From NCBI GenBank assembly GCA_947477885.1, contig CANJUD010000001.1, positions 234,632 through 298,631 of the forward strand: DNA of 64,000 nt. Direction: 5' to 3'. Positions 1 through 64,000 of the stretch are shown here, one piece after another; within the stretch, counting starts at the first letter, position 1, and each line of letters starts with the position of its first letter. The DNA is from Bacteroidota bacterium. Its GTDB lineage: Bacteria; Bacteroidota; Bacteroidia; UKL13-3. A model generated the notes under the pieces. The model made no database searches. It saw nothing but the letters and a program-made list of their open reading frames with translations, and was not told where the DNA came from. The translations under genes were made by a program, and so were the position numbers.

Positions 1-666
1 AATATCCATGCTGTGTTTGTAGGTGCGTTTATCGAAACGTAAAACAGCGATACCTTGCGATGCGAGCCCTTCAGCCAAATCCTTAAATGGCATGCAGCCA
101 CCAATTTCTTCATTCATTCCATTGGGACCCGAGCCCCATGCCAATATAATAGCAGGACTATTTTTTGCATTGCTTGGCACGGTGAGTTTGCCTTTCATCT
201 TATAGTCACCGGTCACCACATCAATATCTGTTTCATAATACATTTTTTTGTTTGCGTACGTAGGCTCGGTATATCCACTTTTAAATTCGAGCGGGGCAAA
301 CCAAAGACTAGTAATTTGACCTGTATCGTTAAAAGATATTTGTTCCATCAAACTTCCACGTTTAAAGTGGAATTTGGTCAAAAAATTCAAAATACCTTTT
401 TTGGAAGCAGTGTCTGTGGTTTCATAATGACTGTAATCTCCATAATAAGCAATCAGTTGTTCCCACAGCGATTCCATCTTACTTGGGGGGAGAAAACTCG
501 ACATTTTTGAATCGTAATATGCCGTTGTGCTGTCCCACTGCTGTTTTGCAATTGTCATATTATAATGAGATATTATATTCAGTTTGTCTTTAGTACTCAG
601 ATTTTGGGCAAATGCAGCATTGCCAATAAGAGCTGTAATAAGTATAATTTTTAATTTGCTTAGCAT
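1..666 (-). CDS. Secreted alpha/beta hydrolase with DUF3887-like N-terminus, 3' end cut by window
   Basis: This gene is missing from the ORF track because it has no stop inside the window; I translated the minus strand directly. It starts MLSKLKIILITALIGNAAFA, a clear signal peptide. About 120 residues resembling DUF3887 follow (HYNMTIAKQQWDSTTAYYDS), then the start of an alpha/beta hydrolase fold (PAIILAWGSGPNGMN, then GIAVLRFDKRTY). Relatives usually have a His-Gly at the oxyanion position where this protein has Trp-Gly. The nucleophile and catalytic His lie beyond the left edge. It is probably an exported esterase or peptidase-like hydrolase of unknown substrate. It diverges from the cupin gene that starts 26 nt away. 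The two plus-strand ORFs in the track here are its shadows. Confidence 0.8.
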   Translation of the reverse strand, partial: MLSKLKIILITALIGNAAFAQNLSTKDKLNIISHYNMTIAKQQWDSTTAYYDSKMSSFLPPSKMESLWEQLIAYYGDYSHYETTDTASKKGILNFLTKFHFKRGSLMEQISFNDTGQITSLWFAPLEFKSGYTEPTYANKKMYYETDIDVVTGDYKMKGKLTVPSNAKNSPAIILAWGSGPNGMNEEIGGCMPFKDLAEGLASQGIAVLRFDKRTYKHSMDI

Positions 667-677
667 TGTAGTATGAT

Positions 678-685
678 TATATTTG
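678..685 (+). promoter_or_regulatory. Bacteroidota -7 box (TATATTTG) before the cupin gene
   Basis: TATATTTG fits the Bacteroidota -7 consensus TAnnTTTG and lies 7 nt before the cupin ATG, implying a very short or absent leader. No TTG sits at the usual -33 distance, so this is a weak call based on the single box. Confidence 0.3.
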
Positions 686-692
686 CAATGTT

Positions 693-1109
693 ATGATAAA
701 TTTCCATATCAAAAAAATAATATTCTTGCTTGCGGTATTCACTTATGGTCAATCTATGCTTGCACAAGTAATTTTGCTTCCTGATACGCTTACAGTTCCC
801 GACACGGTGAGCAATATATGGAGCGAACGTATTAGCGGCGATAGCCTGAGCAGCGGCTTTATCATAGTGATTAAAAACGAGGTGAAAGCCCACAAACACT
901 TATATCACAGCGAGCATATATCAGTTTTGGAAGGCACTGGCATTATGAAACTCGGAAAAAAAACCTTTGAATTAAAAGCTGGTATGGTAGTCTTTATCCC
1001 GAAGGGAACAGTACATTGGGTAAAAACCACTTCAAGAATTCGCCTTAAAGTACTATCCGTGCAATCGCCCTATTTTGATGGCAAAGACCGCGTAATGGTG
1101 GAACAGTGA
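693..1109 (+). CDS. Secreted cupin-domain protein
   Basis: The 138-residue protein has a signal peptide (MINFHIKKIIFLLAVFTYGQ) and one cupin-2 barrel at about residues 45-130. Metal-binding motif 1 is recognisable around KAHKHLYHSEHISVLEGTG. Motif 2 is around AGMVVFIPKGTVHWV, giving the usual two-histidine-plus-glutamate pattern and the later histidine. Small single-domain cupins bind a metal and may act as isomerases, dioxygenases or sugar-binding proteins, so the reaction cannot be named. It is likely periplasmic. It diverges from the hydrolase to its left and may share a regulatory region with it. Confidence 0.75.
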   Translation: MINFHIKKIIFLLAVFTYGQSMLAQVILLPDTLTVPDTVSNIWSERISGDSLSSGFIIVIKNEVKAHKHLYHSEHISVLEGTGIMKLGKKTFELKAGMVVFIPKGTVHWVKTTSRIRLKVLSVQSPYFDGKDRVMVEQ

Positions 1110-1213
1110 CGGATTATAATAGTTTATATGAAAATCTCACTTTACCTTTGTTTAGCTTTTGGAAAGTTATTTAAAATAAATCATTCAATCACAAATCATT
1201 CAATCATTAAGTA

Positions 1214-2464
1214 GTGGACGGCCCAATAATCATATTCTTCACCCTTATTGCTTGTGCGTTTTTTTCAGGAATAGAGATAGCCTTTATTTCTGCAAACAAA
1301 TTGCGAATTGAACTCAAAAACAAACAAGGTAGCTTTTCAGCAAAAATCTTATCACCATTTGTAAAAACACCTTCCAAATTTATCAGTACTACGTTGGTGG
1401 GCAATAATACAGCCTTGGTTATTTATTCTATTTTTATGGAAGAAAAATTCTTGCATCCCATGTTGGAACCATATTTTCATGAACATAAATATATATTACT
1501 CATTCTTGCTACTTTTATTTCTACTATATTTATATTATTCACTGCCGAGTTTTTGCCCAAAGTATTATTTCGTATAAATCCTGATTTGATTTTGGAATTT
1601 TTTGCAGTACCATTTTTAATTATATATTATATATTTTATCCTTTGGTGCATTTTATAACCTGGTTGGCAAAGTCGATGCTTAATGGCATTTTTCGGTTGG
1701 ATTGGAAAGAAGGAGCTCCCGTTTTTGGCAAGGTCGATTTGGATGAATATATATCACAGTCGGCAAAAATGGATTTGGAAGAAGATGCAGATGTGGATAC
1801 GGAAATATTTAAAAATGCGCTTGATTTTGGTAATGTAAAAATTCGTCAGTGCCTTACGCCACGAACCGAAATCATTGGCATTGAGCAAAGTCAGTCTGTT
1901 GAAAAATTATATGAAGTATTGATTGAATCGGGCCATTCAAAAATTGTAGTATATGAAGAAAGTATTGACCATATAGTGGGATATATCCATCAAAATTCCT
2001 TATTGAAAAAACCCAAGAGTGTACGACATGCAATGATGCCCATTACCATTTCTACCGAGAGTATGCCAGCTCGTGATTTATTGAACCAACTTACCAAACA
2101 ACGTAAAAGTATGGCCGTGGTAGTTGATGAATTTGGCGGCACAGCTGGTATAGTAACTACAGAAGATATATTAGAAAAAATATTTGGTGAGATAAACGAT
2201 GAGTATGATAATGAAACGGTAACCGAGCAAGAAAATTCTCAACATGAGTGGGTATTCAATGCACGATTGGAGATTGACCATTTGAATGATAAGTATGAAT
2301 TAGATTTGCCACACGGAGAATACGAAACCTTAGGAGGATATATATTTTCTATTTACCAAAATATCCCTGAACCAGGCACCGTGATAGAGAGTGAGCATTT
2401 TGTATTCACTATTTTATCTGTTGAGAATACAAAAATTCAGGATATCAAAATTACACGAAAGTAA
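1214..2464 (+). CDS. CorC/HlyC-family membrane protein with CNNM and CBS domains (GldE-like architecture)
   Basis: The 416-residue protein has an N-terminal CNNM/DUF21 membrane domain with about four hydrophobic segments (residues 1-160). A CBS pair follows at about 205-320 (CLTPRTEIIGIEQ; VVVDEFGGTAGIVTTEDILE), then a CorC_HlyC domain at about 335-416 ending before IQDIKITRK. The family includes magnesium/cobalt efflux proteins and the gliding protein GldE, which has the same layout. No gliding genes are next to it, so ion transport or homeostasis is the safer role. The start is GTG at 1214: an in-frame TAA lies 4-6 nt upstream and there is no ATG before the first membrane helix. Confidence 0.85.
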   Translation: MDGPIIIFFTLIACAFFSGIEIAFISANKLRIELKNKQGSFSAKILSPFVKTPSKFISTTLVGNNTALVIYSIFMEEKFLHPMLEPYFHEHKYILLILATFISTIFILFTAEFLPKVLFRINPDLILEFFAVPFLIIYYIFYPLVHFITWLAKSMLNGIFRLDWKEGAPVFGKVDLDEYISQSAKMDLEEDADVDTEIFKNALDFGNVKIRQCLTPRTEIIGIEQSQSVEKLYEVLIESGHSKIVVYEESIDHIVGYIHQNSLLKKPKSVRHAMMPITISTESMPARDLLNQLTKQRKSMAVVVDEFGGTAGIVTTEDILEKIFGEINDEYDNETVTEQENSQHEWVFNARLEIDHLNDKYELDLPHGEYETLGGYIFSIYQNIPEPGTVIESEHFVFTILSVENTKIQDIKITRK

Positions 2465-2493
2465 TATATTTTCGAAATTCAAAACCTAGCAAC

Positions 2494-3255
2494 ATGAGAA
2501 AAAAAGTATATGGACTAATAGGTTGGCCATTGGAACATTCTTTCTCTCCACAGTATTTTACCAATAAATTTAATGAGCTTAATCTGGCTGGTTATTCCTA
2601 TAAGTTATTTCCCCTGAATAGTATATTGCAGTTTCCTGATTTGATTATGCGTAATATTGGTTTGAGCGGATTGAATGTTACCCTTCCCTACAAGGAAGAT
2701 ATCATTAATTACCTAGACCATATGGACCCAGAAGCAGCATTGGTAGGGGCTGTAAACTGCATTAGATTTAGGCAAACCAAAGGCGATTTGTTATTGAAAG
2801 GATATAATACCGATATATATGGTTTTGAAAAATCTTTGCAAAATAAACATGATTTAACCCAAATAAAACATGCAGTGATATTGGGAAATGGAGGTAGTTC
2901 AAAAGCAGTAAAATATATATTGGATAAATATAAAATACAATATCATATAGTGTCACGAACAGTGCAGGATGATGAAAAAAATATTATAACATACGAGCAG
3001 CTTACTGATGAATATTTGGGTGTTATAGATTTGTTGGTTAATTCATCACCTGCAGGCATGTGGCCCAATGTGGATGAAGCACCAGCGATAAATTACAATG
3101 CTATTAATCAAAAATGTTTGTGTTACGATATGATATATAATCCTGAGGAAACTTTATTTTTGAACCACTGCAAACAACAAGGATGCAGCACCCAAAACGG
3201 ACTTGATATGTTGAAGTATCAAGCAGAGAAATCGTGGGAAATCTGGAATTTATAA
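2494..3255 (+). CDS. aroE: Shikimate dehydrogenase
   Basis: AroE reduces 3-dehydroshikimate to shikimate with NADPH in the cytoplasmic chorismate pathway. The 253-residue protein starts YGLIGWPLEHSFSPQYF, the substrate-binding SxS loop. It has the NVTLPYKE motif with the catalytic lysine near residue 70, a nucleotide-binding loop (VILGNGGSSKAV) and the C-terminal GLDMLKYQAEKSWEIW helix. Length is normal for single-domain AroE. It lies 29 nt after the CorC-like gene and may be co-transcribed with it. Confidence 0.95.
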   Translation: MRKKVYGLIGWPLEHSFSPQYFTNKFNELNLAGYSYKLFPLNSILQFPDLIMRNIGLSGLNVTLPYKEDIINYLDHMDPEAALVGAVNCIRFRQTKGDLLLKGYNTDIYGFEKSLQNKHDLTQIKHAVILGNGGSSKAVKYILDKYKIQYHIVSRTVQDDEKNIITYEQLTDEYLGVIDLLVNSSPAGMWPNVDEAPAINYNAINQKCLCYDMIYNPEETLFLNHCKQQGCSTQNGLDMLKYQAEKSWEIWNL

Positions 3256-3363
3256 AATTTATTTAGCTGATAACCAATATGGTTTTTGCTAATTAAATAT
3301 TTTCCCCTATTTTTGGAACTTCATTTGAAATAGCCCCATCGCACAATTAAAAATTAAAAGGAT

Positions 3364-4776
3364 ATGAAAAATCTATTGACAATTTTATTAACCGTGTTTG
3401 CCTTGAATGTCTTTGCACAAAACGGTAACATGATTTTTTTTACTGAAGATAATGAGAACTTTATTTTGCTAGTAAACGGCATCACAATAAACACCGTGCC
3501 TTCAAATAATGTGCGTGCAGACAATCGCCCTGTGGCGCGATATAAAGTGATGGTAAAATTTCAAAAGCCAGAATTGGGAAATATTATTGACAATGTGTAT
3601 ATAGTTGCTGGCAACGATAAAACATTTGTGATTAAACCTCGCCCAACTGCAGATATACAGGCTGAGCGAGTGAAGAATATGAAGAATCCCAAAACTAAAA
3701 ATAACTATGTAGCTAAATACGCAATCAGGTTATTTTCTTCAAACCCCACAGTAATTACCACACAAGTTCCCTCTCCCGATCCAGGCTATAATAATGGCGG
3801 AACTAATAGCAATGGTTATAATAGTGGCGGTGCCAATAATGGCACAGGAGGTATTGATATGAATGTAAACCCTAATGGTGCCAATATCAATACAGGTGCA
3901 AATGATCCATTAAATCCCAGCTTAAATATCAATATAAATCCCAATGGGGTGAGCATAAATGGCGGTGGTATTAATTTAAATGCAAATGGAACAGGAACTA
4001 CCACTGGTCAACAATCAAGTTCTTATTCTACAACCACAACAACCACTACCTCCACCTCATCAGGAACAGGAACAGGAACCGCTGCTGGAACTTGGTCAGG
4101 CTGTGCGGCACCTTTAAATAATCTTGTTTTCCAAACAGAAGAAAGAAAAGTGAGAAACCAAACAACTGAGGCAGGAAAGATTATTACAGCTCAACAATTA
4201 TCTACCAATCACTGCCTTACTGCTGCTCAAATTAAAACACTTTGTACTGATATATTCCAAGAAAGAGACAGGTTAGCTTTTGCAGAATATGCATACCCGC
4301 GTTGCTACGATCCCGCAAATTACACCTTGGTATATGCTGCCTTTTATATAGATGCCAATGTGCAAGAATTAAATAGGTTTGTAACTGCTTATAGTGGCGG
4401 TGCAGGTACCACAGGTTACAATACAAATAGCGGATACAATAATGGGGGAGGTTATGTTCCAGGATACAATGGCCCTTATGGTTGCCCCATGCCAATGAAT
4501 GGCAATGATTTTAATACCGCAAAAGAAAGCATCAGAAGCAAAACTTTTGAAAGCACGAAATTGGAAATTGCCAAGCAAGTAACAGATGCCAATTGTTTTA
4601 CAGCACAACAAATAAAAGAGCTAGTTCAAGTGTTCGAATTTGAAGCTAGTAAATTGGAATTCGCCAAATACGCGTTTCCACACTGTTACGATAAAAATAA
4701 CTATTATAAAGTGAACGATGCCTTTACATTTGAAGCATCAATGACAGAATTGAGTAATTTTGTTAAAGGAAAATAA
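3364..4776 (+). CDS. Secreted protein with two DUF4476 domains and a Gly/Asn/Thr-rich linker
   Basis: The 470-residue exported protein begins MKNLLTILLTVFALNVFAQN. Residues about 25-130 form a predicted beta domain. Residues about 140-240 are low complexity, rich in G, N, T and S. Two related DUF4476 domains follow: one at about 245-345 (HCLTAAQIKTLCTDIFQERDRLAFAEYAYPRCYD) and one at about 375-470 (NCFTAQQIKELVQVFEFEASKLEFAKYAFPHCYD). The repeated C, AYP/AFP and HCYD/RCYD elements support an internal duplication. DUF4476 is common in Bacteroidota and has no known activity. A strong hairpin terminator follows. Confidence 0.85.
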   Translation: MKNLLTILLTVFALNVFAQNGNMIFFTEDNENFILLVNGITINTVPSNNVRADNRPVARYKVMVKFQKPELGNIIDNVYIVAGNDKTFVIKPRPTADIQAERVKNMKNPKTKNNYVAKYAIRLFSSNPTVITTQVPSPDPGYNNGGTNSNGYNSGGANNGTGGIDMNVNPNGANINTGANDPLNPSLNININPNGVSINGGGINLNANGTGTTTGQQSSSYSTTTTTTTSTSSGTGTGTAAGTWSGCAAPLNNLVFQTEERKVRNQTTEAGKIITAQQLSTNHCLTAAQIKTLCTDIFQERDRLAFAEYAYPRCYDPANYTLVYAAFYIDANVQELNRFVTAYSGGAGTTGYNTNSGYNNGGGYVPGYNGPYGCPMPMNGNDFNTAKESIRSKTFESTKLEIAKQVTDANCFTAQQIKELVQVFEFEASKLEFAKYAFPHCYDKNNYYKVNDAFTFEASMTELSNFVKGK

Positions 4777-4796
4777 GGTACAATATATATAAACAT

Positions 4797-4832
4797 AAAA
4801 AAGAGTGTAGCATTTAGTTATACTCTTTTTTT
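4797..4832 (+). terminator. Intrinsic terminator after the DUF4476 gene
   Basis: AAAAAAGAGT pairs with ACTCTTTTTT, giving a 10-bp A/T-flanked stem around a 14-nt loop that ends in a T run 20 nt after the stop codon. The A tract on the left arm means it could also work on the minus strand, but no minus-strand gene ends here. Confidence 0.75.
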
Positions 4833-4863
4833 GTTTATATATAATTTAAAAAATAAACTCCTT

Positions 4864-4898
4864 TTGAATATTTAGATACTTCAACATCATTATTTTTG
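4864..4898 (+). promoter_or_regulatory. Putative promoter of the glycosyltransferase gene
   Basis: TATTTTTG at 4891-4898 matches the Bacteroidota -7 consensus TAnnTTTG. A TTG at 4864-4866 could be the -33 element, but the 24-nt spacing is a little longer than usual. The box is 35 nt before the ATG. Confidence 0.35.
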
Positions 4899-4932
4899 CA
4901 GTAATATAACTATGCATTAAACCATCTTAACT

Positions 4933-5973
4933 ATGAAGATATTATTTGCGATACAAGCTACCGGTAATGGCCATTTGAGTAGGGCTCGTGAAGTAATTCC
5001 ATACTTAGAAAAACACGGGGAGTTAGATATTATGGTAAGTGGCTCAGATGCTGAAGTGAGTGTGCTTTACCCTGTAAAATATAGTAAGCATGGATTGGGA
5101 TTTACATTTGGAAGCAAAGGTGGCGTAAATTATTGGAGCACATTAAAAAAATTTAAACCCATAAGATTATTGAAGGATATACGTTCGTTCCCAATTGAAA
5201 AATATGATGTAGTTATTAACGACTATGAAGCTATTACTGCGTGGGCTTGCCAAATGAAAGACAAACCTTGCATTGCACTTAGCCACCAAAGTAGTTTTAG
5301 AAGCAAGTTAATGCCCAGGCCAGCAAAGAGAGATATGGCTATCGAACTCCTGTTTAAATATTATGCACCTTTTACTGGAGCTGTTGCTTTGCACTTCAGC
5401 AATTATGATAAATTTGTTCATACCCCAATTATCAGGAGCGAAATTCGACAACTAGAGTCAATGGATCAAGGACATTGCACCGTATATCTTCCTGCCTACC
5501 ACGATAAATTATTGTTGCCCATATTGAAACAGGTGAGAGATGTGGAATGGCATGTATTTACCAAACACAGCAAGCACCCTTATACCAGTGGTAATGTAAA
5601 AGTAAAACCTATTAATAATCAGGATTATGTGCAAAGTTTAGCTACCTGCACGGGGCTTGTTTCTGGAGGTGGTTTTGAAGGGCCTGCAGAAGCGATGTAC
5701 TTGGGTAAAAAATTATTTGTAATACCACAGAAGGGACAATATGAGCAACAATGTAATGCCGAGGCACTGCATTTAATGGGCGTTCCGGTAGTAAACCAAT
5801 TGACTTCTGATTTTGTTGATACTTTAAAAAATTGGCTGCACCAAAGTAAACGTATTGAAGTGAATTATCCTGACCAAACTGAAATGCTGGTGGCTAAAGC
5901 CGTGCAAATGGCGTTGGATGGAGCTAACGTAAATAATGGTAATGGCCATAGGTCCTTATCTTCAGGGGTATAG
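4933..5973 (+). CDS. Glycosyltransferase-related protein (GT-B fold, COG1819-like)
   Basis: The 346-residue protein begins ILFAIQATGNGHLSRAREV, the N-terminal Rossmann strand and glycine-rich loop of GT-B enzymes related to MurG and UDP-glucuronosyltransferases. The C-terminal half holds the donor-site signature GLVSGGGFEGPAEAMYLGKK followed by PQKGQYEQQCNAEAL. No signal peptide or membrane helix is evident, so it is cytoplasmic or peripheral on the membrane. Donor and acceptor cannot be told from sequence. It is a single gene with its own likely promoter and follows a terminator. Confidence 0.75.
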   Translation: MKILFAIQATGNGHLSRAREVIPYLEKHGELDIMVSGSDAEVSVLYPVKYSKHGLGFTFGSKGGVNYWSTLKKFKPIRLLKDIRSFPIEKYDVVINDYEAITAWACQMKDKPCIALSHQSSFRSKLMPRPAKRDMAIELLFKYYAPFTGAVALHFSNYDKFVHTPIIRSEIRQLESMDQGHCTVYLPAYHDKLLLPILKQVRDVEWHVFTKHSKHPYTSGNVKVKPINNQDYVQSLATCTGLVSGGGFEGPAEAMYLGKKLFVIPQKGQYEQQCNAEALHLMGVPVVNQLTSDFVDTLKNWLHQSKRIEVNYPDQTEMLVAKAVQMALDGANVNNGNGHRSLSSGV

Positions 5974-6112
5974 CTTCCTTATAAGTGCAAATATTTTTAC
6001 CTCGCCATCCTAAATTTTTTTCCAACTTTATATCATACTTTTAAATTATAGATTTGGGGTTTTCTCAATATTGACTTTTTATTTGCTATAATTGCATGCT
6101 AAATTCAGGGAA

Positions 6113-8425
6113 ATGAATATAAAAACAATAAAAAATCTTCTGTTTGTTACACTTTTTTGTGCAGCATCCCTGCGAGTTTGTTCTCAATCGGATATTGATT
6201 TTGACAAATATACAACTTTAAAATCTTCGGGTAAACTACCAGAAGATATTACCAAACTATCCATCGATAAATACAAAGAAGAATTAGCCAAAATTAAGCA
6301 AAAAGATTTGCCTAGATCTGAACGCAAGTTGGAACAAAAATTTCAGCTAGACGCAAACTATTCGATTGACCGCATGCTTTTAAGCGGAAGAGTATTGTGT
6401 AATGATCCTTTATCAATATATGTAGCAAAAGTAGCCAAAGAGATATTAAAAAACGACCTTGAAACTTATGAAAAACTTAGGTTTTATACCGTACGATATA
6501 CCCGTGTTAATGCATTTACTACACCCAGTGGAATTATATTTATTAATATAGGTCTGCTGGCACAGTTAGAGAATGAAGCACAACTAGCCTATATTCTTTG
6601 TCATGAAATAACACATTATAAAAAACAACATTCATTGTTAGGGTTTAAATTTGAAAATAAACTAGAAAAGAAAATATCTAAAAGTAACTACCGCAATAGT
6701 GGACAGGATAATTTTTTAACCAAATGTGCTTTCAATAAGGAACAGGAAGTTGAAGCAGATGAAGAAGGCTTTATGTTATATAAAAAATCGGGATATAGCT
6801 TGGCATCATTAGATGGTGTTTTTGATGTATTACAATTTGCCAATTTGCCTTTTGATGAAGTACCTTTCAACAAACGATTTTTAGAAGACAATACTTTAAA
6901 ATTTCCTAATGAATTTCAATTGGTTGACAGCTTATTGAAACCTGTTGGCCAAGACGATGACGACGATGACGAAGAATCGACACATCCATCTATTCGCAAA
7001 AGAAGGAAGTTGCTAGAAAATATGTTGGAAGGCCTTAGCAACAAAGATCGTAAAAACTATATAGTATCTAAATCGGAGTTCGAATCTACGAGAAAAATTG
7101 CACGTTTTGAATTGCTTCATTTATATTTGCTTAATCACGATTATGAGTACGCATTATATAGTGCTTTTATATTGAGTGAAACTGACTCCAATAGTTATTA
7201 TATAAATAAAACCATCGTAAAGAGTTTATATGCTCTTACTAAAATATCGGGCAAAGAAGAGTCAGGATTTAAAGATATACATACCGATTATGAGAAAATA
7301 GAAGGAGCATCAGGGGCTTTATATTATTTGATTGAAAAGTTACATGATGAGCCCATTGCATTGAATGTGCTGGCATTGAAAAAAGCTTGGAAATTAAAAT
7401 TAAAACATCCTGACGATGAAGAGTTGGAGAAAATAACCAATGAATTATTTATGTTGCTCATTAAAGAAAACAAAGCAAGTTTTTCTGATTTCGAAGATTA
7501 TAAAAATGATGAAAAAGGACCAGTAACTGCCGAGAAAAAAGTAGAGGATGAAGAACCAGTTAAAAAAAGTAAGTATAATAAAATTAAAAAAGCTAAAAAG
7601 GAAACTGCAAGCAAATCGGGATATAATAAATCATTTGTATATGCCGGGATGACCGATTTGGTTAAAGATCCTGAATTTAGAAAAGCATTTAAGAAAGCAG
7701 AAAATATTGTATTAAAAGTTACCAAAAAAGAAGATAGCGATACCAAACTAAAAAAGGAAAAAAATAACGAAGATGGAGGTGACGATGGTGAAGAAATAAC
7801 AGCAGCAACAGAACCTATTAATAAAGTAATCGTATCTGAGCCATTTTATTATAAAGTAGATTTGCGCAAAAAGGAATCTTTTAAACAGCAAGAAAGTGAA
7901 AGAGCTCTTGTTAATTTAGATGAAAAAATATCGAGGTTAAGCGATAAAGCTGATATAAAAGCGGTGAGATATAATTCCAAAACATTAACCGCTGATCATG
8001 TAGATGTGTTAAACAATATTATGCTGATTAATGATTATTTGCGAGACAATAACCAAAATGAAGAAAGTAATTTAATAAAAGTAGATTATAAAGGTATTGC
8101 AAAACTTATCCAACAAAATAATACACCTTACTTAATGAACATGGGAATTATATATGCAGTTGAAGACCATAACCCAGGAGAGAGGACATTGCATTATTGT
8201 CTGTGTTTTGCTACCTTTGGATTATATACACCAGTTTTAATTTACGAATTAATCCGTCCTAATTTTGTTACCTACATCATATCAGAAACAATTGATCTGA
8301 GAACGGGGAAATATGTATATAATTCTGTTAAAAAAATTAACAATAAGGATAAGGATTATGTAATAGAAATGCATTTATATGATATGCTATTACAAGTTAA
8401 ACAAAATAAAACCCAAGATAATTAA
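6113..8425 (+). CDS. Secreted M48-family zinc metallopeptidase with a long Lys/Glu-rich C-terminal region
   Basis: The track starts this ORF at a TTG (6092), but the ATG at 6113 gives a clean signal peptide (MNIKTIKNLLFVTLFCAASL), so I use it; the protein is then 770 residues. The zinc site HEITH is at about residues 164-168, and the third ligand glutamate is in EVEADEEGF about 55 residues later, as in M48 peptidases of the YfgC/BepA and HtpX groups. BepA-like proteins are near 490 residues. Here the C-terminal 400 residues have acidic and lysine-rich stretches (QDDDDDDEES, KKSKYNKIKKAKKE) and a hydrophobic segment near residue 710 (LCFATFGLYTPVLIYELI). A role in envelope quality control is inferred from the family. 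Confidence 0.8.
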   Translation: MNIKTIKNLLFVTLFCAASLRVCSQSDIDFDKYTTLKSSGKLPEDITKLSIDKYKEELAKIKQKDLPRSERKLEQKFQLDANYSIDRMLLSGRVLCNDPLSIYVAKVAKEILKNDLETYEKLRFYTVRYTRVNAFTTPSGIIFINIGLLAQLENEAQLAYILCHEITHYKKQHSLLGFKFENKLEKKISKSNYRNSGQDNFLTKCAFNKEQEVEADEEGFMLYKKSGYSLASLDGVFDVLQFANLPFDEVPFNKRFLEDNTLKFPNEFQLVDSLLKPVGQDDDDDDEESTHPSIRKRRKLLENMLEGLSNKDRKNYIVSKSEFESTRKIARFELLHLYLLNHDYEYALYSAFILSETDSNSYYINKTIVKSLYALTKISGKEESGFKDIHTDYEKIEGASGALYYLIEKLHDEPIALNVLALKKAWKLKLKHPDDEELEKITNELFMLLIKENKASFSDFEDYKNDEKGPVTAEKKVEDEEPVKKSKYNKIKKAKKETASKSGYNKSFVYAGMTDLVKDPEFRKAFKKAENIVLKVTKKEDSDTKLKKEKNNEDGGDDGEEITAATEPINKVIVSEPFYYKVDLRKKESFKQQESERALVNLDEKISRLSDKADIKAVRYNSKTLTADHVDVLNNIMLINDYLRDNNQNEESNLIKVDYKGIAKLIQQNNTPYLMNMGIIYAVEDHNPGERTLHYCLCFATFGLYTPVLIYELIRPNFVTYIISETIDLRTGKYVYNSVKKINNKDKDYVIEMHLYDMLLQVKQNKTQDN

Positions 8426-8426
8426 A

Positions 8427-9173
8427 ATGAAGAATGTATTATTAATATTCTCAATTTTCTTTTTTCTTTTTGTCCCTTGTAAGGCTCAAGTGCCAGGGTT
8501 TGTAGGAAAGAAGTTTATTGTAAGTGGTGGGATGATGTTTTTTACAGCCCATAACCCAACATATAGTAACCGAGAAAATTTAAGTTTCTTTAGCAGCCTA
8601 TCCGATGCTACCATTGGCGAAAAAGATTTCTATCCTATTTATGGTATGAACTGGGCCAAAACTTTAGCTGTGGATTATACAATAGCAAGAAACAAAACGG
8701 TGGGTGTGAGTTTTCAAAATATGAGAACTTCCGATTTTGCCAATGTAGAACGTCTCAATCCTTTTGGAGGCAGTTATTCTGCGAAGCTTATTCGATATGT
8801 ATATGGTAATAGTATTGGAGCCAATATTAAATTTTTTAATGAAAATAAAGGAGCATTAGCACCTATTGGCAATTTTCAGAAACTGGGACTTAGTTTATTG
8901 CTCGCCAGAAGTTATGATACTTTAGATAATATAGCCAAAACCGCCCCAACTAAAAATCACTTTGTTACTTTCACTTATGGCTTCGGTAAAACTTTAATTT
9001 TTCAAAAAGTTTTTACCTTTACTTATGGTATGGATGTCACAATAATGCTTGATAGAAACGTTGGACCTCTTGAGGGCCAAACTGATACTCGCAGGTACTC
9101 CGACGCTGCCTTCTATAGGTTGCGAAAAATGCAATTGTTCAACGCCTACACGTCAATAGGCTATATTTTTTAA
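8427..9173 (+). CDS. Secreted predicted outer-membrane barrel-like protein, cassette copy 1
   Basis: Translation starts at ATG 8427, one base after the stop codon of the M48 gene; the track's earlier start lies inside that gene. A signal peptide (MKNVLLIFSIFFFLFVPCKA) is followed by alternating hydrophobic strands and a final aromatic (GYIF), typical of small beta-barrel proteins. It is 248 residues. The second copy at 10023 shares KAQVPGF, VSGGMMF, a YVYxNS segment and a YGxG segment. I recognise no family function. It lies directly upstream of a lipoprotein that is also duplicated. Confidence 0.75.
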   Translation: MKNVLLIFSIFFFLFVPCKAQVPGFVGKKFIVSGGMMFFTAHNPTYSNRENLSFFSSLSDATIGEKDFYPIYGMNWAKTLAVDYTIARNKTVGVSFQNMRTSDFANVERLNPFGGSYSAKLIRYVYGNSIGANIKFFNENKGALAPIGNFQKLGLSLLLARSYDTLDNIAKTAPTKNHFVTFTYGFGKTLIFQKVFTFTYGMDVTIMLDRNVGPLEGQTDTRRYSDAAFYRLRKMQLFNAYTSIGYIF

Positions 9174-9184
9174 TATATATTTTT

Positions 9185-9967
9185 ATGAATAAATTCTTTA
9201 TTTTGGGTGCATTGTTAATAGGGTTGTGTTTCTCATCGTGCGACCATGTAACCACCTGCAAAATCCCCATACCCACATTTGATTCGCTAACTGTAAACCT
9301 AAAAACTTCATCAAATTCACAATCAATTTATCCAGGTAAGTTTGATGAGCTTGCTTACTATATTTGGTATCTGGTGAGTACACCTGCAATAGCTTCAACA
9401 CCTGCAATAGCTTCTCAAGGGTCAACCCCAACATTACAATATATTTTTTCTCAAGAGGGAAAATATAAATTTGGTTTAATATCTAATAAGTATGATTGTG
9501 TAAGCGATACTTTGTATCTAACGGTGAATTCGGCAAAAGGAAATACTAGCGGTGGAGGGGGTGGGCCATGTTCGCTGCCAGTGAGCAAAAATTTTAAGAT
9601 ACAAAACAATAATTACGTTTCTATTCTTACTCCCTCGCTCTCCGGATCTTCTTCTACTTATCAATCTACAGGTCTTAATGACAATAGTGGTAATTCAGTA
9701 TACTTTATTTTACCTAAAACTTTTAAAGCCACGCCCACTTTTGGCGATTATATAATTAACAGTTCAAAAATATATCCAAATTTATCAGGTCTTGAATGTG
9801 CGATAGAAATAAGAGGGACTAGATATGCTGCTGCGAATCCTTCTGCTGCTCGTGTTCATATTTTAGCTGGCAGCACCAAAGCTATTGAATTATCTGTTTG
9901 TAATTTTCAATATCTTTATAATGGGAATAGATATACTTTGGAAGCCAAATTTGAGTTTGATAATTAA
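9185..9967 (+). CDS. Lipoprotein, cassette copy 1
   Basis: The 260-residue protein has a lipobox (LIGLCFSSC) at the end of a short signal peptide, then CDHVTTCKIPIPTFDS. The N-terminal region (about 25-115) looks like a PKD/Ig-type beta domain (YIWYLVSTP, then IFSQEGKYKFGLIS). A Gly-rich hinge (SGGGGG) follows, then a second beta-rich domain ending in a long aromatic strand. It is homologous to the lipoprotein at 10743 (shared CDH/CNH, TCK/ICK, FYLPKTFK-type motifs). It starts 12 nt after the barrel-like gene, so the two are probably co-transcribed. Function is unknown; the pair may form an outer-membrane complex. Confidence 0.75.
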   Translation: MNKFFILGALLIGLCFSSCDHVTTCKIPIPTFDSLTVNLKTSSNSQSIYPGKFDELAYYIWYLVSTPAIASTPAIASQGSTPTLQYIFSQEGKYKFGLISNKYDCVSDTLYLTVNSAKGNTSGGGGGPCSLPVSKNFKIQNNNYVSILTPSLSGSSSTYQSTGLNDNSGNSVYFILPKTFKATPTFGDYIINSSKIYPNLSGLECAIEIRGTRYAAANPSAARVHILAGSTKAIELSVCNFQYLYNGNRYTLEAKFEFDN

Positions 9968-10022
9968 TAAAATAGTATAACAAAATATTTCATCTTTATA
10001 AAAATACAAACAAATTAATATA

Positions 10023-10739
10023 TTGAAGCACAATATAATTATATTATTGTTCATCATTCTTATTTTGAACCCTTGCAAGGCCCAGGTGCCTGGATTTATA
10101 GGGAGAAAATTCGTTGTAAGTGGCGGAATGATGTTTTCGCCAGCCTTTTATTCAACCTATAAAACGCATAAAAATACTGGAGATAATTCAGTAATCCCAT
10201 TCGGAGTTAATTTGGTGAAAAATGTACAAGTTGATTATACAATTTCACGAGAAAATACCATTGGACTCGAGTACCAAAATCTAAGGTCTTGTAGTTTTGT
10301 TTTACGAGATTTTTATATACCAAGTACGGGTAAAAAAACTACTGTTAGAGATGTGAGATATGTATATATGAATTCAGTTGGGATTAATATCAAAAAGTTT
10401 AATATTGAAAAGGGAGCCATTGCTCCCATTGGGGATTACCAAAAATTTGCATTTAACGCAGTCTTTTGTAGATCATACGATTCATTAGATAATATTGAAA
10501 AATTATACCCCACTAAAAACAAATTTCTAACCTTTACCTATGGTATCGGTTCAAGTAGGGTTTTATATAAAAATATAACGCTGAATTATGGAGTTGATTT
10601 GACGGTGATGTTTGACAGGAGATTCTTTTCTTTTTTTCCAAAAAAACCGAATTCTGTATTATATAGTGATGCTAGTTTTTATAGAGTAAAAGCTGTGAAA
10701 GTATTCAATTCTTTTGTGTCATTGGGTTATGTCTTCTAA
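10023..10739 (+). CDS. Secreted predicted outer-membrane barrel-like protein, cassette copy 2
   Basis: The 238-residue paralogue of the 8427 gene shares KAQVPGF, VSGGMMFSPA, RYVYMNSVG and FTYGIGSS. The start is TTG at 10023; aligned with copy 1 it yields a full signal peptide (MKHNIIILLFIILILNPCKA), and no ATG gives a better one. The TTG start and divergence from copy 1 suggest an old duplication. It lies 55 nt after lipoprotein copy 1 and 3 nt before lipoprotein copy 2. Confidence 0.72.
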   Translation: MKHNIIILLFIILILNPCKAQVPGFIGRKFVVSGGMMFSPAFYSTYKTHKNTGDNSVIPFGVNLVKNVQVDYTISRENTIGLEYQNLRSCSFVLRDFYIPSTGKKTTVRDVRYVYMNSVGINIKKFNIEKGAIAPIGDYQKFAFNAVFCRSYDSLDNIEKLYPTKNKFLTFTYGIGSSRVLYKNITLNYGVDLTVMFDRRFFSFFPKKPNSVLYSDASFYRVKAVKVFNSFVSLGYVF

Positions 10740-10742
10740 AAT

Positions 10743-11504
10743 ATGAAAAAAGAATTTGTATATTTAAGTTTTGTAATTAGTATTATATTGTCTTCATGCA
10801 ACCATTCTACTATTTGCAAATTACCTCCATCTTTCAAATTTGATTCTACCACGATTCATTTGAAATTTTCAAACGACCCGCAGACTATTAGCCCAGCATT
10901 GTTGGATAGTACTTTAAGATTTAATTGGAATATAATAAAAACACCTTTAAATAATTATTCCAACTCTAGTTTCTCAAAATTAACCCAATTAAGTTTTATA
11001 TTTAATCAAATAGGAACTTATCAATTGGCATTTAGTTCAGATAAAAGTGGCTGCAAAGATTCGGTGATTATTAATGTAGTTGTAACTGGAATAGGCAATC
11101 CGCCTTCGCCCTGTGGTTCGCTCTTTCAAGGTAATTATAATATAAGTGGAGGATATTACCAATCGGTTAATGATATACAAATAGACGCTACTTGGGGAAA
11201 TTATTGTGCCATTGATGTGCATGATGATTTTAGGCAGCACCCTTTCACTATATATTTGCCTAAGACATTTAAAACAGCACCGCTGAATGGGACTTATAGC
11301 ATACAGAATATTACTAAAACAACTTCGCAATTGGTAGGGCGTGAATGTATTATAATAGTAGATGGACAATTGTTTAAACCTGATAATCCTGGCACAGTTT
11401 GTATTTTGCCAGGCAAATCAAAATTGTTAAGAATAGCAATTTGTGGTGTTCAGTATCAACATTACCCTCTAAATTTTGATGCTGATTTTGAAGTGAATCC
11501 TTAA
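10743..11504 (+). CDS. Lipoprotein, cassette copy 2
   Basis: The 253-residue protein has a lipobox (VISIILSSC) and matches lipoprotein copy 1 in layout: CNHSTICKLPPSFKFDST, a PKD/Ig-like region (IFNQIGTYQLAFSSDKSGC), a short Gly/Pro hinge, and a C-terminal beta domain with IYLPKTFKTAP and ECIIIVDG. Its spacing from the barrel-like gene is only 3 nt. I know no characterised family for it. Confidence 0.75.
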   Translation: MKKEFVYLSFVISIILSSCNHSTICKLPPSFKFDSTTIHLKFSNDPQTISPALLDSTLRFNWNIIKTPLNNYSNSSFSKLTQLSFIFNQIGTYQLAFSSDKSGCKDSVIINVVVTGIGNPPSPCGSLFQGNYNISGGYYQSVNDIQIDATWGNYCAIDVHDDFRQHPFTIYLPKTFKTAPLNGTYSIQNITKTTSQLVGRECIIIVDGQLFKPDNPGTVCILPGKSKLLRIAICGVQYQHYPLNFDADFEVNP

Positions 11505-11597
11505 TAGTTTTTTAGGTCGGTTTTGGAGATTTATTCTTTCAACGACATTTGTTTTTTGCCTAACCCAACTTGATTTTTAACTCCCTCAAAAATCCCG

Positions 11598-11605
11598 TAA
11601 ATTTG
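11598..11605 (+). promoter_or_regulatory. Bacteroidota -7 box (TAAATTTG) before icmF
   Basis: TAAATTTG fits TAnnTTTG and is followed by C, as is common. It lies 25 nt before the icmF ATG. A TTG lies 25 nt upstream of it, which is longer than the usual spacing. Confidence 0.35.
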
Positions 11606-11630
11606 CACGGTAACCCAAACCCAGCAAATT

Positions 11631-14600
11631 ATGATTGAAGCCGAAAAATATATACCCCACAATAAGATAAGAATCGTAACAGCCGCAGCACTCTTCGATG
11701 GGCACGATGCCGCTATAAATGTCATGCGTCGCATCATTCAAGGTACCGGTGCCGAGGTAATCCACTTGGGCCACAACCGTTCGGTTCAAGAAATTGTGGA
11801 CTGTGCCATACAAGAAGATGCCCAAGCAGTGGCTATTACAAGCTATCAAGGCGGCCACAACGAATATTTCAAATATATGCACGACCTCTTAAAAGAAAGA
11901 GGTGCTGGGCATATCAAAATTTTTGGAGGAGGAGGTGGAACAATTCTCCCCAGCGAGATTGCCGATTTACACAAATATGGTATTTCACGCATTTATCATC
12001 CCGATGATGGTCGTGAAATGGGCTTGCAGGGTATGATAAACGATATGCTCAAGCAGTGCGATTACGAAACTGTAGTTTCTTTGAACGGGCATGCAAAACA
12101 TTTAGAAAATAAAAATCCCAGAGATATTGGGCAATTGATTACACTTGTTGAAAATCATCCCGACAAAACGGATTCAACGATAAAGAGTTTTCAAGATTTA
12201 AATACGAAAACAATTCCTGTTTTGGGAATTACAGGTACTGGAGGTGCTGGAAAATCAAGTCTTGTGGACGAATTGGTGCGTAGATACCTATTGGAATTTA
12301 AAACACAAACCATCGCTATTATATCGGTTGACCCAAGCAAACGCAAAACTGGCGGAGCTTTATTAGGCGACCGCATTCGCATGAATAGTATCAGCAATCC
12401 GCGTGTATATATGCGGAGTATGGCTACGCGTCAAAGTAATTTGGCCCTGAGCAAATATGTGCAGGAAAGTATTGATATATGCAGAGCTGCTGCTTATGAT
12501 TTGATTATTGTTGAAACATCAGGCATCGGGCAAAGTGATACAGAAATTACGGATCATTGTAATGTTTCTTTATATGTAATGACTCCCGAATTTGGTGCCG
12601 CATCGCAATTGGAAAAAATTGATATGCTCGATTTTGCTGATATGGTTGCCATCAATAAATTTGACAAACGCGGAGCCCAAGATGCATTGCGTGATGTACG
12701 TAAACAATATAAACGCAACCATGTAATGTTTGATGCTAAAGATGCTGACCTTCCTATCTATGGAACCATCGCATCGCAGTTCAACGACCCAGGCATGAAT
12801 CGTTTATATAGAAACATCATGAACAAAATTGCGGATAAAATGGAACTCGAAAAATTCAGTAGCACGTATCCGGTGAGTGATGATGAATCGCAAAAAATAT
12901 TTTTAATACCACCAAGCCGTAATCGGTATCTGGCTGAGATTTCTGAAGAGAATCACCGTTATGGAGAATGGGTAAATGAGCAAGCAGTTGTGGCATCGCA
13001 ATTATATAAATTGAGAGGGGTAATTGATATGTTGACAGAGAAAAAATCAGCAACAGATGAACTTGAAAAACTATATAAAGAACTTGAACAACGATTGCAT
13101 GCAGATTGCAAAAAAGCTATAGAAACTTGGCCAGAAAAACAAAACATATATACTGCCGAAAACTATATATATAATGTTCGTGGTAAAGAAATCAAGCAAC
13201 CATTATATACGGAGAGTTTAAGCCATATAAAAATAGCAAAAGTTTCTCTGCCGAAGTACAATGATTGGGGAGATGTATTGAGATGGCAACTCACAGAAAA
13301 TGTTCCTGGAGAATTTCCGTATGCTGCAGGCGTGTTCCCCCTTAAACGTACCGGTGAAGACCCAACACGTATGTTTGCTGGCGAAGGCGGACCCGAAAGA
13401 ACCAATAAACGTTTCCATTATGTATCGCTTGGGCAGCCTGCCAAACGCTTATCTACAGCTTTTGACTCCGTAACATTATATGGAGAAAATCCAGATGTGC
13501 GTCCTGATATATATGGAAAAATTGGGAACAGTGGCGTGAGCGTTCCCACACTTGATGATGCAAAAAAACTATATAGTGGTTTTAATTTATGTGCTGCGGC
13601 TACTTCAGTTTCCATGACTATAAATGGACCAGCTCCGATGCTACTTTCTTTCTTCATGAATGCAGCTATTGACCAACAATGTGAATTATATATAAAAGAA
13701 CATAAATTAGAAAAAGAGACTGAGAAAAAAATAGAAGAAATATATAAAAGCAAAGGAATAAAACGACCTGTATATGATGGTGATTTGCCTGAAGGGAATG
13801 ATGGTCTAGGCCTGATGTTGCTTGGCGTGACAGGAGATATGGTTTTACCAACAGATGTATATGAAAAAATAAAAAAAGAGACCATGGAAAATGTTCGTGG
13901 TACGGTGCAGGCAGATATATTGAAAGAAGACCAGGCACAAAATACTTGTATATTTTCCACTGAATTTGCACTGAAAATGATGGGTGATATACAACATTAT
14001 TTTATCCTCAATAAAGTGCGTAATTTTTACTCAGTTTCTATATCAGGTTATCATATTGCTGAAGCTGGTGCAAATCCAATTTCACAACTTGCTTTTACAC
14101 TTTCAAATGGATTTACATTTGTAGAATATTACTTAAGCAGGGGAATGAATATCGATGATTTTGCTCCCAACTTATCGTTCTTCTTTAGCAATGGAATTGA
14201 TCCTGAATATGCAGTGATAGGCCGTGTGGCACGCCGCATATGGGCTAAAGCAATGAAGCATAAATATAAAGCCAATGAGCGTAGCCAAATGTTGAAGTAT
14301 CACATCCAAACAAGTGGTCGTTCACTACATGCACAAGAGATAGATTTTAATGATATAAGAACCACTTTGCAAGCATTATATGCCATATATGACAATTGCA
14401 ATAGTTTACATACCAATGCGTATGATGAAGCCATCACAACGCCTACAGAAGAAAGCGTTCGCAGGGCTATGGCGATACAACTTATTATAAACAGAGAACT
14501 TGGTTTGGCCAAAAATGAAAACCCAATTCAAGGTTCATTTATTATAGAAGAATTAACCGATTTGGTAGAAGAAGCCGTACTTGCCGAATTTGAAAAAATT

Positions 14601-14996
14601 AGTGAAAGAGGTGGCGTATTAGGAGCGATGGAAACCATGTACCAACGCAATAAAATACAAGAAGAAAGTTTATATTATGAAACCCTAAAACATACCGGAG
14701 AATTTCCAATAGTTGGTGTCAATACTTTCTTGAGTAGCAAAGGATCTCCTACTATATTACCCAAAGAAGTTATAAGAAGTACCGAAGAAGAAAAACAATG
14801 GCAAATCAATAATTTGCAAGCCTTCCACGAACGCAATAAAGATGTTTCTGCCATGGCATTGCACAACCTGCAACAAGCCGCTATCACCAATCAAAATGTA
14901 TTTGAACATTTAATGCAATGTGCCAAGACTTGCAGCTTGGGCCAGATGTCGGGGGCATTGTATGAGGTGGGGGGACAATACAGACGCAACATGTAA
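11631..14996 (+). CDS. icmF: Fused isobutyryl-CoA mutase IcmF (B12 domain, G-protein chaperone, mutase)
   Basis: IcmF interconverts isobutyryl-CoA and n-butyryl-CoA using adenosylcobalamin, and its built-in GTPase protects and loads the cofactor. The 1121-residue length and domain order fit the fusion: a B12-binding domain at 1-140 with the lower-ligand histidine in DGHDAAIN (residues 23-30); a MeaB-type G domain with P-loop GTGGAGKSS (202-210), then NKFD; and the TIM-barrel mutase from about 520 ([21 protein letters not shown]). Some IcmF proteins prefer pivalyl- or isovaleryl-CoA, which I cannot decide here. A stand-alone meaB lies at 31467. It probably serves branched-chain or short-chain acyl-CoA metabolism. 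Confidence 0.95.
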
Positions 14997-15006
14997 TGAT
15001 ATAAAT

Positions 15007-15150
15007 ATGAATAGTAAAAACAAAGATTTCGATACCGTTAAAACTTTTAGAGAAATTAAAGACAAAATATCATCTATGAGTTTTGAACAGATAAAAGAAT
15101 ATTTGAAAGCTAAAAGTCAAAAACTACAAGCTGAAAATATACAAAATTAA
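15007..15150 (+). CDS. Small 47-residue protein upstream of a HicB-like gene
   Basis: The track merges this with an ORF inside icmF; the ATG at 15007 lies 11 nt after the icmF stop and gives MNSKNKDFDTVKTFREIKDK, then a predicted helical tail (SFEQIKEYLKAKSQKLQ). It resembles the short FDxVKxxREIxDKI proteins that often sit beside HicB- or BrnT-like genes in toxin-antitoxin-like pairs. That likeness is from memory. Its stop is 25 nt before the HicB-like gene. It is too small to be a normal HicA and lacks the HicA histidine motif. Confidence 0.55.
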   Translation: MNSKNKDFDTVKTFREIKDKISSMSFEQIKEYLKAKSQKLQAENIQN

Positions 15151-15175
15151 CTCCTATTTTTAATTCAAGTATTCA

Positions 15176-15388
15176 ATGAAAAATAAATATGAAATTATCA
15201 TTTATTGGAGCAAAGAGAATAAAAAGTTTATTGCTGAAGTACCTGAATTAGCAGGATGTGCCGCTGATGGTAAGACACAAATGGATGCTTTAAAAAATGT
15301 AGATATTATTATCGAGGAGTGGATTGAAACAGCAAAATCTTTGGGAAGGAATATTCCAGTACCTAAAGGAAAATTGATGTATGCATAA
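15176..15388 (+). CDS. HicB-like antitoxin-type protein
   Basis: The 70-residue protein shows the HicB partial RNase H-like fold: an N-terminal strand pair (YEIIIYWSKENKKFIAEVP), ELAGCAADGKTQMDALKNV and a helix with WIETAKSLGRNIPVPKG. HicB normally neutralises the mRNA interferase HicA and often carries a DNA-binding tail; this copy is only the minimal domain without a tail. No HicA is visible; the partner may be the 47-residue protein upstream, or this may be a solitary relic. Confidence 0.7.
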   Translation: MKNKYEIIIYWSKENKKFIAEVPELAGCAADGKTQMDALKNVDIIIEEWIETAKSLGRNIPVPKGKLMYA

Positions 15389-15397
15389 AGATATAAA

Positions 15398-15535
15398 ATG
15401 AAGAATCTATATCTAATTCTTTTTTGTTTGATAATATTCTCATGCGGAAGTTCTGATGAAAGCAAAACTAGAGCAACCATTGATGCCGCATTTAAGAATC
15501 TAGATTTTTCAAATTTGTTTTTGGCAAAAACATAA
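15398..15535 (+). pseudogene. 5' fragment of a lipoprotein gene, truncated
   Basis: From ATG 15398 the reading frame gives MKNLYLILFCLIIFSCGSSD, a good lipoprotein signal with lipobox. It then continues for about 30 residues and stops at 15535. The last part lies over the antisense of a 2OG-oxygenase fragment, so only about 28 residues look native. I read this as the surviving start of a deleted gene. The track omits it because of its length. Confidence 0.5.
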
Positions 15536-15696
15536 TCGGCACTTGGAGTTTCTATATTGGGGATATTATTATATAGTTCAGTAAGTTTTTCTTCATCACC
15601 CAAACCATCAACTGCAATATGCGGGAAAGGTTTGGCTGCTAAAAATTCTTCACGAAAACGGTCTTGGTTCGCTTCTAAGTATTCAAATTTTATCAT
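15490..15696 (-). pseudogene. 5' fragment of a 2OG-Fe(II) oxygenase-like gene
   Basis: The minus-strand ORF begins MIKFEYLEANQDRFREEFLA, then KPFPHIAVDGLGDEEKLTEL and FAKNKFEKSRF, matching the N-terminus of 2OG-Fe(II) oxygenase/prolyl-hydroxylase-like proteins. After about 69 residues the match ends and the ORF runs into the antisense of the lipoprotein fragment and the HicB gene. The HxD...H iron site is absent. It is therefore the start of a gene whose remainder was lost. Confidence 0.55.
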
Positions 15697-15810
15697 AATA
15701 TTTATACAATAGTTAATGATACAAATTTCATTAACTATCGTACTTATATAAAATGATTTTGGTCAGTTTTACAACTGCTTTTGGTTGGCGGAGTTCCGCA
15801 AGATTACCAA

Positions 15811-16773
15811 TTATATAATCCCTTCTCTATTCAAGTCATGAATATGAAGAAGTCCAGCATATTTCCCCCCATCGGTTACCAATAGTTGTGAGATTTTATA
15901 TTCTCTCACAATCTCCAAAGCCTCTGTAGCCATAGCGTCTTTCGATATTTGTTTGGGATTGGCATTCATCAAGTCTGTAGCAATTATTCCCGAAAGATTA
16001 TCAGTTTTTTCTATGAGCCGGCGAAGGTCTCCGTCGGTTATAATACCGCAAGTTTTTCCATTATCAATGATAACAGTAGCACCCAATCTTCCACTACTTA
16101 TTGAATATATAACTTCTTTTAAGGTAGAATTGGGATTCACTTCAGGTTTTTCGTTTGATATAATATCTGCCACTTTCAAATATAGTTTTTTGCCCAAGGC
16201 ACCACCTGGATGAAACTTGGCAAAATCTTCGGGTCCAAAATTTCTGCACGAGAGTAATGCAACCGCTAGTGCATCGCCAATTACCAACTGTGCTGTTGTG
16301 CTACTTGTAGGTGCTAAATTATTGGGACAAGCTTCATTGTTCACCGTACAATTTAATATCATATCAGCATGTGTTGCTAAATAGGAATGTATATTTCCTA
16401 CCAAGGCAATTAATTTATTTCCTGCACGTTTTAATAAGGGTGTGAGTACTTTTATTTCGGCAGTTTCGCCACTTTTGCTAATAGCAATTACGATATCATT
16501 TTGTTGTATAGTTCCCAGGTCTCCATGCACCGCATCGGCTGCATGCATAAATACGGCAGGCGTACCCGTGCTATTGAGTGTAGCAACAATTTTTTGTCCT
16601 ATAATAGCACTCTTGCCAATACCTGTTACCACTACTCTGCCCTTGCTTTTTATAATGCAGTTCACCGCATCAGCAAATCCTGAATCTATATATTGTTCCA
16701 GTCCCAAAATTTCAGCACCTTCTGTGCGGATTGTTTGGCGGGCGTTGTCTATAATTTGTTCTGTAGTGAGCAT
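15811..16773 (-). CDS. kdsD: Arabinose-5-phosphate isomerase, KpsF/GutQ family
   Basis: This enzyme converts ribulose-5-phosphate to arabinose-5-phosphate, the first committed step to Kdo for lipopolysaccharide. From ATG 16773 the protein is 320 residues, the usual length. The SIS domain at about 35-170 contains GIGKSAIIGQKI, HGDLGTI and ISKSGETAEI, and two CBS domains fill residues 205-320 (DGDLRRLIEK; LHIHDLNREGII). The 27-residue extension in the track is translated from the long hairpin upstream and is unlikely to be real. Confidence 0.92.
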   Translation of the reverse strand: MLTTEQIIDNARQTIRTEGAEILGLEQYIDSGFADAVNCIIKSKGRVVVTGIGKSAIIGQKIVATLNSTGTPAVFMHAADAVHGDLGTIQQNDIVIAISKSGETAEIKVLTPLLKRAGNKLIALVGNIHSYLATHADMILNCTVNNEACPNNLAPTSSTTAQLVIGDALAVALLSCRNFGPEDFAKFHPGGALGKKLYLKVADIISNEKPEVNPNSTLKEVIYSISSGRLGATVIIDNGKTCGIITDGDLRRLIEKTDNLSGIIATDLMNANPKQISKDAMATEALEIVREYKISQLLVTDGGKYAGLLHIHDLNREGII

Positions 16774-16804
16774 GGCTATTTTTTGGTACTGCAATTTTAG
16801 GATA

Positions 16805-16858
16805 TTTTTTGTGTAAGTGGTGTAAGGTGTTTCCACCTTACACCACTTACACAAAAAA
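16805..16858. repeat. Perfect 25-bp-stem hairpin upstream of kdsD
   Basis: Positions 16805-16829 are the exact reverse complement of 16834-16858, with a 4-nt loop (TTTC). The inner arm reads GTGTAAGTGGTGTAAGGTG. With T and A tracts at its outer ends it could act as a terminator in both directions, or as a structured leader of kdsD, whose ATG lies 32 nt away on the minus strand. Its left end abuts the secDF terminator. Confidence 0.85.
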
Positions 16859-16882
16859 AACGCCCGATTACTCAGGCGTTTT
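16857..16882 (-). terminator. Intrinsic terminator of secDF
   Basis: On the minus strand AAAACGCC pairs with GGCGTTTT around a 10-nt loop and the T run continues. It starts about 27 nt after the secDF stop codon. This is a typical Bacteroidota terminator. Confidence 0.8.
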
Positions 16883-16909
16883 ATATAGTATTATTAATTA
16901 GTTTTTAAC

Positions 16910-19759
16910 TTAACTCTTGTCTTTATCAAGGTCAACCACAATAGGAGTAGCTATACATATAGAAGAATAAGTTCCTATCACAATACCTATAAGTAGTGAG
17001 AATGAGAATCCACGTATTACTTCGCCACCAAATATAAAGATAGCCAAGATAACCATAAAGATAGTCAATGAAGTAATCAAGGTACGACTCAATGTATTAT
17101 TAAGAGCGTGGTTAATTACGGTTACTTTTTCTTCACCTTCAAGTTCACGTTTCTTACGCAAGTTCAAGTATTCTCTTATCCTGTCAAACACCACCACAGT
17201 ATCAGTCATCGAGTAACCCATTACAGTTAATATAGCCGCAATAAAATCTTGGTCTATCTCAAGGGTGAATGGCATTACACCATTTAATATAGTAAAGAAC
17301 GAAAGGATAATCAGCACGTCATGGAACAGAGCCACGGTAGCACCCAGTCCATATTGCCATTTGCGGAATCGAATCATGATAAATAAGAACATCATTACGC
17401 ATGAGAATAATATTGCCCATATCGCAGTTTGTTTAATATCATCGGCAATAGTTGGTTCTACTTTTTGCGAACTCTTAATATCTTGTTTGGTTACTCCATA
17501 TTTCTGCAACCCAGTTATTAAAGCTCCTTCTACAATAGAGTCGGTTTTATTATCAGTTTCATTGATTTTAAAAGTAGTTGTTATTTTTTTGCGGCTCTCT
17601 CCAAATGTTTTTACTTCAGGTGGGTTACCCAATGTTTTGGCGAGTTCCGTGCGAAGCTCGTCATTGGTTGCGTCCTTTTTAAACTCAACTGTATAGGTGC
17701 GACCTCCTTTAAAACCAACACCGAAATTAAATCCATTGATAAAGAAAAATATGACACCAAGCAATATTATACTGGACGAGAATAAATAATACTTCTTGCG
17801 ATGTTTTACAAAATCTATATTTATATTACGGAAAGCTCCTTTACTAAAATTGGTACTGAACCTGATTTCTTTGTTTTTGCCCAACCAACGTTCGAAAACC
17901 ATGCGGGTAATAAAGATAGCTGAGAACAATGAAGTAAGGATACCTATAATAAGTGTGGTAGCAAATCCTTGTACCGGACCTGTTCCAAATAAATATAATA
18001 TTATACCAAGTAATAAGGTTGTGATGTTCGAGTCCAAGATGGATGACATCGCATTTTTATAGCCATCACGTATAGCGTTGCTTGTGGCTTTACCACTTAA
18101 CAATTCTTCACGTATACGTTCAAATATCAGAATGTTCGCATCCACTGAAAGTCCTATGGTAAGCACGATACCTGCGATACCTGGCATGGTAAGCACTGCA
18201 TTAAGCGACGCAAGCACACCCATTATAAAGAATACGTTGCAGAACAAAGCAATATCAGCAACTATACCGGCATTGCTATAATAGAACACCATAAATATAA
18301 GCACCAATATCAAAGCTATAATAAATGAAAGCAGTCCTGCTTCAATTGATTCTTGACCAAGTGTTGGTCCCACAATAGCTTCTTCTACAATATGTGCTGG
18401 AGCTGGCAACTGACCTGCTTTTAATATATTGGCCATGTCACTGGCTTCTTCATCGGTAAAGTTTCCTGTAATTTGAGATTGCCCGTTTGGTATTTCATTA
18501 ATAACTCGCGGTGCGGAGTATACCACACTATCGAGCACAATGGCTATAAATTTATCTTTGTTTTGCCCCGTTATCACTTTCCAATCGTGAGCTCCCTGAC
18601 TATTCATGCTCATCGAGATTTCTTTGGCACCGCCTTGGTTCACATCTTTACGTGCATCGGTTATTACGCTACCATCTAATAATGGTGAGCCGTCATTTTT
18701 AGTTTCAATAACATATAAGCCATAGAAAGGCTCTGTTTTAGAACGTTGCTTGGCTGAATATAGGATACGGATATTAGGAGCTAAAGCCTTCATATCTGCC
18801 AATTGAATGAGGGTATTAAATTTAGGTGTATCTTTTACAGATACATAACCCAACACATTTTCTTCACCTTGGTTATTTACACGTTGGAAATATTTCGCAA
18901 AAGGAATAGAATCATAAATTTTACTTTGCTGAGCAGTTTGGCTAGTGTCTTTCACTCTTGCAGTATCTACTTTTATACCACCCATTTTATTGCGGACAGT
19001 AGTGTTCATCCTGTCCCACACACCATCTTTTTGCAAGAATGTTTTTAGCTCGAACGTCCTATAAAACTCTAAACGGGCAGTTCCTTGCAAAAGTTTCTTA
19101 ACACGAACAGGGTCGCTCACACCAGGCAATTCTACCAAAATACGGCCTGTAGAACCTAGTTTCTGTATATTAGGTTGTGTAGTGCCGAACTTGTCGATAC
19201 GCGAACGAAGGATTTTGAAAGTACGATCAATCGCATCGGTTGCTTGTTTCCTTATATAAGCAATCACTTCATCGTTGGTAGAAGTATTGGTTATATACTT
19301 TGAATTGTCTTTATTGGCAAAAATGCCAGCTAAACTTTTACTTGGGCTTTTGTCTTTAAATGATTCGTAGAACAAATCCACAAAACCTTTTTGACTGGTG
19401 AGCTGCCTTTTATAGGCTTCATCCATGGCACCCATAAAATCTGGGTTGGTGCTGTTTTTAGCAAGGTTACGAATAAGGTCAGGAATTGACACTTCTAAAG
19501 TGGCGTTCATTCCTCCTTTTAAGTCAAGACCCAAATTTATTTCGCGGTCTTTACATTGTCTATATGTAAAGGGAAGTAATGGATATACTTTTTCGGAACT
19601 AACCGAATCGAGATATTGTTTTTCGAGAATGGGGTTTCCGTTTGCAAATTCAGCAGCATCGCTCTCTACCGACTTTGTTACCAATGTAAATGACAGTTGG
19701 AACAGACACACCACTGCAAATGCTATGGCAAATACCTTAATGGCTCCTTGGCTTTTCAT
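16910..19759 (-). CDS. secDF: Fused protein translocase subunit SecDF
   Basis: SecDF uses the proton gradient to pull proteins through the SecYEG channel. The 949-residue protein is the natural SecD-SecF fusion usual in Bacteroidota. It opens with a membrane helix (IKVFAIAFAVVCLFQLSF), then the SecD motif LGLDLKGGMNATLEV and a periplasmic P1 domain. The SecD membrane bundle follows (VDANILIFERIREEL), and from about residue 640 the SecF half (GVGFKGGRTYTVEF; SMTDTVVVFDRIRE). The start at 19759 places the first helix correctly. It is a single gene followed by a terminator. Confidence 0.97.
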   Translation of the reverse strand: MKSQGAIKVFAIAFAVVCLFQLSFTLVTKSVESDAAEFANGNPILEKQYLDSVSSEKVYPLLPFTYRQCKDREINLGLDLKGGMNATLEVSIPDLIRNLAKNSTNPDFMGAMDEAYKRQLTSQKGFVDLFYESFKDKSPSKSLAGIFANKDNSKYITNTSTNDEVIAYIRKQATDAIDRTFKILRSRIDKFGTTQPNIQKLGSTGRILVELPGVSDPVRVKKLLQGTARLEFYRTFELKTFLQKDGVWDRMNTTVRNKMGGIKVDTARVKDTSQTAQQSKIYDSIPFAKYFQRVNNQGEENVLGYVSVKDTPKFNTLIQLADMKALAPNIRILYSAKQRSKTEPFYGLYVIETKNDGSPLLDGSVITDARKDVNQGGAKEISMSMNSQGAHDWKVITGQNKDKFIAIVLDSVVYSAPRVINEIPNGQSQITGNFTDEEASDMANILKAGQLPAPAHIVEEAIVGPTLGQESIEAGLLSFIIALILVLIFMVFYYSNAGIVADIALFCNVFFIMGVLASLNAVLTMPGIAGIVLTIGLSVDANILIFERIREELLSGKATSNAIRDGYKNAMSSILDSNITTLLLGIILYLFGTGPVQGFATTLIIGILTSLFSAIFITRMVFERWLGKNKEIRFSTNFSKGAFRNINIDFVKHRKKYYLFSSSIILLGVIFFFINGFNFGVGFKGGRTYTVEFKKDATNDELRTELAKTLGNPPEVKTFGESRKKITTTFKINETDNKTDSIVEGALITGLQKYGVTKQDIKSSQKVEPTIADDIKQTAIWAILFSCVMMFLFIMIRFRKWQYGLGATVALFHDVLIILSFFTILNGVMPFTLEIDQDFIAAILTVMGYSMTDTVVVFDRIREYLNLRKKRELEGEEKVTVINHALNNTLSRTLITSLTIFMVILAIFIFGGEVIRGFSFSLLIGIVIGTYSSICIATPIVVDLDKDKS

Positions 19760-19939
19760 ACTTTAAATTATTCCTTTTTAATTAATTGATTTTAATGTTG
19801 TTATATCTATTTACGGTTTTGTAAAAAGAGGGGCAAATATAGACGCATACCCGCACCATTCCAAACCCATTCACAAGTTTTTCACAAATCTTTTGCTTTG
19901 CTCTTTAGAAATGTTCTAAATTGCACCCGATTTAAACGC

Positions 19940-20188
19940 ATGTACTTGTCCGAACTAAAAAAGGGGGAAACCGCTGTAATAGAAGCCATTGAAGCCGATG
20001 ATTTAGTGGCCAAGTTATTTGAAATGGGCTGCGTTCCTGGCGAAAAAGTAAAAATGGTTTTGGTTGCCCCTTTTGGAGACCCTGTTGCCATACAAGTAGC
20101 AGGTTATACTTTAGCCATGCGAATACAAGAAGCTGCAAAAGTGCGGATCAGAAAAGATAATTTTAGTTCTCAAAAAATTAAACTCTAA
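19940..20188 (+). CDS. feoA: Ferrous iron transport protein FeoA
   Basis: FeoA is a small SH3-like cytoplasmic partner of the FeoB iron transporter. The ATG at 19940 gives an 82-residue protein starting MYLSELKKGETAVIEAIEAD, then LVAKLFEMGCVPGEKVKMV and GDPVAIQVAGYTLAMR, all typical. The track's earlier start adds 14 unconserved residues. The TAA at 20186-20188 is in frame with the feoB coding sequence that follows immediately. Confidence 0.9.
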   Translation: MYLSELKKGETAVIEAIEADDLVAKLFEMGCVPGEKVKMVLVAPFGDPVAIQVAGYTLAMRIQEAAKVRIRKDNFSSQKIKL

Positions 20189-22261
20189 AAAAATATCAGC
20201 CCAAAACTTCTCCATATTGCTTTAGTCGGAAATCCCAATTCAGGGAAATCTACGCTATTTAATGTAATTACTGGCCTTAACCAAAAGGTGAGCAATTTCC
20301 CGGGCACTACCGTCGATTATAAGTGGGCCGATATAGGGAATGCGCGCATCATTGATTTGCCAGGCACCTATAGTATTTATCCCAAAAGTGGCGACGAGCA
20401 GGTAACCGTATCTACCATCCTTGGGCAAAAAACTGGATTTGAACCCAATAAACTCATTGTGGTTGCAGATGCATCAAATTTGAAACGCTCGCTGCTATTG
20501 TGTTTACAAGTAATCGACTTAGGGCTGCCAACAGTACTAGCGTTAAATATGTTAGACGTGGCTGCACAAAAACATATACAAGTTGACTCGGTAGAGCTTT
20601 CAAAACTTTTGGGAATACCTGTAGTTGAAATTAATGCACGCAAAAAGCAAGGCATTGATTTATTAGAACAAACTGTAGCCAGTTTAAAAACTCCCACAAA
20701 GATTTTCTATCATATCAATCCTGCCATTGTTGAATTTTTGGAGGAATTAAAAATTGTAATCAATACCGGCAATATATATAAAGATTTGGTGATGGCCCAC
20801 CAAGTTTCAAATGCCTCACATGCAAAGCAGAATATAGCGAGGGTATTCTCAAAATACGAATTTGAAACGGGCAAACTTCAAGCACGAGAGACTGTAGAGC
20901 GTTTTAAGCAAATAGATGAAATACTTATTGAATGTATTACAAAAACTGCGCATGTAACTGATAGAAGCAATTTCGCTGATAAAATTATCACCCATAAAGT
21001 ATGGGGATTGCTTATATTTTTCGCATTACTGTTTGTGATGTTTCAAAGTATTTTCTGGTTAGCACGCTGGCCTATGGAATTAATTGAACAAGGGTTCGAC
21101 AGTCTAAGTTCTTTTACATTGCATATGTTCCCCAATAATATGTGGAGCGATTTATTTGCCAATGGTGTGCTTGCAGGTGTATCAGGAGTGCTGGTTTTCG
21201 TACCGCAAATAATGATTTTGTTTTCGTTGCTCACCTTGCTCGAAGACAGTGGTTATATGGCCCGCGTAAGTTTTATTATGGACAGGCTAATGCGAAGTTT
21301 TGGATTGAACGGAAAATCTGTAGTGCCGCTAATCGGGGGAATGGCCTGTGCAGTTCCTTCTATTATGGCCACACGCAATATTGAAAATGTGAGAGACCGT
21401 CTTATTACTATCATGGTTATTCCGCTAATGAGTTGCAGTGCCCGCTTGCCAGTATATGTTTTACTGATTGGCCTCATAGTGCCTGACACGCAAGTATGGG
21501 GCGTGTTCAGCATGCAAGGACTTGTGATGCTGGGTATGTATTTGGTTGGATTTATTGCTGCATTATTAGTAGCATGGATATTTAAACTTGTGTTAAAGCA
21601 AAACAAGAAAAACTATTTTATATTGGAAATGCCTGCATATAAATGGCCAACAATAAATAATGTGTCATTAGTAGTATGGAGTCGTGTAAAAATATTTGTG
21701 AAGGAAGCTGGACTTATTATACTTTGTGTGTCTGTTATACTCTGGTTTTTGGGTAGCTATGGACCGGGAGATAATATGCAACAAATAGAAAAAAAATATA
21801 GTCAAACAATATATAAAGATTCATCATTTGCACAAGCAAAAATGCAAGCTGAAAAATTGGAAGCATCGTATGCCGGGCATTTTGGCAAATGGATTGAACC
21901 CGCAATTAGTCCCTTAGGATTCGATTGGAAAATTGGTATTGCATTATTAAGTTCCTTTGCTGCACGCGAAGTATTTGTAGGTACTATGTCAGCTATATAT
22001 AGTATTGGGGATGGAGAAGGCCACCAAAGTTTGAAACATAAAATGCAAGCAGAAGTTGATACACTTACTGGCAAACCTCGATATAGTATGGCCACAGTTT
22101 GGTCGCTCATGTTCTTTTATGCGTTTGCATTGCAATGTACCAGCACAGTGGCAGTAGTATATCGAGAAACCAAATCGTGGAAATGGCCCTTGTTGCAAAT
22201 AATTATTCTTACAGGAATGGCTTATTTGGCGAGCTTGGCTATATACCAGGGTTTTTCTTAA
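20189..22261 (+). CDS. feoB: Ferrous iron transporter FeoB, without a canonical start codon
   Basis: FeoB imports Fe2+ and has a cytoplasmic G domain and a membrane gate region. The G1 motif GNPNSGKST is encoded at about 20228-20254, upstream of the GTG the track uses (20288), so the true start must lie further left. Between the feoA stop and HIALVG the codons are AAA AAT ATC AGC CCA AAA CTT CTC, with no ATG, GTG or TTG. Later motifs are intact: SNFPGTTVDYK, DLPGTYSIYP (G3), ALNMLD (G4), membrane gates and YSMATVWSLMFFYAFALQC. About 690 residues follow the feoA stop. Likely explanations are a split FeoA-FeoB fusion, an ATC or ATT start, or a sequence error. Confidence 0.85.
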   Translation, partial: KNISPKLLHIALVGNPNSGKSTLFNVITGLNQKVSNFPGTTVDYKWADIGNARIIDLPGTYSIYPKSGDEQVTVSTILGQKTGFEPNKLIVVADASNLKRSLLLCLQVIDLGLPTVLALNMLDVAAQKHIQVDSVELSKLLGIPVVEINARKKQGIDLLEQTVASLKTPTKIFYHINPAIVEFLEELKIVINTGNIYKDLVMAHQVSNASHAKQNIARVFSKYEFETGKLQARETVERFKQIDEILIECITKTAHVTDRSNFADKIITHKVWGLLIFFALLFVMFQSIFWLARWPMELIEQGFDSLSSFTLHMFPNNMWSDLFANGVLAGVSGVLVFVPQIMILFSLLTLLEDSGYMARVSFIMDRLMRSFGLNGKSVVPLIGGMACAVPSIMATRNIENVRDRLITIMVIPLMSCSARLPVYVLLIGLIVPDTQVWGVFSMQGLVMLGMYLVGFIAALLVAWIFKLVLKQNKKNYFILEMPAYKWPTINNVSLVVWSRVKIFVKEAGLIILCVSVILWFLGSYGPGDNMQQIEKKYSQTIYKDSSFAQAKMQAEKLEASYAGHFGKWIEPAISPLGFDWKIGIALLSSFAAREVFVGTMSAIYSIGDGEGHQSLKHKMQAEVDTLTGKPRYSMATVWSLMFFYAFALQCTSTVAVVYRETKSWKWPLLQIIILTGMAYLASLAIYQGFS

Positions 22262-22330
22262 TTAGCTAATGAACATAAATACCACTAAGATGGTATATTA
22301 TAATTGTGAAGAAACGATTTACTTTGCAAC

Positions 22331-23959
22331 ATGAAAATATTTTCAATATTCATTATAATGTTTGCTTTAGTAAGCCAATCATTTGCACAAAAATTTAGTT
22401 ATAATATGATGACTTCGATGTATAGTCTTCAGAATAAAAAAGGTAAAACTATTTGTGCAGACTGTTATGTAGATGTGAAATCTTTCAAAGATGGTAAAGC
22501 GTGGGTAAAGGACACCAGTGGTAGTTTTCATAGCCGCGAGAATACAAACAGAGGATTTGATGATTACCCTCGCTATGAGTATGCTTTATGGGGAATGATT
22601 GACAAGAATGGCAAATGGATTATTAAACCATGTTATAATAAATTAGATACTTTTATCAACGGGGTGTCACTAATGGGTAAACATCATTATAAGTATGTTT
22701 GGGTAAAAGATTCTTCATATTATACAATTCATGTAGATTCATTTAAAGGAATTGAAAAAGATTCTAATTATAGATATGTTAGGGAATTTGAATTTTCAAT
22801 TCATTGGGGTACTGTTAGTGAAAAAGGCAAAGAAATTGTACCTGTTATATATCCTGAATTATATAGATATATTGATGGTTACGCCTTGGCGGCCATGGGA
22901 ATTCGCACTAATAATATCATCAAGAACGATACCCAAACAAGATATGTATTGTTAGATCCAAAAGGGAACATATATAAAAGATTTTATCACCAAGAAATCT
23001 TACCACAATATGCAATTACTACTTCAGAATATTATACAAATTCTTATGAGGGGTTATTTACAAATATTAATTATAAAAAAGTTCCTCCCTTATATTCCTA
23101 TATGGATTTGAAAGAAGGTGCGGGATACTACGGCTTGCTTGATAGTAAAGGAAATGAACTCATACCTCCTTATACTTTTACCAATAAACAACAAACTGTA
23201 GTAATGGTAATGGACGACCCCAATGACCCTTACAATGCACACGATACTGCTTTAACGGTATACAACCGTCCTCCCTTTTTTTATGATTCTCTTAGTGGAC
23301 AATTATTTTATAAATTCCAAAATGAAAAAACAAATAGTTCTATTATAGCAAATGAAAAAGGAGAAATATTATATAAAAGTAACAATACAGATTTTTTCAA
23401 TTCATTCCCTTCAAATAATACCTATATAAATTTTGTTCGTAAAAATGGCGACTATGAAATAAATTTCCCCCGCCCTATCAGTGAAAAATATGATACCGTC
23501 ACAAAGTATTTTGACCAGTTCAAACCCTTTCCCAACATGGAGATTAGCCCATTTGTACAAATGGATTCTGATAGCCCCTTTAATAATATTACGCATCAAC
23601 TTTATATAACACACAGGGACACCTTATTTGGATTGCTCAATAAAAATTTAAAAGAGATTATTCCATTAAAGTACACCAATCAAATGCAAAGGATGGACGA
23701 TGAGTATATGTTCGATCCCATGTATCTTTATACTACCCCAACTATATTATATATTAAACCAACAAATCAATATACCTTTTCTGCCAAGAATATTTCTACT
23801 GACCATTGGGAAGTAATTATTATATCGGGCGAAGGGGAAATAGTGGCGAACATACCCGATTGTACTTACATCATCTGGGAGCCAGTAAAGCTAATGTATT
23901 CAATAACATTAGTTGGCGGAGTTAACAAATTATGCGACACCAAAGGCAGTATTAAATAA
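22331..23959 (+). CDS. Secreted WG-repeat protein
   Basis: The 542-residue protein has a signal peptide (IIMFALVSQSFA). At least four WG-type repeats are visible: ALWGMIDKNGKWIIKPCYN, HWGTVSEKGKEIVPVIYPE, YYGLLDSKGNELIPPYTF and LFGLLNKNLKEIIPLKYT. WG repeats form beta-rich solenoids of unknown ligand, and such proteins in Bacteroidota are usually exported. It stands alone between feoB and folB. Confidence 0.8.
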   Translation: MKIFSIFIIMFALVSQSFAQKFSYNMMTSMYSLQNKKGKTICADCYVDVKSFKDGKAWVKDTSGSFHSRENTNRGFDDYPRYEYALWGMIDKNGKWIIKPCYNKLDTFINGVSLMGKHHYKYVWVKDSSYYTIHVDSFKGIEKDSNYRYVREFEFSIHWGTVSEKGKEIVPVIYPELYRYIDGYALAAMGIRTNNIIKNDTQTRYVLLDPKGNIYKRFYHQEILPQYAITTSEYYTNSYEGLFTNINYKKVPPLYSYMDLKEGAGYYGLLDSKGNELIPPYTFTNKQQTVVMVMDDPNDPYNAHDTALTVYNRPPFFYDSLSGQLFYKFQNEKTNSSIIANEKGEILYKSNNTDFFNSFPSNNTYINFVRKNGDYEINFPRPISEKYDTVTKYFDQFKPFPNMEISPFVQMDSDSPFNNITHQLYITHRDTLFGLLNKNLKEIIPLKYTNQMQRMDDEYMFDPMYLYTTPTILYIKPTNQYTFSAKNISTDHWEVIIISGEGEIVANIPDCTYIIWEPVKLMYSITLVGGVNKLCDTKGSIK

Positions 23960-24030
23960 ATGCACCCTATAAATAATTTGCAAATTCCATATTTCTGTTG
24001 TTCGTTTGCTGTATTATATATTAATTTCAA

Positions 24031-24405
24031 ATGAACTATACCGTTAAATTAGATAAAATGTATTTCAGAGCCAATCATGGGCTCTACGATTTTGAAAAAG
24101 AACAAGGAAACGATTTTTATTTAAATGTGGAAGTAAAACTTATCCTGCCCAGCACCCACGTATTTGCCAATATTGACCATACCACCAACTACGAAATTAT
24201 TGCCGCTGTTTGCAAAAAACACATGGCCGAAACCTACGATTTGCTTGAGCAAGTAGCACATATTATAGCTTTAGATTTATTTCAAGTACTACCATTGGCT
24301 GGTATTATAACCGTAGAAATTACCAAATCAAAACCTCCTATTGATTTAAATTGCGAAGGTTCGGTGGTAAGGCTTGAGTTGAATCGAGGAGAAATTGGTC
24401 GTTAA
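24031..24405 (+). CDS. folB: Dihydroneopterin aldolase
   Basis: FolB splits dihydroneopterin into glycolaldehyde and 6-hydroxymethyl-dihydropterin in folate synthesis. The 124-residue protein has the family pattern: FRANHGLYDFEKEQGNDF (substrate-site E and HG motif), DHTTNYEIIAAVCKKHM (conserved Y) and VEITKSKPPIDL (catalytic lysine region). The 3' end overlaps the 3' end of dinB by 68 nt on the opposite strand. Confidence 0.92.
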   Translation: MNYTVKLDKMYFRANHGLYDFEKEQGNDFYLNVEVKLILPSTHVFANIDHTTNYEIIAAVCKKHMAETYDLLEQVAHIIALDLFQVLPLAGIITVEITKSKPPIDLNCEGSVVRLELNRGEIGR

Positions 24406-25492
24406 ACGGAAGCTTTAATTGCAAATCGAAAGCAACAGAAAGACTTAATTTTGGAGGAGTCTGTTCTTCATTATTCAAGTTGGATATGCTTATCCCCAGC
24501 AACCTTACAGACTTTTTTGGTAACTCGGGAATATATAATAGTTCGATAGCATGTGCCAATAATTCTTCCGCATCGTTAATCCAATTTGTAAAAGTTTTGC
24601 TTCGTGTTTTTAGTTCAAAATCGTGATACTTTATTTTTAAAGTAACGGTATGCCCTTTCAATTCTCTTTTCTCTAACCGGTTTGAAACTGTTTTGGCAAT
24701 TATAGATAATTGTGCAATCAAATCTTCTGGTTCTATAATATCTATATCGAATGTTTCCTCGGCTCCTAGCGACTTCCTCACCCACTCTGTTTTCACTTCC
24801 CTATTGTCGATGCACCGCACTATATGATAATAAAATGAACCTGCTTTGCCGAAATGTTTTTCTAAAAAGTCCAACTCTTTCAGTCTTATATCATAACCAT
24901 TATGTATTCCATGTCTACGCATTCTTTCTGCTGTTTTCTCTCCTATGCCATGAAATTTTTCGATAGGTAAAGTATCTAATAATGCTTGTGCATCTTTAGG
25001 TAATATTACTTTCAGTCCATTGGGCTTATTCATATCGCTTGCTATCTTGGCCAAGAACTTATTGAATGAAACACCTGCTGATGCTGTAAGTCCTGTTGTT
25101 TCAAATATTTTATCCTTGATTGATTTGGCAATTTTCGCAGCATATATATCGCCTATTTTATTTTCGGTAACATCCAAATATGCTTCATCCAAACTCATTG
25201 GCTGCACCAAATCTGTATATTCATGAAAGATATCCATTACTTGCCCCGATACTTCTCTGTATCTTTCAAAATGGGGTCTTACAAATATTAAGTGCGGGCA
25301 TTTCTGTTTAGCTATTTTGCCTGACATGGCTGAACGTACGCCAAATTTTCGAGCTTCATAACTAGCTGCAGCAACTACGCCTCTATTTTCGCCTCCTCCA
25401 ACAGCAACAGGTTTTCCTTTAAGGAATGGATTGTCGAGTTGTTCAACTGATGCAAAAAACGCATCCATATCTACATGGATGATCTTACGCAC
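24338..25492 (-). CDS. dinB: DNA polymerase IV (Y family)
   Basis: DinB is an error-prone translesion polymerase. The 384-residue protein begins RKIIHVDMDAFFASVEQ (first catalytic Asp), has SLDEAYLDVT (second catalytic pair), the helix-hairpin-helix GIGEKTAERMRRHGI and a little-finger domain, and ends LQLKLPFNDQFLLDS. The usual C-terminal beta-clamp peptide is QLxLF-like; LQLKLPF may serve. The last 22 codons lie over the end of folB in a convergent overlap. Confidence 0.95.
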   Translation of the reverse strand: MRKIIHVDMDAFFASVEQLDNPFLKGKPVAVGGGENRGVVAAASYEARKFGVRSAMSGKIAKQKCPHLIFVRPHFERYREVSGQVMDIFHEYTDLVQPMSLDEAYLDVTENKIGDIYAAKIAKSIKDKIFETTGLTASAGVSFNKFLAKIASDMNKPNGLKVILPKDAQALLDTLPIEKFHGIGEKTAERMRRHGIHNGYDIRLKELDFLEKHFGKAGSFYYHIVRCIDNREVKTEWVRKSLGAEETFDIDIIEPEDLIAQLSIIAKTVSNRLEKRELKGHTVTLKIKYHDFELKTRSKTFTNWINDAEELLAHAIELLYIPELPKKSVRLLGISISNLNNEEQTPPKLSLSVAFDLQLKLPFNDQFLLDSTQALPPNLRNLNQ

Positions 25493-25521
25493 AATAAAAA
25501 AGGTGGAATGTTTTGTTAAAA

Positions 25522-26199
25522 CTAAAAATCGTCTTCGTCGGGTATTTTCGGGTTTTCGAGCGACTTCTTAATTTCATCAAGTAATTTCTTGATATCTATG
25601 TCTGCTCCTTGAAGCATAGCATCAGTTTGCCTCTTTTTATGCTTCACTTGTATATAATATTCAAATGGAGTTATATCCAATGGTTCTTTTTTAGCTTCTT
25701 TATCTAAAAGGTCAACTTCCGGCTCATAAATAATATTGTCTATAATATATTTATATTTTTCGTCTTTAAAAATAAGAGTGAGGTTGAAAACTATAAAGCC
25801 ATTACTTTGCTTACTATATTGATTTCCAGCTGGCGTACAAGCAAGTCGAGCCCTTAGCACCAATTTCTCATTGGGTTTATCTAATAATATTAGTTTTTTG
25901 TTTTTGGCTAATTGATATTTTCCATTAGCCCAACGTTTGGCTCGTAGATAAAAGGAATCAGCTGCAGTTTCTGTTTGATCAACAATTGCTTTATAAGTAA
26001 CTAATTGTGTAATCGAATCAACGTTCATTTTAAATCGAACATATTTAGGAGCGGCAGGTTCTTGAGCTGCTGAATCAACAACCGATGCAGTATCGGGGGG
26101 GGCAGAGGGAGTAGTATCTTGAGCTATAGCATTATAGCTAATCATCAACATTATTATTAATGTTTTGCTCCACTTATTTATATTGGGAATTCGTGCCAT
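25522..26199 (-). CDS. Secreted DUF4468-like protein
   Basis: The track's 365-residue ORF extends upstream into sequence that is antisense to the M1 peptidase gene. The ATG at 26199 gives a 225-residue protein with a signal peptide (WSKTLIIMLMISYNAIA), a short Pro/Ala/Asp-rich linker, and a domain from about 55 to 185 with VTYKAIVDQTETAADSFYLR and a basic RAKRWANGKYQLAKNKK. This matches the DUF4468 (TBP-like fold) proteins common in Bacteroidota. The C-terminal helix is charged. Function is unknown. Confidence 0.7.
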   Translation of the reverse strand: MARIPNINKWSKTLIIMLMISYNAIAQDTTPSAPPDTASVVDSAAQEPAAPKYVRFKMNVDSITQLVTYKAIVDQTETAADSFYLRAKRWANGKYQLAKNKKLILLDKPNEKLVLRARLACTPAGNQYSKQSNGFIVFNLTLIFKDEKYKYIIDNIIYEPEVDLLDKEAKKEPLDITPFEYYIQVKHKKRQTDAMLQGADIDIKKLLDEIKKSLENPKIPDEDDF

Positions 26200-26350
26200 T
26201 TTAAAAGTGATTATACTGCTTTTTAGATTAGTTAATTTGATTTGAGGACACGAAAATATGGGATATTTTTGAATTCCTTTTAAACAATACAAATTTTTTT
26301 GTTCAACTTGCGTCCAAATAACTAAACTTTGATGTAAGTATTTTTGCGAT

Positions 26351-28216
26351 ATGAAAAGATTTTTAAAATTCGAATTGAAACAATTCCCTTTATTGGCTTT
26401 AATTTTAGCCATAAATTGTACTGATAAGGACTTGAAAAACAGCATGTCAGATATTGACAAACATTCTTTCGCAATTCCTGACCAAGCCAAAGTGGTCCAT
26501 TTAGACTTGAATTTGAAGGTGGATTTCATAACGAAAACATTAGGTGGATATGTGGATTTATTAGTTGAAAACAAAACCCATACCAAGCAATTGGTTTTAG
26601 ATTCCAGAGATTTAGTCATTGAAAAAGTTGAACTTGATGGAAATTACTCAAAAGCAGAATTTAAATTGGGCGACTCAATCAAATTTTTAGGCAGGTCATT
26701 AACCATTCAGATAAAACCCGATACCAAAAAAGTAAAAATATACTACCACACATCGCCTATGGCAGCTGCCATTCAGTGGCTAGACCCAAGTCAGACAGCT
26801 GGGGGCAAATACCCATTTATGTTTACACAAAGCCAAGCCATACTTGCCCGAAGTTGGGTGCCCCTGCAAGATGGACCTGGTGTTAAATTCACTTATAATG
26901 CTACCATTGCCTGCCCAGTTAACCTAATGGCACTAATGAGTGCTGAGAACGATACTGTAAAGCATACAGATGGAGTTTATCATTTTAAACAAACCAATCC
27001 TATCCCTAGCTATTTAATGGCATTGGCTGTGGGAGATATCGCATTCAAAAGCTTGGGAAAAAATTGTGGAATCTATGCAGAACCATCATTGCTACCATCG
27101 GCTGCTTGGGAATTTGCAAATATGGAAACTATGATACAATCCGCTGAAGAATTATATGGGAAATATTTGTGGGGCAGATATGATTTGCTAGTTCTACCGC
27201 CTAGTTTCCCATTTGGAGGTATGGAAAATCCTTGCCTCACATTTGCCACCCCAACTGTAATAGCGGGAGATAGGAGCTTGGTATCACTGGTAGCTCATGA
27301 ACTTGCACATAGTTGGAGCGGCAACTTAGTAACAAATGCCACATGGGACGATTTTTGGCTTAATGAAGGATTTACTGTTTATTTTGAGCACCGCATCATG
27401 GAAAAAATATATGGAAAACCTTATGTAGACATGCTTTGCAAACTTGAGTTTGACGAAATGAAAAAAGAAATTTCAGTAATGGGAGATGCCAATGCCGATA
27501 CAAAACTAAAATTAAACCTAGTGGGGCGTGACCCAGATGATGGCGTAACCGACATTGCTTATATAAAAGGTTGTTTCTTTTTAAAGACAATCGAAAATGC
27601 CGTTGGCCGGCCAAAATGGGACTCGTTCGTGAACAAATATTTTAAAACATTTGCTTTTCAAAGTATTACAACCGAAAAATTTCTAGTTTATCTGAACCAT
27701 GAACTTATTCATGATAATAATATATTGAAACAAAAAATCAGGATAGATGATTGGGTATATAAAACAGGGATTCCATCAAATTGCCCGATTATAGAAAGTA
27801 CAGAATTGCAAAAATCGGAAAGGGCGGCAAAAGATTATATACACCCTCAGAAGCTAGATACAAAAGGATGGACCACACACCATTGGTTGCATTTCTTAAG
27901 ATGCTTACCATCAAAAATAAATACCACAGATTTACAGAAACTTGATGCGAAATTCAAATTTACCCAATCGGGCAATTGCGAAATTTTGTGCGACTGGTTT
28001 CAAATTGCTATTTCAAATGATTATGATATTGCCTATAATGCTATGGAAAAATATCTATGCTCAGTTGGGCGTCGTAAATTTGTACAGCCCTTGTATGAAA
28101 AACTATTGGCCAACCCAAAAACAAAAGCCACAGCAAAAGAAATTTATAAAAAAGCCCGACCAGGTTATCATTCAGTTGCCAGAGCAACTGTTGACCAATT
28201 GATGGAAAACAAGTAA
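26351..28216 (+). CDS. M1 aminopeptidase of the leukotriene-A4-hydrolase type
   Basis: The 621-residue zinc aminopeptidase has the exopeptidase motif FGGMENPCLTF, the zinc site HELAHSWSGNLVTN with the third ligand in NEGFTVYFE, and the catalytic tyrosine segment DIAYIKGCFF. A C-terminal helical Leuk-A4-hydro_C domain follows from about 490. The PSFPFGGMENP sequence and length near 610 residues are typical of the LTA4H branch. An early hydrophobic stretch (FPLLALILAINC) could be a lipoprotein signal. It probably degrades peptides in the periplasm or cell envelope. Confidence 0.92.
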   Translation: MKRFLKFELKQFPLLALILAINCTDKDLKNSMSDIDKHSFAIPDQAKVVHLDLNLKVDFITKTLGGYVDLLVENKTHTKQLVLDSRDLVIEKVELDGNYSKAEFKLGDSIKFLGRSLTIQIKPDTKKVKIYYHTSPMAAAIQWLDPSQTAGGKYPFMFTQSQAILARSWVPLQDGPGVKFTYNATIACPVNLMALMSAENDTVKHTDGVYHFKQTNPIPSYLMALAVGDIAFKSLGKNCGIYAEPSLLPSAAWEFANMETMIQSAEELYGKYLWGRYDLLVLPPSFPFGGMENPCLTFATPTVIAGDRSLVSLVAHELAHSWSGNLVTNATWDDFWLNEGFTVYFEHRIMEKIYGKPYVDMLCKLEFDEMKKEISVMGDANADTKLKLNLVGRDPDDGVTDIAYIKGCFFLKTIENAVGRPKWDSFVNKYFKTFAFQSITTEKFLVYLNHELIHDNNILKQKIRIDDWVYKTGIPSNCPIIESTELQKSERAAKDYIHPQKLDTKGWTTHHWLHFLRCLPSKINTTDLQKLDAKFKFTQSGNCEILCDWFQIAISNDYDIAYNAMEKYLCSVGRRKFVQPLYEKLLANPKTKATAKEIYKKARPGYHSVARATVDQLMENK

Positions 28217-28221
28217 TTTTG
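28191..28221 (+). promoter_or_regulatory. Promoter (TTG-N20-TAATTTTG) of the 28227 gene
   Basis: TTG at 28191-28193 and TAATTTTG at 28214-28221 are 20 nt apart, a perfect fit to the Bacteroidota sigma-A promoter. The stop codon of the M1 peptidase (TAA 28214-28216) forms part of the -7 box. The ATG of the next gene is only 5 nt downstream, implying a leaderless or nearly leaderless transcript. Confidence 0.55.
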
Positions 28222-28226
28222 CACCT

Positions 28227-28724
28227 ATGAAATTACGTATAAATATTTGTATTATATTCTTTAGCCTAATTGCTGTGCAGGCAAATTCGCAGAACACAGT
28301 AAAAGATACATCCACCGTATTGAAATTATTTTCAGGTTTTGGCGAGCATACCATTCGTACCAATCAAAAGATAACTTTTAAAATGAGCAATTCCACAGCA
28401 AAGTTTAAAGGATCCATTATGTATATGGACCCCGATACTTTGTTTATGAAAAATGGGATGAAAGTACCCTTGCACCGAATTCGCGAAATAGGTTATATAG
28501 GACGTCAAGAAAAAATAGTAAGAGCAGCTGCTGTTGCATTAACGCTCATTTCAAGTTACTTAATATATAGGTATGCCACTGAGCAAGACAACACTATTAT
28601 GCCCTTGATTACAGTTCCAGCAATGACTATTGCTCTTTTTGCATATCCCAAACGTATGTTTAAAGTACCCCAGCCATGGACTTTGCAGGTTATGCGACCG
28701 TTTAAGTCGCCGTTTAGTTATTAG
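28227..28724 (+). CDS. Small exported membrane-associated protein, family unknown
   Basis: The 165-residue protein has a signal peptide (ICIIFFSLIAVQANS), a beta-rich central part (TIRTNQKITFKMSNS; GSIMYMDPDTLFMKNGMKV) and a hydrophobic hairpin near residues 100-140 (AAAVALTLISSYLIYRY; VPAMTIALFAYP). It ends with a basic, Pro-containing tail. I do not recognise the family. It probably has its own promoter overlapping the end of the M1 gene. Confidence 0.65.
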   Translation: MKLRINICIIFFSLIAVQANSQNTVKDTSTVLKLFSGFGEHTIRTNQKITFKMSNSTAKFKGSIMYMDPDTLFMKNGMKVPLHRIREIGYIGRQEKIVRAAAVALTLISSYLIYRYATEQDNTIMPLITVPAMTIALFAYPKRMFKVPQPWTLQVMRPFKSPFSY

Positions 28725-28771
28725 CATAACTAATTACGGCAGCTTCACTGCCACGAATCACTGCTGTTAAG

Positions 28772-29104
28772 TTATGGACTATATAATGATAGTCTATCAG
28801 TAGTTTTTGTAGAGACACCAACTGGTTGAAATATAAATCGGAGAACAGAAAAGCTATTATAATAATCAGGACGAGTCACATATTCACTTGCTATATTCTT
28901 GGATTTAAAAGTAAGGTTTAAACCTTTTAAAAAAATAGTATCATGCAATTCTTGTTTAAAAATATAGTCATTATCATATATATCTATTTCGGCAGTAACA
29001 GGTTTTTGACCAGCACATGGGTTATAGTTCTCACAATCCATATTACTTGGGTCTTGGCACTTATGCCTACAGCTGTTTAATATAGCTGCAACAAAAAATA
29101 TCAA
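28772..29104 (-). CDS. Small lipoprotein
   Basis: The 110-residue protein begins MIFFVAAILNSCRHKCQDPS, a short lipoprotein signal with the lipid-modified cysteine at residue 12, followed by a Cys-rich stretch (CQDPSNMDCENYNPCAGQ). The remainder looks like one beta-sandwich domain (VTAEIDIYDNDYIFKQELHD). The start is TTG at 29104, and no ATG lies between it and an upstream in-frame TAA. No family recognised. Confidence 0.55.
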   Translation of the reverse strand: MIFFVAAILNSCRHKCQDPSNMDCENYNPCAGQKPVTAEIDIYDNDYIFKQELHDTIFLKGLNLTFKSKNIASEYVTRPDYYNSFSVLRFIFQPVGVSTKTTDRLSLYSP

Positions 29105-29564
29105 TATGGTTTTCTGGTATATTTGGATTTAGCAAAAACAGGATAATTATTTGAATATTAAAATTATTGGTTATTGATTCTGTTTTAATAGCTCATCTCT
29201 TAAAGGAAGTTCGATTCTATTGCCCTGCTCTTTAGAGCAGGGGATTTGGGATATATAATATATTGGCTTTAGCCGAATTGTTTTATGTGGCTAAAGCCGA
29301 ATACATCTCCATTTTAATCCCGTTGGCTGAAGTCAACGGCAATAGATAGTACTCCGTTGTTTCCATTCTTTGAACGGGAACTATATATATAAACAAGGGT
29401 TTGCAACCCGTTCCGCGGCGGCGGCGGAGCACGATCTCATGACTGAGCAGTTTTATTTGTATCGCCGTTCACAGAACGGTTTTCATAGATGGTCACCGTT
29501 TTTGTAAAACGGTGACAACTCGAAGGCTTCTTTTATTTTGAGCAATAAGTATTAATATTGCACC
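29105..29564. repeat. Intergenic cluster of seven REP-like hairpins
   Basis: This 460-nt gene-free stretch holds several short inverted repeats in a row: 29223-29242 (CCCTGCTC/GAGCAGGG), 29265-29298 (GGCTTTAGCC/GGCTAAAGCC), 29320-29339 (CCGTTG/CAACGG), 29354-29377 (CCGTT/AACGG), 29398-29408 (GGGT/ACCC), 29465-29479 (CCGTTC/GAACGG) and 29492-29516 (11-bp stem, loop TGT). A GCGGCGGCGG run lies near 29415. The GCTAAAGCC and CCGTTGGCTGAAG words resemble REP sequences spread by REP-associated tyrosine transposases in Bacteroidota. No transposase is present. Confidence 0.7.
29538..29562 (+). promoter_or_regulatory. Promoter or operator block TTGAGCAATA-N5-TAATATTGCA
   Basis: Twenty of 25 positions are identical to a block upstream of rho (57331-57355), including the 5-nt spacer length. 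Each copy contains the dyad GCAATA-N8-TATTGC. The block ends 2 nt before the ATG of the kinase-like gene. It could be an A/T-rich promoter or a repressor site. Confidence 0.45.
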
Positions 29565-30404
29565 ATGAAATTGATAGCCGATAGCGGCTCCACCAAAACC
29601 GATTGGGTGTTGATACATAATAACAGCGAGGCAGGCCGTTACCATACGCCCGGCTATAATCCGTTTTATTTTGATTCGGAATTTATATATAACTCGATTA
29701 AGGAGAACTTGCTTCCACAAGTACAAGCTTCGGAAATAAAAGAAATATTTTTTTATGGTGCAGGTTGTTCATTGCCTGCAAAATGTGATATCGTTCACAA
29801 AGCATTGCAGCAAGCTTTTCCCAATGCGAGTATTATAGTAACGCATGATTTATTGGCATCAGCCAAAGCCTTGCTGGGCGACAATCCTGGCTTTGCTGCG
29901 ATACTTGGTACAGGAGCAAATACTTGCTTATATGATGGCGAAAAAGTAATATTAAATATTGATTCGCTGGGCCACATGTTGGGCGATGAAGGTAGTGGTT
30001 GTTATATAGGCCGAAAATTGGTGCGTGATTATATGCGTAAATTAATGCCCCAAAATTTGTGGGACGATTTTAAAGAAACTTATAAATTGAATAACGAACA
30101 ATTATATGATATCATATATAATAAACCTTCGCCAAATCGTTTCCTGGCAAGCTTTGCCAAGTTTGCCTATAAACACAAACAAAGTGAATATATCAGAGCC
30201 AAAATACAAGACAGCTTTCACGATTTTTTTGAAAACCTAGTAAGCCATTATCCAAACTATACAGATTATGAATTAAATTGCGTGGGTTCCATTGGTTTTT
30301 TATTTAAAGATATATTATTAGATAAAGCAGATGAATACAATATGAAACCCGGAAAAATTATACAAAGCCCCATGAACGATTTAATACAATACCACCTTAA
30401 ATAG
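29565..30404 (+). CDS. N-acetylglucosamine-kinase-like ATPase (BadF/BadG family)
   Basis: The 279-residue protein has the ASKHA phosphate-1 motif LIADSGSTKTDWVL at its start, the adenosine/phosphate-2 region AILGTGANTCLYDGEKV and a hinge motif LGDEGSGCYIGRKLV typical of N-acetylglucosamine kinases. Bacteroidota encode many such proteins, thought to phosphorylate amino sugars from cell-wall turnover. The substrate is inferred. It stands alone, next to the REP-like cluster. Confidence 0.8.
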   Translation: MKLIADSGSTKTDWVLIHNNSEAGRYHTPGYNPFYFDSEFIYNSIKENLLPQVQASEIKEIFFYGAGCSLPAKCDIVHKALQQAFPNASIIVTHDLLASAKALLGDNPGFAAILGTGANTCLYDGEKVILNIDSLGHMLGDEGSGCYIGRKLVRDYMRKLMPQNLWDDFKETYKLNNEQLYDIIYNKPSPNRFLASFAKFAYKHKQSEYIRAKIQDSFHDFFENLVSHYPNYTDYELNCVGSIGFLFKDILLDKADEYNMKPGKIIQSPMNDLIQYHLK

Positions 30405-30452
30405 TTTTGGCATGATTTTGAATATATACAATATATTATTAATTATCATCTT

Positions 30453-31415
30453 ATGAAAAGATATTATATACTCTCTGTTCTTATTGCTGCTGTAAGCTTT
30501 GCACACGCTCAAAGCGTTCCATTATATGTTGGTATTTCGGGCCATGCGGCTTTGCCAAAATCGTCATTTGAAAAAAATGCATACGAAAAAGGCGGAGGTG
30601 TGCAGTTACTTTTATTAAGTGGTGCCATCAATAAAGATGGTTCTACAAATCCATGGAACCAAGGTTTCAAATTACAAATAGGATTTGGATTGGAATTTAA
30701 TAAATTTGGTGCCAAATCATTTGATATAGATCTAGCGAATCCTCCCGGTGCAAGAGGCAAGCAAGAAATTACTAATAATTCTGCAGCATGGTATGGCATA
30801 GCCCGCGGCTCATTTACCAATAACCGATTTATTATACCTTTTGCCGAAGTACTGCTGGGTGCACGTAGTTTTACATCGCGTGAAGTATTGAGCGTCCTTC
30901 CTCCTGGCCCCGCAGTTGAACCCATTACCACCGATACATTTAAAGCAAGTGTGGGAACCCTAGGACTGGGCATCGGAATCGCATTAAAAATTACCGATCA
31001 CTTTTTTATTGAAGCGAAAACTACTTATTTTATAGGAGGTAGCGGCACTTATTTGCCTATTTCAAAAGCACAACAACCCAGCAACCAAGTATTTTACTAT
31101 CCGCAAACATCAAACACCAATGTACTACTTACCCAAGTTGGCATTACTTGGAGAATTGGTCCCATGTTTAAATCATGCGGATCTATTATGGGGGTATGCG
31201 GAAGCATGAACAATAGTGGAAATTACACACCCACAAGCAATACACGCACTACCAGTAAACCCACTCCACAAAAAACTGACCCGATGCAACGTGGCACAAG
31301 TAAAACCACTACACCTCAAATCCCAGGCGGTTCAGCCACTACACCATCTAACCCCACTGCCCCTAAGAAACGTATCGAAGTAAAACCTGATACAACGAAA
31401 CCTGTTCCTAGGTAA
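30453..31415 (+). CDS. Secreted outer-membrane-barrel-like protein with Thr/Pro-rich tail
   Basis: The 320-residue protein starts MKRYYILSVLIAAVSFAHAQ, a signal peptide. Residues about 22-240 show repeated amphipathic strands with Gly and aromatic residues (KLQIGFGLEFNKFG; TLGLGIGIALKITDHFFIEA), as in small OmpA/OMP_b-brl barrels. The last 75 residues are rich in Thr, Pro and Lys (TTSKPTPQKTDP) and probably disordered or surface-exposed. No enzyme motif is visible. Confidence 0.7.
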   Translation: MKRYYILSVLIAAVSFAHAQSVPLYVGISGHAALPKSSFEKNAYEKGGGVQLLLLSGAINKDGSTNPWNQGFKLQIGFGLEFNKFGAKSFDIDLANPPGARGKQEITNNSAAWYGIARGSFTNNRFIIPFAEVLLGARSFTSREVLSVLPPGPAVEPITTDTFKASVGTLGLGIGIALKITDHFFIEAKTTYFIGGSGTYLPISKAQQPSNQVFYYPQTSNTNVLLTQVGITWRIGPMFKSCGSIMGVCGSMNNSGNYTPTSNTRTTSKPTPQKTDPMQRGTSKTTTPQIPGGSATTPSNPTAPKKRIEVKPDTTKPVPR

Positions 31416-31466
31416 AAAATTTAAAACTTATAAACTCAGCAGGGTTTGCCTTAATTTTGAACCCTG

Positions 31467-32369
31467 TTGCAGCAAGAAAATATTATAGAAGGTGTAAAAA
31501 GGGCCGATTTAAAATCGATTGCCCGTGCCATCACTTTGGTAGAAAATGAAACGGAGGGAAGTTGGGAATTACTATCTGCTTTGTCGCACACAAAAAATGT
31601 CCCGGTGATAGGTTTTACTGGACCTCCGGGTGCTGGCAAAAGCACCCTCATCAATGCATTTACCCAATATATTATACAACAAAATAAACGTGTTGCTATT
31701 ATAGCTGTTGACCCCACTAGCCCATTTACCAAAGGTTCATTACTGGGCGATAGGGTTCGGATGTCGCAGCATTTTTTACACCCGAATGTATATATACGCA
31801 GCATGGCCACGCGAGGCAGCTTGGGTGGACTTAGCCCCAAAGTATTTGAAGTGGTTGATATATTAAAAAGTGCCAACTTCGATTATATAATAATTGAAAC
31901 CGTAGGCGTTGGCCAAAGTGAAGTGGAAATTGCTGGCCTTGCGGATACCACAGTATTGGTATTGGTTCCCGAGTCGGGCGACGAAGTGCAAGGAATTAAA
32001 TCGGGCGTGATGGAAATTGCCGATGTGTTTGTAGTGAACAAAGCTGATAGAGCCGGTGCGGCATCTTTTTATAAAAATATATGTATGGTAGCTATGAGCA
32101 ATTCTTCTGAAAAATGGGAAATACCTGTAATAAAAACTGTGGCAACCGATAGTAGTGGTATCGAAGAATTGTATAATAGTATTTTAGCCCATCAACACAC
32201 CGAACATAGTAATGAAAAACGCGGTAAAATATTGGCAGAGAAGGCGATGCAGCTTATTAGAAAAAAACGTACTGCCGATATTAATTTTCAAAAATTGGAA
32301 ATCGATATACAAAAAGCAAGCACCCAAAAAGATTTTAACCTATATTTGTTCCTTGCAGATAAATTTTGA
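31467..32369 (+). CDS. meaB: Methylmalonyl-CoA-mutase-associated GTPase MeaB (ArgK family)
   Basis: MeaB is the G-protein chaperone that protects and reloads cobalamin in acyl-CoA mutases. The 300-residue protein has GFTGPPGAGKSTLINAFTQ (P-loop), VDPTSPFTKGSLLGDRVRM, ETVGVGQSEVEIAGLADTT and NKADRAGA (G4). The start is TTG at 31467. A stand-alone partner mutase is not in the window, but the fused icmF, with its own G domain, is 16 kb upstream. Its stop overlaps the next start by 4 nt. Confidence 0.93.
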   Translation: MQQENIIEGVKRADLKSIARAITLVENETEGSWELLSALSHTKNVPVIGFTGPPGAGKSTLINAFTQYIIQQNKRVAIIAVDPTSPFTKGSLLGDRVRMSQHFLHPNVYIRSMATRGSLGGLSPKVFEVVDILKSANFDYIIIETVGVGQSEVEIAGLADTTVLVLVPESGDEVQGIKSGVMEIADVFVVNKADRAGAASFYKNICMVAMSNSSEKWEIPVIKTVATDSSGIEELYNSILAHQHTEHSNEKRGKILAEKAMQLIRKKRTADINFQKLEIDIQKASTQKDFNLYLFLADKF

Positions 32370-33334
32370 CTTTAACTAATACATACAGAATTTGGATTTC
32401 CATTGGCAAATGGTTGCTAGCCCTGATTGGTTTTGCATTTATATATAAACAAGTTTTTTTGAATAGTGAATACGAATTGTTAAGAACCAATTTTATACAT
32501 TATTATACAGTTGCCAATATTATATATTTCCTAATTCCTGCGGCCGCGTTGGTGCTGGTGAATTGGGGTATAGAAAGTTATAAATGGAAACATATTATAC
32601 AACCCCTAGAAAATATTAGTATATTACAAGCCATAAAAGGAGTACTTGCTGGCGTTGCCACAGGGTTTTTCACTCCTAACAGAATTGGTGAATTTGGTGG
32701 CAGAATATTATATCTAAATCATGCTGATAAAATATCATCGTCTATATCAACTATAGCCGGAAGTTTTGCCCAGTTAATTGCTACCGTAACCTTTGGTTGC
32801 CTAGCTATGGTAGCCTATAATATTGATTTACATTTGACCAATTATTATATTACTGCCCTATTATTTTTTATTGCAATTATACTAAGCACTTGCTTATTGG
32901 TATTATATTACAACTTCTCTAAGATTGCCGATTTGTTTAGCCTCAGGCTATATATACCTAGGTTTTACGACAAGTTTGCCCATTTAAAAAATGCCAGTTC
33001 AGCTTACCTAAGCAAAATTATGTGGCTTTCGATATTTCGGTATTTTACTTTCTGCGTGCAGTATGTTTTACTGTTAAACTTTTTCCATGTGAATATTAGC
33101 ATCGAACATGCCTTTGTGTGTGTATCTGTTATATACTTATTGCACACAGCTATACCTACTATAGCTATTATAGAGGCAGGTGTGCGTGGAGCTGGAGCAC
33201 TAGCCGTTATTGGACTCTACACCAATCAGCCTACTGAAATTTTGCTAGCTGCGTACACGCTGTGGATTGTTAATATCATACTTCCCTCACTATTGGGACT
33301 GTACTTGATAGCCCGAATAAATATTAAAAATTAA
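32366..33334 (+). CDS. Flippase-like integral membrane protein (UPF0104/AglD-MprF-type)
   Basis: The 322-residue protein has about eight hydrophobic helices and the family landmarks GVATGFFTPNRIGEFGGR and AIIEAGVRGAGAL. Members include the flippase half of MprF and AglD-like proteins and may move lipids or lipid-linked sugars. TTG 32366 overlaps the meaB stop (TTGA), so translation is probably coupled. A GT2 glycosyltransferase follows 14 nt later, supporting a glycolipid or lipid-linked sugar role (inference). Confidence 0.8.
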   Translation: MTLTNTYRIWISIGKWLLALIGFAFIYKQVFLNSEYELLRTNFIHYYTVANIIYFLIPAAALVLVNWGIESYKWKHIIQPLENISILQAIKGVLAGVATGFFTPNRIGEFGGRILYLNHADKISSSISTIAGSFAQLIATVTFGCLAMVAYNIDLHLTNYYITALLFFIAIILSTCLLVLYYNFSKIADLFSLRLYIPRFYDKFAHLKNASSAYLSKIMWLSIFRYFTFCVQYVLLLNFFHVNISIEHAFVCVSVIYLLHTAIPTIAIIEAGVRGAGALAVIGLYTNQPTEILLAAYTLWIVNIILPSLLGLYLIARINIKN

Positions 33335-33348
33335 TAATTAAAAAACTA

Positions 33349-34458
33349 ATGGTTTTAGTTTTTTCCTTCCTGGGATTATATATCATACTTATTGCTACTA
33401 TCATCATATATAGCGGCAAGAAAAAGAATATACTTTCTCATTCGAATAAAGAATTAACAAAAGTATCTATAATAGTAGCAGCAAGGAATGAAGAACAAAA
33501 TATAACTAAACTGTTAGAATGTTTGCTCACTCAAAATTATCCCAAAGATTTGTATGAAATTATTATTGTTAACGACCATTCAAATGATAATACAGAAAAG
33601 CTATTGAAAGCATGCGGCAATCGAATAAAATATATAAATCTGCCTGAAAAAATAATAGGTAAAAAGCAAGCAATGGCGCATGGAGTGAGCCTTGCAAGTG
33701 GCGAATTAATTATTACTACTGATGCCGATTGTACTATAAATACAAACCATATCAGTATCATAGAAAAGTTTTATCGCAATACCCAAGCAAAGTTTATTTC
33801 AGCACCTGTATTGTTATATCATCCTCGCAATTCTATTTTTTCTAAGTTATTATATCATTTTCAAGTAGTAGAATTTGGTGCACTTATAGTAGGTGGCAAT
33901 GCATTAATTGGCATGCGAAAACCACTGTTATGTAATGGTGCAAATATGGCTTATCCTAAAAGAGTTTTTGAAGAAATAAATGGTTATGAGGGCAATGAAC
34001 AAATACCCAGTGGCGATGATGAGTTTTTACTGAAAAAGATTGCCGCGAAGTTTCCCAATGATATATACTTTTTGACAGATACAATAGCTGCTGTTCATAC
34101 TCCTTCTGTCGTTAGTTTTAAAGAATTGGTGCAACAAAGGATTCGCTGGGCATCGAAACACAAAAATTATAATATAGGCAATAGGGCAATTTTAGTGCTG
34201 ATTTTTATGGCAAATATCATGTTGTACATAACCCCATTTTTAGGCAACCTTTCATGGTTTTATTTTGTCTTATATTTTATGATTAAAACATTGGCAGATG
34301 TGGGTATCACAAGTATATATTTACGCTATATGAAGAGTTATAAAACTATAATTTATTTGCCTATAATTGAACTACTATATCCCATTTATTTGGTATATAT
34401 TGGTATCAGTGCTAACTTCTTAAAATATGAATGGAAAGGGCGGTTGCAAAAGGCTTAA
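33349..34458 (+). CDS. Membrane-bound family 2 glycosyltransferase
   Basis: The 369-residue protein has one N-terminal helix, a GT-A domain with VSIIVAARNEEQNI, ITTDADC (metal-binding DxD type), SGDDEFLLKK and the QRIRWASKH (QxxRW) motif, then about three C-terminal helices. QxxRW marks processive or polyisoprenyl-linked GT2 enzymes. It lies directly behind the flippase-like gene and its end overlaps the upstream ORF extension of the CHU_C gene. Confidence 0.85.
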   Translation: MVLVFSFLGLYIILIATIIIYSGKKKNILSHSNKELTKVSIIVAARNEEQNITKLLECLLTQNYPKDLYEIIIVNDHSNDNTEKLLKACGNRIKYINLPEKIIGKKQAMAHGVSLASGELIITTDADCTINTNHISIIEKFYRNTQAKFISAPVLLYHPRNSIFSKLLYHFQVVEFGALIVGGNALIGMRKPLLCNGANMAYPKRVFEEINGYEGNEQIPSGDDEFLLKKIAAKFPNDIYFLTDTIAAVHTPSVVSFKELVQQRIRWASKHKNYNIGNRAILVLIFMANIMLYITPFLGNLSWFYFVLYFMIKTLADVGITSIYLRYMKSYKTIIYLPIIELLYPIYLVYIGISANFLKYEWKGRLQKA

Positions 34459-34514
34459 GGAAATGTTTCTTTCTTTTTTTTGTAAAATCCCTTATTTTTG
34501 CTAATTATATTTTG

Positions 34515-36338
34515 ATGAACTGGAAGAAAATTCATATCCAAACTACTTTATATTTTTTAGGGTTTGTTGTGTGCATGGGCATTGCGAAGGCTCAGCCAAC
34601 GGCCAACTTCAGCTTTACCGACTCGGTTTGTGGCACTAAAACGGTGAAATTTATCAATAGCTCAAGTAATGCGAATAAGTTTTTTTGGTTCATCAAAGGG
34701 TCTTTCCAAACGTCGACCAACCTCAATTATACTTTCGATTCGTTCAAAACTTATACTGTTACTCTTATTGTGTCGGACAATAGCGGGAATACCGACACCG
34801 TTCAGAAAGATGTGCACTTGTTCGACTATCCACAATTCACTATAAGTCCTGCTCCACCAGCGGGATGCCCGGGCAGTGTGGTTTTCTTATTGGCCACTTA
34901 TAATTCCAATTTCTTATACCAATGGAGCCCAACAACCTATCTGAGTGATGGCTACGTGCACAACCCAAAGGCAGCTCCGCTCATTACAACTACCTATCAC
35001 CTATTAGTCACTGATACCAGTACCAAGTGCTCAGCCACTGATTCTGTAAAAATCAGCGTAAAGCTCTGCAATACACCCACTGCGAAATTTAAGAGTGGCC
35101 AACTTACTTGTGGAAATTTCACCGTTTCATTCCGAAATTATAGTACGAAAGCCTTTGGTGTTTTATGGAATTTTGGAGACGCCAATAGTGGAACTTCAGA
35201 TACTTCTACACTCATGGATACGATGGTTACACATACTTTTAGCGGACCCGGCACCTATAAAGTTTTGCTCACTGTTATTGATAGCTTGGGGCTTTACCCA
35301 GATACTGTTTCAATGTATATTGGTGTTGATAGTGTGCTGAAGGCAACTATTGCAACTGCCCCACAAACTATTTGCCCTGGCGATTTGGTGCAGCTCGTTT
35401 CAAATGTAACACTTGCTGGAGGTGCTAACGTGCTGTGGCAACCTGGCACCAGCCTTAATGATTCTGTATCACTAAAAGTATCAGCAAAACCTACCAGCAC
35501 TACACGGTATAAATTGACCTATAGCAGAAATGGTTGCAGCGATACAAATTCTGTGTTGATTACGGTACTTGCTCCCCCATTATTTGATATATTATTCGAT
35601 ACTGTATGCCTTGGTGCTCCTACTTTTATTCGTACTGTTCAACCTATTTCTTCTACCTTGAAATATTTATGGCAACTTGGCGATGGCGATACCAGCAACA
35701 GTAAAACGCCGATGCATACTTATAAAGCTCCAGGTAATTATAATGTTTCCATCAATGCTGTGCAGGGTTCTTGCTCTCAACTTTCATCTCGCACTATTGC
35801 AGTGAAACCACTCCCTGAAACTACTTTTTCAAATTACCCAAATGAAGTTTTTATCGACAATCCCAAAATAACTTTTGTAGATGGTGGCCATGATATTGTT
35901 CGTCGTTTATGGGATTTTGGTGATGGCATTACCGATACGGATTCTGTAGTGATTCATACATTTGGAGATACTGGATTCTATGATGTATCGCTCATTAACT
36001 TTAGTCCGTTTGGTTGCACTGATACAGTTTCTCAAAGAATATTGATTAGGCCTGTAATATTACTTTACGTGCCCAATGCATTTACACCCAATAGGCAAGG
36101 TCCAACAGAAAATGAAACATTCTACCTAACTTGCAACGACCACCTGCCCGAATTTTATTTTCTGATATATAATAGATGGGGTGAAAAAGTGTTTGAAACA
36201 CACGACCAACATTTTGTGTGGGATGGCACCCTGAAAGGCAAACCACTTGAAACTGGACTTTATGTTTGGCGTATGAATTTTCGTATCTCTGCCGAAAAAG
36301 GTGAAACGAGAACAGATATATTATTGTTATATAGATAA
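34515..36338 (+). CDS. PKD-domain surface protein with gliding-motility-type CHU_C C-terminal domain
   Basis: I start at ATG 34515, because the track's upstream part overlaps the GT2 gene. The 607-residue protein has an N-terminal hydrophobic signal (TTLYFLGFVVCMGIAKA), then Ig/PKD-like domains (FWFIKGSFQ; VLWNFGDANSG; YLWQLGDGDTS; RLWDFGDGITD). The C-terminal domain of about 85 residues (VPNAFTPNRQGPTE; FLIYNRWGEKVFE) is the CHU_C or type B signal recognised by type IX secretion. It is probably a large adhesive surface protein. Its stop overlaps the next ATG by 1 nt. Confidence 0.85.
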   Translation: MNWKKIHIQTTLYFLGFVVCMGIAKAQPTANFSFTDSVCGTKTVKFINSSSNANKFFWFIKGSFQTSTNLNYTFDSFKTYTVTLIVSDNSGNTDTVQKDVHLFDYPQFTISPAPPAGCPGSVVFLLATYNSNFLYQWSPTTYLSDGYVHNPKAAPLITTTYHLLVTDTSTKCSATDSVKISVKLCNTPTAKFKSGQLTCGNFTVSFRNYSTKAFGVLWNFGDANSGTSDTSTLMDTMVTHTFSGPGTYKVLLTVIDSLGLYPDTVSMYIGVDSVLKATIATAPQTICPGDLVQLVSNVTLAGGANVLWQPGTSLNDSVSLKVSAKPTSTTRYKLTYSRNGCSDTNSVLITVLAPPLFDILFDTVCLGAPTFIRTVQPISSTLKYLWQLGDGDTSNSKTPMHTYKAPGNYNVSINAVQGSCSQLSSRTIAVKPLPETTFSNYPNEVFIDNPKITFVDGGHDIVRRLWDFGDGITDTDSVVIHTFGDTGFYDVSLINFSPFGCTDTVSQRILIRPVILLYVPNAFTPNRQGPTENETFYLTCNDHLPEFYFLIYNRWGEKVFETHDQHFVWDGTLKGKPLETGLYVWRMNFRISAEKGETRTDILLLYR

Positions 36339-36817
36339 TGAAAATAAAATTGAAAAATATCGCTGTTGTAACTATTATATTAACTTCTGTTTTTATAAGT
36401 GCCACTTCATTTATTCATCATACAAAAGCCGAAGTAGAACTTATATGGAAGGCCGAAATTAGCCCCGCAGGAAAACTAAAGAAAGGTGATACCGCATGGG
36501 TATTATTACAAACTGATATACCCGAAAATTTTCATTCATACTCCAATGAAACCTCAGCAGATGTAGGCCCGATAGTTACACAACTTGCTTTTGAAAAGAA
36601 GTACAAACCCATTGGTAAAGATATTATAGAAGGCAATAAAAAAGAAGTGTATGAAGAAGTGTTCAAGTCCAAGTTTACTGAACTCAGAGGCCATATTACT
36701 GTGAAGAGAAAATTTAAAGTACATAAAAATATGATTAAGTTTAAAGTTCTCACACAGGTTTGTGATGATAATATTTGTGTGATGAAAGAAAAAGATTTTG
36801 AACTAAAAGTATATTAA
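36338..36817 (+). CDS. Secreted stand-alone DsbD-N-like domain protein
   Basis: The 159-residue protein has a signal-type N-terminus (AVVTIILTSVFISATSF) and one beta-domain with VELIWKAEISPAGKLKKGDT and QVCDDNICVMKEKDFEL. This resembles the N-terminal periplasmic domain of DsbD, including a Cys pair. It sits 12 nt upstream of a full DsbD, whose own N-terminal domain is related, so it is probably an extra redox partner or thiol carrier (inference). Confidence 0.65.
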   Translation: MKIKLKNIAVVTIILTSVFISATSFIHHTKAEVELIWKAEISPAGKLKKGDTAWVLLQTDIPENFHSYSNETSADVGPIVTQLAFEKKYKPIGKDIIEGNKKEVYEEVFKSKFTELRGHITVKRKFKVHKNMIKFKVLTQVCDDNICVMKEKDFELKVY

Positions 36818-36829
36818 TTGAATTTGCGA

Positions 36830-38905
36830 ATGAAAAATATAAAGTATATATATATTGTAATATTTGTTGTATTATTTAAAAGTGGGTTTTCTCAGAAAGT
36901 ACAAAAAATAAGCTGGGAATTTAAAATTAATTCTTCGAAATTAAAAGTAGGAGATGAGGCCACAATAACGGCCACAGGCATTGTTCCCCCAACACAAACA
37001 CTATATACTACCACCGATTGTACCTACCCCTGCGTTATCGAATTTAAAACAAAAGATGGAATTAGCTTGATGGGTAACTTACAAACTATGGGAAAACCAA
37101 CCACTCATTATGATGATATTTTTGCGTGCGACCGGGTATTTTTTAATGGCAAAGGCGTATTTACACAGAAAATAAAAATCACGAAAATTATATCATCTAT
37201 TATAGTTAGGATGGATGCCCAAACTTGTTCAGATGAAAGCTGTAATAATGAAAGACAACCTTTCGTTACCATCCCAATCTCTGTATCTGAGGCAGCCAAA
37301 GGAAATATAATAGATACTACCAAACCTTTAGATACAAGCACTCAAATAAATACCAATAAAGCAGATAATTTTAAACATAAAACTGCAGAGATAAAACCCG
37401 CAACTGCCAAGACTGAAAACAAGGATGACGACCTGTTTGGATTTATGTTAGAAGCCCTCGCTGTAGGATTCTTGGCCATCTTCACCCCTTGTGTATTTCC
37501 GATGTTACCCATGACGGTTTCATTTTTTATTCGCAGTGCCGCAAAAGATGAAGAAGAAAAGAAAAAAGCAAAACGAAGAGGTATTCGAAGTGCATTATTA
37601 TTTGGATTATTTGTAATAGTTATATATACCATTCCTGGTGCTTTAATTTCTGGAACCAAAGGCCCCGAATTTAATAATTGGCTGAGCACACACTGGGCTC
37701 CCAATATATTTTTCTTTTTGGTCTTTTTGGTATTTGGCTTTTCATTTTTGGGTTGGTTCGAAATTATATTACCAAGCAGATTTGTAAATAAAATGGAGAG
37801 CAAATCGAGCAAGGATTCAATAGGTGGTTTATTCTTTATGGCCTTTACTTTGGTATTGGTTTCTTTCTCGTGTACCGGCCCATTTGTAGGAAGTTTATTG
37901 GTGGAAGCATCGACTGGGCATATATTAAAACCAGTGATTGGCATGTTCTTTTTCTCTTTAGCTATAGCATTGCCTTTTGTATTGTTTGCCATCTTCCCCA
38001 GTATGATGCTCAGCTTACCCAAACCAGGTCGTTGGCTTAATGCAGTAAAAGTTTCATTTGGATTTTTTGAGCTGGCTTTTGCGTTCAAATTTTTATCAAT
38101 CCCCGATCAAACATACCATTGGGGTATATTAAGCCGCGATATATTCTTTGCTATTTGGATAGTTGTTTTTCTGCTATGGGGCTTATATCTTTTGGGCAAA
38201 ATTAAACTGCCGCACGATACTGATATGACGCATATTGGAGTGCCACGTTTGCTAATGGCTATTATAGTTTTGGCATTCACCGTATATATGATACCCGGCA
38301 TGTGGGGAGCCCCAGTAAAATTATTGGCGGGAATTACACCACCCATGCAATACCAAGAGTTTAACATAAATGGCGGAAGTGCTAAAGTAGAAAACCACTC
38401 AGATGGTAGTATCGATATGAGTAAGGTGAAATATCATGAATTACACCAAATGCCAAACGGCCTCAAAGGTTTTTTCGATTTCAATGAAGCAAGTGCCTAT
38501 AGCAAAAAAGTAAACAAACCTATATTGATTGACTTTACCGGAAATGCTTGTACCAATTGCCGCAAAATGGAAGAAAATATATGGGTAAAACCAGAGGTAT
38601 TAAATAGAATGAAAGATAGTTTTGTATTGGTTTCATTATATACTGATGACCGATTTGAACTTCCCGAGAATGAATGGTATACTGGCAAGCGAGATGGTGA
38701 GGTAAAGAAGACATTGGGTGACCAAATCAGTGATTTGCAAATCACTAGATACAAAACTTCTAGTCAGCCACAATATATTATAACCGATTCAGAAGGCAAT
38801 AATTTGTTGGGGTTAGAAACAGCTACTTACAATTCTGATGAACAAGTATATATTAAGTTTTTGGACAAAGGATATACCGCCTACAAGAAAAAACTTAACA
38901 ACTAA
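36830..38905 (+). CDS. dsbD: Thiol:disulfide interchange protein DsbD
   Basis: DsbD moves electrons from cytoplasmic thioredoxin across the inner membrane to periplasmic thiol proteins. From ATG 36830 the protein is 691 residues: signal peptide (YIVIFVVLFKSGFS), DsbD-alpha-like domain (Cys pair in QTCSDESCNN), about eight helices with the membrane redox motif FTPCVFPMLPMT and SFSCTGPFVGSLL, and a C-terminal thioredoxin-fold domain with TGNACTNCRKMEENI (CxxC). The E. coli protein is about 565 residues. The track's upstream TTG gives 4 extra residues and is unlikely. Confidence 0.92.
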   Translation: MKNIKYIYIVIFVVLFKSGFSQKVQKISWEFKINSSKLKVGDEATITATGIVPPTQTLYTTTDCTYPCVIEFKTKDGISLMGNLQTMGKPTTHYDDIFACDRVFFNGKGVFTQKIKITKIISSIIVRMDAQTCSDESCNNERQPFVTIPISVSEAAKGNIIDTTKPLDTSTQINTNKADNFKHKTAEIKPATAKTENKDDDLFGFMLEALAVGFLAIFTPCVFPMLPMTVSFFIRSAAKDEEEKKKAKRRGIRSALLFGLFVIVIYTIPGALISGTKGPEFNNWLSTHWAPNIFFFLVFLVFGFSFLGWFEIILPSRFVNKMESKSSKDSIGGLFFMAFTLVLVSFSCTGPFVGSLLVEASTGHILKPVIGMFFFSLAIALPFVLFAIFPSMMLSLPKPGRWLNAVKVSFGFFELAFAFKFLSIPDQTYHWGILSRDIFFAIWIVVFLLWGLYLLGKIKLPHDTDMTHIGVPRLLMAIIVLAFTVYMIPGMWGAPVKLLAGITPPMQYQEFNINGGSAKVENHSDGSIDMSKVKYHELHQMPNGLKGFFDFNEASAYSKKVNKPILIDFTGNACTNCRKMEENIWVKPEVLNRMKDSFVLVSLYTDDRFELPENEWYTGKRDGEVKKTLGDQISDLQITRYKTSSQPQYIITDSEGNNLLGLETATYNSDEQVYIKFLDKGYTAYKKKLNN

Positions 38906-38937
38906 TAAATATTCAGCGATTAATTTTGGCAAATTCT

Positions 38938-40440
38938 ATGATGAAATTATATATCAAATTTGCAATTATTATACTAGTTATTGGTGCTTGTCGCTCTAGT
39001 TTTAAAGGCGATAAAAATACTAACAAAGCACCTAGAACTTTCTTAACCTGCGATACAATTAACCGCAGTGGCAGCAATCGACTCTCATCGCAAGTACGGC
39101 TGCAATGGTGGGGCGATGATGCCGATGGCTATGTAGCTTCTTATAAGTTTTCATTTGATGGAAGTCATTGGTTAAGCACTACCAAACAAGATAGTATATT
39201 TAATTTACAAATTCCCCCAGGAATAGACACTTTCGATTTTAAATTTATGGTAAAGGCCGTCGATAATATGGGCTTGGAAGATCCTGTGGGAGCCACATTG
39301 GGCGTACCTGTAAAGAATTCTGCTCCTACTATTGATTTTATAACTCCCATGGGCAGTGCGGGTTCAACCACTCGCAATCCCGTTAAATCTTTTCCCGTAC
39401 TTAAATATTATTGGGAAACAAATGATCCTGATGGTGCAGGAGATGTGGACTATATAGAATTATATTTGAATGATACAAATAATATACCCGTAAAAGTTTC
39501 GGCAATATATAATGAAGTAACGATTGTAGCACAAAACCCAAAACAAAATACCAGTGATTGTAATATATTACAAGGCGGTAAACAAACCCTGTTAGCCAGC
39601 ACCCTAAGGGGTTTGTTGCTGGATGCTCCCAATGTATTATATATACGTTCGGTAGACAAGGTGGGTGCAAAATCTGTATATAAAGTATCGCATAATATAT
39701 TTGTAAAAAAAGTACATGGACAAGTTTTATTGGTGAATGGGATGCTAAGTAGTAGCGGTAAAATTAATACACAGAAATTTTATCAAGATGCTTTAGCGAA
39801 TATGAATATCTTATATTATGATACTTTATTAAGCAGCGATATCCAAAATAACAACTATACAGAACTAGCTCCCGATAACCAAACACAAGCCCTGATATTT
39901 GGGCTGTTCCCACATATTATATGGTTTACTGATGATGCCAATACTTCACTCAATTTTGCCAAGAAAACATTAACGAATTTCTTTACAAACAATGGAACTA
40001 TATTCATGAGTGCTGTCTTTAATTCATCATTCGACACCACAGCCAATGTTCTCGATTTTACACCCGTACGCCAATTGGTATATATGCCCCAAGGATTAAC
40101 TTTTAGATTGAACAACGCATCCAATTTGGATCCTATAGTCAGTGGTTGGCCTAATTTAAGCAGCAATTCACCACCCTTTGTGTGCCGACCTTTATATAAA
40201 GCCGACAACAATCAAAACTACAATTACGAATACATATATAATGCACTCATTAATGTATCAGGCATTATAAACAAAGCATGGCAACAACCTGATTCAACAA
40301 ACGTAATAGCAAAGCGAACCAAAGTAAGTAACAGCAAAATAGATTTTATTCTCACATCAGTACCACTAGAAAAAATAAATGGCAACAATAATATACAACA
40401 GTTTTTAGATAAAGCACTGAAGGTAGAATTAGGGTTTTAA
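38938..40440 (+). CDS. Large lipoprotein with fibronectin/Ig-like N-terminal region
   Basis: The 500-residue protein starts at one of two adjacent ATGs (38938 or 38941), followed by a lipobox (IIILVIGAC). A beta-sandwich-like stretch has LQWWGDDADGYVASYKFSFD and DFKFMVKAVDNMG, which looks like a fibronectin type III/Ig fold, repeated at YYWETNDPDGAGDVDYIELYL. The C-terminal half (GQVLLVNGMLSSS; IFGLFPHIIWFTDDAN) looks like an alpha/beta domain. No catalytic motif is clear. It lies 32 nt after dsbD. Confidence 0.65.
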   Translation: MMKLYIKFAIIILVIGACRSSFKGDKNTNKAPRTFLTCDTINRSGSNRLSSQVRLQWWGDDADGYVASYKFSFDGSHWLSTTKQDSIFNLQIPPGIDTFDFKFMVKAVDNMGLEDPVGATLGVPVKNSAPTIDFITPMGSAGSTTRNPVKSFPVLKYYWETNDPDGAGDVDYIELYLNDTNNIPVKVSAIYNEVTIVAQNPKQNTSDCNILQGGKQTLLASTLRGLLLDAPNVLYIRSVDKVGAKSVYKVSHNIFVKKVHGQVLLVNGMLSSSGKINTQKFYQDALANMNILYYDTLLSSDIQNNNYTELAPDNQTQALIFGLFPHIIWFTDDANTSLNFAKKTLTNFFTNNGTIFMSAVFNSSFDTTANVLDFTPVRQLVYMPQGLTFRLNNASNLDPIVSGWPNLSSNSPPFVCRPLYKADNNQNYNYEYIYNALINVSGIINKAWQQPDSTNVIAKRTKVSNSKIDFILTSVPLEKINGNNNIQQFLDKALKVELGF

Positions 40441-40466
40441 TTTATAATAACGAATAATAGAATATC

Positions 40467-40625
40467 GAACAAGGATTAACGAATGATGATTTTAGAAGGA
40501 GGTGTCGGTCTGAGTTTATCGAAGACGACAGGAGAAGTACTCCCCACATGGTTTGCCGCCCTTCGAGAAGGCTCAGGTTAACAAGCTAGGAAACTTCATA
40601 AATCGCAAATCGTTAATCCTTGTTC
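40467..40625. repeat. MITE-like 159-bp element with 16-bp terminal inverted repeats
   Basis: GAACAAGGATTAACGA at 40467-40482 is the exact reverse complement of 40610-40625. The match continues inward imperfectly (GATTT, then GAAG, at matching distances), giving arms of about 32 bp. The interior contains GGTCTGAGTTTATCGAAGAC and CCCTTCGAGAAGGCTCAGG words and no coding potential. No transposase is visible. Confidence 0.6.
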
Positions 40626-40657
40626 TTAAATCAATTTTAATATTAGCTATATAAAAC

Positions 40658-40933
40658 ATGAACGACGAAATAGACCCTTTAGAAATGGACGTACTCAACT
40701 GCCTATACTTTGTTGAGCCCTTTGAAACCATATTGGAAGAGACTGGTTTAAGCCCAGCCATAGCAGGCGATGTATTAAAGATATTGATTTCCAAAAAATG
40801 GGTAACACCCATGAAATTCGACGAAAAGGAACAAGAATATATACGCAGTTTTATATATGATACCGACCGCATGCACGATTATAGATATATGGCAACCAAA
40901 GAAGGGTTGATGCGGCATAATGGGGTGGGGTGA
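40658..40933 (+). CDS. Small hypothetical protein with winged-helix-like profile
   Basis: The 91-residue protein is soluble and mostly helical: DPLEMDVLNCLYFVEPFETI, then SPAIAGDVLKILISKKWVTPM and YRYMATKEGLMRHNG. The order helix, helix-turn-helix, then a short strand pair resembles a small winged-helix domain, but I recognise no family. It is convergent with the lipid-type operon, its stop adjoining the ligase stop. Confidence 0.55.
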   Translation: MNDEIDPLEMDVLNCLYFVEPFETILEETGLSPAIAGDVLKILISKKWVTPMKFDEKEQEYIRSFIYDTDRMHDYRYMATKEGLMRHNGVG

Positions 40934-42436
40934 TTATAATACTTTCAACTTCCCATAATCAATCTTCGTATGATGCCTTGGGTCTTTTGGTAATACATTC
41001 AGTTGTTTGGTTTCTATATTTTCTAAGCCTAGTTCATTTAAAGACAAATTAATACCTTTTATATCGAAGTTGGTATCAGGCACAAAGAATATAATCGGGT
41101 TGTCATTAATTTGTATAATAGTTCCTTCTTTAATTCCTGCAATATTTTTTAAGCGATATTCCATAATAAAAGGGAATATATATTGGGTATTATATATAAA
41201 TGATTCTTTGCAGCGACCTAATAAATGTAGTTGTCCTTGTGCGTCTAATTTGCCCGCATCGCCTGTGCGGTGCCACAAGCCTTGTGGTGTTTTAATTTTA
41301 TTACTCAGTTGGTTTTTGTCTAATCCCAGATAATTCTCTAATACGTGCTTTCCTTTTACTACTATTTCTCCATGTTGTCCAGTTTTGCATTTTAGTTTAT
41401 CAAATTCTTCATGAGAATATTCGTGGTAGGTATCGGGTAGAAATTGTACAATACAAAGCTCTGTTTGTGTGTCAGGAATACCCACAAGAAGTCCATTATC
41501 AACCGTGTAATTTTGTAATACATTCGCATCTATATTACTAATAGGTTCTGCTTCTGTGCTGCCATATACAATCATATTTTCTGCTTCTGGGAAAGTATAT
41601 ACAATATCACGAGCAACGTCAGGGAATACAGGCCCACCACCAGTTATTAGATGTTTAATTGTTCTGTTCTGTAGTTTGTTTTCTAATCCGTATTTTCCTA
41701 AAGATGCAGTATAATAAGGCGAGGCTATCATACTTTCTATATGATACTTTTCTATATCACTAAATAATTGTTCTGGTTTGAATGATTTGGGTTTAGAGGT
41801 TTTGAAATTGGGAATTACCGTAGTTTTTCCATGTCCCAAATTGAGCATAGTAACGATGGGTAGTGTACATAACTCTGTATAGTTTTCAGTTCCTTTTATT
41901 AAATGTTCCAATGCCTTAAATTGCTCGAACAGGAAAGCGTGGGTTCTGTTTGCAGCCTTGGGTATGCCTGTGCTACCAGTTGTGAGCGTAATTAGTGCTG
42001 CGTCGCTCTCTTGCATATCACAAGGCTGATTATTATAGTGCAAATTATCATTTGTAATAAATACTTTAACAGGAATATTTCGTAAATCCTTATTAAATAA
42101 TGCAAACAATTTTGCTTTCCATCCCCCAGCAAACCCCTTGCAATCCATCATCTTACAACATTGACTAATACGTTCTTTATTAGCCCATTCGTCAATAAAT
42201 ACCGCCACCGAACCATTATAGAAAATAGCGAGGAGCATAATATATAAATCGATACTCATGGGAATATATACAAGCACCTTATCGTCTGTTTGTATATTTT
42301 TAGTTTGCAAATACGCTACTTGCTTTAATACTTTTTCTTTAAGTTTAGCATAGGTAATTTCCTTGCCTTTATGTATCAAAGCAATTTTATTTGGATTCTG
42401 CCCTGCCGCTTCCAGAAAAAGAGTGACAATATTCAT
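40934..42436 (-). CDS. AMP-dependent ligase related to OleC/fatty-acid-CoA ligases
   Basis: The 500-residue enzyme has the A3/P-loop core ITLTTGSTGIPKAANRTH, the A5 motif VYGSTEAEPIS and A7/A8 region LWHRTGDAGKLDAQGQLHLLGRC. The pairing of HGKTTVIPNFKTSKP with the later GSTEAEP resembles OleC-type ligases (beta-lactone synthetases) more than ordinary acyl-CoA ligases, judged from memory. It activates a carboxylate with ATP; substrate unknown. Last gene of the operon, 3 nt after the GNAT gene. Confidence 0.8.
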   Translation of the reverse strand: MNIVTLFLEAAGQNPNKIALIHKGKEITYAKLKEKVLKQVAYLQTKNIQTDDKVLVYIPMSIDLYIMLLAIFYNGSVAVFIDEWANKERISQCCKMMDCKGFAGGWKAKLFALFNKDLRNIPVKVFITNDNLHYNNQPCDMQESDAALITLTTGSTGIPKAANRTHAFLFEQFKALEHLIKGTENYTELCTLPIVTMLNLGHGKTTVIPNFKTSKPKSFKPEQLFSDIEKYHIESMIASPYYTASLGKYGLENKLQNRTIKHLITGGGPVFPDVARDIVYTFPEAENMIVYGSTEAEPISNIDANVLQNYTVDNGLLVGIPDTQTELCIVQFLPDTYHEYSHEEFDKLKCKTGQHGEIVVKGKHVLENYLGLDKNQLSNKIKTPQGLWHRTGDAGKLDAQGQLHLLGRCKESFIYNTQYIFPFIMEYRLKNIAGIKEGTIIQINDNPIIFFVPDTNFDIKGINLSLNELGLENIETKQLNVLPKDPRHHTKIDYGKLKVL

Positions 42437-42439
42437 AAC

Positions 42440-43444
42440 CTAAATCGCTTTACCGTATAAAGTATATTTTCTAAAATCATGTCCTGAAAATTTTGCCGAC
42501 GCATTTATGGATTTATTATTAACATGCATAAAAGCATGATATATCTTGGTGATATGATTTTCAGATGCATTCTGGGTAATCATGTCACAAAGTAATTGGG
42601 TAATACCTGCATATTTCCTCGCAGGGTTTCGTGCCAATGTTTTTACTATAATACTTTGCTTTTTTTCATCAAACAAATTAGGAATCGCAAATATAAATCC
42701 TGCTAGCTTATTGTTAGTCCTGTCTTCTGCCAATAATATCAAATCCTTATTTATCAAGGGCATTAGAGGAACATATAAATCTAAAAATTCTTTGGCAGAA
42801 ATTGGTGTATATAGAAAATTATGTATAAATACTTTACTGCATAAATCATATAATAATAATAATTCCTTTTCCAAATTGTCCATATCAATGGAGCGAATTT
42901 GTATATTTTCTTGCTTGAATCTCTCATTTAAATATAAGAATTTCCCAAACACTAATTTAGTATCAACTTGCGAAATATAGTTAGATATTGCCCCAAATCC
43001 ATTTTCTGTAAATTGCCGAGTATAGTATGGCTGATGCAAATTCTCGGTAAAAAATAGGGGATTGGTTTGGTCATCCATAAAACGGTAATTCTTCCATGTA
43101 CTGCCATTCATAGGCCCTATAATGTATTTATATCCTTTTTGTCGAGCTAAATCAAATGCTGATTCTAATAGTATTGCTGAAGCTTTATTATCATCAATGC
43201 ATTCATAATTTCCAATGGTAATGGAAGGCGTGTTGTTATATACTAAATCTTTATTTTCATATAATGCCAAACGGCCACTTATTTTATCTTCATTCAATAA
43301 TAACAAGCAAGTAGCTGGCCCACTTAAAGCAAATTGATTTTTAAATTGCAGGGCTATATCACCATATAACTCAAATGGAAAATTATTGAACTGCTTATAA
43401 GAACCATCCTCTTCACTAACTATAATAGTATGGTAATTACTCAT
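42440..43444 (-). CDS. GNAT-superfamily-like acyltransferase
   Basis: The 334-residue protein shows two GNAT-like halves. The first contains GRLALYENKDLVYN, then LESAFDLARQKGYKYIIGPM followed by NGSTWKNYRF and PYYTRQFTENGFGAIS. The second ends in FIFAIPNLFDEKKQSIIVKT and GITQLLCDMITQNASENHIT, a GNAT acceptor-site region. The GPxNGSTWxxYRF motif belongs to a family often annotated only as N-acetyltransferase-like. It could transfer an acyl or aminoacyl group in this pathway. It starts 2 nt after the kinase-like gene. Confidence 0.6.
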   Translation of the reverse strand: MSNYHTIIVSEEDGSYKQFNNFPFELYGDIALQFKNQFALSGPATCLLLLNEDKISGRLALYENKDLVYNNTPSITIGNYECIDDNKASAILLESAFDLARQKGYKYIIGPMNGSTWKNYRFMDDQTNPLFFTENLHQPYYTRQFTENGFGAISNYISQVDTKLVFGKFLYLNERFKQENIQIRSIDMDNLEKELLLLYDLCSKVFIHNFLYTPISAKEFLDLYVPLMPLINKDLILLAEDRTNNKLAGFIFAIPNLFDEKKQSIIVKTLARNPARKYAGITQLLCDMITQNASENHITKIYHAFMHVNNKSINASAKFSGHDFRKYTLYGKAI

Positions 43445-43446
43445 AG

Positions 43447-44142
43447 TTAGGCTATAATATTAGATACCCAAAAATAGTTTACAAAAATCGCCACAGCTGG
43501 AATAAAGATATTGTCAGAACCCTTGGTGGTAAAAAGTTCTGTAGCTGCAGTACTTATAGAAACCACTAAAAGAAAATATAGATGAACACCCACTATAGGA
43601 GCATTTAATAGATGAACCAATATACCGGTTACAAAAAAAGATACTATGATAAAAGATACAAATCCAGTAACTGTTTTCTTATCTCCGTTGATATGCATAA
43701 CACCTTTAGGGAACTTCTTTCCAAATATCGCCGCAGCTGGATCGGCTAAGGCCATTACCAATACAGGCTGGTAGAACCAGAAATAACTTTGCACACCAGT
43801 CTTCTCACACATATAATTATACGATAAAAAACTCATATACACAGCCACGGGATACAATACACTACCATGCGATTTACGGTCGATGGCATTGATAGACCGA
43901 AGAAAATTATATTTCTGACTCACGAACAACAATAATACAAACGAAGAACAGATACCCAATACCCACCAATGCGAACTGAACAAAATGGGAAATAACATGG
44001 TCAACAAGCCAGAACCTATATGAACAACCTTTCTGGAATATTCTGCTTGTATTTTAAATTTGTGATACAAAATTTCGGCAGTAGCAAATAAAACTATATA
44101 TGCTCCAATTAGTATAATATAATGTAATAAATCGGTATTCAT
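43447..44142 (-). CDS. Phytol/dolichol-kinase-like membrane protein
   Basis: The 231-residue protein has about six to seven hydrophobic helices. Its signature pieces are EYSRKVVHIGSGLL near the N-terminus, ADPAAAIFGKKFPKG and KKTVTGFVSFIIVSF, which match the family of dolichol kinase, phytol kinase (VTE5) and CTP-dependent diacylglycerol kinase. Such enzymes phosphorylate prenols or lipids in the membrane. The ATG overlaps the stop of the DUF3419 gene by 4 nt. Confidence 0.75.
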   Translation of the reverse strand: MNTDLLHYIILIGAYIVLFATAEILYHKFKIQAEYSRKVVHIGSGLLTMLFPILFSSHWWVLGICSSFVLLLFVSQKYNFLRSINAIDRKSHGSVLYPVAVYMSFLSYNYMCEKTGVQSYFWFYQPVLVMALADPAAAIFGKKFPKGVMHINGDKKTVTGFVSFIIVSFFVTGILVHLLNAPIVGVHLYFLLVVSISTAATELFTTKGSDNIFIPAVAIFVNYFWVSNIIA

Positions 44143-45221
44143 ATTTTTTGGTCTATAATGAATTGATTATAAAAAAAACATTTGTCTATTGCCTGTAATT
44201 GTTCCGACAATTCCTTTTGAAACACAAATTGATCAGGATAACTTTCACTCAAATGCCTTGGTACCATAAGGTTCCAATAAGCCACACGGGCATTGAGATT
44301 TGAATAATTATATATAATATCCGCATTCTCTTTCATTTGCGTTTCACTCATATATTCAAAAATATCTGATAAATTAAACCCGTCAAACTTACCATATTTG
44401 CTTAAAATTTCTTCTGCTGTTCCTTGTGCAAATTTTATGTGATTGATATTCTCTCTTACCTTTTTCAAATTTTCTGGCAATAAATAATGTGGCAACTGTG
44501 ACTTAAATTCTCCAGTAAAAATATAGGATAAATATTCATTATTTTGACAACCTACAGATTTCAAATGTTTCTCAGCGGTTTGATATATAAATTCACTTAC
44601 ATTAAGTTGCACATGTTTCATGAACTCAGGCGAACGGCCTGCACTTCCCATTACTTTCTTGCTATAGAATAGTTTAAACAACAATTTCCATCTCCACGAA
44701 TTCCATTTGTTAAAATAAAATAATTCTTGCTCTTTTTCTGATTTCTTTTCAAGTAATTTTCTTGTCGTAGATTTTGAATGAATAAATGGCAGTACCCATT
44801 TTTGAAACAGTGAAAAATAGTTCTCGAATTTTCCTGCATGAATGACGCCCTTTTCTATTGCTGTACTATGTTGGTCGAAATAATTTCTAGCATCAGTGCT
44901 CAGTTCATTTTTAATTGACTCATATACTTTATTTCTATTCAGATGTACTGTAAAGCCTAGGAATCCTATTAACTCGGCATCCTCAAGCTTAGTAATGGCA
45001 AGCTTCTTCAACTCACATAAATACAATTGAATTGGATTCAAATCGCCTGCAACTATCAGTTCTGGATTTAACGTGAGTAGCGAAAAACTATTATCTCCAG
45101 CTGAAGCGATGGAGAATATTTTTCCATTTTGTGCTGTATTTAATCCTTCCAATAAAACTGATGCATCTTCCCAACAATTGGCATATCGTATAATATCAAA
45201 ATTGGTATTTTTAAATTGCAT
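44139..45221 (-). CDS. DUF3419 / BtaA-like 3-amino-3-carboxypropyl transferase
   Basis: The 360-residue protein has the SAM-binding start IFSIASAGDNSFSLL, followed by AGDLNPIQLYLCELKKLA, both characteristic of DUF3419/BtaA, which transfers an aminocarboxypropyl group from SAM to diacylglycerol in betaine lipid synthesis. LSDIFEYMSE and a C-terminal YWNLMVPRHLSESYP also fit. The BtaB methyltransferase that completes DGTS is not in the operon. The natural acceptor here may be different. Confidence 0.8.
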   Translation of the reverse strand: MQFKNTNFDIIRYANCWEDASVLLEGLNTAQNGKIFSIASAGDNSFSLLTLNPELIVAGDLNPIQLYLCELKKLAITKLEDAELIGFLGFTVHLNRNKVYESIKNELSTDARNYFDQHSTAIEKGVIHAGKFENYFSLFQKWVLPFIHSKSTTRKLLEKKSEKEQELFYFNKWNSWRWKLLFKLFYSKKVMGSAGRSPEFMKHVQLNVSEFIYQTAEKHLKSVGCQNNEYLSYIFTGEFKSQLPHYLLPENLKKVRENINHIKFAQGTAEEILSKYGKFDGFNLSDIFEYMSETQMKENADIIYNYSNLNARVAYWNLMVPRHLSESYPDQFVFQKELSEQLQAIDKCFFYNQFIIDQKI

Positions 45222-45225
45222 AGTA

Positions 45226-47814
45226 TTATTTATTGTCTATTATTTTTATATTACCTGTTGAACCATCCATCTCCACCCAATCTCCAGTTTTTAATCTTTG
45301 TAATAGTCCTGAAATACCCACCACGCATGGGATTCCCATCTCTCTTGAAACAATTGCAGAATGACTCAACAAACTTCCCCGTTCAACTAAAATACCTGAA
45401 GCCGTTGGAAATAAAGATACCCAACCTGGGTCGGTGCTGCTCGTTACTAATATATCACCATCCAACCCTTCTGCTTCCGATGGATGTGTTAATACGCTCA
45501 CCTTAGCTTTTATAATACCCGCACAGCAAGGGATTCCTTTCAAATCGCCTTCCAATATTTTTATATTGATTTCTGCAGCCATTTTATTTCCTGCATATAA
45601 AGGTCCGTAACTTTTAATCCGTTCAGCAGGATTCTGCTTTTCAAAATCAAGGTACATTTGTTTGCGAAGTAAAACTAAATCCTTCAAATTACTATGTATA
45701 AATGTTCCTTTTATAGCTCCGAATATTTCAATTTGGGTGAGGTAAAATATATCAGCAGCATTGTCCAATAAATTCTCGGCATAAAACTTATTTCCCATTT
45801 CCGTGAAAATATTTCTCACCATCGCAAATCCTCTAGTCCTTTCATAGCGTAGGTTTTCACGGTTGCTTACCAAGTAGCGTGCTTTGCCCATAATATAATT
45901 GAAGAAGAATTTCTTGATGGGTTTTCCTTTCAATTTGCTATATATAAATTGCTCTGCTTGTGTCCGCACCACAGGTTCGGTAGTAGCACCTTTTATATTC
46001 TCAGCTTTCAAATATCCCTTCAGTATTTGCATATACATTTCTGGTTTTTGGCGATAAGTGATAGTTTCTAATTTAAGTTCTCCCACTGTTCTATCTCCCC
46101 AACGATCTAGATATTTGTCTATTTTTTCTTTCAACAATATATACTTTTCATGGTGCAAAGTTCTCCATATTTCGATATTCTCTTTTTCATCAAATACGCT
46201 TTTATATATTTCGCTTTTTTTGATCAAGGAAGCAATCTCAAGCCCCATCTTTACTGGTTCTACAGAAACTATATCGCCTGAGCCTGCCATCAAATCATTG
46301 TGCAAATTGGTGTCCGCATCGCCCGATATTTTAACAACTATTTTCTGCAATAATCCAAAATATATCATACAAAAAAAGTCGTTGGTCAATGGAGCTTTCC
46401 ATTTGTTTACTAAAGTTTCTTCAAATTCCAAATAATCTTTCATCAACTCATCGGGTCTGCGTTTAGAAAAATCTATCTGCTTATATTTTGTAATTACTTT
46501 ATTGAAATGTGCTAAAAACTCTCTGCGTTGTTTGTCAACCGTAAACAAATTATATAATATATATCTAAGTGCTCTTAATACATCTAAATAATCTCGAAAC
46601 CCTGCCTTTTTGGGCTCCTCCGTATTGAATGATTCTTTAACGCCCATCATTTTTTCCATGAATTTGGCATTGATAGAAAAACCCGGAAGTAATGCCAGGG
46701 CATTATACCAATTATTCAAATTATAATATACACGCCCATATATATGTCCGAGCATATTGGCATATACTTCGCCGTTAGCTGCAATTATACTCGGGCGAAT
46801 ACCCATAATCGCACTAAACTGACGATAAACGCTATCATACATTTTCACAATAAAAGAAAAGGTGAGCGGTAAAGATAAACCCGGATACGACTCTATAATA
46901 TTGCTGTTATCCCAAATGGTGAACTTGGATCCTGCATCAGGAACATGCACATGGCTGGTGATGGGGCGGGCTTGCAACAAGTATAATATATTGTTTTTGT
47001 ATGCAAATTCTATATCCTGATATTTGTGAAAATATTTATATAATACATTTAGTATTTCTGCAACTTCTTTTAATTGTATATCACTTAAAGATGCTTCATT
47101 TTGTTTGTTATTGGGAACTTGTATTTGTTTTACACCAGATTTGTTTTCTGTATCAAAAACAAACATGTCAGTCTTATTTGCAATTTGCTTTTCAATATTA
47201 CTTTCTTTCACAATAAAAGTATCTGCCAGCAATTCTCCCGATACCAAACCTTCTCCCAAACCATATAATGCATTAATCGTTTTCTCCGTTCTGTTCCCAT
47301 CCAAAGGATTGATACCAAAGGCTACACCCGCAGTATCGGCATCAATCATTTCTTGTACAATTACTGATACGGGCACTATTCTACTCTCGCCCGCATTATA
47401 TACTTTTACCCTGAGTGCATAAGCTGATTTCCATACTTGTTTTATTGCATTATATATTTGATTGTATGGAACATATAATAAAGTTTCATACTGCCCTGCA
47501 AACGATTTGTCGCCAGTATCTTCTGCAATTCCTGATGAACGCACAGCACAAAACTTAGATTCACCCGCTCCAAAATATGTTTTTAGACTCGCTAATATTG
47601 TTTCATCAAAAATATAATTATCTATAATAGTTTCTGGATTTTCATTTGGCTTATTTTCTATCTCAGTTATTATAATACTTGCGGGAACAACAGCAAAATC
47701 AGGTACTCGCAGACCAATACTTTGCAAGTGGAATAAATTCCAAGCTTTCATACCAGTGATCTGTTCATCACCCATATTGATTTTATAGTCTTTGGAAAAG
47801 ATAAGTTTTTGCAT
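45226..47814 (-). CDS. PEP-utiliser/rifampin-phosphotransferase-like protein
   Basis: The 862-residue protein starts with an ATP-grasp domain (residues about 1-310): FCAVRSSGIAEDTGDKSFA, QEMIDADTAGVAFGINPL, LYLLQARPITS. A long helical middle of about 400 residues follows. At the C-terminus is the swivelling phosphohistidine domain with RGSLLSHSAIVSREMGIPC (His near 820). PEP synthase places this His domain in the middle and adds a TIM barrel; here no barrel follows. This order is that of rifampin phosphotransferase, which passes ATP's beta-phosphate via His to a bound small molecule. The substrate in this operon is unknown. Confidence 0.8.
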   Translation of the reverse strand: MQKLIFSKDYKINMGDEQITGMKAWNLFHLQSIGLRVPDFAVVPASIIITEIENKPNENPETIIDNYIFDETILASLKTYFGAGESKFCAVRSSGIAEDTGDKSFAGQYETLLYVPYNQIYNAIKQVWKSAYALRVKVYNAGESRIVPVSVIVQEMIDADTAGVAFGINPLDGNRTEKTINALYGLGEGLVSGELLADTFIVKESNIEKQIANKTDMFVFDTENKSGVKQIQVPNNKQNEASLSDIQLKEVAEILNVLYKYFHKYQDIEFAYKNNILYLLQARPITSHVHVPDAGSKFTIWDNSNIIESYPGLSLPLTFSFIVKMYDSVYRQFSAIMGIRPSIIAANGEVYANMLGHIYGRVYYNLNNWYNALALLPGFSINAKFMEKMMGVKESFNTEEPKKAGFRDYLDVLRALRYILYNLFTVDKQRREFLAHFNKVITKYKQIDFSKRRPDELMKDYLEFEETLVNKWKAPLTNDFFCMIYFGLLQKIVVKISGDADTNLHNDLMAGSGDIVSVEPVKMGLEIASLIKKSEIYKSVFDEKENIEIWRTLHHEKYILLKEKIDKYLDRWGDRTVGELKLETITYRQKPEMYMQILKGYLKAENIKGATTEPVVRTQAEQFIYSKLKGKPIKKFFFNYIMGKARYLVSNRENLRYERTRGFAMVRNIFTEMGNKFYAENLLDNAADIFYLTQIEIFGAIKGTFIHSNLKDLVLLRKQMYLDFEKQNPAERIKSYGPLYAGNKMAAEINIKILEGDLKGIPCCAGIIKAKVSVLTHPSEAEGLDGDILVTSSTDPGWVSLFPTASGILVERGSLLSHSAIVSREMGIPCVVGISGLLQRLKTGDWVEMDGSTGNIKIIDNK

Positions 47815-47817
47815 ATT

Positions 47818-48735
47818 TTATATCAATTTACCAATCATAGGTCCTGCTCCCAAAATTAAGTACATGCACAAACTCCAAATGCCCGACGATATCTCGATTT
47901 GCTTGGCATATTTGGTTTGCATATTGTTTCTGAACATCAAAGCAGGTATGCAGCAGCTTATAAATAATACAGCCAATATAATATAAGGAACTATATTATA
48001 CTTTGCATAATAACAGGCTGCCATTGCTAATAACATGGAGCCGAATAAGCATAGTATCCAATACACGGGAGCTTTTTTATGCCCCATTAAATTGGTATAT
48101 GAAATAACACCCGGTTCTTCTTTTTCCGGTATTTTTATTTTGCGTCCAATCTCTAAAACTATTCCGCTCATAAATGAAACCAAGAAGAAAAATATTAATC
48201 CCTTGGGAGCTGCTGCACCTGCAATAAACCAATCGTAGCCACTTGCATATACATCAACCAGCGGTATTATAAGCATATGCGAAACCACATACCAAAACTG
48301 ACGTTTACGCAACCACTCTACTACAAAAAATTCTTTCAACATCAACATCATATATAACATGGCAACAAAGTACAATATAAGCATGTGGGGATAGGTTAAT
48401 ATCTGCACGGTAATTTGTAACCCTGCTACAAAAAAACCTATATACTTTAATTCTTGTAATGATATAATACCACGCGGTACTGGCAAATAACTTCTATATA
48501 ATTTATCATCTTCTGCATCTTTATGTTCATCGCAAATACGCAATAATAAAAACATGCCTATGGTATTAAATATACAAATGAGATATGGTTGCCAAGCAAT
48601 GAAACCCTCGGCACCACGGCAGATACGTGAATATGATATCGCAGAAAAACTAAATGCTGCAATCAATAATCCATGCGTAGCAAATGGAAATCTTTCCTTT
48701 TGATATATATAAAAACGTTTGATGAATAATCCCAT
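47818..48735 (-). CDS. UbiA-family prenyltransferase-like membrane protein
   Basis: The 305-residue protein has eight to nine hydrophobic helices. The first polar motif LLLRICDEHKDAEDDKLYRS corresponds to the NDxxDxxxD site of UbiA enzymes, and PVPRGIIS is the conserved follow-on. A second acidic motif, IPLVDVYASGYDW, may be the DxxxD partner. UbiA enzymes move an allylic prenyl group onto an aromatic or glycerol acceptor. It lies 3 nt upstream of the phosphotransferase gene and 86 nt downstream of the HMG-CoA-reductase-like gene. Confidence 0.75.
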   Translation of the reverse strand: MGLFIKRFYIYQKERFPFATHGLLIAAFSFSAISYSRICRGAEGFIAWQPYLICIFNTIGMFLLLRICDEHKDAEDDKLYRSYLPVPRGIISLQELKYIGFFVAGLQITVQILTYPHMLILYFVAMLYMMLMLKEFFVVEWLRKRQFWYVVSHMLIIPLVDVYASGYDWFIAGAAAPKGLIFFFLVSFMSGIVLEIGRKIKIPEKEEPGVISYTNLMGHKKAPVYWILCLFGSMLLAMAACYYAKYNIVPYIILAVLFISCCIPALMFRNNMQTKYAKQIEISSGIWSLCMYLILGAGPMIGKLI

Positions 48736-48821
48736 ATTTTCTTATACTTATTTATAAATTATTAATAATATTTACCAAAAAAACCGCCTCAAACAATTAA
48801 CTTTCAATTGTCAATTATCAA

Positions 48822-50096
48822 TCATTTCTTTCTCCCAAAAATCTTATGAGCCTTCGAAAAATTACCCGATGCCATTGCAGCGGCGATTGATAGCTCACCA
48901 CATAGTATTGTTGCACCACAAATTTCTGCAAACTTTCTTGCTGAACCAGGCCCCGTACAATCCAATAAACTCAAGCATTCGCGTTGGGTGGGCAATCCTG
49001 TTCCACCACCGACAGTACCCACCATTAAGCTGGGTAATGTAACAGCTAAATATAAATCTCCACTTGTGGTTACTTCCATTCTTGTTACACCTACATATGC
49101 TTCCGATACGCATGCTACATCTTGACCGCAAGCCATAAATATAGCGGTGAGTCCGTTTGCAAAATGTCCCTGTATTCCTATACTACCACTTTGTACTGCC
49201 GCCACCGACGAAGTTTGCCAGTATATAGCTATATCTTCGGGTGTGGAACCCAATATTTCTTTTACTACTTGTCTTGTTATAAGTGCTTCGGCTGATACTT
49301 TTTTGCCACGCACGGTGGAGAATGAAACTGCTGTTGCTTTTTTATCGCCCGCATAATTACTTTCTATATACCATTGTTTTGGTTTGATGGGAATGTGTTC
49401 TATTATATATTGACAAATTGCTTCGGTGCATATAGTCACCATATTTTGTCCCGCAGCTTCGCCGGTGATATAATCAAAAATTAAAACGGCTTGGTTGCCT
49501 TCCATATTTATTCTAAAATCTTCCAGCTTTGCATGGTTACTGTTTTTGCCTACAATTTCGCGGAACACTTCTATTTTATCCAATACCCAAAACATAAAAG
49601 TACCTACTTCGCTTAGCGAATTAAAACGAAAGATAGGAGCACGCTGTACCGCCTCAGTGAGGCATACTGATGTAATACCTCCACACAATCGTGTAGCTCT
49701 CGCACCGCGGCTATATGATGCCACCAACGCACCTTCGCTAGTGGCCATGGGCACATAAAAATCTCCCTGTGCTATGGTGCCATTAATTAAGAGTGGCCCC
49801 ATTAAACCCGTGGGCACTTGCGTCATACCTATATAGTTTTCAATGTTGCCCCGCAGCGATTCTGTATCTTCAAATTTTGATACGCCGGTTAAGAAAGGCA
49901 TCTCTGTATTTTTTTGTTCCTTAAGAAAGTCCAAACGGCGTTGCCATGCTTCTTGACTCCATGATATCTGCCCAGGAATACTTGGTGGAGTAAACGAGCC
50001 TTCTCGCAGTTTCACATCCTCGAGCACTTGCTCAAACGGCTTGATACGTGTAAAGAGTTCAATAAGTTTACGTGCTTTCTCGCTGCTGGTTGACAT
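48822..50096 (-). CDS. Class I-type HMG-CoA reductase homologue with altered cofactor motif
   Basis: HMG-CoA reductase makes mevalonate. The 424-residue soluble protein keeps the substrate loop ENYIGMTQVPTGLMGPL, ATSEGALVASYSRGA, the catalytic lysine segment NYAGDKKATAVSFSTVRGKK, the catalytic Asp in GQDVACV, GTVGGGTGLPTQRECL and the final histidine in KAHKIFGRKK, all as in human HMGR. The usual DAMGMN cofactor motif reads GEAAGQNM, changing several residues including the Asp. It may use the cofactor differently or have another substrate. It is probably the first gene of the cluster. Confidence 0.85.
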   Translation of the reverse strand: MSTSSEKARKLIELFTRIKPFEQVLEDVKLREGSFTPPSIPGQISWSQEAWQRRLDFLKEQKNTEMPFLTGVSKFEDTESLRGNIENYIGMTQVPTGLMGPLLINGTIAQGDFYVPMATSEGALVASYSRGARATRLCGGITSVCLTEAVQRAPIFRFNSLSEVGTFMFWVLDKIEVFREIVGKNSNHAKLEDFRINMEGNQAVLIFDYITGEAAGQNMVTICTEAICQYIIEHIPIKPKQWYIESNYAGDKKATAVSFSTVRGKKVSAEALITRQVVKEILGSTPEDIAIYWQTSSVAAVQSGSIGIQGHFANGLTAIFMACGQDVACVSEAYVGVTRMEVTTSGDLYLAVTLPSLMVGTVGGGTGLPTQRECLSLLDCTGPGSARKFAEICGATILCGELSIAAAMASGNFSKAHKIFGRKK

Positions 50097-50533
50097 ATGT
50101 TGTTTTTGGGATTAGGTGGTCAAAGATATGGAATTTAGGGATATTAAATTTTGATTTTTGGGGCGATGTAGAAACTTAGAATTTTGTTGCTATATTTTGT
50201 AGGATTGTATAACACTTTTTTTTATAATTGCTAGCTCAAATGACCGGGGAAGACATTCTAAATACTTTATATAATTCTTATTGTTCTTTTGTTGCCCTTG
50301 GCAATGCTGACAGAGATTACTGACAAAAAAATATCTTTACAAAACTTTTAGTGTTTGGGAGTAAAACAAACAGCTAACTAAATCATTAATAAAATTTATA
50401 ACAGTAGAGCTTTTAATAACTATAATAGTTTTATTTCTGCAGAGTTATATTACCAAGCACGCACTCAAAAGGATTGACTTTGTCGAATTAAAATTGCCAC
50501 ATTGCAAGTCTTCTCGCATTGAAGGTTATATAA
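50097..50533. other. 437-nt intergenic region, nothing clear except a weak -7 box
   Basis: I see no gene, RNA or strong repeat. On the minus strand TATCTTTG near 50122-50129 fits TAnnTTTG and lies about 26 nt before the HMGR-like ATG, but no TTG stands at the right distance. Stop codons are frequent in all frames and the stretch is very AT-rich. Confidence 0.4.
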
Positions 50534-52897
50534 TCACTCCACAATCCATTTCAAACTCTCCAATACCTGCCCACTAGGCGATTCGTATTTGACAATATAT
50601 ATTCCTTTGGAATTTGCACTAATTTCATAATATAATTTTCCTGGTTGGGTAGTTATTGTTTGTAATAAACTTCCTTTCAAATCATATAATACCAAGTTGC
50701 CTTTTATATTATTTTCTTTGAGTTCAATGGTAGCCAAACCATTGCTGGGATTGGGATAGAACTTAGCAATATATTTGTTCTCGGGTTTCAAAATGTTGGG
50801 TAATGCCAAGTGTGTATTGTAAGCACCAAAAGTATAATCACCAGGTCGGACATGTTTGATCAATACATTTCCTTTTAGGTCGGTTTTACCACCCATATTT
50901 TTTATATAATCAATATCTTCTACCCATGGACTGTCTGAATTTTCTCGGTATAATAATACCAAACTATCTTCTGTTTTATAAAACAAATTGCTATCTAATC
51001 CTGGAACACCGCTTGCATCTTTGGCTCCTGAATAATTGAGTGAGGCATCCGCATCAAATGTAGGTCCGACAATGCTTTGCACGGTCCAGTAATGTGTGGG
51101 TGATATATATAGTCCCGGTATTTTAGTGGCACCTGTTGCCCCCAACCAATGGTGTTCTACTCGTAACCAATTCGAATCATTTTTAGAAATTGTTTTCACG
51201 ACCAAACTCAATCGGGCATTTGTATATTTATATGTTTTCGCAGAGTCGATACTATAATACTCATCGGTAATGGCATCACTTATTTTTTCATATAAATCTT
51301 GGCATATTAGAACAGGTTTAAATGGAATATTTTTAATTTCAAAATGGCTATAATACCCACCCAAAATAGCTTGGGCGGTATATTTTTCTAAGTTGGGGCC
51401 AATGGCAGTGAAATCAACGGGTACAGAGTCATACAGTTTTTGTGTAGCCAATAATCTTTGTAATATTGTTCCCGTAATATGATATAATGAACCCGCAGAG
51501 TCTATTTGTATATTGGTCATTTCGAAATGCGGGAACCCTTTTTCATATATCCAATTATCAAAAAATTTGGTCATGCTTTGTGTAGTATGTTTTCGAAAAA
51601 TATTCTTTAAATCATCACTACTAACGGCACTAAATTTATAGGTGTTTTGAAAATCTTTACACGCATCAAAAAAATCTTTATCGCCCATATATCCGCGTAA
51701 GGTATGCACCACATCCGCACCTTTTTTATACACAGTTGTGCCATACGTATATTCGTGCGGAATGCCTGATATTGCTCGATATCCACCATCATTCACATGG
51801 GCTTTTTGCAATACCAAAGAATGGTTATCTGATATTTGTTTTCTATATGACTCCTTGCCATATATATTCTCTAAAAATAGGGCTTCATTATAACAAGCCC
51901 ATCCTTCATTCAACCACATTTCTCCTTCATTTTTGCAGGTAGTGTGGTCGCCCCACCATTGGTGTGAAAGTTCATGTGCCCATAATGTTTCATAAGTTTT
52001 TGTGCCATCACTTGCATATAATGGGTATGATATATTTCCTGCATGTTCCATTGCTCCGCTATTGAATGGAACCATACAATATCCTACTCTGTCGAAGGGG
52101 TAGGGGCCATAGTTTTGTTCAAAAGCTTTGAGGCAATTATTCAAATTTGCAAACGATTTAATTGCATTGGAAGTATCTACTGCCTTGGAAGAGAGCCATA
52201 CAGGAATATCTTTCCCCGTAATACTATTATATATATATTTAGCAGGCTTATAGGGTGCCACAGAAACATTGGCCAAATAGGTTGGAATAGGTTGTCCCAG
52301 TTTCCATTGCCAGGTAATTGTACCATCTACATTTTGTATATTTGATATAAGTAAACCATTACAGATGGCTTGGTCAATACTGTCGGTTATAATATTAAAA
52401 CTAAATAATTGACGTTCGATAAAATTATCGAAACAAGGAAACCAGCAACGCCCATAAACATGAGGGTCTACCTGAAACCCAACGCCCAGATTATAGACAT
52501 AAGGCGGCGAAAAATAAAATCCTCCCCAGCCTGATGGATCGCCTTGTGGTTGCCCATGGTAATATACCTTTACTACTTCTGTATCAGTTTTAACTAGGGA
52601 TTTGAATAAGTTTACATATATAGTTGTATCATTATAGTTGTAATATAAACGTGCACTATTTTGTACAATACTATCTATAGTCATTTTAAGCAAATCGAAG
52701 TGAACATACGATATCGCAAAATTTACAGCTTTAAGTTTGATGGCCGCGAAACCTGCAATCTGATTTTTACCCGTCGTGCCGCGTGTCATGTTCAAGTTAA
52801 TATCGATATGGGTGATATCCACGCTGTCGCTACGGCGGTCTTGACTATAGCCGTTTAAGCAGAACAGAATTAATATAATAGTTGAAAAATATTTCAT
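50534..52897 (-). CDS. Secreted M1-family metallopeptidase with type IX sorting domain
   Basis: I start at ATG 52897, where a signal peptide (MKYFSTIILILFCLNGYS) begins; the track's 9 extra residues look spurious. The 787-residue protein has SGAMEHAGNISYP (GAMEH in place of GAMEN), the zinc site HELSHQWWGDH with third ligand in LNEGWACYNEA, and a catalytic-region tyrosine in YGTTVYKKGADVVH. The last 80 residues (YIAKFYPNPSNGLATIEL; LVLYDLKGSLLQ; KGIYIVKYESPSG) are a type A T9SS sorting domain. It is a secreted or surface aminopeptidase. Confidence 0.9.
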   Translation of the reverse strand: MKYFSTIILILFCLNGYSQDRRSDSVDITHIDINLNMTRGTTGKNQIAGFAAIKLKAVNFAISYVHFDLLKMTIDSIVQNSARLYYNYNDTTIYVNLFKSLVKTDTEVVKVYYHGQPQGDPSGWGGFYFSPPYVYNLGVGFQVDPHVYGRCWFPCFDNFIERQLFSFNIITDSIDQAICNGLLISNIQNVDGTITWQWKLGQPIPTYLANVSVAPYKPAKYIYNSITGKDIPVWLSSKAVDTSNAIKSFANLNNCLKAFEQNYGPYPFDRVGYCMVPFNSGAMEHAGNISYPLYASDGTKTYETLWAHELSHQWWGDHTTCKNEGEMWLNEGWACYNEALFLENIYGKESYRKQISDNHSLVLQKAHVNDGGYRAISGIPHEYTYGTTVYKKGADVVHTLRGYMGDKDFFDACKDFQNTYKFSAVSSDDLKNIFRKHTTQSMTKFFDNWIYEKGFPHFEMTNIQIDSAGSLYHITGTILQRLLATQKLYDSVPVDFTAIGPNLEKYTAQAILGGYYSHFEIKNIPFKPVLICQDLYEKISDAITDEYYSIDSAKTYKYTNARLSLVVKTISKNDSNWLRVEHHWLGATGATKIPGLYISPTHYWTVQSIVGPTFDADASLNYSGAKDASGVPGLDSNLFYKTEDSLVLLYRENSDSPWVEDIDYIKNMGGKTDLKGNVLIKHVRPGDYTFGAYNTHLALPNILKPENKYIAKFYPNPSNGLATIELKENNIKGNLVLYDLKGSLLQTITTQPGKLYYEISANSKGIYIVKYESPSGQVLESLKWIVE

Positions 52898-52954
52898 ATA
52901 AAATTCACTGTTTAAAATCGGCATTGCTTAGCAAATATAAATACACAAATTTGA

Positions 52955-53941
52955 TTACCGATTTTTTTCTTTTTCTCGCATTTGCGAGCTCGTCTGCGTG
53001 CTTCCGTCATGACTCCATCCCGGTGGGCCAAAAACATATTTGAATTTATCTTTTAATTTTACGGGTTTTCTTAAATCATGATATATATTTTTCCATTCGT
53101 GAAAAACCATCGTAACAGGATGCACCGTTTTTATATTGGTGGTGAGTCCATATTTGATAGGTTCGTAGGTCTCATCTTCTTTTTGGAAAGTGCCAAATAT
53201 TTTGTCCCAAATTATCAAAAGCATACCCATATTCTTGTCTAGATATTTTACATTAGATGCATGGTGAACGCGATGGTGACTGGGTGTACACATAATGTAT
53301 TCAATAGGTTTCCAAAGTTTACCTACTGATTGGGTGTGAACAAAAATCCCCCACATCTGCGTGAATGCATATGTGAACATAATATCTTCAGGTCTGAACC
53401 CTGCAAATGCAATCGGAATAAAATATATAAATCGATATAATGGCTGAAATACGGAGGAGCGGAAACCTACGGTGAGATTGTACTCTTCACTGCTATGGTG
53501 CGTAACATGTGCGGCCCAAAAAAATCTGCAAAAATGATCGATACGATGCTCCCAATAATACATAAAATCTTCGAAAACGGTAATTACTATCCAATATAAT
53601 ACCGGTGCCCAAATCATATTTATTTGCAAACCTCCTGCATCATAGCACCTACCCAAAAACCAAAGACAAAATACACGCAATGCCAAGTCGAAACCCATAT
53701 TGAGAGCGGTTAAATATATATTGGACAGAATTCCTTCGCCACTGTAATACTTTTTTTCTTTTAAAAAGCTGAACAATATTTCGGCTGCAATTACTATAAC
53801 ATATATAGGAACAGTAGCAAGGATCAACAAACGTTCCCGAAGTTCATCAGAACCCTTTACCAAGTAACTGCCTGCAACATCGGCAGCAATAACCATGAGG
53901 GTAACAAAGATGAGGAGTTTTTTTTCGTTAGAGATTTTCAT
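52955..53941 (-). CDS. Sterol desaturase/fatty acid hydroxylase family membrane protein
   Basis: From ATG 53941 the protein is 328 residues; the 29 upstream residues in the track come from a repeat element. It has four to five membrane helices and the di-iron histidine boxes HRIDH, HVTHH and HRVHH in the expected order. The family hydroxylates or desaturates lipids, carotenoids or sterols; the substrate here is unknown. The C-terminus is charged and probably disordered. Confidence 0.88.
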   Translation of the reverse strand: MKISNEKKLLIFVTLMVIAADVAGSYLVKGSDELRERLLILATVPIYVIVIAAEILFSFLKEKKYYSGEGILSNIYLTALNMGFDLALRVFCLWFLGRCYDAGGLQINMIWAPVLYWIVITVFEDFMYYWEHRIDHFCRFFWAAHVTHHSSEEYNLTVGFRSSVFQPLYRFIYFIPIAFAGFRPEDIMFTYAFTQMWGIFVHTQSVGKLWKPIEYIMCTPSHHRVHHASNVKYLDKNMGMLLIIWDKIFGTFQKEDETYEPIKYGLTTNIKTVHPVTMVFHEWKNIYHDLRKPVKLKDKFKYVFGPPGWSHDGSTQTSSQMREKEKNR

Positions 53942-53985
53942 TTTCGCTACAAAAATACGATAAGAACTTGATATAAACCTTAAGT

Positions 53986-54103
53986 GCGAGGAGCGGTGTG
54001 TATGGCCAAACGAGGCACGACGAAGCAATCTACTATCTTAAACGGGAGATTGCTTCGTTGCCCTGCCAGCAGCCCTAAACTCGATGCTCCTGGCAATGAC
54101 GAC
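53986..54103. repeat. Dispersed repeat with inner hairpin, copy 1
   Basis: Outer ends GCGAGGAGC (53986-53994) and GCTCCTGGC (54085-54093) are near-complementary. Inside, ACGAAGCAATCT (54020-54031) is the exact reverse complement of 54047-54058. The words GCGAGGAGC and CGACGAAGCAATC recur at 59394-59440. No coding function. Confidence 0.6.
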
Positions 54104-54117
54104 AATGGTCAAATATA

Positions 54118-55674
54118 TTAAAACTTGATTTTAAATATCATAAAAACCAACCACACCAAACTTACCCAGCAACATGCCAAAGCAAGATAATCTCCATATT
54201 TTACATAAAAAGTTAAACTGGATTCTGCTCTGAAAGATGCTTCTACTACTGAAGGTTCCCACCATTTTGTTTCGTGAGACGAAGCTCCATTATCATATAT
54301 CACGCCTGATATTCCCGTATTAGCTGAACGCAATATTGTTCTGCGTGTTTCTATAGCTCTTAATCTAGCATAATTAAAATGCTGGCGGTAGCCGGGTGTG
54401 TTTCCCCACCACCCATCGTTGGTGATTATACATAATACATTCGCACCCTTTTTTATATACTCAGTTACATATTCACCAAACACCGATTCATAACAAACAA
54501 CCGGGGCAATCTTAAATTTATCCTGCACGTTAAATACTTCTCTTTCTTCCTGCACACCCAGTGAACCTGAAATCCCACCTTCATCAATGGCATATTTTTC
54601 AAGGAATTTAAATACTTGAGGATAGGGCATTTTCTCCACCCCGGGCACCAATTTCGATTTATAATAAAGCTCTGTTTTTTTGTTTTTTTCTAAATAGATA
54701 GCCGTATTATATATATCATACATCATTCCTCCAGGGTATTTGCGGGCAGTGGGTTGTGGCACTTCACCATTTTGATATACATGATAAACATTTCCGCCAA
54801 TTAATATGGAAGTTTGTGGGAAACAATCTATAAATTTCCGCAGTTTAAGTATATTCTCATTTTCTTCTATTTTGTTATCTTCTATATTGTCTGTTAAGGC
54901 AGTTTCAGGAAACATGACAAGTTTCGTTTCTGGTTTTATTTTGTTTGCAGCTAATGCCAGCATCTTATCCAATTGCTCGCTGGCTGATAGTTCGCCAAAC
55001 TTTTCGTTATAGGGGTCAATATTCGGCTGTACGATGATTGTATGATATTCCTTTTGTATTTTATTATTGATATTCGAATATAATAATATAGAAATGAGTA
55101 ATGGAATTACTATAATACTTGCAACGGGAATTAAACGAATAAATGCTTTTTTAGCACTTTGGTTAGTATAATACTTCCAAATAAATATATTAAGTAACAA
55201 TACCCATATACTCCCACCTAGATGCCCCGTAAATTCGTACCACTGCACCCAAAATGGAACGCCCGCAAAAACATTGCCCAACGTGAGCCAAGGCCAAGTT
55301 AACTCCCAACGCAAATGCATATATTCAAACGTGAGCCAATAAAAGATTAAGGAGAAAATCGACCAAGGTTTTTGTATTCTTTTTTGAGTATAATAATATA
55401 ATAGCAGGGGCAAAGTCATCAGCAAACTATTGGCAACAATGGCCGCAATGCCACCCTCAACTGATGCCAAGCAAACCCACCAAGTACTGCCTGTATTCCA
55501 TAGCAACATATTTACATAAGTGTATACCCAAAACTTAAAAGCTTTTTGCTCCGTATTTGCTTTTTGTATAATAGGAATAAAAGCAATAAATATAAAAAAG
55601 AAAGTATAATCATGGAGCCAACTTGCAGATAGCAACAGTCCAGGGAGTATATAATAAAACAGTTTTTTAAGCAT
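54118..55674 (-). CDS. lnt: Apolipoprotein N-acyltransferase
   Basis: Lnt adds the third acyl chain to lipoproteins in the inner membrane. The 518-residue protein has about seven helices, then a nitrilase-like domain from about 215 with the catalytic Glu in MFPETALTDN, Lys in YYKSKLVPGVEKMPY and Cys in APVVCYESVFGEYV, and a final helix. Its first codons overlap the rsmI stop by 8 nt. The many lipoproteins in this window fit its role. Confidence 0.93.
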   Translation of the reverse strand: MLKKLFYYILPGLLLSASWLHDYTFFFIFIAFIPIIQKANTEQKAFKFWVYTYVNMLLWNTGSTWWVCLASVEGGIAAIVANSLLMTLPLLLYYYTQKRIQKPWSIFSLIFYWLTFEYMHLRWELTWPWLTLGNVFAGVPFWVQWYEFTGHLGGSIWVLLLNIFIWKYYTNQSAKKAFIRLIPVASIIVIPLLISILLYSNINNKIQKEYHTIIVQPNIDPYNEKFGELSASEQLDKMLALAANKIKPETKLVMFPETALTDNIEDNKIEENENILKLRKFIDCFPQTSILIGGNVYHVYQNGEVPQPTARKYPGGMMYDIYNTAIYLEKNKKTELYYKSKLVPGVEKMPYPQVFKFLEKYAIDEGGISGSLGVQEEREVFNVQDKFKIAPVVCYESVFGEYVTEYIKKGANVLCIITNDGWWGNTPGYRQHFNYARLRAIETRRTILRSANTGISGVIYDNGASSHETKWWEPSVVEASFRAESSLTFYVKYGDYLALACCWVSLVWLVFMIFKIKF

Positions 55675-56356
55675 GTCCTTTTATTACAATAACAAATTCA
55701 CCTTTCGGTTCTTTTTTGGTGAAGTGTTCAATACAATATGATACCGTTCCGTTTATAGTTTCTTCAAACATTTTGCTCAACTCTCGGCTTGCTGAAACTT
55801 GTCTGTCCGCACCAAAATGCTCTTTAAGTTCTTCCAATAATTTAAGCACACGATAAGGTGATTCATATAATATAATAGTTCGCTTTTCCGTAGCGAGTTC
55901 TTTCAGTTTTGTTTGCCTCCCTTTTTTATGTGGCAAGAAACCTTCGAACACAAAACTATCTGTGGGAAATCCAGATTTTACTAATGCGGGAACAAACGCG
56001 GTTGGGCCAGGTAAACATTCTATGTATATACCTTTTTCAACACACTCATGCGTGAGCAAATATCCTGGGTCGGAAATTGCTGGTGTGCCTGCATCGCTGC
56101 ACAGGGCAAGGGTTTTCCCTTCTTGTAATATACTTATATAATGACCTAAAGTTTTATGTTCATTGGCCAAATGGAATGGCTTGAGTGAATTTTGTATATT
56201 AAAATGTTTGAGCAGATTGCCTGTAACACGAGTATCTTCAGCCAAAATCATATCACAGTTTTTGAGCACTTCCAAAGCTCGCAAAGTAATGTCTTGCAAA
56301 TTACCTATGGGTGTAGGAACTATATATAACCCCGGCTTCAGAACTTGTTGCTCCAT
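55667..56356 (-). CDS. rsmI: 16S rRNA (cytidine-1402-2'-O)-methyltransferase
   Basis: RsmI methylates the ribose of C1402 in the 30S subunit. ATG 56356 gives 229 residues: YIVPTPIGNLQDITLRALE, LAEDTRVTGNLLKHF, CSDAGTPAISDPGYLL and the SAM-site LPGPTAFVPALVKSGF. This is the SAM-dependent tetrapyrrole-methylase fold. The ATG overlaps the stop of the tiny lipoprotein upstream (TAATG). Confidence 0.93.
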   Translation of the reverse strand: MEQQVLKPGLYIVPTPIGNLQDITLRALEVLKNCDMILAEDTRVTGNLLKHFNIQNSLKPFHLANEHKTLGHYISILQEGKTLALCSDAGTPAISDPGYLLTHECVEKGIYIECLPGPTAFVPALVKSGFPTDSFVFEGFLPHKKGRQTKLKELATEKRTIILYESPYRVLKLLEELKEHFGADRQVSASRELSKMFEETINGTVSYCIEHFTKKEPKGEFVIVIKGHA

Positions 56357-56472
56357 TACTTGAAATGTGGGCAGTTGCAACCTCTACTACCACTTTTCTT
56401 TGCTTTGCATGATGAATTTAAAGAAACCACTGCGGTAACTAATACTAATATGATGACGATACGCTTTAACAT
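56356..56472 (-). CDS. Tiny 38-residue lipoprotein with CNCP tail
   Basis: The track has only a longer ORF; ATG 56472 gives MLKRIVIILVLVTAVVSL, then NSSC (lipobox) and a mature part of only 18 residues, basic and ending CNCPHFK. It is translationally linked to rsmI by TAATG. Very short exported lipoproteins with a C-terminal Cys-Asn-Cys-Pro motif look conserved in Bacteroidota (from memory). Role unknown. Confidence 0.6.
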   Translation of the reverse strand: MLKRIVIILVLVTAVVSLNSSCKAKKSGSRGCNCPHFK

Positions 56473-56575
56473 ATATATAATAAACGCAAAAATTAAAATC
56501 TTATTGTATTGTAAATCTCCATGCAAATATATGTATTTTTGACGGCTAAATAAAAACACCCAACAAAAAAATAAT

Positions 56576-57106
56576 ATGTTAGAAAACTTAGGCATAGGCA
56601 CACGCCTTGAACATGCTCGTTATGGCAAAGGCGTAGTGGTGAACGAAAAGTCAGCTTTATATGTAGTTAGTTTTATAGAGCATGGACTACGCGAAGTAAT
56701 GAAAGACGAAGAAGTCACCATCATTGACCAGCTTGATCCAGACTCCGATATGGTAAGCATGTTCGATGTGGAACGTATTCTGAAAAGTGTGTTGCAACGA
56801 TATGTAGAATACCCCGAACCAATAGAACTAGGACAAAAATGGGTGGGGGGCAAAATGATTTTAAAACCTGGTGACAATGGCTTAGCTTCTAAAGAAATTT
56901 CCATCGATCAATTGTTCCATAAAATTGTAATGATTCGCGACCGCGTTCGTGTTATGGAACAACGCGTTAATGCAAGCAATATGACCGATGAGGAAAAAGT
57001 AAATATACAACAATATATCACCAAAATATATGGAAGCCTCACCACCTTCAATGTATTATTCAAAAATAAAGAAGATCAGTTTACTGGAGAAAAAGGAGAT
57101 TACTAG
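56576..57106 (+). CDS. Conserved cytoplasmic protein of unknown function
   Basis: The 176-residue protein begins IGTRLEHARYGKGVVVNEKS, reminiscent of a small SH3/KOW-like barrel as in CarD- or UvrD-type tails. The central part includes ILKSVLQRYVEYPEPIELGQ, and the C-terminus is helical with MIRDRVRVMEQRVNA, probably a coiled coil. No catalytic motif. It is divergent from the tiny lipoprotein and may be a nucleic-acid-linked factor, but I cannot assign it. Confidence 0.65.
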   Translation: MLENLGIGTRLEHARYGKGVVVNEKSALYVVSFIEHGLREVMKDEEVTIIDQLDPDSDMVSMFDVERILKSVLQRYVEYPEPIELGQKWVGGKMILKPGDNGLASKEISIDQLFHKIVMIRDRVRVMEQRVNASNMTDEEKVNIQQYITKIYGSLTTFNVLFKNKEDQFTGEKGDY

Positions 57107-57453
57107 GCCTAAGTTTCGCCACTGTTTCATGGGTCTTCAGCTATTTGCAGCGGCTAAAGTAGGCCCCAATACTTTCGGAGTTTCCTCAGCTTTTTTAATT
57201 TATAGTAATTTTTCATAGCTAAGCATCAGCGTTATATAGCTTATTAATAGCTTGCAGTGCTGCATGCATTTTGGGCCCTCGGCCTGCAGAAAGTCCGCCT
57301 TTTTACTGCATTCAAGAAATTTTTTTTTGTTTGAGCAATACCTCTTAATATTGCAGCACAATCAAGTCAGGCTTTTCTTTAACAACTCTTAAGGAACATA
57401 AGTCTACCCCTCAAAATTCTTGTTATTATTATTTTAACTATTCATATTTCTAC
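57107..57453 (+). promoter_or_regulatory. 347-nt leader/intergenic region before rho with shared dyad block
   Basis: The only feature I can support is TTGAGCAATA-N5-TAATATTGCA at 57331-57355, after a T-rich run. It is the same block as before the kinase gene at 29565. Transcription from it would give a leader of about 95 nt. Elsewhere the region has scattered short inverted repeats and stops in all frames. A long leader would suit rho autoregulation (inference). Confidence 0.45.
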
Positions 57454-59370
57454 ATGTACGACATTGCTTATCTGAACAACTTGTTGTTGTCAGAACTCAA
57501 AGACATTGCCCAAAAGGAGCTCAAAATGAGCAACGTGGACAATCTTCCCAAACAGGATTTGGTTTACAAAATTATCGAAACACAATCGGTAATGCCCGAT
57601 ACCAAAGATTTCAAAGAAAATCCTAACGATGCTTCACCGCCGCTCAGCATAACACCAGCCGCTAAAAAACTCCGTAAGCCCCCAGTTGTTAAAGCTGAAG
57701 GTGCGGATGGAGAGCCCGCCAAACGTGGTCGCAAGCCCAAGACAAAAGATGAAGCAACACCCCAAGCACAATTACCTTTGGCCGATGAAGCTAAAACTGC
57801 CGAAACTATTTCCCCTGTGCAAAAAGATATAGTAGCAGCTCCAGTTAATCCAACTGAAAATCGCAATCCACGCCCCGAAAGACAAGATCAGCAGCGTCCA
57901 CAAAATCCGCAAAACCGTGAGCCTCGTGTCCCTTACACTGAAAGGGAAAACCGGCCACAAAATCGCCAGCAAAACGATGGCACGAATACAAATCCAAACC
58001 AGAATCCAAATCAGAATCCGCCACGTGAACAAAGGGTGAACCCAAATCAAAACCCTAACCAACAGCCAAGAGAACCTCGCGAAAATCCCAATCAAAACCA
58101 GCAGAGAGAGCAACGCGAAAACCCAAACCAACAACCTCGGGAACAACGTGAAAACCCTCAGTTGCCACGTGAGCCAAGGGAAAATCCAAATCAGAATCCC
58201 AATCAAAATCGTGAGCCTCGTGAGAATCCACGTGACCAAATGAACCAACTCATTAGCGAATTGGAGGGATTGGTTGCCTCTTCAGGTGTGCTGGAACTAT
58301 TGCCTGATGGCTATGGTTTCCTCCGCTCGCCCGACTATAACTATATGCCATCGCCCGATGATATATATGTATCGCCCAACCAAATAAAAACAATGGGGCT
58401 TAAAACAGGTGATACTGTGAAAGGAACGATACGCCCTCCTAAAGAAGGCGAAAAATATTTTGCACTTACAGGTGTCGAAAACATCAATGGCAAAACCCCG
58501 CAAGATGTGCGTGACCGCGTCGCTTTCGAGCATCTCACACCTTTGTTCCCCGATGAGAAATTAAACCTTGGGGGCAAAGCACTTTCCACACGTATTATAG
58601 ACATGCTCTCGCCTATTGGTAAGGGCCAACGCGGACTGATAGTGGCCCAACCCAAAACTGGTAAAACCGTTTTGCTAAAAGATGTGGCCAATGCCATTGC
58701 AGCCAATCACCCCGAAGTATACCTTATTATATTATTGGTAGACGAACGCCCCGAGGAAGTTACCGACATGGCACGCAGTGTGCGTGCCGAGGTAGTGGCT
58801 TCTACCTTCGACGAGCCTGCCGAAAAACATGTAAAGCTTGCCAATATGGTACACGAAAAAGCCAAACGCTTGGTTGAGTGCGGACATGATGTTGTTATAT
58901 TATTAGATTCTATTACCCGCCTAGCCCGTGCCTACAATACCGTAGCTCCATCATCGGGCAAAGTACTGAGCGGTGGTGTAGAAGCCAATGCCCTACAAAA
59001 ACCCAAACGTTTCTTCGGTGCAGCCCGCAAAATCGAGAATGGCGGCTCACTCACTATTATAGCAACAGCGTTAATTGATACCGGCTCCAAAATGGACGAA
59101 GTAATCTTCGAAGAATTTAAAGGAACCGGTAATATGGAACTACAGCTCGACCGCCGCTTGGCCAATAAGCGTATCTTCCCCGCTATCGATATCCTTGCCA
59201 GTGGTACCCGCCGTGAAGACCTCTTGATTGAGAAAAACATGCTCCAAAAAATATGGGTACTCCGCAACTACCTCAACGATATGAATCCCGAGGAAGCTAT
59301 GGAAACCCTGAAGAAGCACATGAAAGATACCAATAGCAACGAGGAGTTTTTGGTATCGATGAATAATTAG
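57454..59370 (+). CDS. rho: Transcription termination factor Rho with large Asn/Gln/Pro/Arg-rich insert
   Basis: Rho is an RNA-dependent hexameric helicase that ends transcription. The 638-residue protein has the Rho_N domain ([17 protein letters not shown]), an insert at about 45-265 with tandem [14 protein letters not shown] repeats, then the RNA-binding fold ([29 protein letters not shown]) and the ATPase core: [13 protein letters not shown] (Walker A), [27 protein letters not shown] (Walker B) and [21 protein letters not shown]. coli Rho is 419 residues; the difference is the insert. Such inserts in other phyla promote phase separation or RNA binding (established for Bacteroides Rho). Confidence 0.97.
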
Positions 59371-59376
59371 GGAATC

Positions 59377-59445
59377 CCCCTCTCCGCGTCATTGCGAGGA
59401 GCAGAAGGGAAAGGCTGTGCGGGAGGGCGACGAAGCAATCCCCTA
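59377..59445. repeat. Dispersed repeat, copy 2
   Basis: GCGAGGAGC at 59394-59402 and CGACGAAGCAATC at 59428-59440 match words of the element at 53986-54103, here only 69 bp and without the second arm of the inner hairpin. It lies just after the rho stop codon. Confidence 0.5.
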
Positions 59446-59489
59446 AACGCGAAGCATTGAACAGTTTTAATCATTTTATTCCACGATCC

Positions 59490-59518
59490 CAATTGTGTGT
59501 ACACTGTGGGCACAATTG
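59490..59518. repeat. 29-bp palindrome, copy 1
   Basis: CAATTGTGTGTA, CACTG, TGGGCACAATTG form the 12-5-12 plan shared with copies at 59538, 60019, 61022 and 61070. The outer CAATTGTG/CACAATTG arms are complementary; the inner arm is imperfect. It lies between rho and the DUF1016 gene. Confidence 0.6.
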
Positions 59519-59537
59519 AATATTTAACCTTAATTTT

Positions 59538-59566
59538 CAATTGCGAACGCAGTGCATTCGCAATTG
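59538..59566. repeat. 29-bp palindrome, copy 2
   Basis: CAATTGCGAACG, CAGTG, CATTCGCAATTG have ten perfectly paired outer bases. The centre CAGTG is the reverse complement of the CACTG in other copies, so this copy is inverted relative to them. It occupies the rho-to-DUF1016 intergenic space together with copy 1 and the dispersed repeat at 59377; I see no gene in 59371-59729. Confidence 0.75.
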
Positions 59567-59729
59567 AAATCAGATAGTTATAGAGTCTATGGTTGGTGTC
59601 CCCACCGACCGGCCCCCATTGTATATGTTAATTTCTTTGTGAATACATTATGGATTCTTTGTCGCCTTACATCATTATTATATATAAAATGTTATACTAA
59701 GTTTGTTCTTTAAACTTATATAATATTAT

Positions 59730-60788
59730 ATGAAACAAGACAAACTTGAATTAAAAGATGCCTTAGTAAGCGAAATTAAAACCCTTATTGAGCAAAGCAA
59801 ACAGCAGGTTGCAGTAACTGTAAATGCCACTATAACCATGCTTTATTGGCAGATAGGAAAGCGAATAAATACAGAAATACTTAAAGACCAAAGGGCTGAG
59901 TATGGAAAGCAAATTGTGAACGCACTGAGTGCACAATTAACAGCAGAATATGGAAATGGCTGGAGCGAAAAACAATTGAGACACTGTCTCCGCTTTGCAG
60001 AGACAATGCCAGAGGAACAAATTGTCTCCGCACTGCGGAGACAATTGAGTTGGACCCATATAAAGTGTATTATTTATCTCGAAGATGAGCTCAAACGCAT
60101 GTTCTACATAGAAATGTGTAAAATTGAAAAATGGAGCACACGAGCATTGCAAGAACGAATACAATCTATGCTTTACGAACGCACTGCCATTAGCAAAAAG
60201 CCCGAAGACATTATTAAAAATGAACTACAACAGCTTACAGAAACCAAGCAAATAACAGCCGACCTGGTTTTTAGAGACCCTTATTTTCTTGACTTTTTAG
60301 GACTGAAAGATGCCTATTCCGAAAGAGATTTAGAGACCGCAATTATTGCTGAACTGCAAAGATTTATTTCTGAGCTTGGGAGCGATTTCGCATTCATTGC
60401 CCGACAAAAGAGGCTGATGATTGACAGCAAAGATTATTATATTGATTTGCTTTTTTATCACCGAAAATTAAAATGCCTAGTAGCCATTGATTTGAAAATT
60501 GGCGAATTTGATGCGGCCCACAAAGGCGAAATGGAACTATACTTGGGCTTCCTCGAAAAATATGAAATGGTGGAAGGTGAAAACCCACCGATAGGTTTAA
60601 TACTATGTGCTGGTAAAAGCCCCGAGCATATCGAATTACTGCAACTGCACAGAAGCAATATTAAAGTGGCCGACTATTTTACCATTCTCCCCTCAAAAGA
60701 GATTTTATTGGATAGGTTGCATAAGGCAATTGAGATTGCACAAAATCAGTTCGCCGCGGTGGAAGGGGGATCTGATGTAAACGGGTAA
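59730..60788 (+). CDS. DUF1016 family (YhcG-like) PD-(D/E)xK nuclease
   Basis: The 352-residue protein has a helical N-terminal DUF1016_N domain (about 10-150; LYWQIGKRINTEIL; YGNGWSEKQLRHCLRFAE; IVSALRRQLSWTHIK) and a nuclease domain (about 170-330) with DSKDYYIDLLFYHRKL, then VAIDLKIGEF (acid-x-Lys motif) and KGEMELYLGFLEKYE. Relatives sit beside restriction systems and mobile genes. The DNA encoding IVSALRRQL is itself a 29-bp palindrome of the local repeat family. No neighbour gene is co-oriented within 300 nt downstream except the DUF3883 operon. Confidence 0.88.
   Translation: MKQDKLELKDALVSEIKTLIEQSKQQVAVTVNATITMLYWQIGKRINTEILKDQRAEYGKQIVNALSAQLTAEYGNGWSEKQLRHCLRFAETMPEEQIVSALRRQLSWTHIKCIIYLEDELKRMFYIEMCKIEKWSTRALQERIQSMLYERTAISKKPEDIIKNELQQLTETKQITADLVFRDPYFLDFLGLKDAYSERDLETAIIAELQRFISELGSDFAFIARQKRLMIDSKDYYIDLLFYHRKLKCLVAIDLKIGEFDAAHKGEMELYLGFLEKYEMVEGENPPIGLILCAGKSPEHIELLQLHRSNIKVADYFTILPSKEILLDRLHKAIEIAQNQFAAVEGGSDVNG
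60019..60047 (+). repeat. 29-bp palindrome, copy 3, inside the DUF1016 coding sequence
   Basis: AAATTGTCTCCG, CACTG, CGGAGACAATTG encode part of EEQIVSALRRQLSW. Thirteen bases pair perfectly on each side of the central C at 60033. Same 12-5-12 plan as the intergenic copies, but with different paired inner bases. Confidence 0.8.
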
Positions 60789-60865
60789 TAATTTTACCTA
60801 GGCACAGTGCACTTGTAGAAAATACTGGAATGCTCTAAAAACAAAACTTAAAACAGAAGGAAGTG

Positions 60866-60890
60866 AGTTGTCCCAAAGCTTGGGACAACT
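60866..60890. repeat. 25-bp palindrome, variant copy 4
   Basis: AGTTGTCCCA, AAGCT, TGGGACAACT have ten perfect pairs around a 5-nt centre. It lies where the degenerate BRO-like remnant would encode SQSLGQL. Ends and centre differ from the other copies, so family membership is tentative. Confidence 0.6.
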
Positions 60891-61065
60891 GAAAATGAAA
60901 TCAGTGGACGGCAAATTTTATATGACCGATGTTGCAGATACCATACAACTGCAACCTGAGTATGGTGGTGGTTATTCAAAAAGGCAAATGCAGCGGTATC
61001 GCCAGTTTTATAGAACTTTCCCAATTGCGTCCGCACTGCGGACACAATTGAACGATTGGGATTAA
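60868..61065 (+). pseudogene. Degenerate chimera: BRO/RhuM-like fragment joined to a DUF1016_N fragment
   Basis: The 65-codon ORF (TTG start) reads SQSLGQLKMKSVDGKFYMTD, VADTIQLQ, then PEYGGGYSKRQMQRYRQFYR and TFPIASALRTQLNDW. The first part resembles the DGKxYxTDVADT segment of BRO-N/DinD-like accessory proteins. The second resembles DUF1016_N (compare YGNGWSEKQLRHCLRFAE and IVSALRRQLSW in the neighbour). Neither is complete and upstream frames are broken by stops. The rest of 60789-61182 holds only palindromes and no other gene. Confidence 0.55.
61022..61050. repeat. 29-bp palindrome, copy 5, in the DUF1016-like remnant
   Basis: CAATTGCGTCCG, CACTG, CGGACACAATTG, with a single unpaired position. 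It sits at the same protein position as copy 3 (IASALRTQL versus IVSALRRQL), in a different gene remnant. Confidence 0.75.
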
Positions 61066-61069
61066 TTAT

Positions 61070-61098
61070 TAATTGCGAATGCAGTGCGTTCGCAATTG
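61070..61098. repeat. 29-bp palindrome, copy 6
   Basis: TAATTGCGAATG, CAGTG, CGTTCGCAATTG; centre CAGTG as in copy 2 and closely similar to it. It lies in the 5' intergenic region of the DUF3883 gene, about 85 nt before its ATG. Confidence 0.72.
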
Positions 61099-61182
61099 AA
61101 GGACCGTTGGTAAGTTATTATTTACTAGGTAGTCTATCATTTTTCACTTTTATTTGTCAAACAATAAGAAATAAATCAGAAT

Positions 61183-62007
61183 ATGGATTGGACAGAAGTG
61201 GAAGTAGAATTAATCGTAGCTGATTATTTTCAAATGTTGGAGCGTGAACTCAAAGGAATTAAATATGTTAAATCAGACCATAATTCTCATCTCCAAACGT
61301 TAATCAAAAGAAATCGTGGGTCGATTGAATTTAAGCACCAAAATATTAGTGCCGTGCTAATAAATAAAGGATTGCCTTATATTAACGGATACAAGCCAAG
61401 GGGTAATTACCAACGTTTACTGGAAGAAAAGATAATTGATTATATAATAAAAAACCCTTCGATAGAAAAGGTGTTTTATGACTTTGCGAATAGGCAGATT
61501 AAAATTAATTCATCACAGCTAAATTATGATAATTGGAATGTAACTCCTCCAACTTCAACTAATGCAAATGAGCCAGAAGTGCATTACGACAAAGCTATAA
61601 AAAGGAATTATCTTGAAATGGAACAGCGAAATTCTTCTATAGGAATGGCTGGAGAAGAATTGGTATTTGATTATGAAAAGTGGGCTTTGAAAAATGCAGG
61701 ATTTCCAAAATTGGCATCAGCTATCTCATGGGTTTCTCAAGATCGTGGGGATGGTTTAGGTTATGATATTCTTTCCAAAAATATCGATGGGACAGATAAA
61801 TTTATTGAAGTAAAGACCACCACTCAGGGAAAGGATGCACCCATATTCTTTTCTAAAAGAGAAAATTCTTTCTCCGAAGACATGAAAGATTCTTATCACT
61901 TGTATAGAGTTTTTGATTTATTAAAACAGCCCAAAATGTTCAATAAGAAAGGTTCTTTTAAAGAAATATGTACATTTGAGCCTATTAATTTTAAAGGGTA
62001 TTTCTAA
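61183..62007 (+). CDS. DUF3883-domain protein, probable restriction-type nuclease
   Basis: The 274-residue protein has an N-terminal region (EVELIVADYFQMLERELKG; GYKPRGNYQRLLEEKIIDYI) and a C-terminal DUF3883 domain from about 150 with MAGEELVFDYEKWALK, DRGDGLGYDILSKN and DKFIEVKTTTQGKDA. The GxGYDI...EVKTT pattern is a PD-(D/E)xK nuclease-like core (D, then ExK). DUF3883 proteins are frequent in restriction-type clusters. It lies 55 nt upstream of a DNA methyltransferase, so a restriction role is inferred. Confidence 0.82.
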   Translation: MDWTEVEVELIVADYFQMLERELKGIKYVKSDHNSHLQTLIKRNRGSIEFKHQNISAVLINKGLPYINGYKPRGNYQRLLEEKIIDYIIKNPSIEKVFYDFANRQIKINSSQLNYDNWNVTPPTSTNANEPEVHYDKAIKRNYLEMEQRNSSIGMAGEELVFDYEKWALKNAGFPKLASAISWVSQDRGDGLGYDILSKNIDGTDKFIEVKTTTQGKDAPIFFSKRENSFSEDMKDSYHLYRVFDLLKQPKMFNKKGSFKEICTFEPINFKGYF

Positions 62008-62062
62008 AAATTTAAATATAATTATTTATGATATTAAATAAACTTGGTTTGTAATTCAATAA

Positions 62063-63364
62063 TTGAAATTAAAAAAAATAAAAAAGGTGCTTACAAAAAA
62101 ATTTAAATTCATAGATTTATTTGCAGGACTTGGTGGTTTTCATATTGCGTTGCATGATTTAGGACATACATGTGTATTTGCCAGTGAAATAAATGAAGAC
62201 TTGCGAGAATTGTATAAAGTTAACCATGGGGTTAAATGTAGTGGCGATATTAATGCAATCGAAGTTGAAAATATACCTAAGCATGACATAATTTGTGCGG
62301 GGTTCCCTTGTCAACCGTTTTCAAAAGCTGGAAAGCAAAATGGGCTGGAAGATGTAACTAATGGTAATTTCTTTAACAGAATTATGGAAATAGCAGACCT
62401 GCATAAACCAGAGTACATATTTTTAGAAAATGTTCCAAACCTGAAAGGGCATGATGATGGAAATACTTGGAATTATATCCATAAAAAGTTATCTGTTAAA
62501 TATGAAGTTGCGGAAAAAGTTATGTCTCCTCATACATTTGGAGTTCCACAACATCGGTCAAGAATATATATAGTTTGCAGATTAAGATCAAAAGGTGGCT
62601 TAAAGGATTTTGCATTTCCTGAGGGAGATTACAATGGAAAACTATCCATCAAATCTATAATAGAAAAAAAGCCAAAAGAGTATACAGCCATTAAGCCAGA
62701 TTCCTTAAATCATATAAAAGTATGGCAAGAATTTTTAGATCATTTACAACCAGCAGAGGTGCCAAGATTCCCGATTTGGGCCATGGAATTTGGAGCGACC
62801 TATCCTTATGAGGATTTAGCTCCTATCCAACTATCTGCGGATAATCTTAAAAAATTTAAAGGAAAATTCGGACAAAAAATTAAAGGCCATTCTTTTGATG
62901 AAATATTGGAATGCCTACCTATATATTCGCAGATAGACCAAAAAGAATTTCCACATTGGAAAAAATATTATATTAGAGCTAATAGAGAATTTTATCTAAA
63001 ACATAAAAAATGGCTAGACAATTGGATTCCGAAAATTCTTGATTTCGAAAACAGTCACCAAAAATTCGAATGGAATTGCGGTAATAAAATTCCGTTGGAA
63101 ATTAATGACAAGATTTTGCAATTCAGACCTTCGGGCATTAGGGTAAAGATGCCAGATTTTTCCCCAGCCTTAGTTTTAACATCAACTCAAATCCCAATAT
63201 TCCCTTGGCTGGGTAGATATATGACACCAAGAGAAGCCTCGAAATTACAGTGTATGGATGGACTCAAAGAATTGCCAAGTACAACGGCAAAGGCATTCCG
63301 TGCATTTGGCAATGCAGTCAATGTTTGTGTTGTTAAGAACATTGCTAAAAATTTATTGAAATAA
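62063..63364 (+). CDS. DNA (cytosine-5) methyltransferase
   Basis: The 433-residue enzyme has the ordered m5C motifs: I FIDLFAGLGGFHIALHDLG, IV CAGFPCQPFSKAG (catalytic Cys), VI ENVPNL, VIII QHRSRIYIVCR and X AFRAFGNAVNV. The region between VIII and IX, about 170 residues, is the target-recognition domain; its specificity cannot be read. The start is TTG at 62063, or GTG at 62087. It would protect host DNA from the DUF3883 nuclease if the operon is a restriction system. Confidence 0.92.
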   Translation: MKLKKIKKVLTKKFKFIDLFAGLGGFHIALHDLGHTCVFASEINEDLRELYKVNHGVKCSGDINAIEVENIPKHDIICAGFPCQPFSKAGKQNGLEDVTNGNFFNRIMEIADLHKPEYIFLENVPNLKGHDDGNTWNYIHKKLSVKYEVAEKVMSPHTFGVPQHRSRIYIVCRLRSKGGLKDFAFPEGDYNGKLSIKSIIEKKPKEYTAIKPDSLNHIKVWQEFLDHLQPAEVPRFPIWAMEFGATYPYEDLAPIQLSADNLKKFKGKFGQKIKGHSFDEILECLPIYSQIDQKEFPHWKKYYIRANREFYLKHKKWLDNWIPKILDFENSHQKFEWNCGNKIPLEINDKILQFRPSGIRVKMPDFSPALVLTSTQIPIFPWLGRYMTPREASKLQCMDGLKELPSTTAKAFRAFGNAVNVCVVKNIAKNLLK

Positions 63365-63369
63365 ATACC

Positions 63370-64000
63370 ATGGAAAAAATAAATACAATATCAATAAAAT
63401 TCAAGCCCGATTTTTATGGTCAATTTGAAAACTTTAGCAATAAGGTCTGGAATGTCATTGGCGAGTATGTTGATAATGCTTGGCAAAGCTATGATAGTAA
63501 TAAATCATTGCTGAAAAAGGCTCATAATGGAAAATACACATTAGAGGTTTACATTACTCTTGATAAAGAAAATGATCTAATTACAATCTCTGATAATGCG
63601 GCAGGTATAGATTATATAAATATCGTTCGTGCTTTAGAAGTAGCAAATACGCATTCAGATGTAAGTGGGTTAAATGAGTTTGGGATGGGGTTGAAGACTT
63701 CCTCAAATTGGCTTTCAAAATCATGGAACTTAAGAACGAAATCATTGGGCGAAAAAATAGAACGATATGTAGAGTTTGATCTAAAAAATGTAAAGGAAAA
63801 TAAATTAGAAGAATTACCAATAACGAGTAAAACTGCTGATGTTAATTCGCATTACACTATTATAACACTTACTAAACTTACTAAAAATGCACCATCAATC
63901 TATCAACTAGATAAAATCAAAAAACACCTAGCAAGTATATATAGAAAGTTCATTCGAAAGGGTGAAATGAAACTATATATTAATGACGAACTATTAATTT
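63370..64000 (+). CDS. GHKL/MORC-type ATPase, 3' end cut by window
   Basis: This gene is not in the track because it has no stop; I read it from ATG 63370, 5 nt after the methyltransferase stop, through the window end (210 codons). It shows the N box EYVDNAWQSYDSN, a G1-box variant TISDNAAGIDY and the GLNEFGMGLKTSSNW (G2/lid) motif typical of GHKL ATPases. MORC/MutL-like ATPases are known in bacterial restriction-modification loci. Tight spacing supports one operon with the two genes upstream. Confidence 0.85.
   Translation, partial: MEKINTISIKFKPDFYGQFENFSNKVWNVIGEYVDNAWQSYDSNKSLLKKAHNGKYTLEVYITLDKENDLITISDNAAGIDYINIVRALEVANTHSDVSGLNEFGMGLKTSSNWLSKSWNLRTKSLGEKIERYVEFDLKNVKENKLEELPITSKTADVNSHYTIITLTKLTKNAPSIYQLDKIKKHLASIYRKFIRKGEMKLYINDELLI

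Follow-up and report, generated by a model that had tools for sequence, protein, structure and literature searches.

The feoA–feoB junction in the window (the whole stretch of 64,000 nucleotides that was analysed) raises the question of where translation of feoB begins, as the gene reaches its GTPase P-loop without an ordinary start codon. The original prediction had stated that feoB has no ATG, GTG or TTG start, and this is borne out: none of these codons occurs in frame in 20189–20227, ahead of the P-loop at 20228, and the first is a GTG at 20288–20290, inside the G domain and 60 nt beyond the P-loop start. Because this GTG lies past the P-loop start, initiation there would remove the G1 motif. 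It had also placed feoB in frame with feoA across a single TAA, which is likewise what we found; the stop is at 20186–20188, and the FeoB frame has the same phase as feoA, is open from 20189 and matches PF02421 with E = 1.1e-50 (Pfam). The G1 loop, expected about 45 nt past the feoA stop in that frame, does lie in that frame, at a measured distance of 39 nt. A run of seven A adjoins the feoA TAA in this genome, and the junction at 20183–20236 reads CTC TAA AAA AAT ATC AGC CCA AAA CTT CTC CAT ATT GCT TTA GTC GGA AAT CCC. Its features are as follows.

19940–20188, + strand: feoA, complete, with an ATG start and a TAA stop at 20186–20188 (PF04023, E = 1.7e-20)
20189–20194, + strand: feoA–feoB gap of 6 nt (AAAAAT), from the sequence
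20195–20197, + strand: ATC, the proposed feoB start codon; AUY at the aligned position in 5/5 clade members
20195–22261, + strand: feoB, intact, 688 codons plus stop; PF02421, PF07670 (two stretches) and PF07664 above cut-offs
20216–20218, + strand: ATT, the rival start codon, 12 nt 5' of the P-loop, inside the clade-invariant 8-nt CATATTGC
20228–20254, + strand: FeoB G1/P-loop GNPNSGKST, from the sequence and relatives
20288–20290, + strand: GTG, the earliest in-frame canonical start, past the P-loop, from the sequence

The comparison drew FeoB homologues from 64 genomes in 14 genera of the same family and from further families of its class; a search at order level returned matches from the same family only. 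Five FeoBs of the 72-row tree lack a usable canonical start: those of this genome (G000), of G001 and G002 in the same genus, of G005 in a second genus and of G013 in a third. Their protein identities to G000 are 93% (G001), 91% (G002), 61% (G005) and 57% (G013). Exactly 33 nt 5' of the P-loop, the codon is ATC in G000, G001, G002 and G005, and ATT in G013. No ATG, GTG or TTG that would give a functional FeoB was found in these genes, G002 alone having a TTG 63 nt 5' of the P-loop, which lies within feoA, is not common to the other four and could act as the start in G002. All 67 other FeoBs of the tree have an ATG, GTG or TTG 24–72 nt before the P-loop, and the NTG starts of the family are nearly always at −27 to −42. 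Likewise, a canonical start 5' of the P-loop was present in 55/55 further class-level sequences, the count being of FeoBs with a located P-loop (five more were left out); 51 of these 55 starts fall within 21–75 nt, two at −18 and two at −81/−84. As every other FeoB scored (67/67 and 55/55) has a start upstream of the P-loop, the absence here is more than chance.

The AUY feoB genes form one clade with 100/99 support (mixture model), in which one change of state suffices, consistent with a single origin of the AUY start. Path lengths between the genera of this clade are about 1.4–1.7 substitutions per site, which signifies that the feature is old; just five genomes carry it, apparently through a single origin. 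Inherited across three genera, the feoB start in this clade thus appears to be AUC, a very rare start codon, or AUU in the case of one relative. An ATC or ATT start had been the second option of the original prediction, and it is strongly supported, the same position holding ATC four times and ATT once among the five genomes.

No indels occur between AUY and the P-loop in the five genomes, and the spacing 5' of AUY varies, indicating that the constraint on the frame begins at AUY. ATC makes up 8–28% of the Ile codons in the five AUY feoB genes. This feoB has eight ATC codons further inside, and at none of them do both same-genus relatives also have ATC; likewise, no column is ATC throughout among the 49 in which all three same-genus feoBs encode Ile. 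Codon 1, by contrast, is ATC in each of the four closest genomes. Since internal ATC codons drift while codon 1 is fixed, codon 1 does not behave as a mere internal isoleucine. On this comparative evidence, translation of feoB very probably initiates at AUC 20195–20197.

This conclusion has to be weighed against readings that need no AUC start. The two genes of this genome share a phase over a single TAA beside the seven-A run, as would be left by an ancestral FeoA–FeoB fusion broken by a stop, be it through point mutation, programmed TAA readthrough, a frameshift or an assembly error. A fusion split by a stop was the first option of the original prediction, and the relatives speak against it. 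The relative frame of feoA and feoB differs among G000, G001 and G002, so that all three frames are represented within one genus, which excludes split fusion, readthrough and frameshift as the common mechanism. The feoA stop is intact in all five AUY genomes, 4–11 nt upstream of AUY, with gaps of varying length (6, 5, 4, 11 and 5 nt in G000, G001, G002, G005 and G013, respectively), and the rest of the family has FeoBs with NTG starts of their own, after or overlapping the feoA stop. Neither the one continuous conserved frame of a fusion (three frames in the genus, stops intact) nor the conserved in-phase stop between domains of programmed readthrough (phase varies) was found among these relatives. 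Comparison with relatives had been suggested as a check, and with five genomes lacking a start and frames not conserved, it disfavours a sequence error. An assembly error in the A run is ruled out by the concordance of five diverged genomes, across which an error would not recur. We therefore regard the broken fusion in any of its forms as highly improbable; judged from the relatives, the in-phase arrangement across one TAA is a coincidence of this single genome. A gene that is decaying or truncated in the clade, and either untranslated or translated from GTG 20288, would equally explain a P-loop preceded by no canonical start, but it is hard to reconcile with the state of feoB. The only feoB copy of this genome, an assembly of 25 contigs and 99.88% completeness, is open over 688 codons, and its FeoB_N G domain with the P-loop, its Gate domains and its FeoB_C are all above the Pfam cut-offs; within the genus, the proteins are 91–93% identical, whereas DNA identity is about 80%. 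Within the genus, codons 12–31 show 6–8 synonymous versus 0–1 nonsynonymous differences. As this mainly synonymous change lies entirely 5' of GTG 20288, the stretch is translated and constrained. Decay thus has scarcely any probability, and the selection pattern rules out a pseudogene or an internal GTG start.

Two further explanations accept a non-canonical start and locate or account for it differently. Translation from ATT 20216–20218 (−12), four codons before the P-loop glycine, draws on the invariance, in 5/5 genomes, of this ATT together with the CATATTGC around it, and two other FeoBs of the class start just 18 nt before the P-loop. However, it would leave only three residues between the initiator and the P-loop glycine, shorter than in any other FeoB scored, and it leaves unexplained both the conserved rare ATC at −33 and the indel boundary exactly at −33; we hold it to be quite improbable. 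Alternatively, start-codon choice could be generally relaxed in this lineage through an altered IF3, ribosome or tRNA, with no gene-specific reason for AUC. A PIF1-like helicase outside the window, with no canonical start in either G000 or G001, where an ATA aligns with the TTG of G002, and the few distinctive residues of the clade's IF3 would fit such a relaxation. Against it, about 46 other genes, compared with same-genus homologues over the 400 kb of this genome on which the genome-wide start comparison rests, have ordinary conserved ATG, GTG or TTG starts; the initiator tRNA looks normal; and the K-to-N and E-to-K changes in IF3 also occur in families with normal feoB starts, leaving two columns unique to the clade. 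General relaxation is unlikely, if somewhat less so than the ATT start, and initiation at AUC 20195 remains our preferred reading.

The eight bases of CATATTGC (20213–20220) are invariant in 5/5 genomes, including the wobble positions of the His and Ile codons, in an otherwise variable N-terminal stretch; it could be a chance match, a second start or an initiation signal.

In G000, no ATG, GTG or TTG precedes the Walker A motif of the helicase (C1:181173–182504; L115:1173–2504, + strand), and the sole one in G001 is an internal TTG (relatives L127, L128). ATA stands in G000 and G001 where G002 has TTG, the positions having been matched by eye from the codons, and this gene may be a second one with an AUH start. 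Repeat-like sequence containing ACTGATTACTGTTTACTGACCACT abuts the helicase in G000 (about C1:181100–181172) and in G002 (L128), not in G001, and provides an in-frame stop just before the gene. A codon-usage scan for missing starts returned the helicase as its top match; the scan is insensitive, ranking feoB only 72nd. A third gene apparently without a conserved start (C1:232164–232614) was rejected, as an ATG is present and its homologue is clipped by a contig end.

Components of the initiation machinery were also inspected, and neither the tRNAs nor IF3 pointed clearly to a cause acting across the lineage. Three tRNA loci have a CAU anticodon, among them one with the GGG/CCC stem typical of initiators (30/34 loci covered). 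A special initiator tRNA was rejected, as the sole initiator-type tRNA found among these 30/34 loci looks normal. Loss of IF3 is ruled out by an intact IF3 gene in this genome (C4:15801–16331; L223). Among the 59 genomes compared, the IF3 columns unique to the AUY clade are 87 (N) and 112 (T/A) in query numbering, and the other residues that distinguish the clade within the family recur in other families. In both G000 and G002, the infC gene itself appears to be TTG-started and has hardly any N-terminal extension.

How an AUC start could be used is suggested by the arrangement of the two genes. The ordinary CAU initiator tRNA would decode AUC 20195–20197 as formyl-Met despite a mismatch at the third position. 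Initiation would be supplied by ribosomes finishing feoA at the TAA 4–11 nt upstream or, alternatively, by a 30S subunit that stays on the mRNA, which is A/U-rich; as initiation events would come from such ribosomes or leftover subunits, FeoB synthesis would be slow compared with that of FeoA. Family-wide, the start of feoB lies close to the feoA stop or the two genes overlap. That NTG relatives are closely spaced too is a point against; coupling of feoB initiation to feoA translation is judged slightly more likely than not. The 20 nt 5' of AUY are A/U-rich with 1–7 G+C, and reading of these 20 nt revealed no AGGAGG-like run that would form a strong Shine-Dalgarno sequence. In E. coli, re-initiation without Shine-Dalgarno pairing is inefficient and IF3-sensitive, IF3 acting against non-canonical starts (PMC2268962). 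Bacteroidota lack Shine-Dalgarno sequences, and their initiation is tuned by mRNA structure and upstream bases, including A at −3 (PMC6847099). An A at −3 of AUY is present only in G000, G001 and G013. No riboswitch or known RNA element was found at the feoA–feoB junction, and no RNA structure common to the five AUY junctions was apparent in single folds.

Starts of the family's feoB genes comprise 16 ATG, 18 GTG, 19 TTG and one unclassified, in rows that are related by descent and not independent, while genes of this genome with a same-genus homologue have 36 ATG, 4 GTG and 7 TTG. GTG and TTG thus account for 37/54 family feoBs versus 11/47 genes of this genome, which suggests that the family generally prefers weak feoB initiation. 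A passage from NUG to AUY would be possible where ribosomes arrive from feoA and low FeoB is tolerated or wanted. AUC would then have been retained because weak initiation is useful, and would probably be subject to IF3 like other natural non-AUG starts. Selection of AUY for low or IF3-sensitive FeoB synthesis is plausible, at slightly less than even chances. A fuller version, in which AUC/AUU is a selected, clade-wide, IF3-tuned and termination-coupled valve on ferrous-iron import that works without Shine-Dalgarno pairing, in one of few AUH-started genes of the lineage (the PIF1-like helicase, with AUA, being the second), is put forward only tentatively and is rather unlikely to hold in every part.

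Natural bacterial starts other than ATG, GTG and TTG are very few. A start-codon survey reconstructed 61,358 AUG, 5,080 GUG and 2,468 UUG ancestral starts, and its reported switches outside these three codons were to CUG and AUU only, two to AUU and none to AUC (PMC5622118). Among the papers listed by a literature search on feoB and start codons, none had such a start in its title or the opening of its abstract. If true, an AUC start of feoB that has persisted through deep FeoB divergence would mean that initiation with a third-position mismatch can be stable in a phylum lacking Shine-Dalgarno guidance, and it would offer a direct test of start-codon choice without such pairing. Gene callers restricted to ATG, GTG and TTG would truncate such a FeoB, losing the GTPase P-loop.

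The E. coli genes infC and pcnB have AUU starts, according to work referenced by PMC2268962 and PMC13009471. Of these, infC is autoregulated by IF3. They resemble feoB in having an AUH start, which in E. coli limits expression, and differ in that the codon is AUU rather than AUC, the genes are different and the host uses Shine-Dalgarno sequences. In S. aureus, the AUA starts of infC and ccpN (the latter shared with B. subtilis) and the AUU start of cvfC1 are proven and conserved, and carry an extended Shine-Dalgarno sequence (PMC13009471). Like the AUC of feoB, these are conserved AUH starts with a third-position mismatch, and they lower initiation; unlike feoB, each has extended Shine-Dalgarno pairing, AUC is not among the codons, and the genes encode IF3, a regulator and a small protein rather than an iron transporter. 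The GUC start of Streptomyces sigR, proven by experiment, is repressed by IF3 (PMC5472188). It shares with feoB a lineage-conserved non-canonical start in a two-gene operon, and annotation restricted to ATG, GTG and TTG misses it; however, the codon is GUC, a strong Shine-Dalgarno sequence (AGGAGGTG) is present and sigR stands first in its operon, whereas the feoB AUC is proposed from sequence. The ordinary feoAB operons of the family are similar in their adjacent genes, in stop and start codons that are close or overlap, and in a homologous start 27–42 nt before the P-loop, but this start is ATG, GTG or TTG. The kind of start proposed here is thus already known (AUU in infC and pcnB, AUA in ccpN, GUC in sigR); what would be new is AUC, in an iron transporter and without a Shine-Dalgarno sequence.
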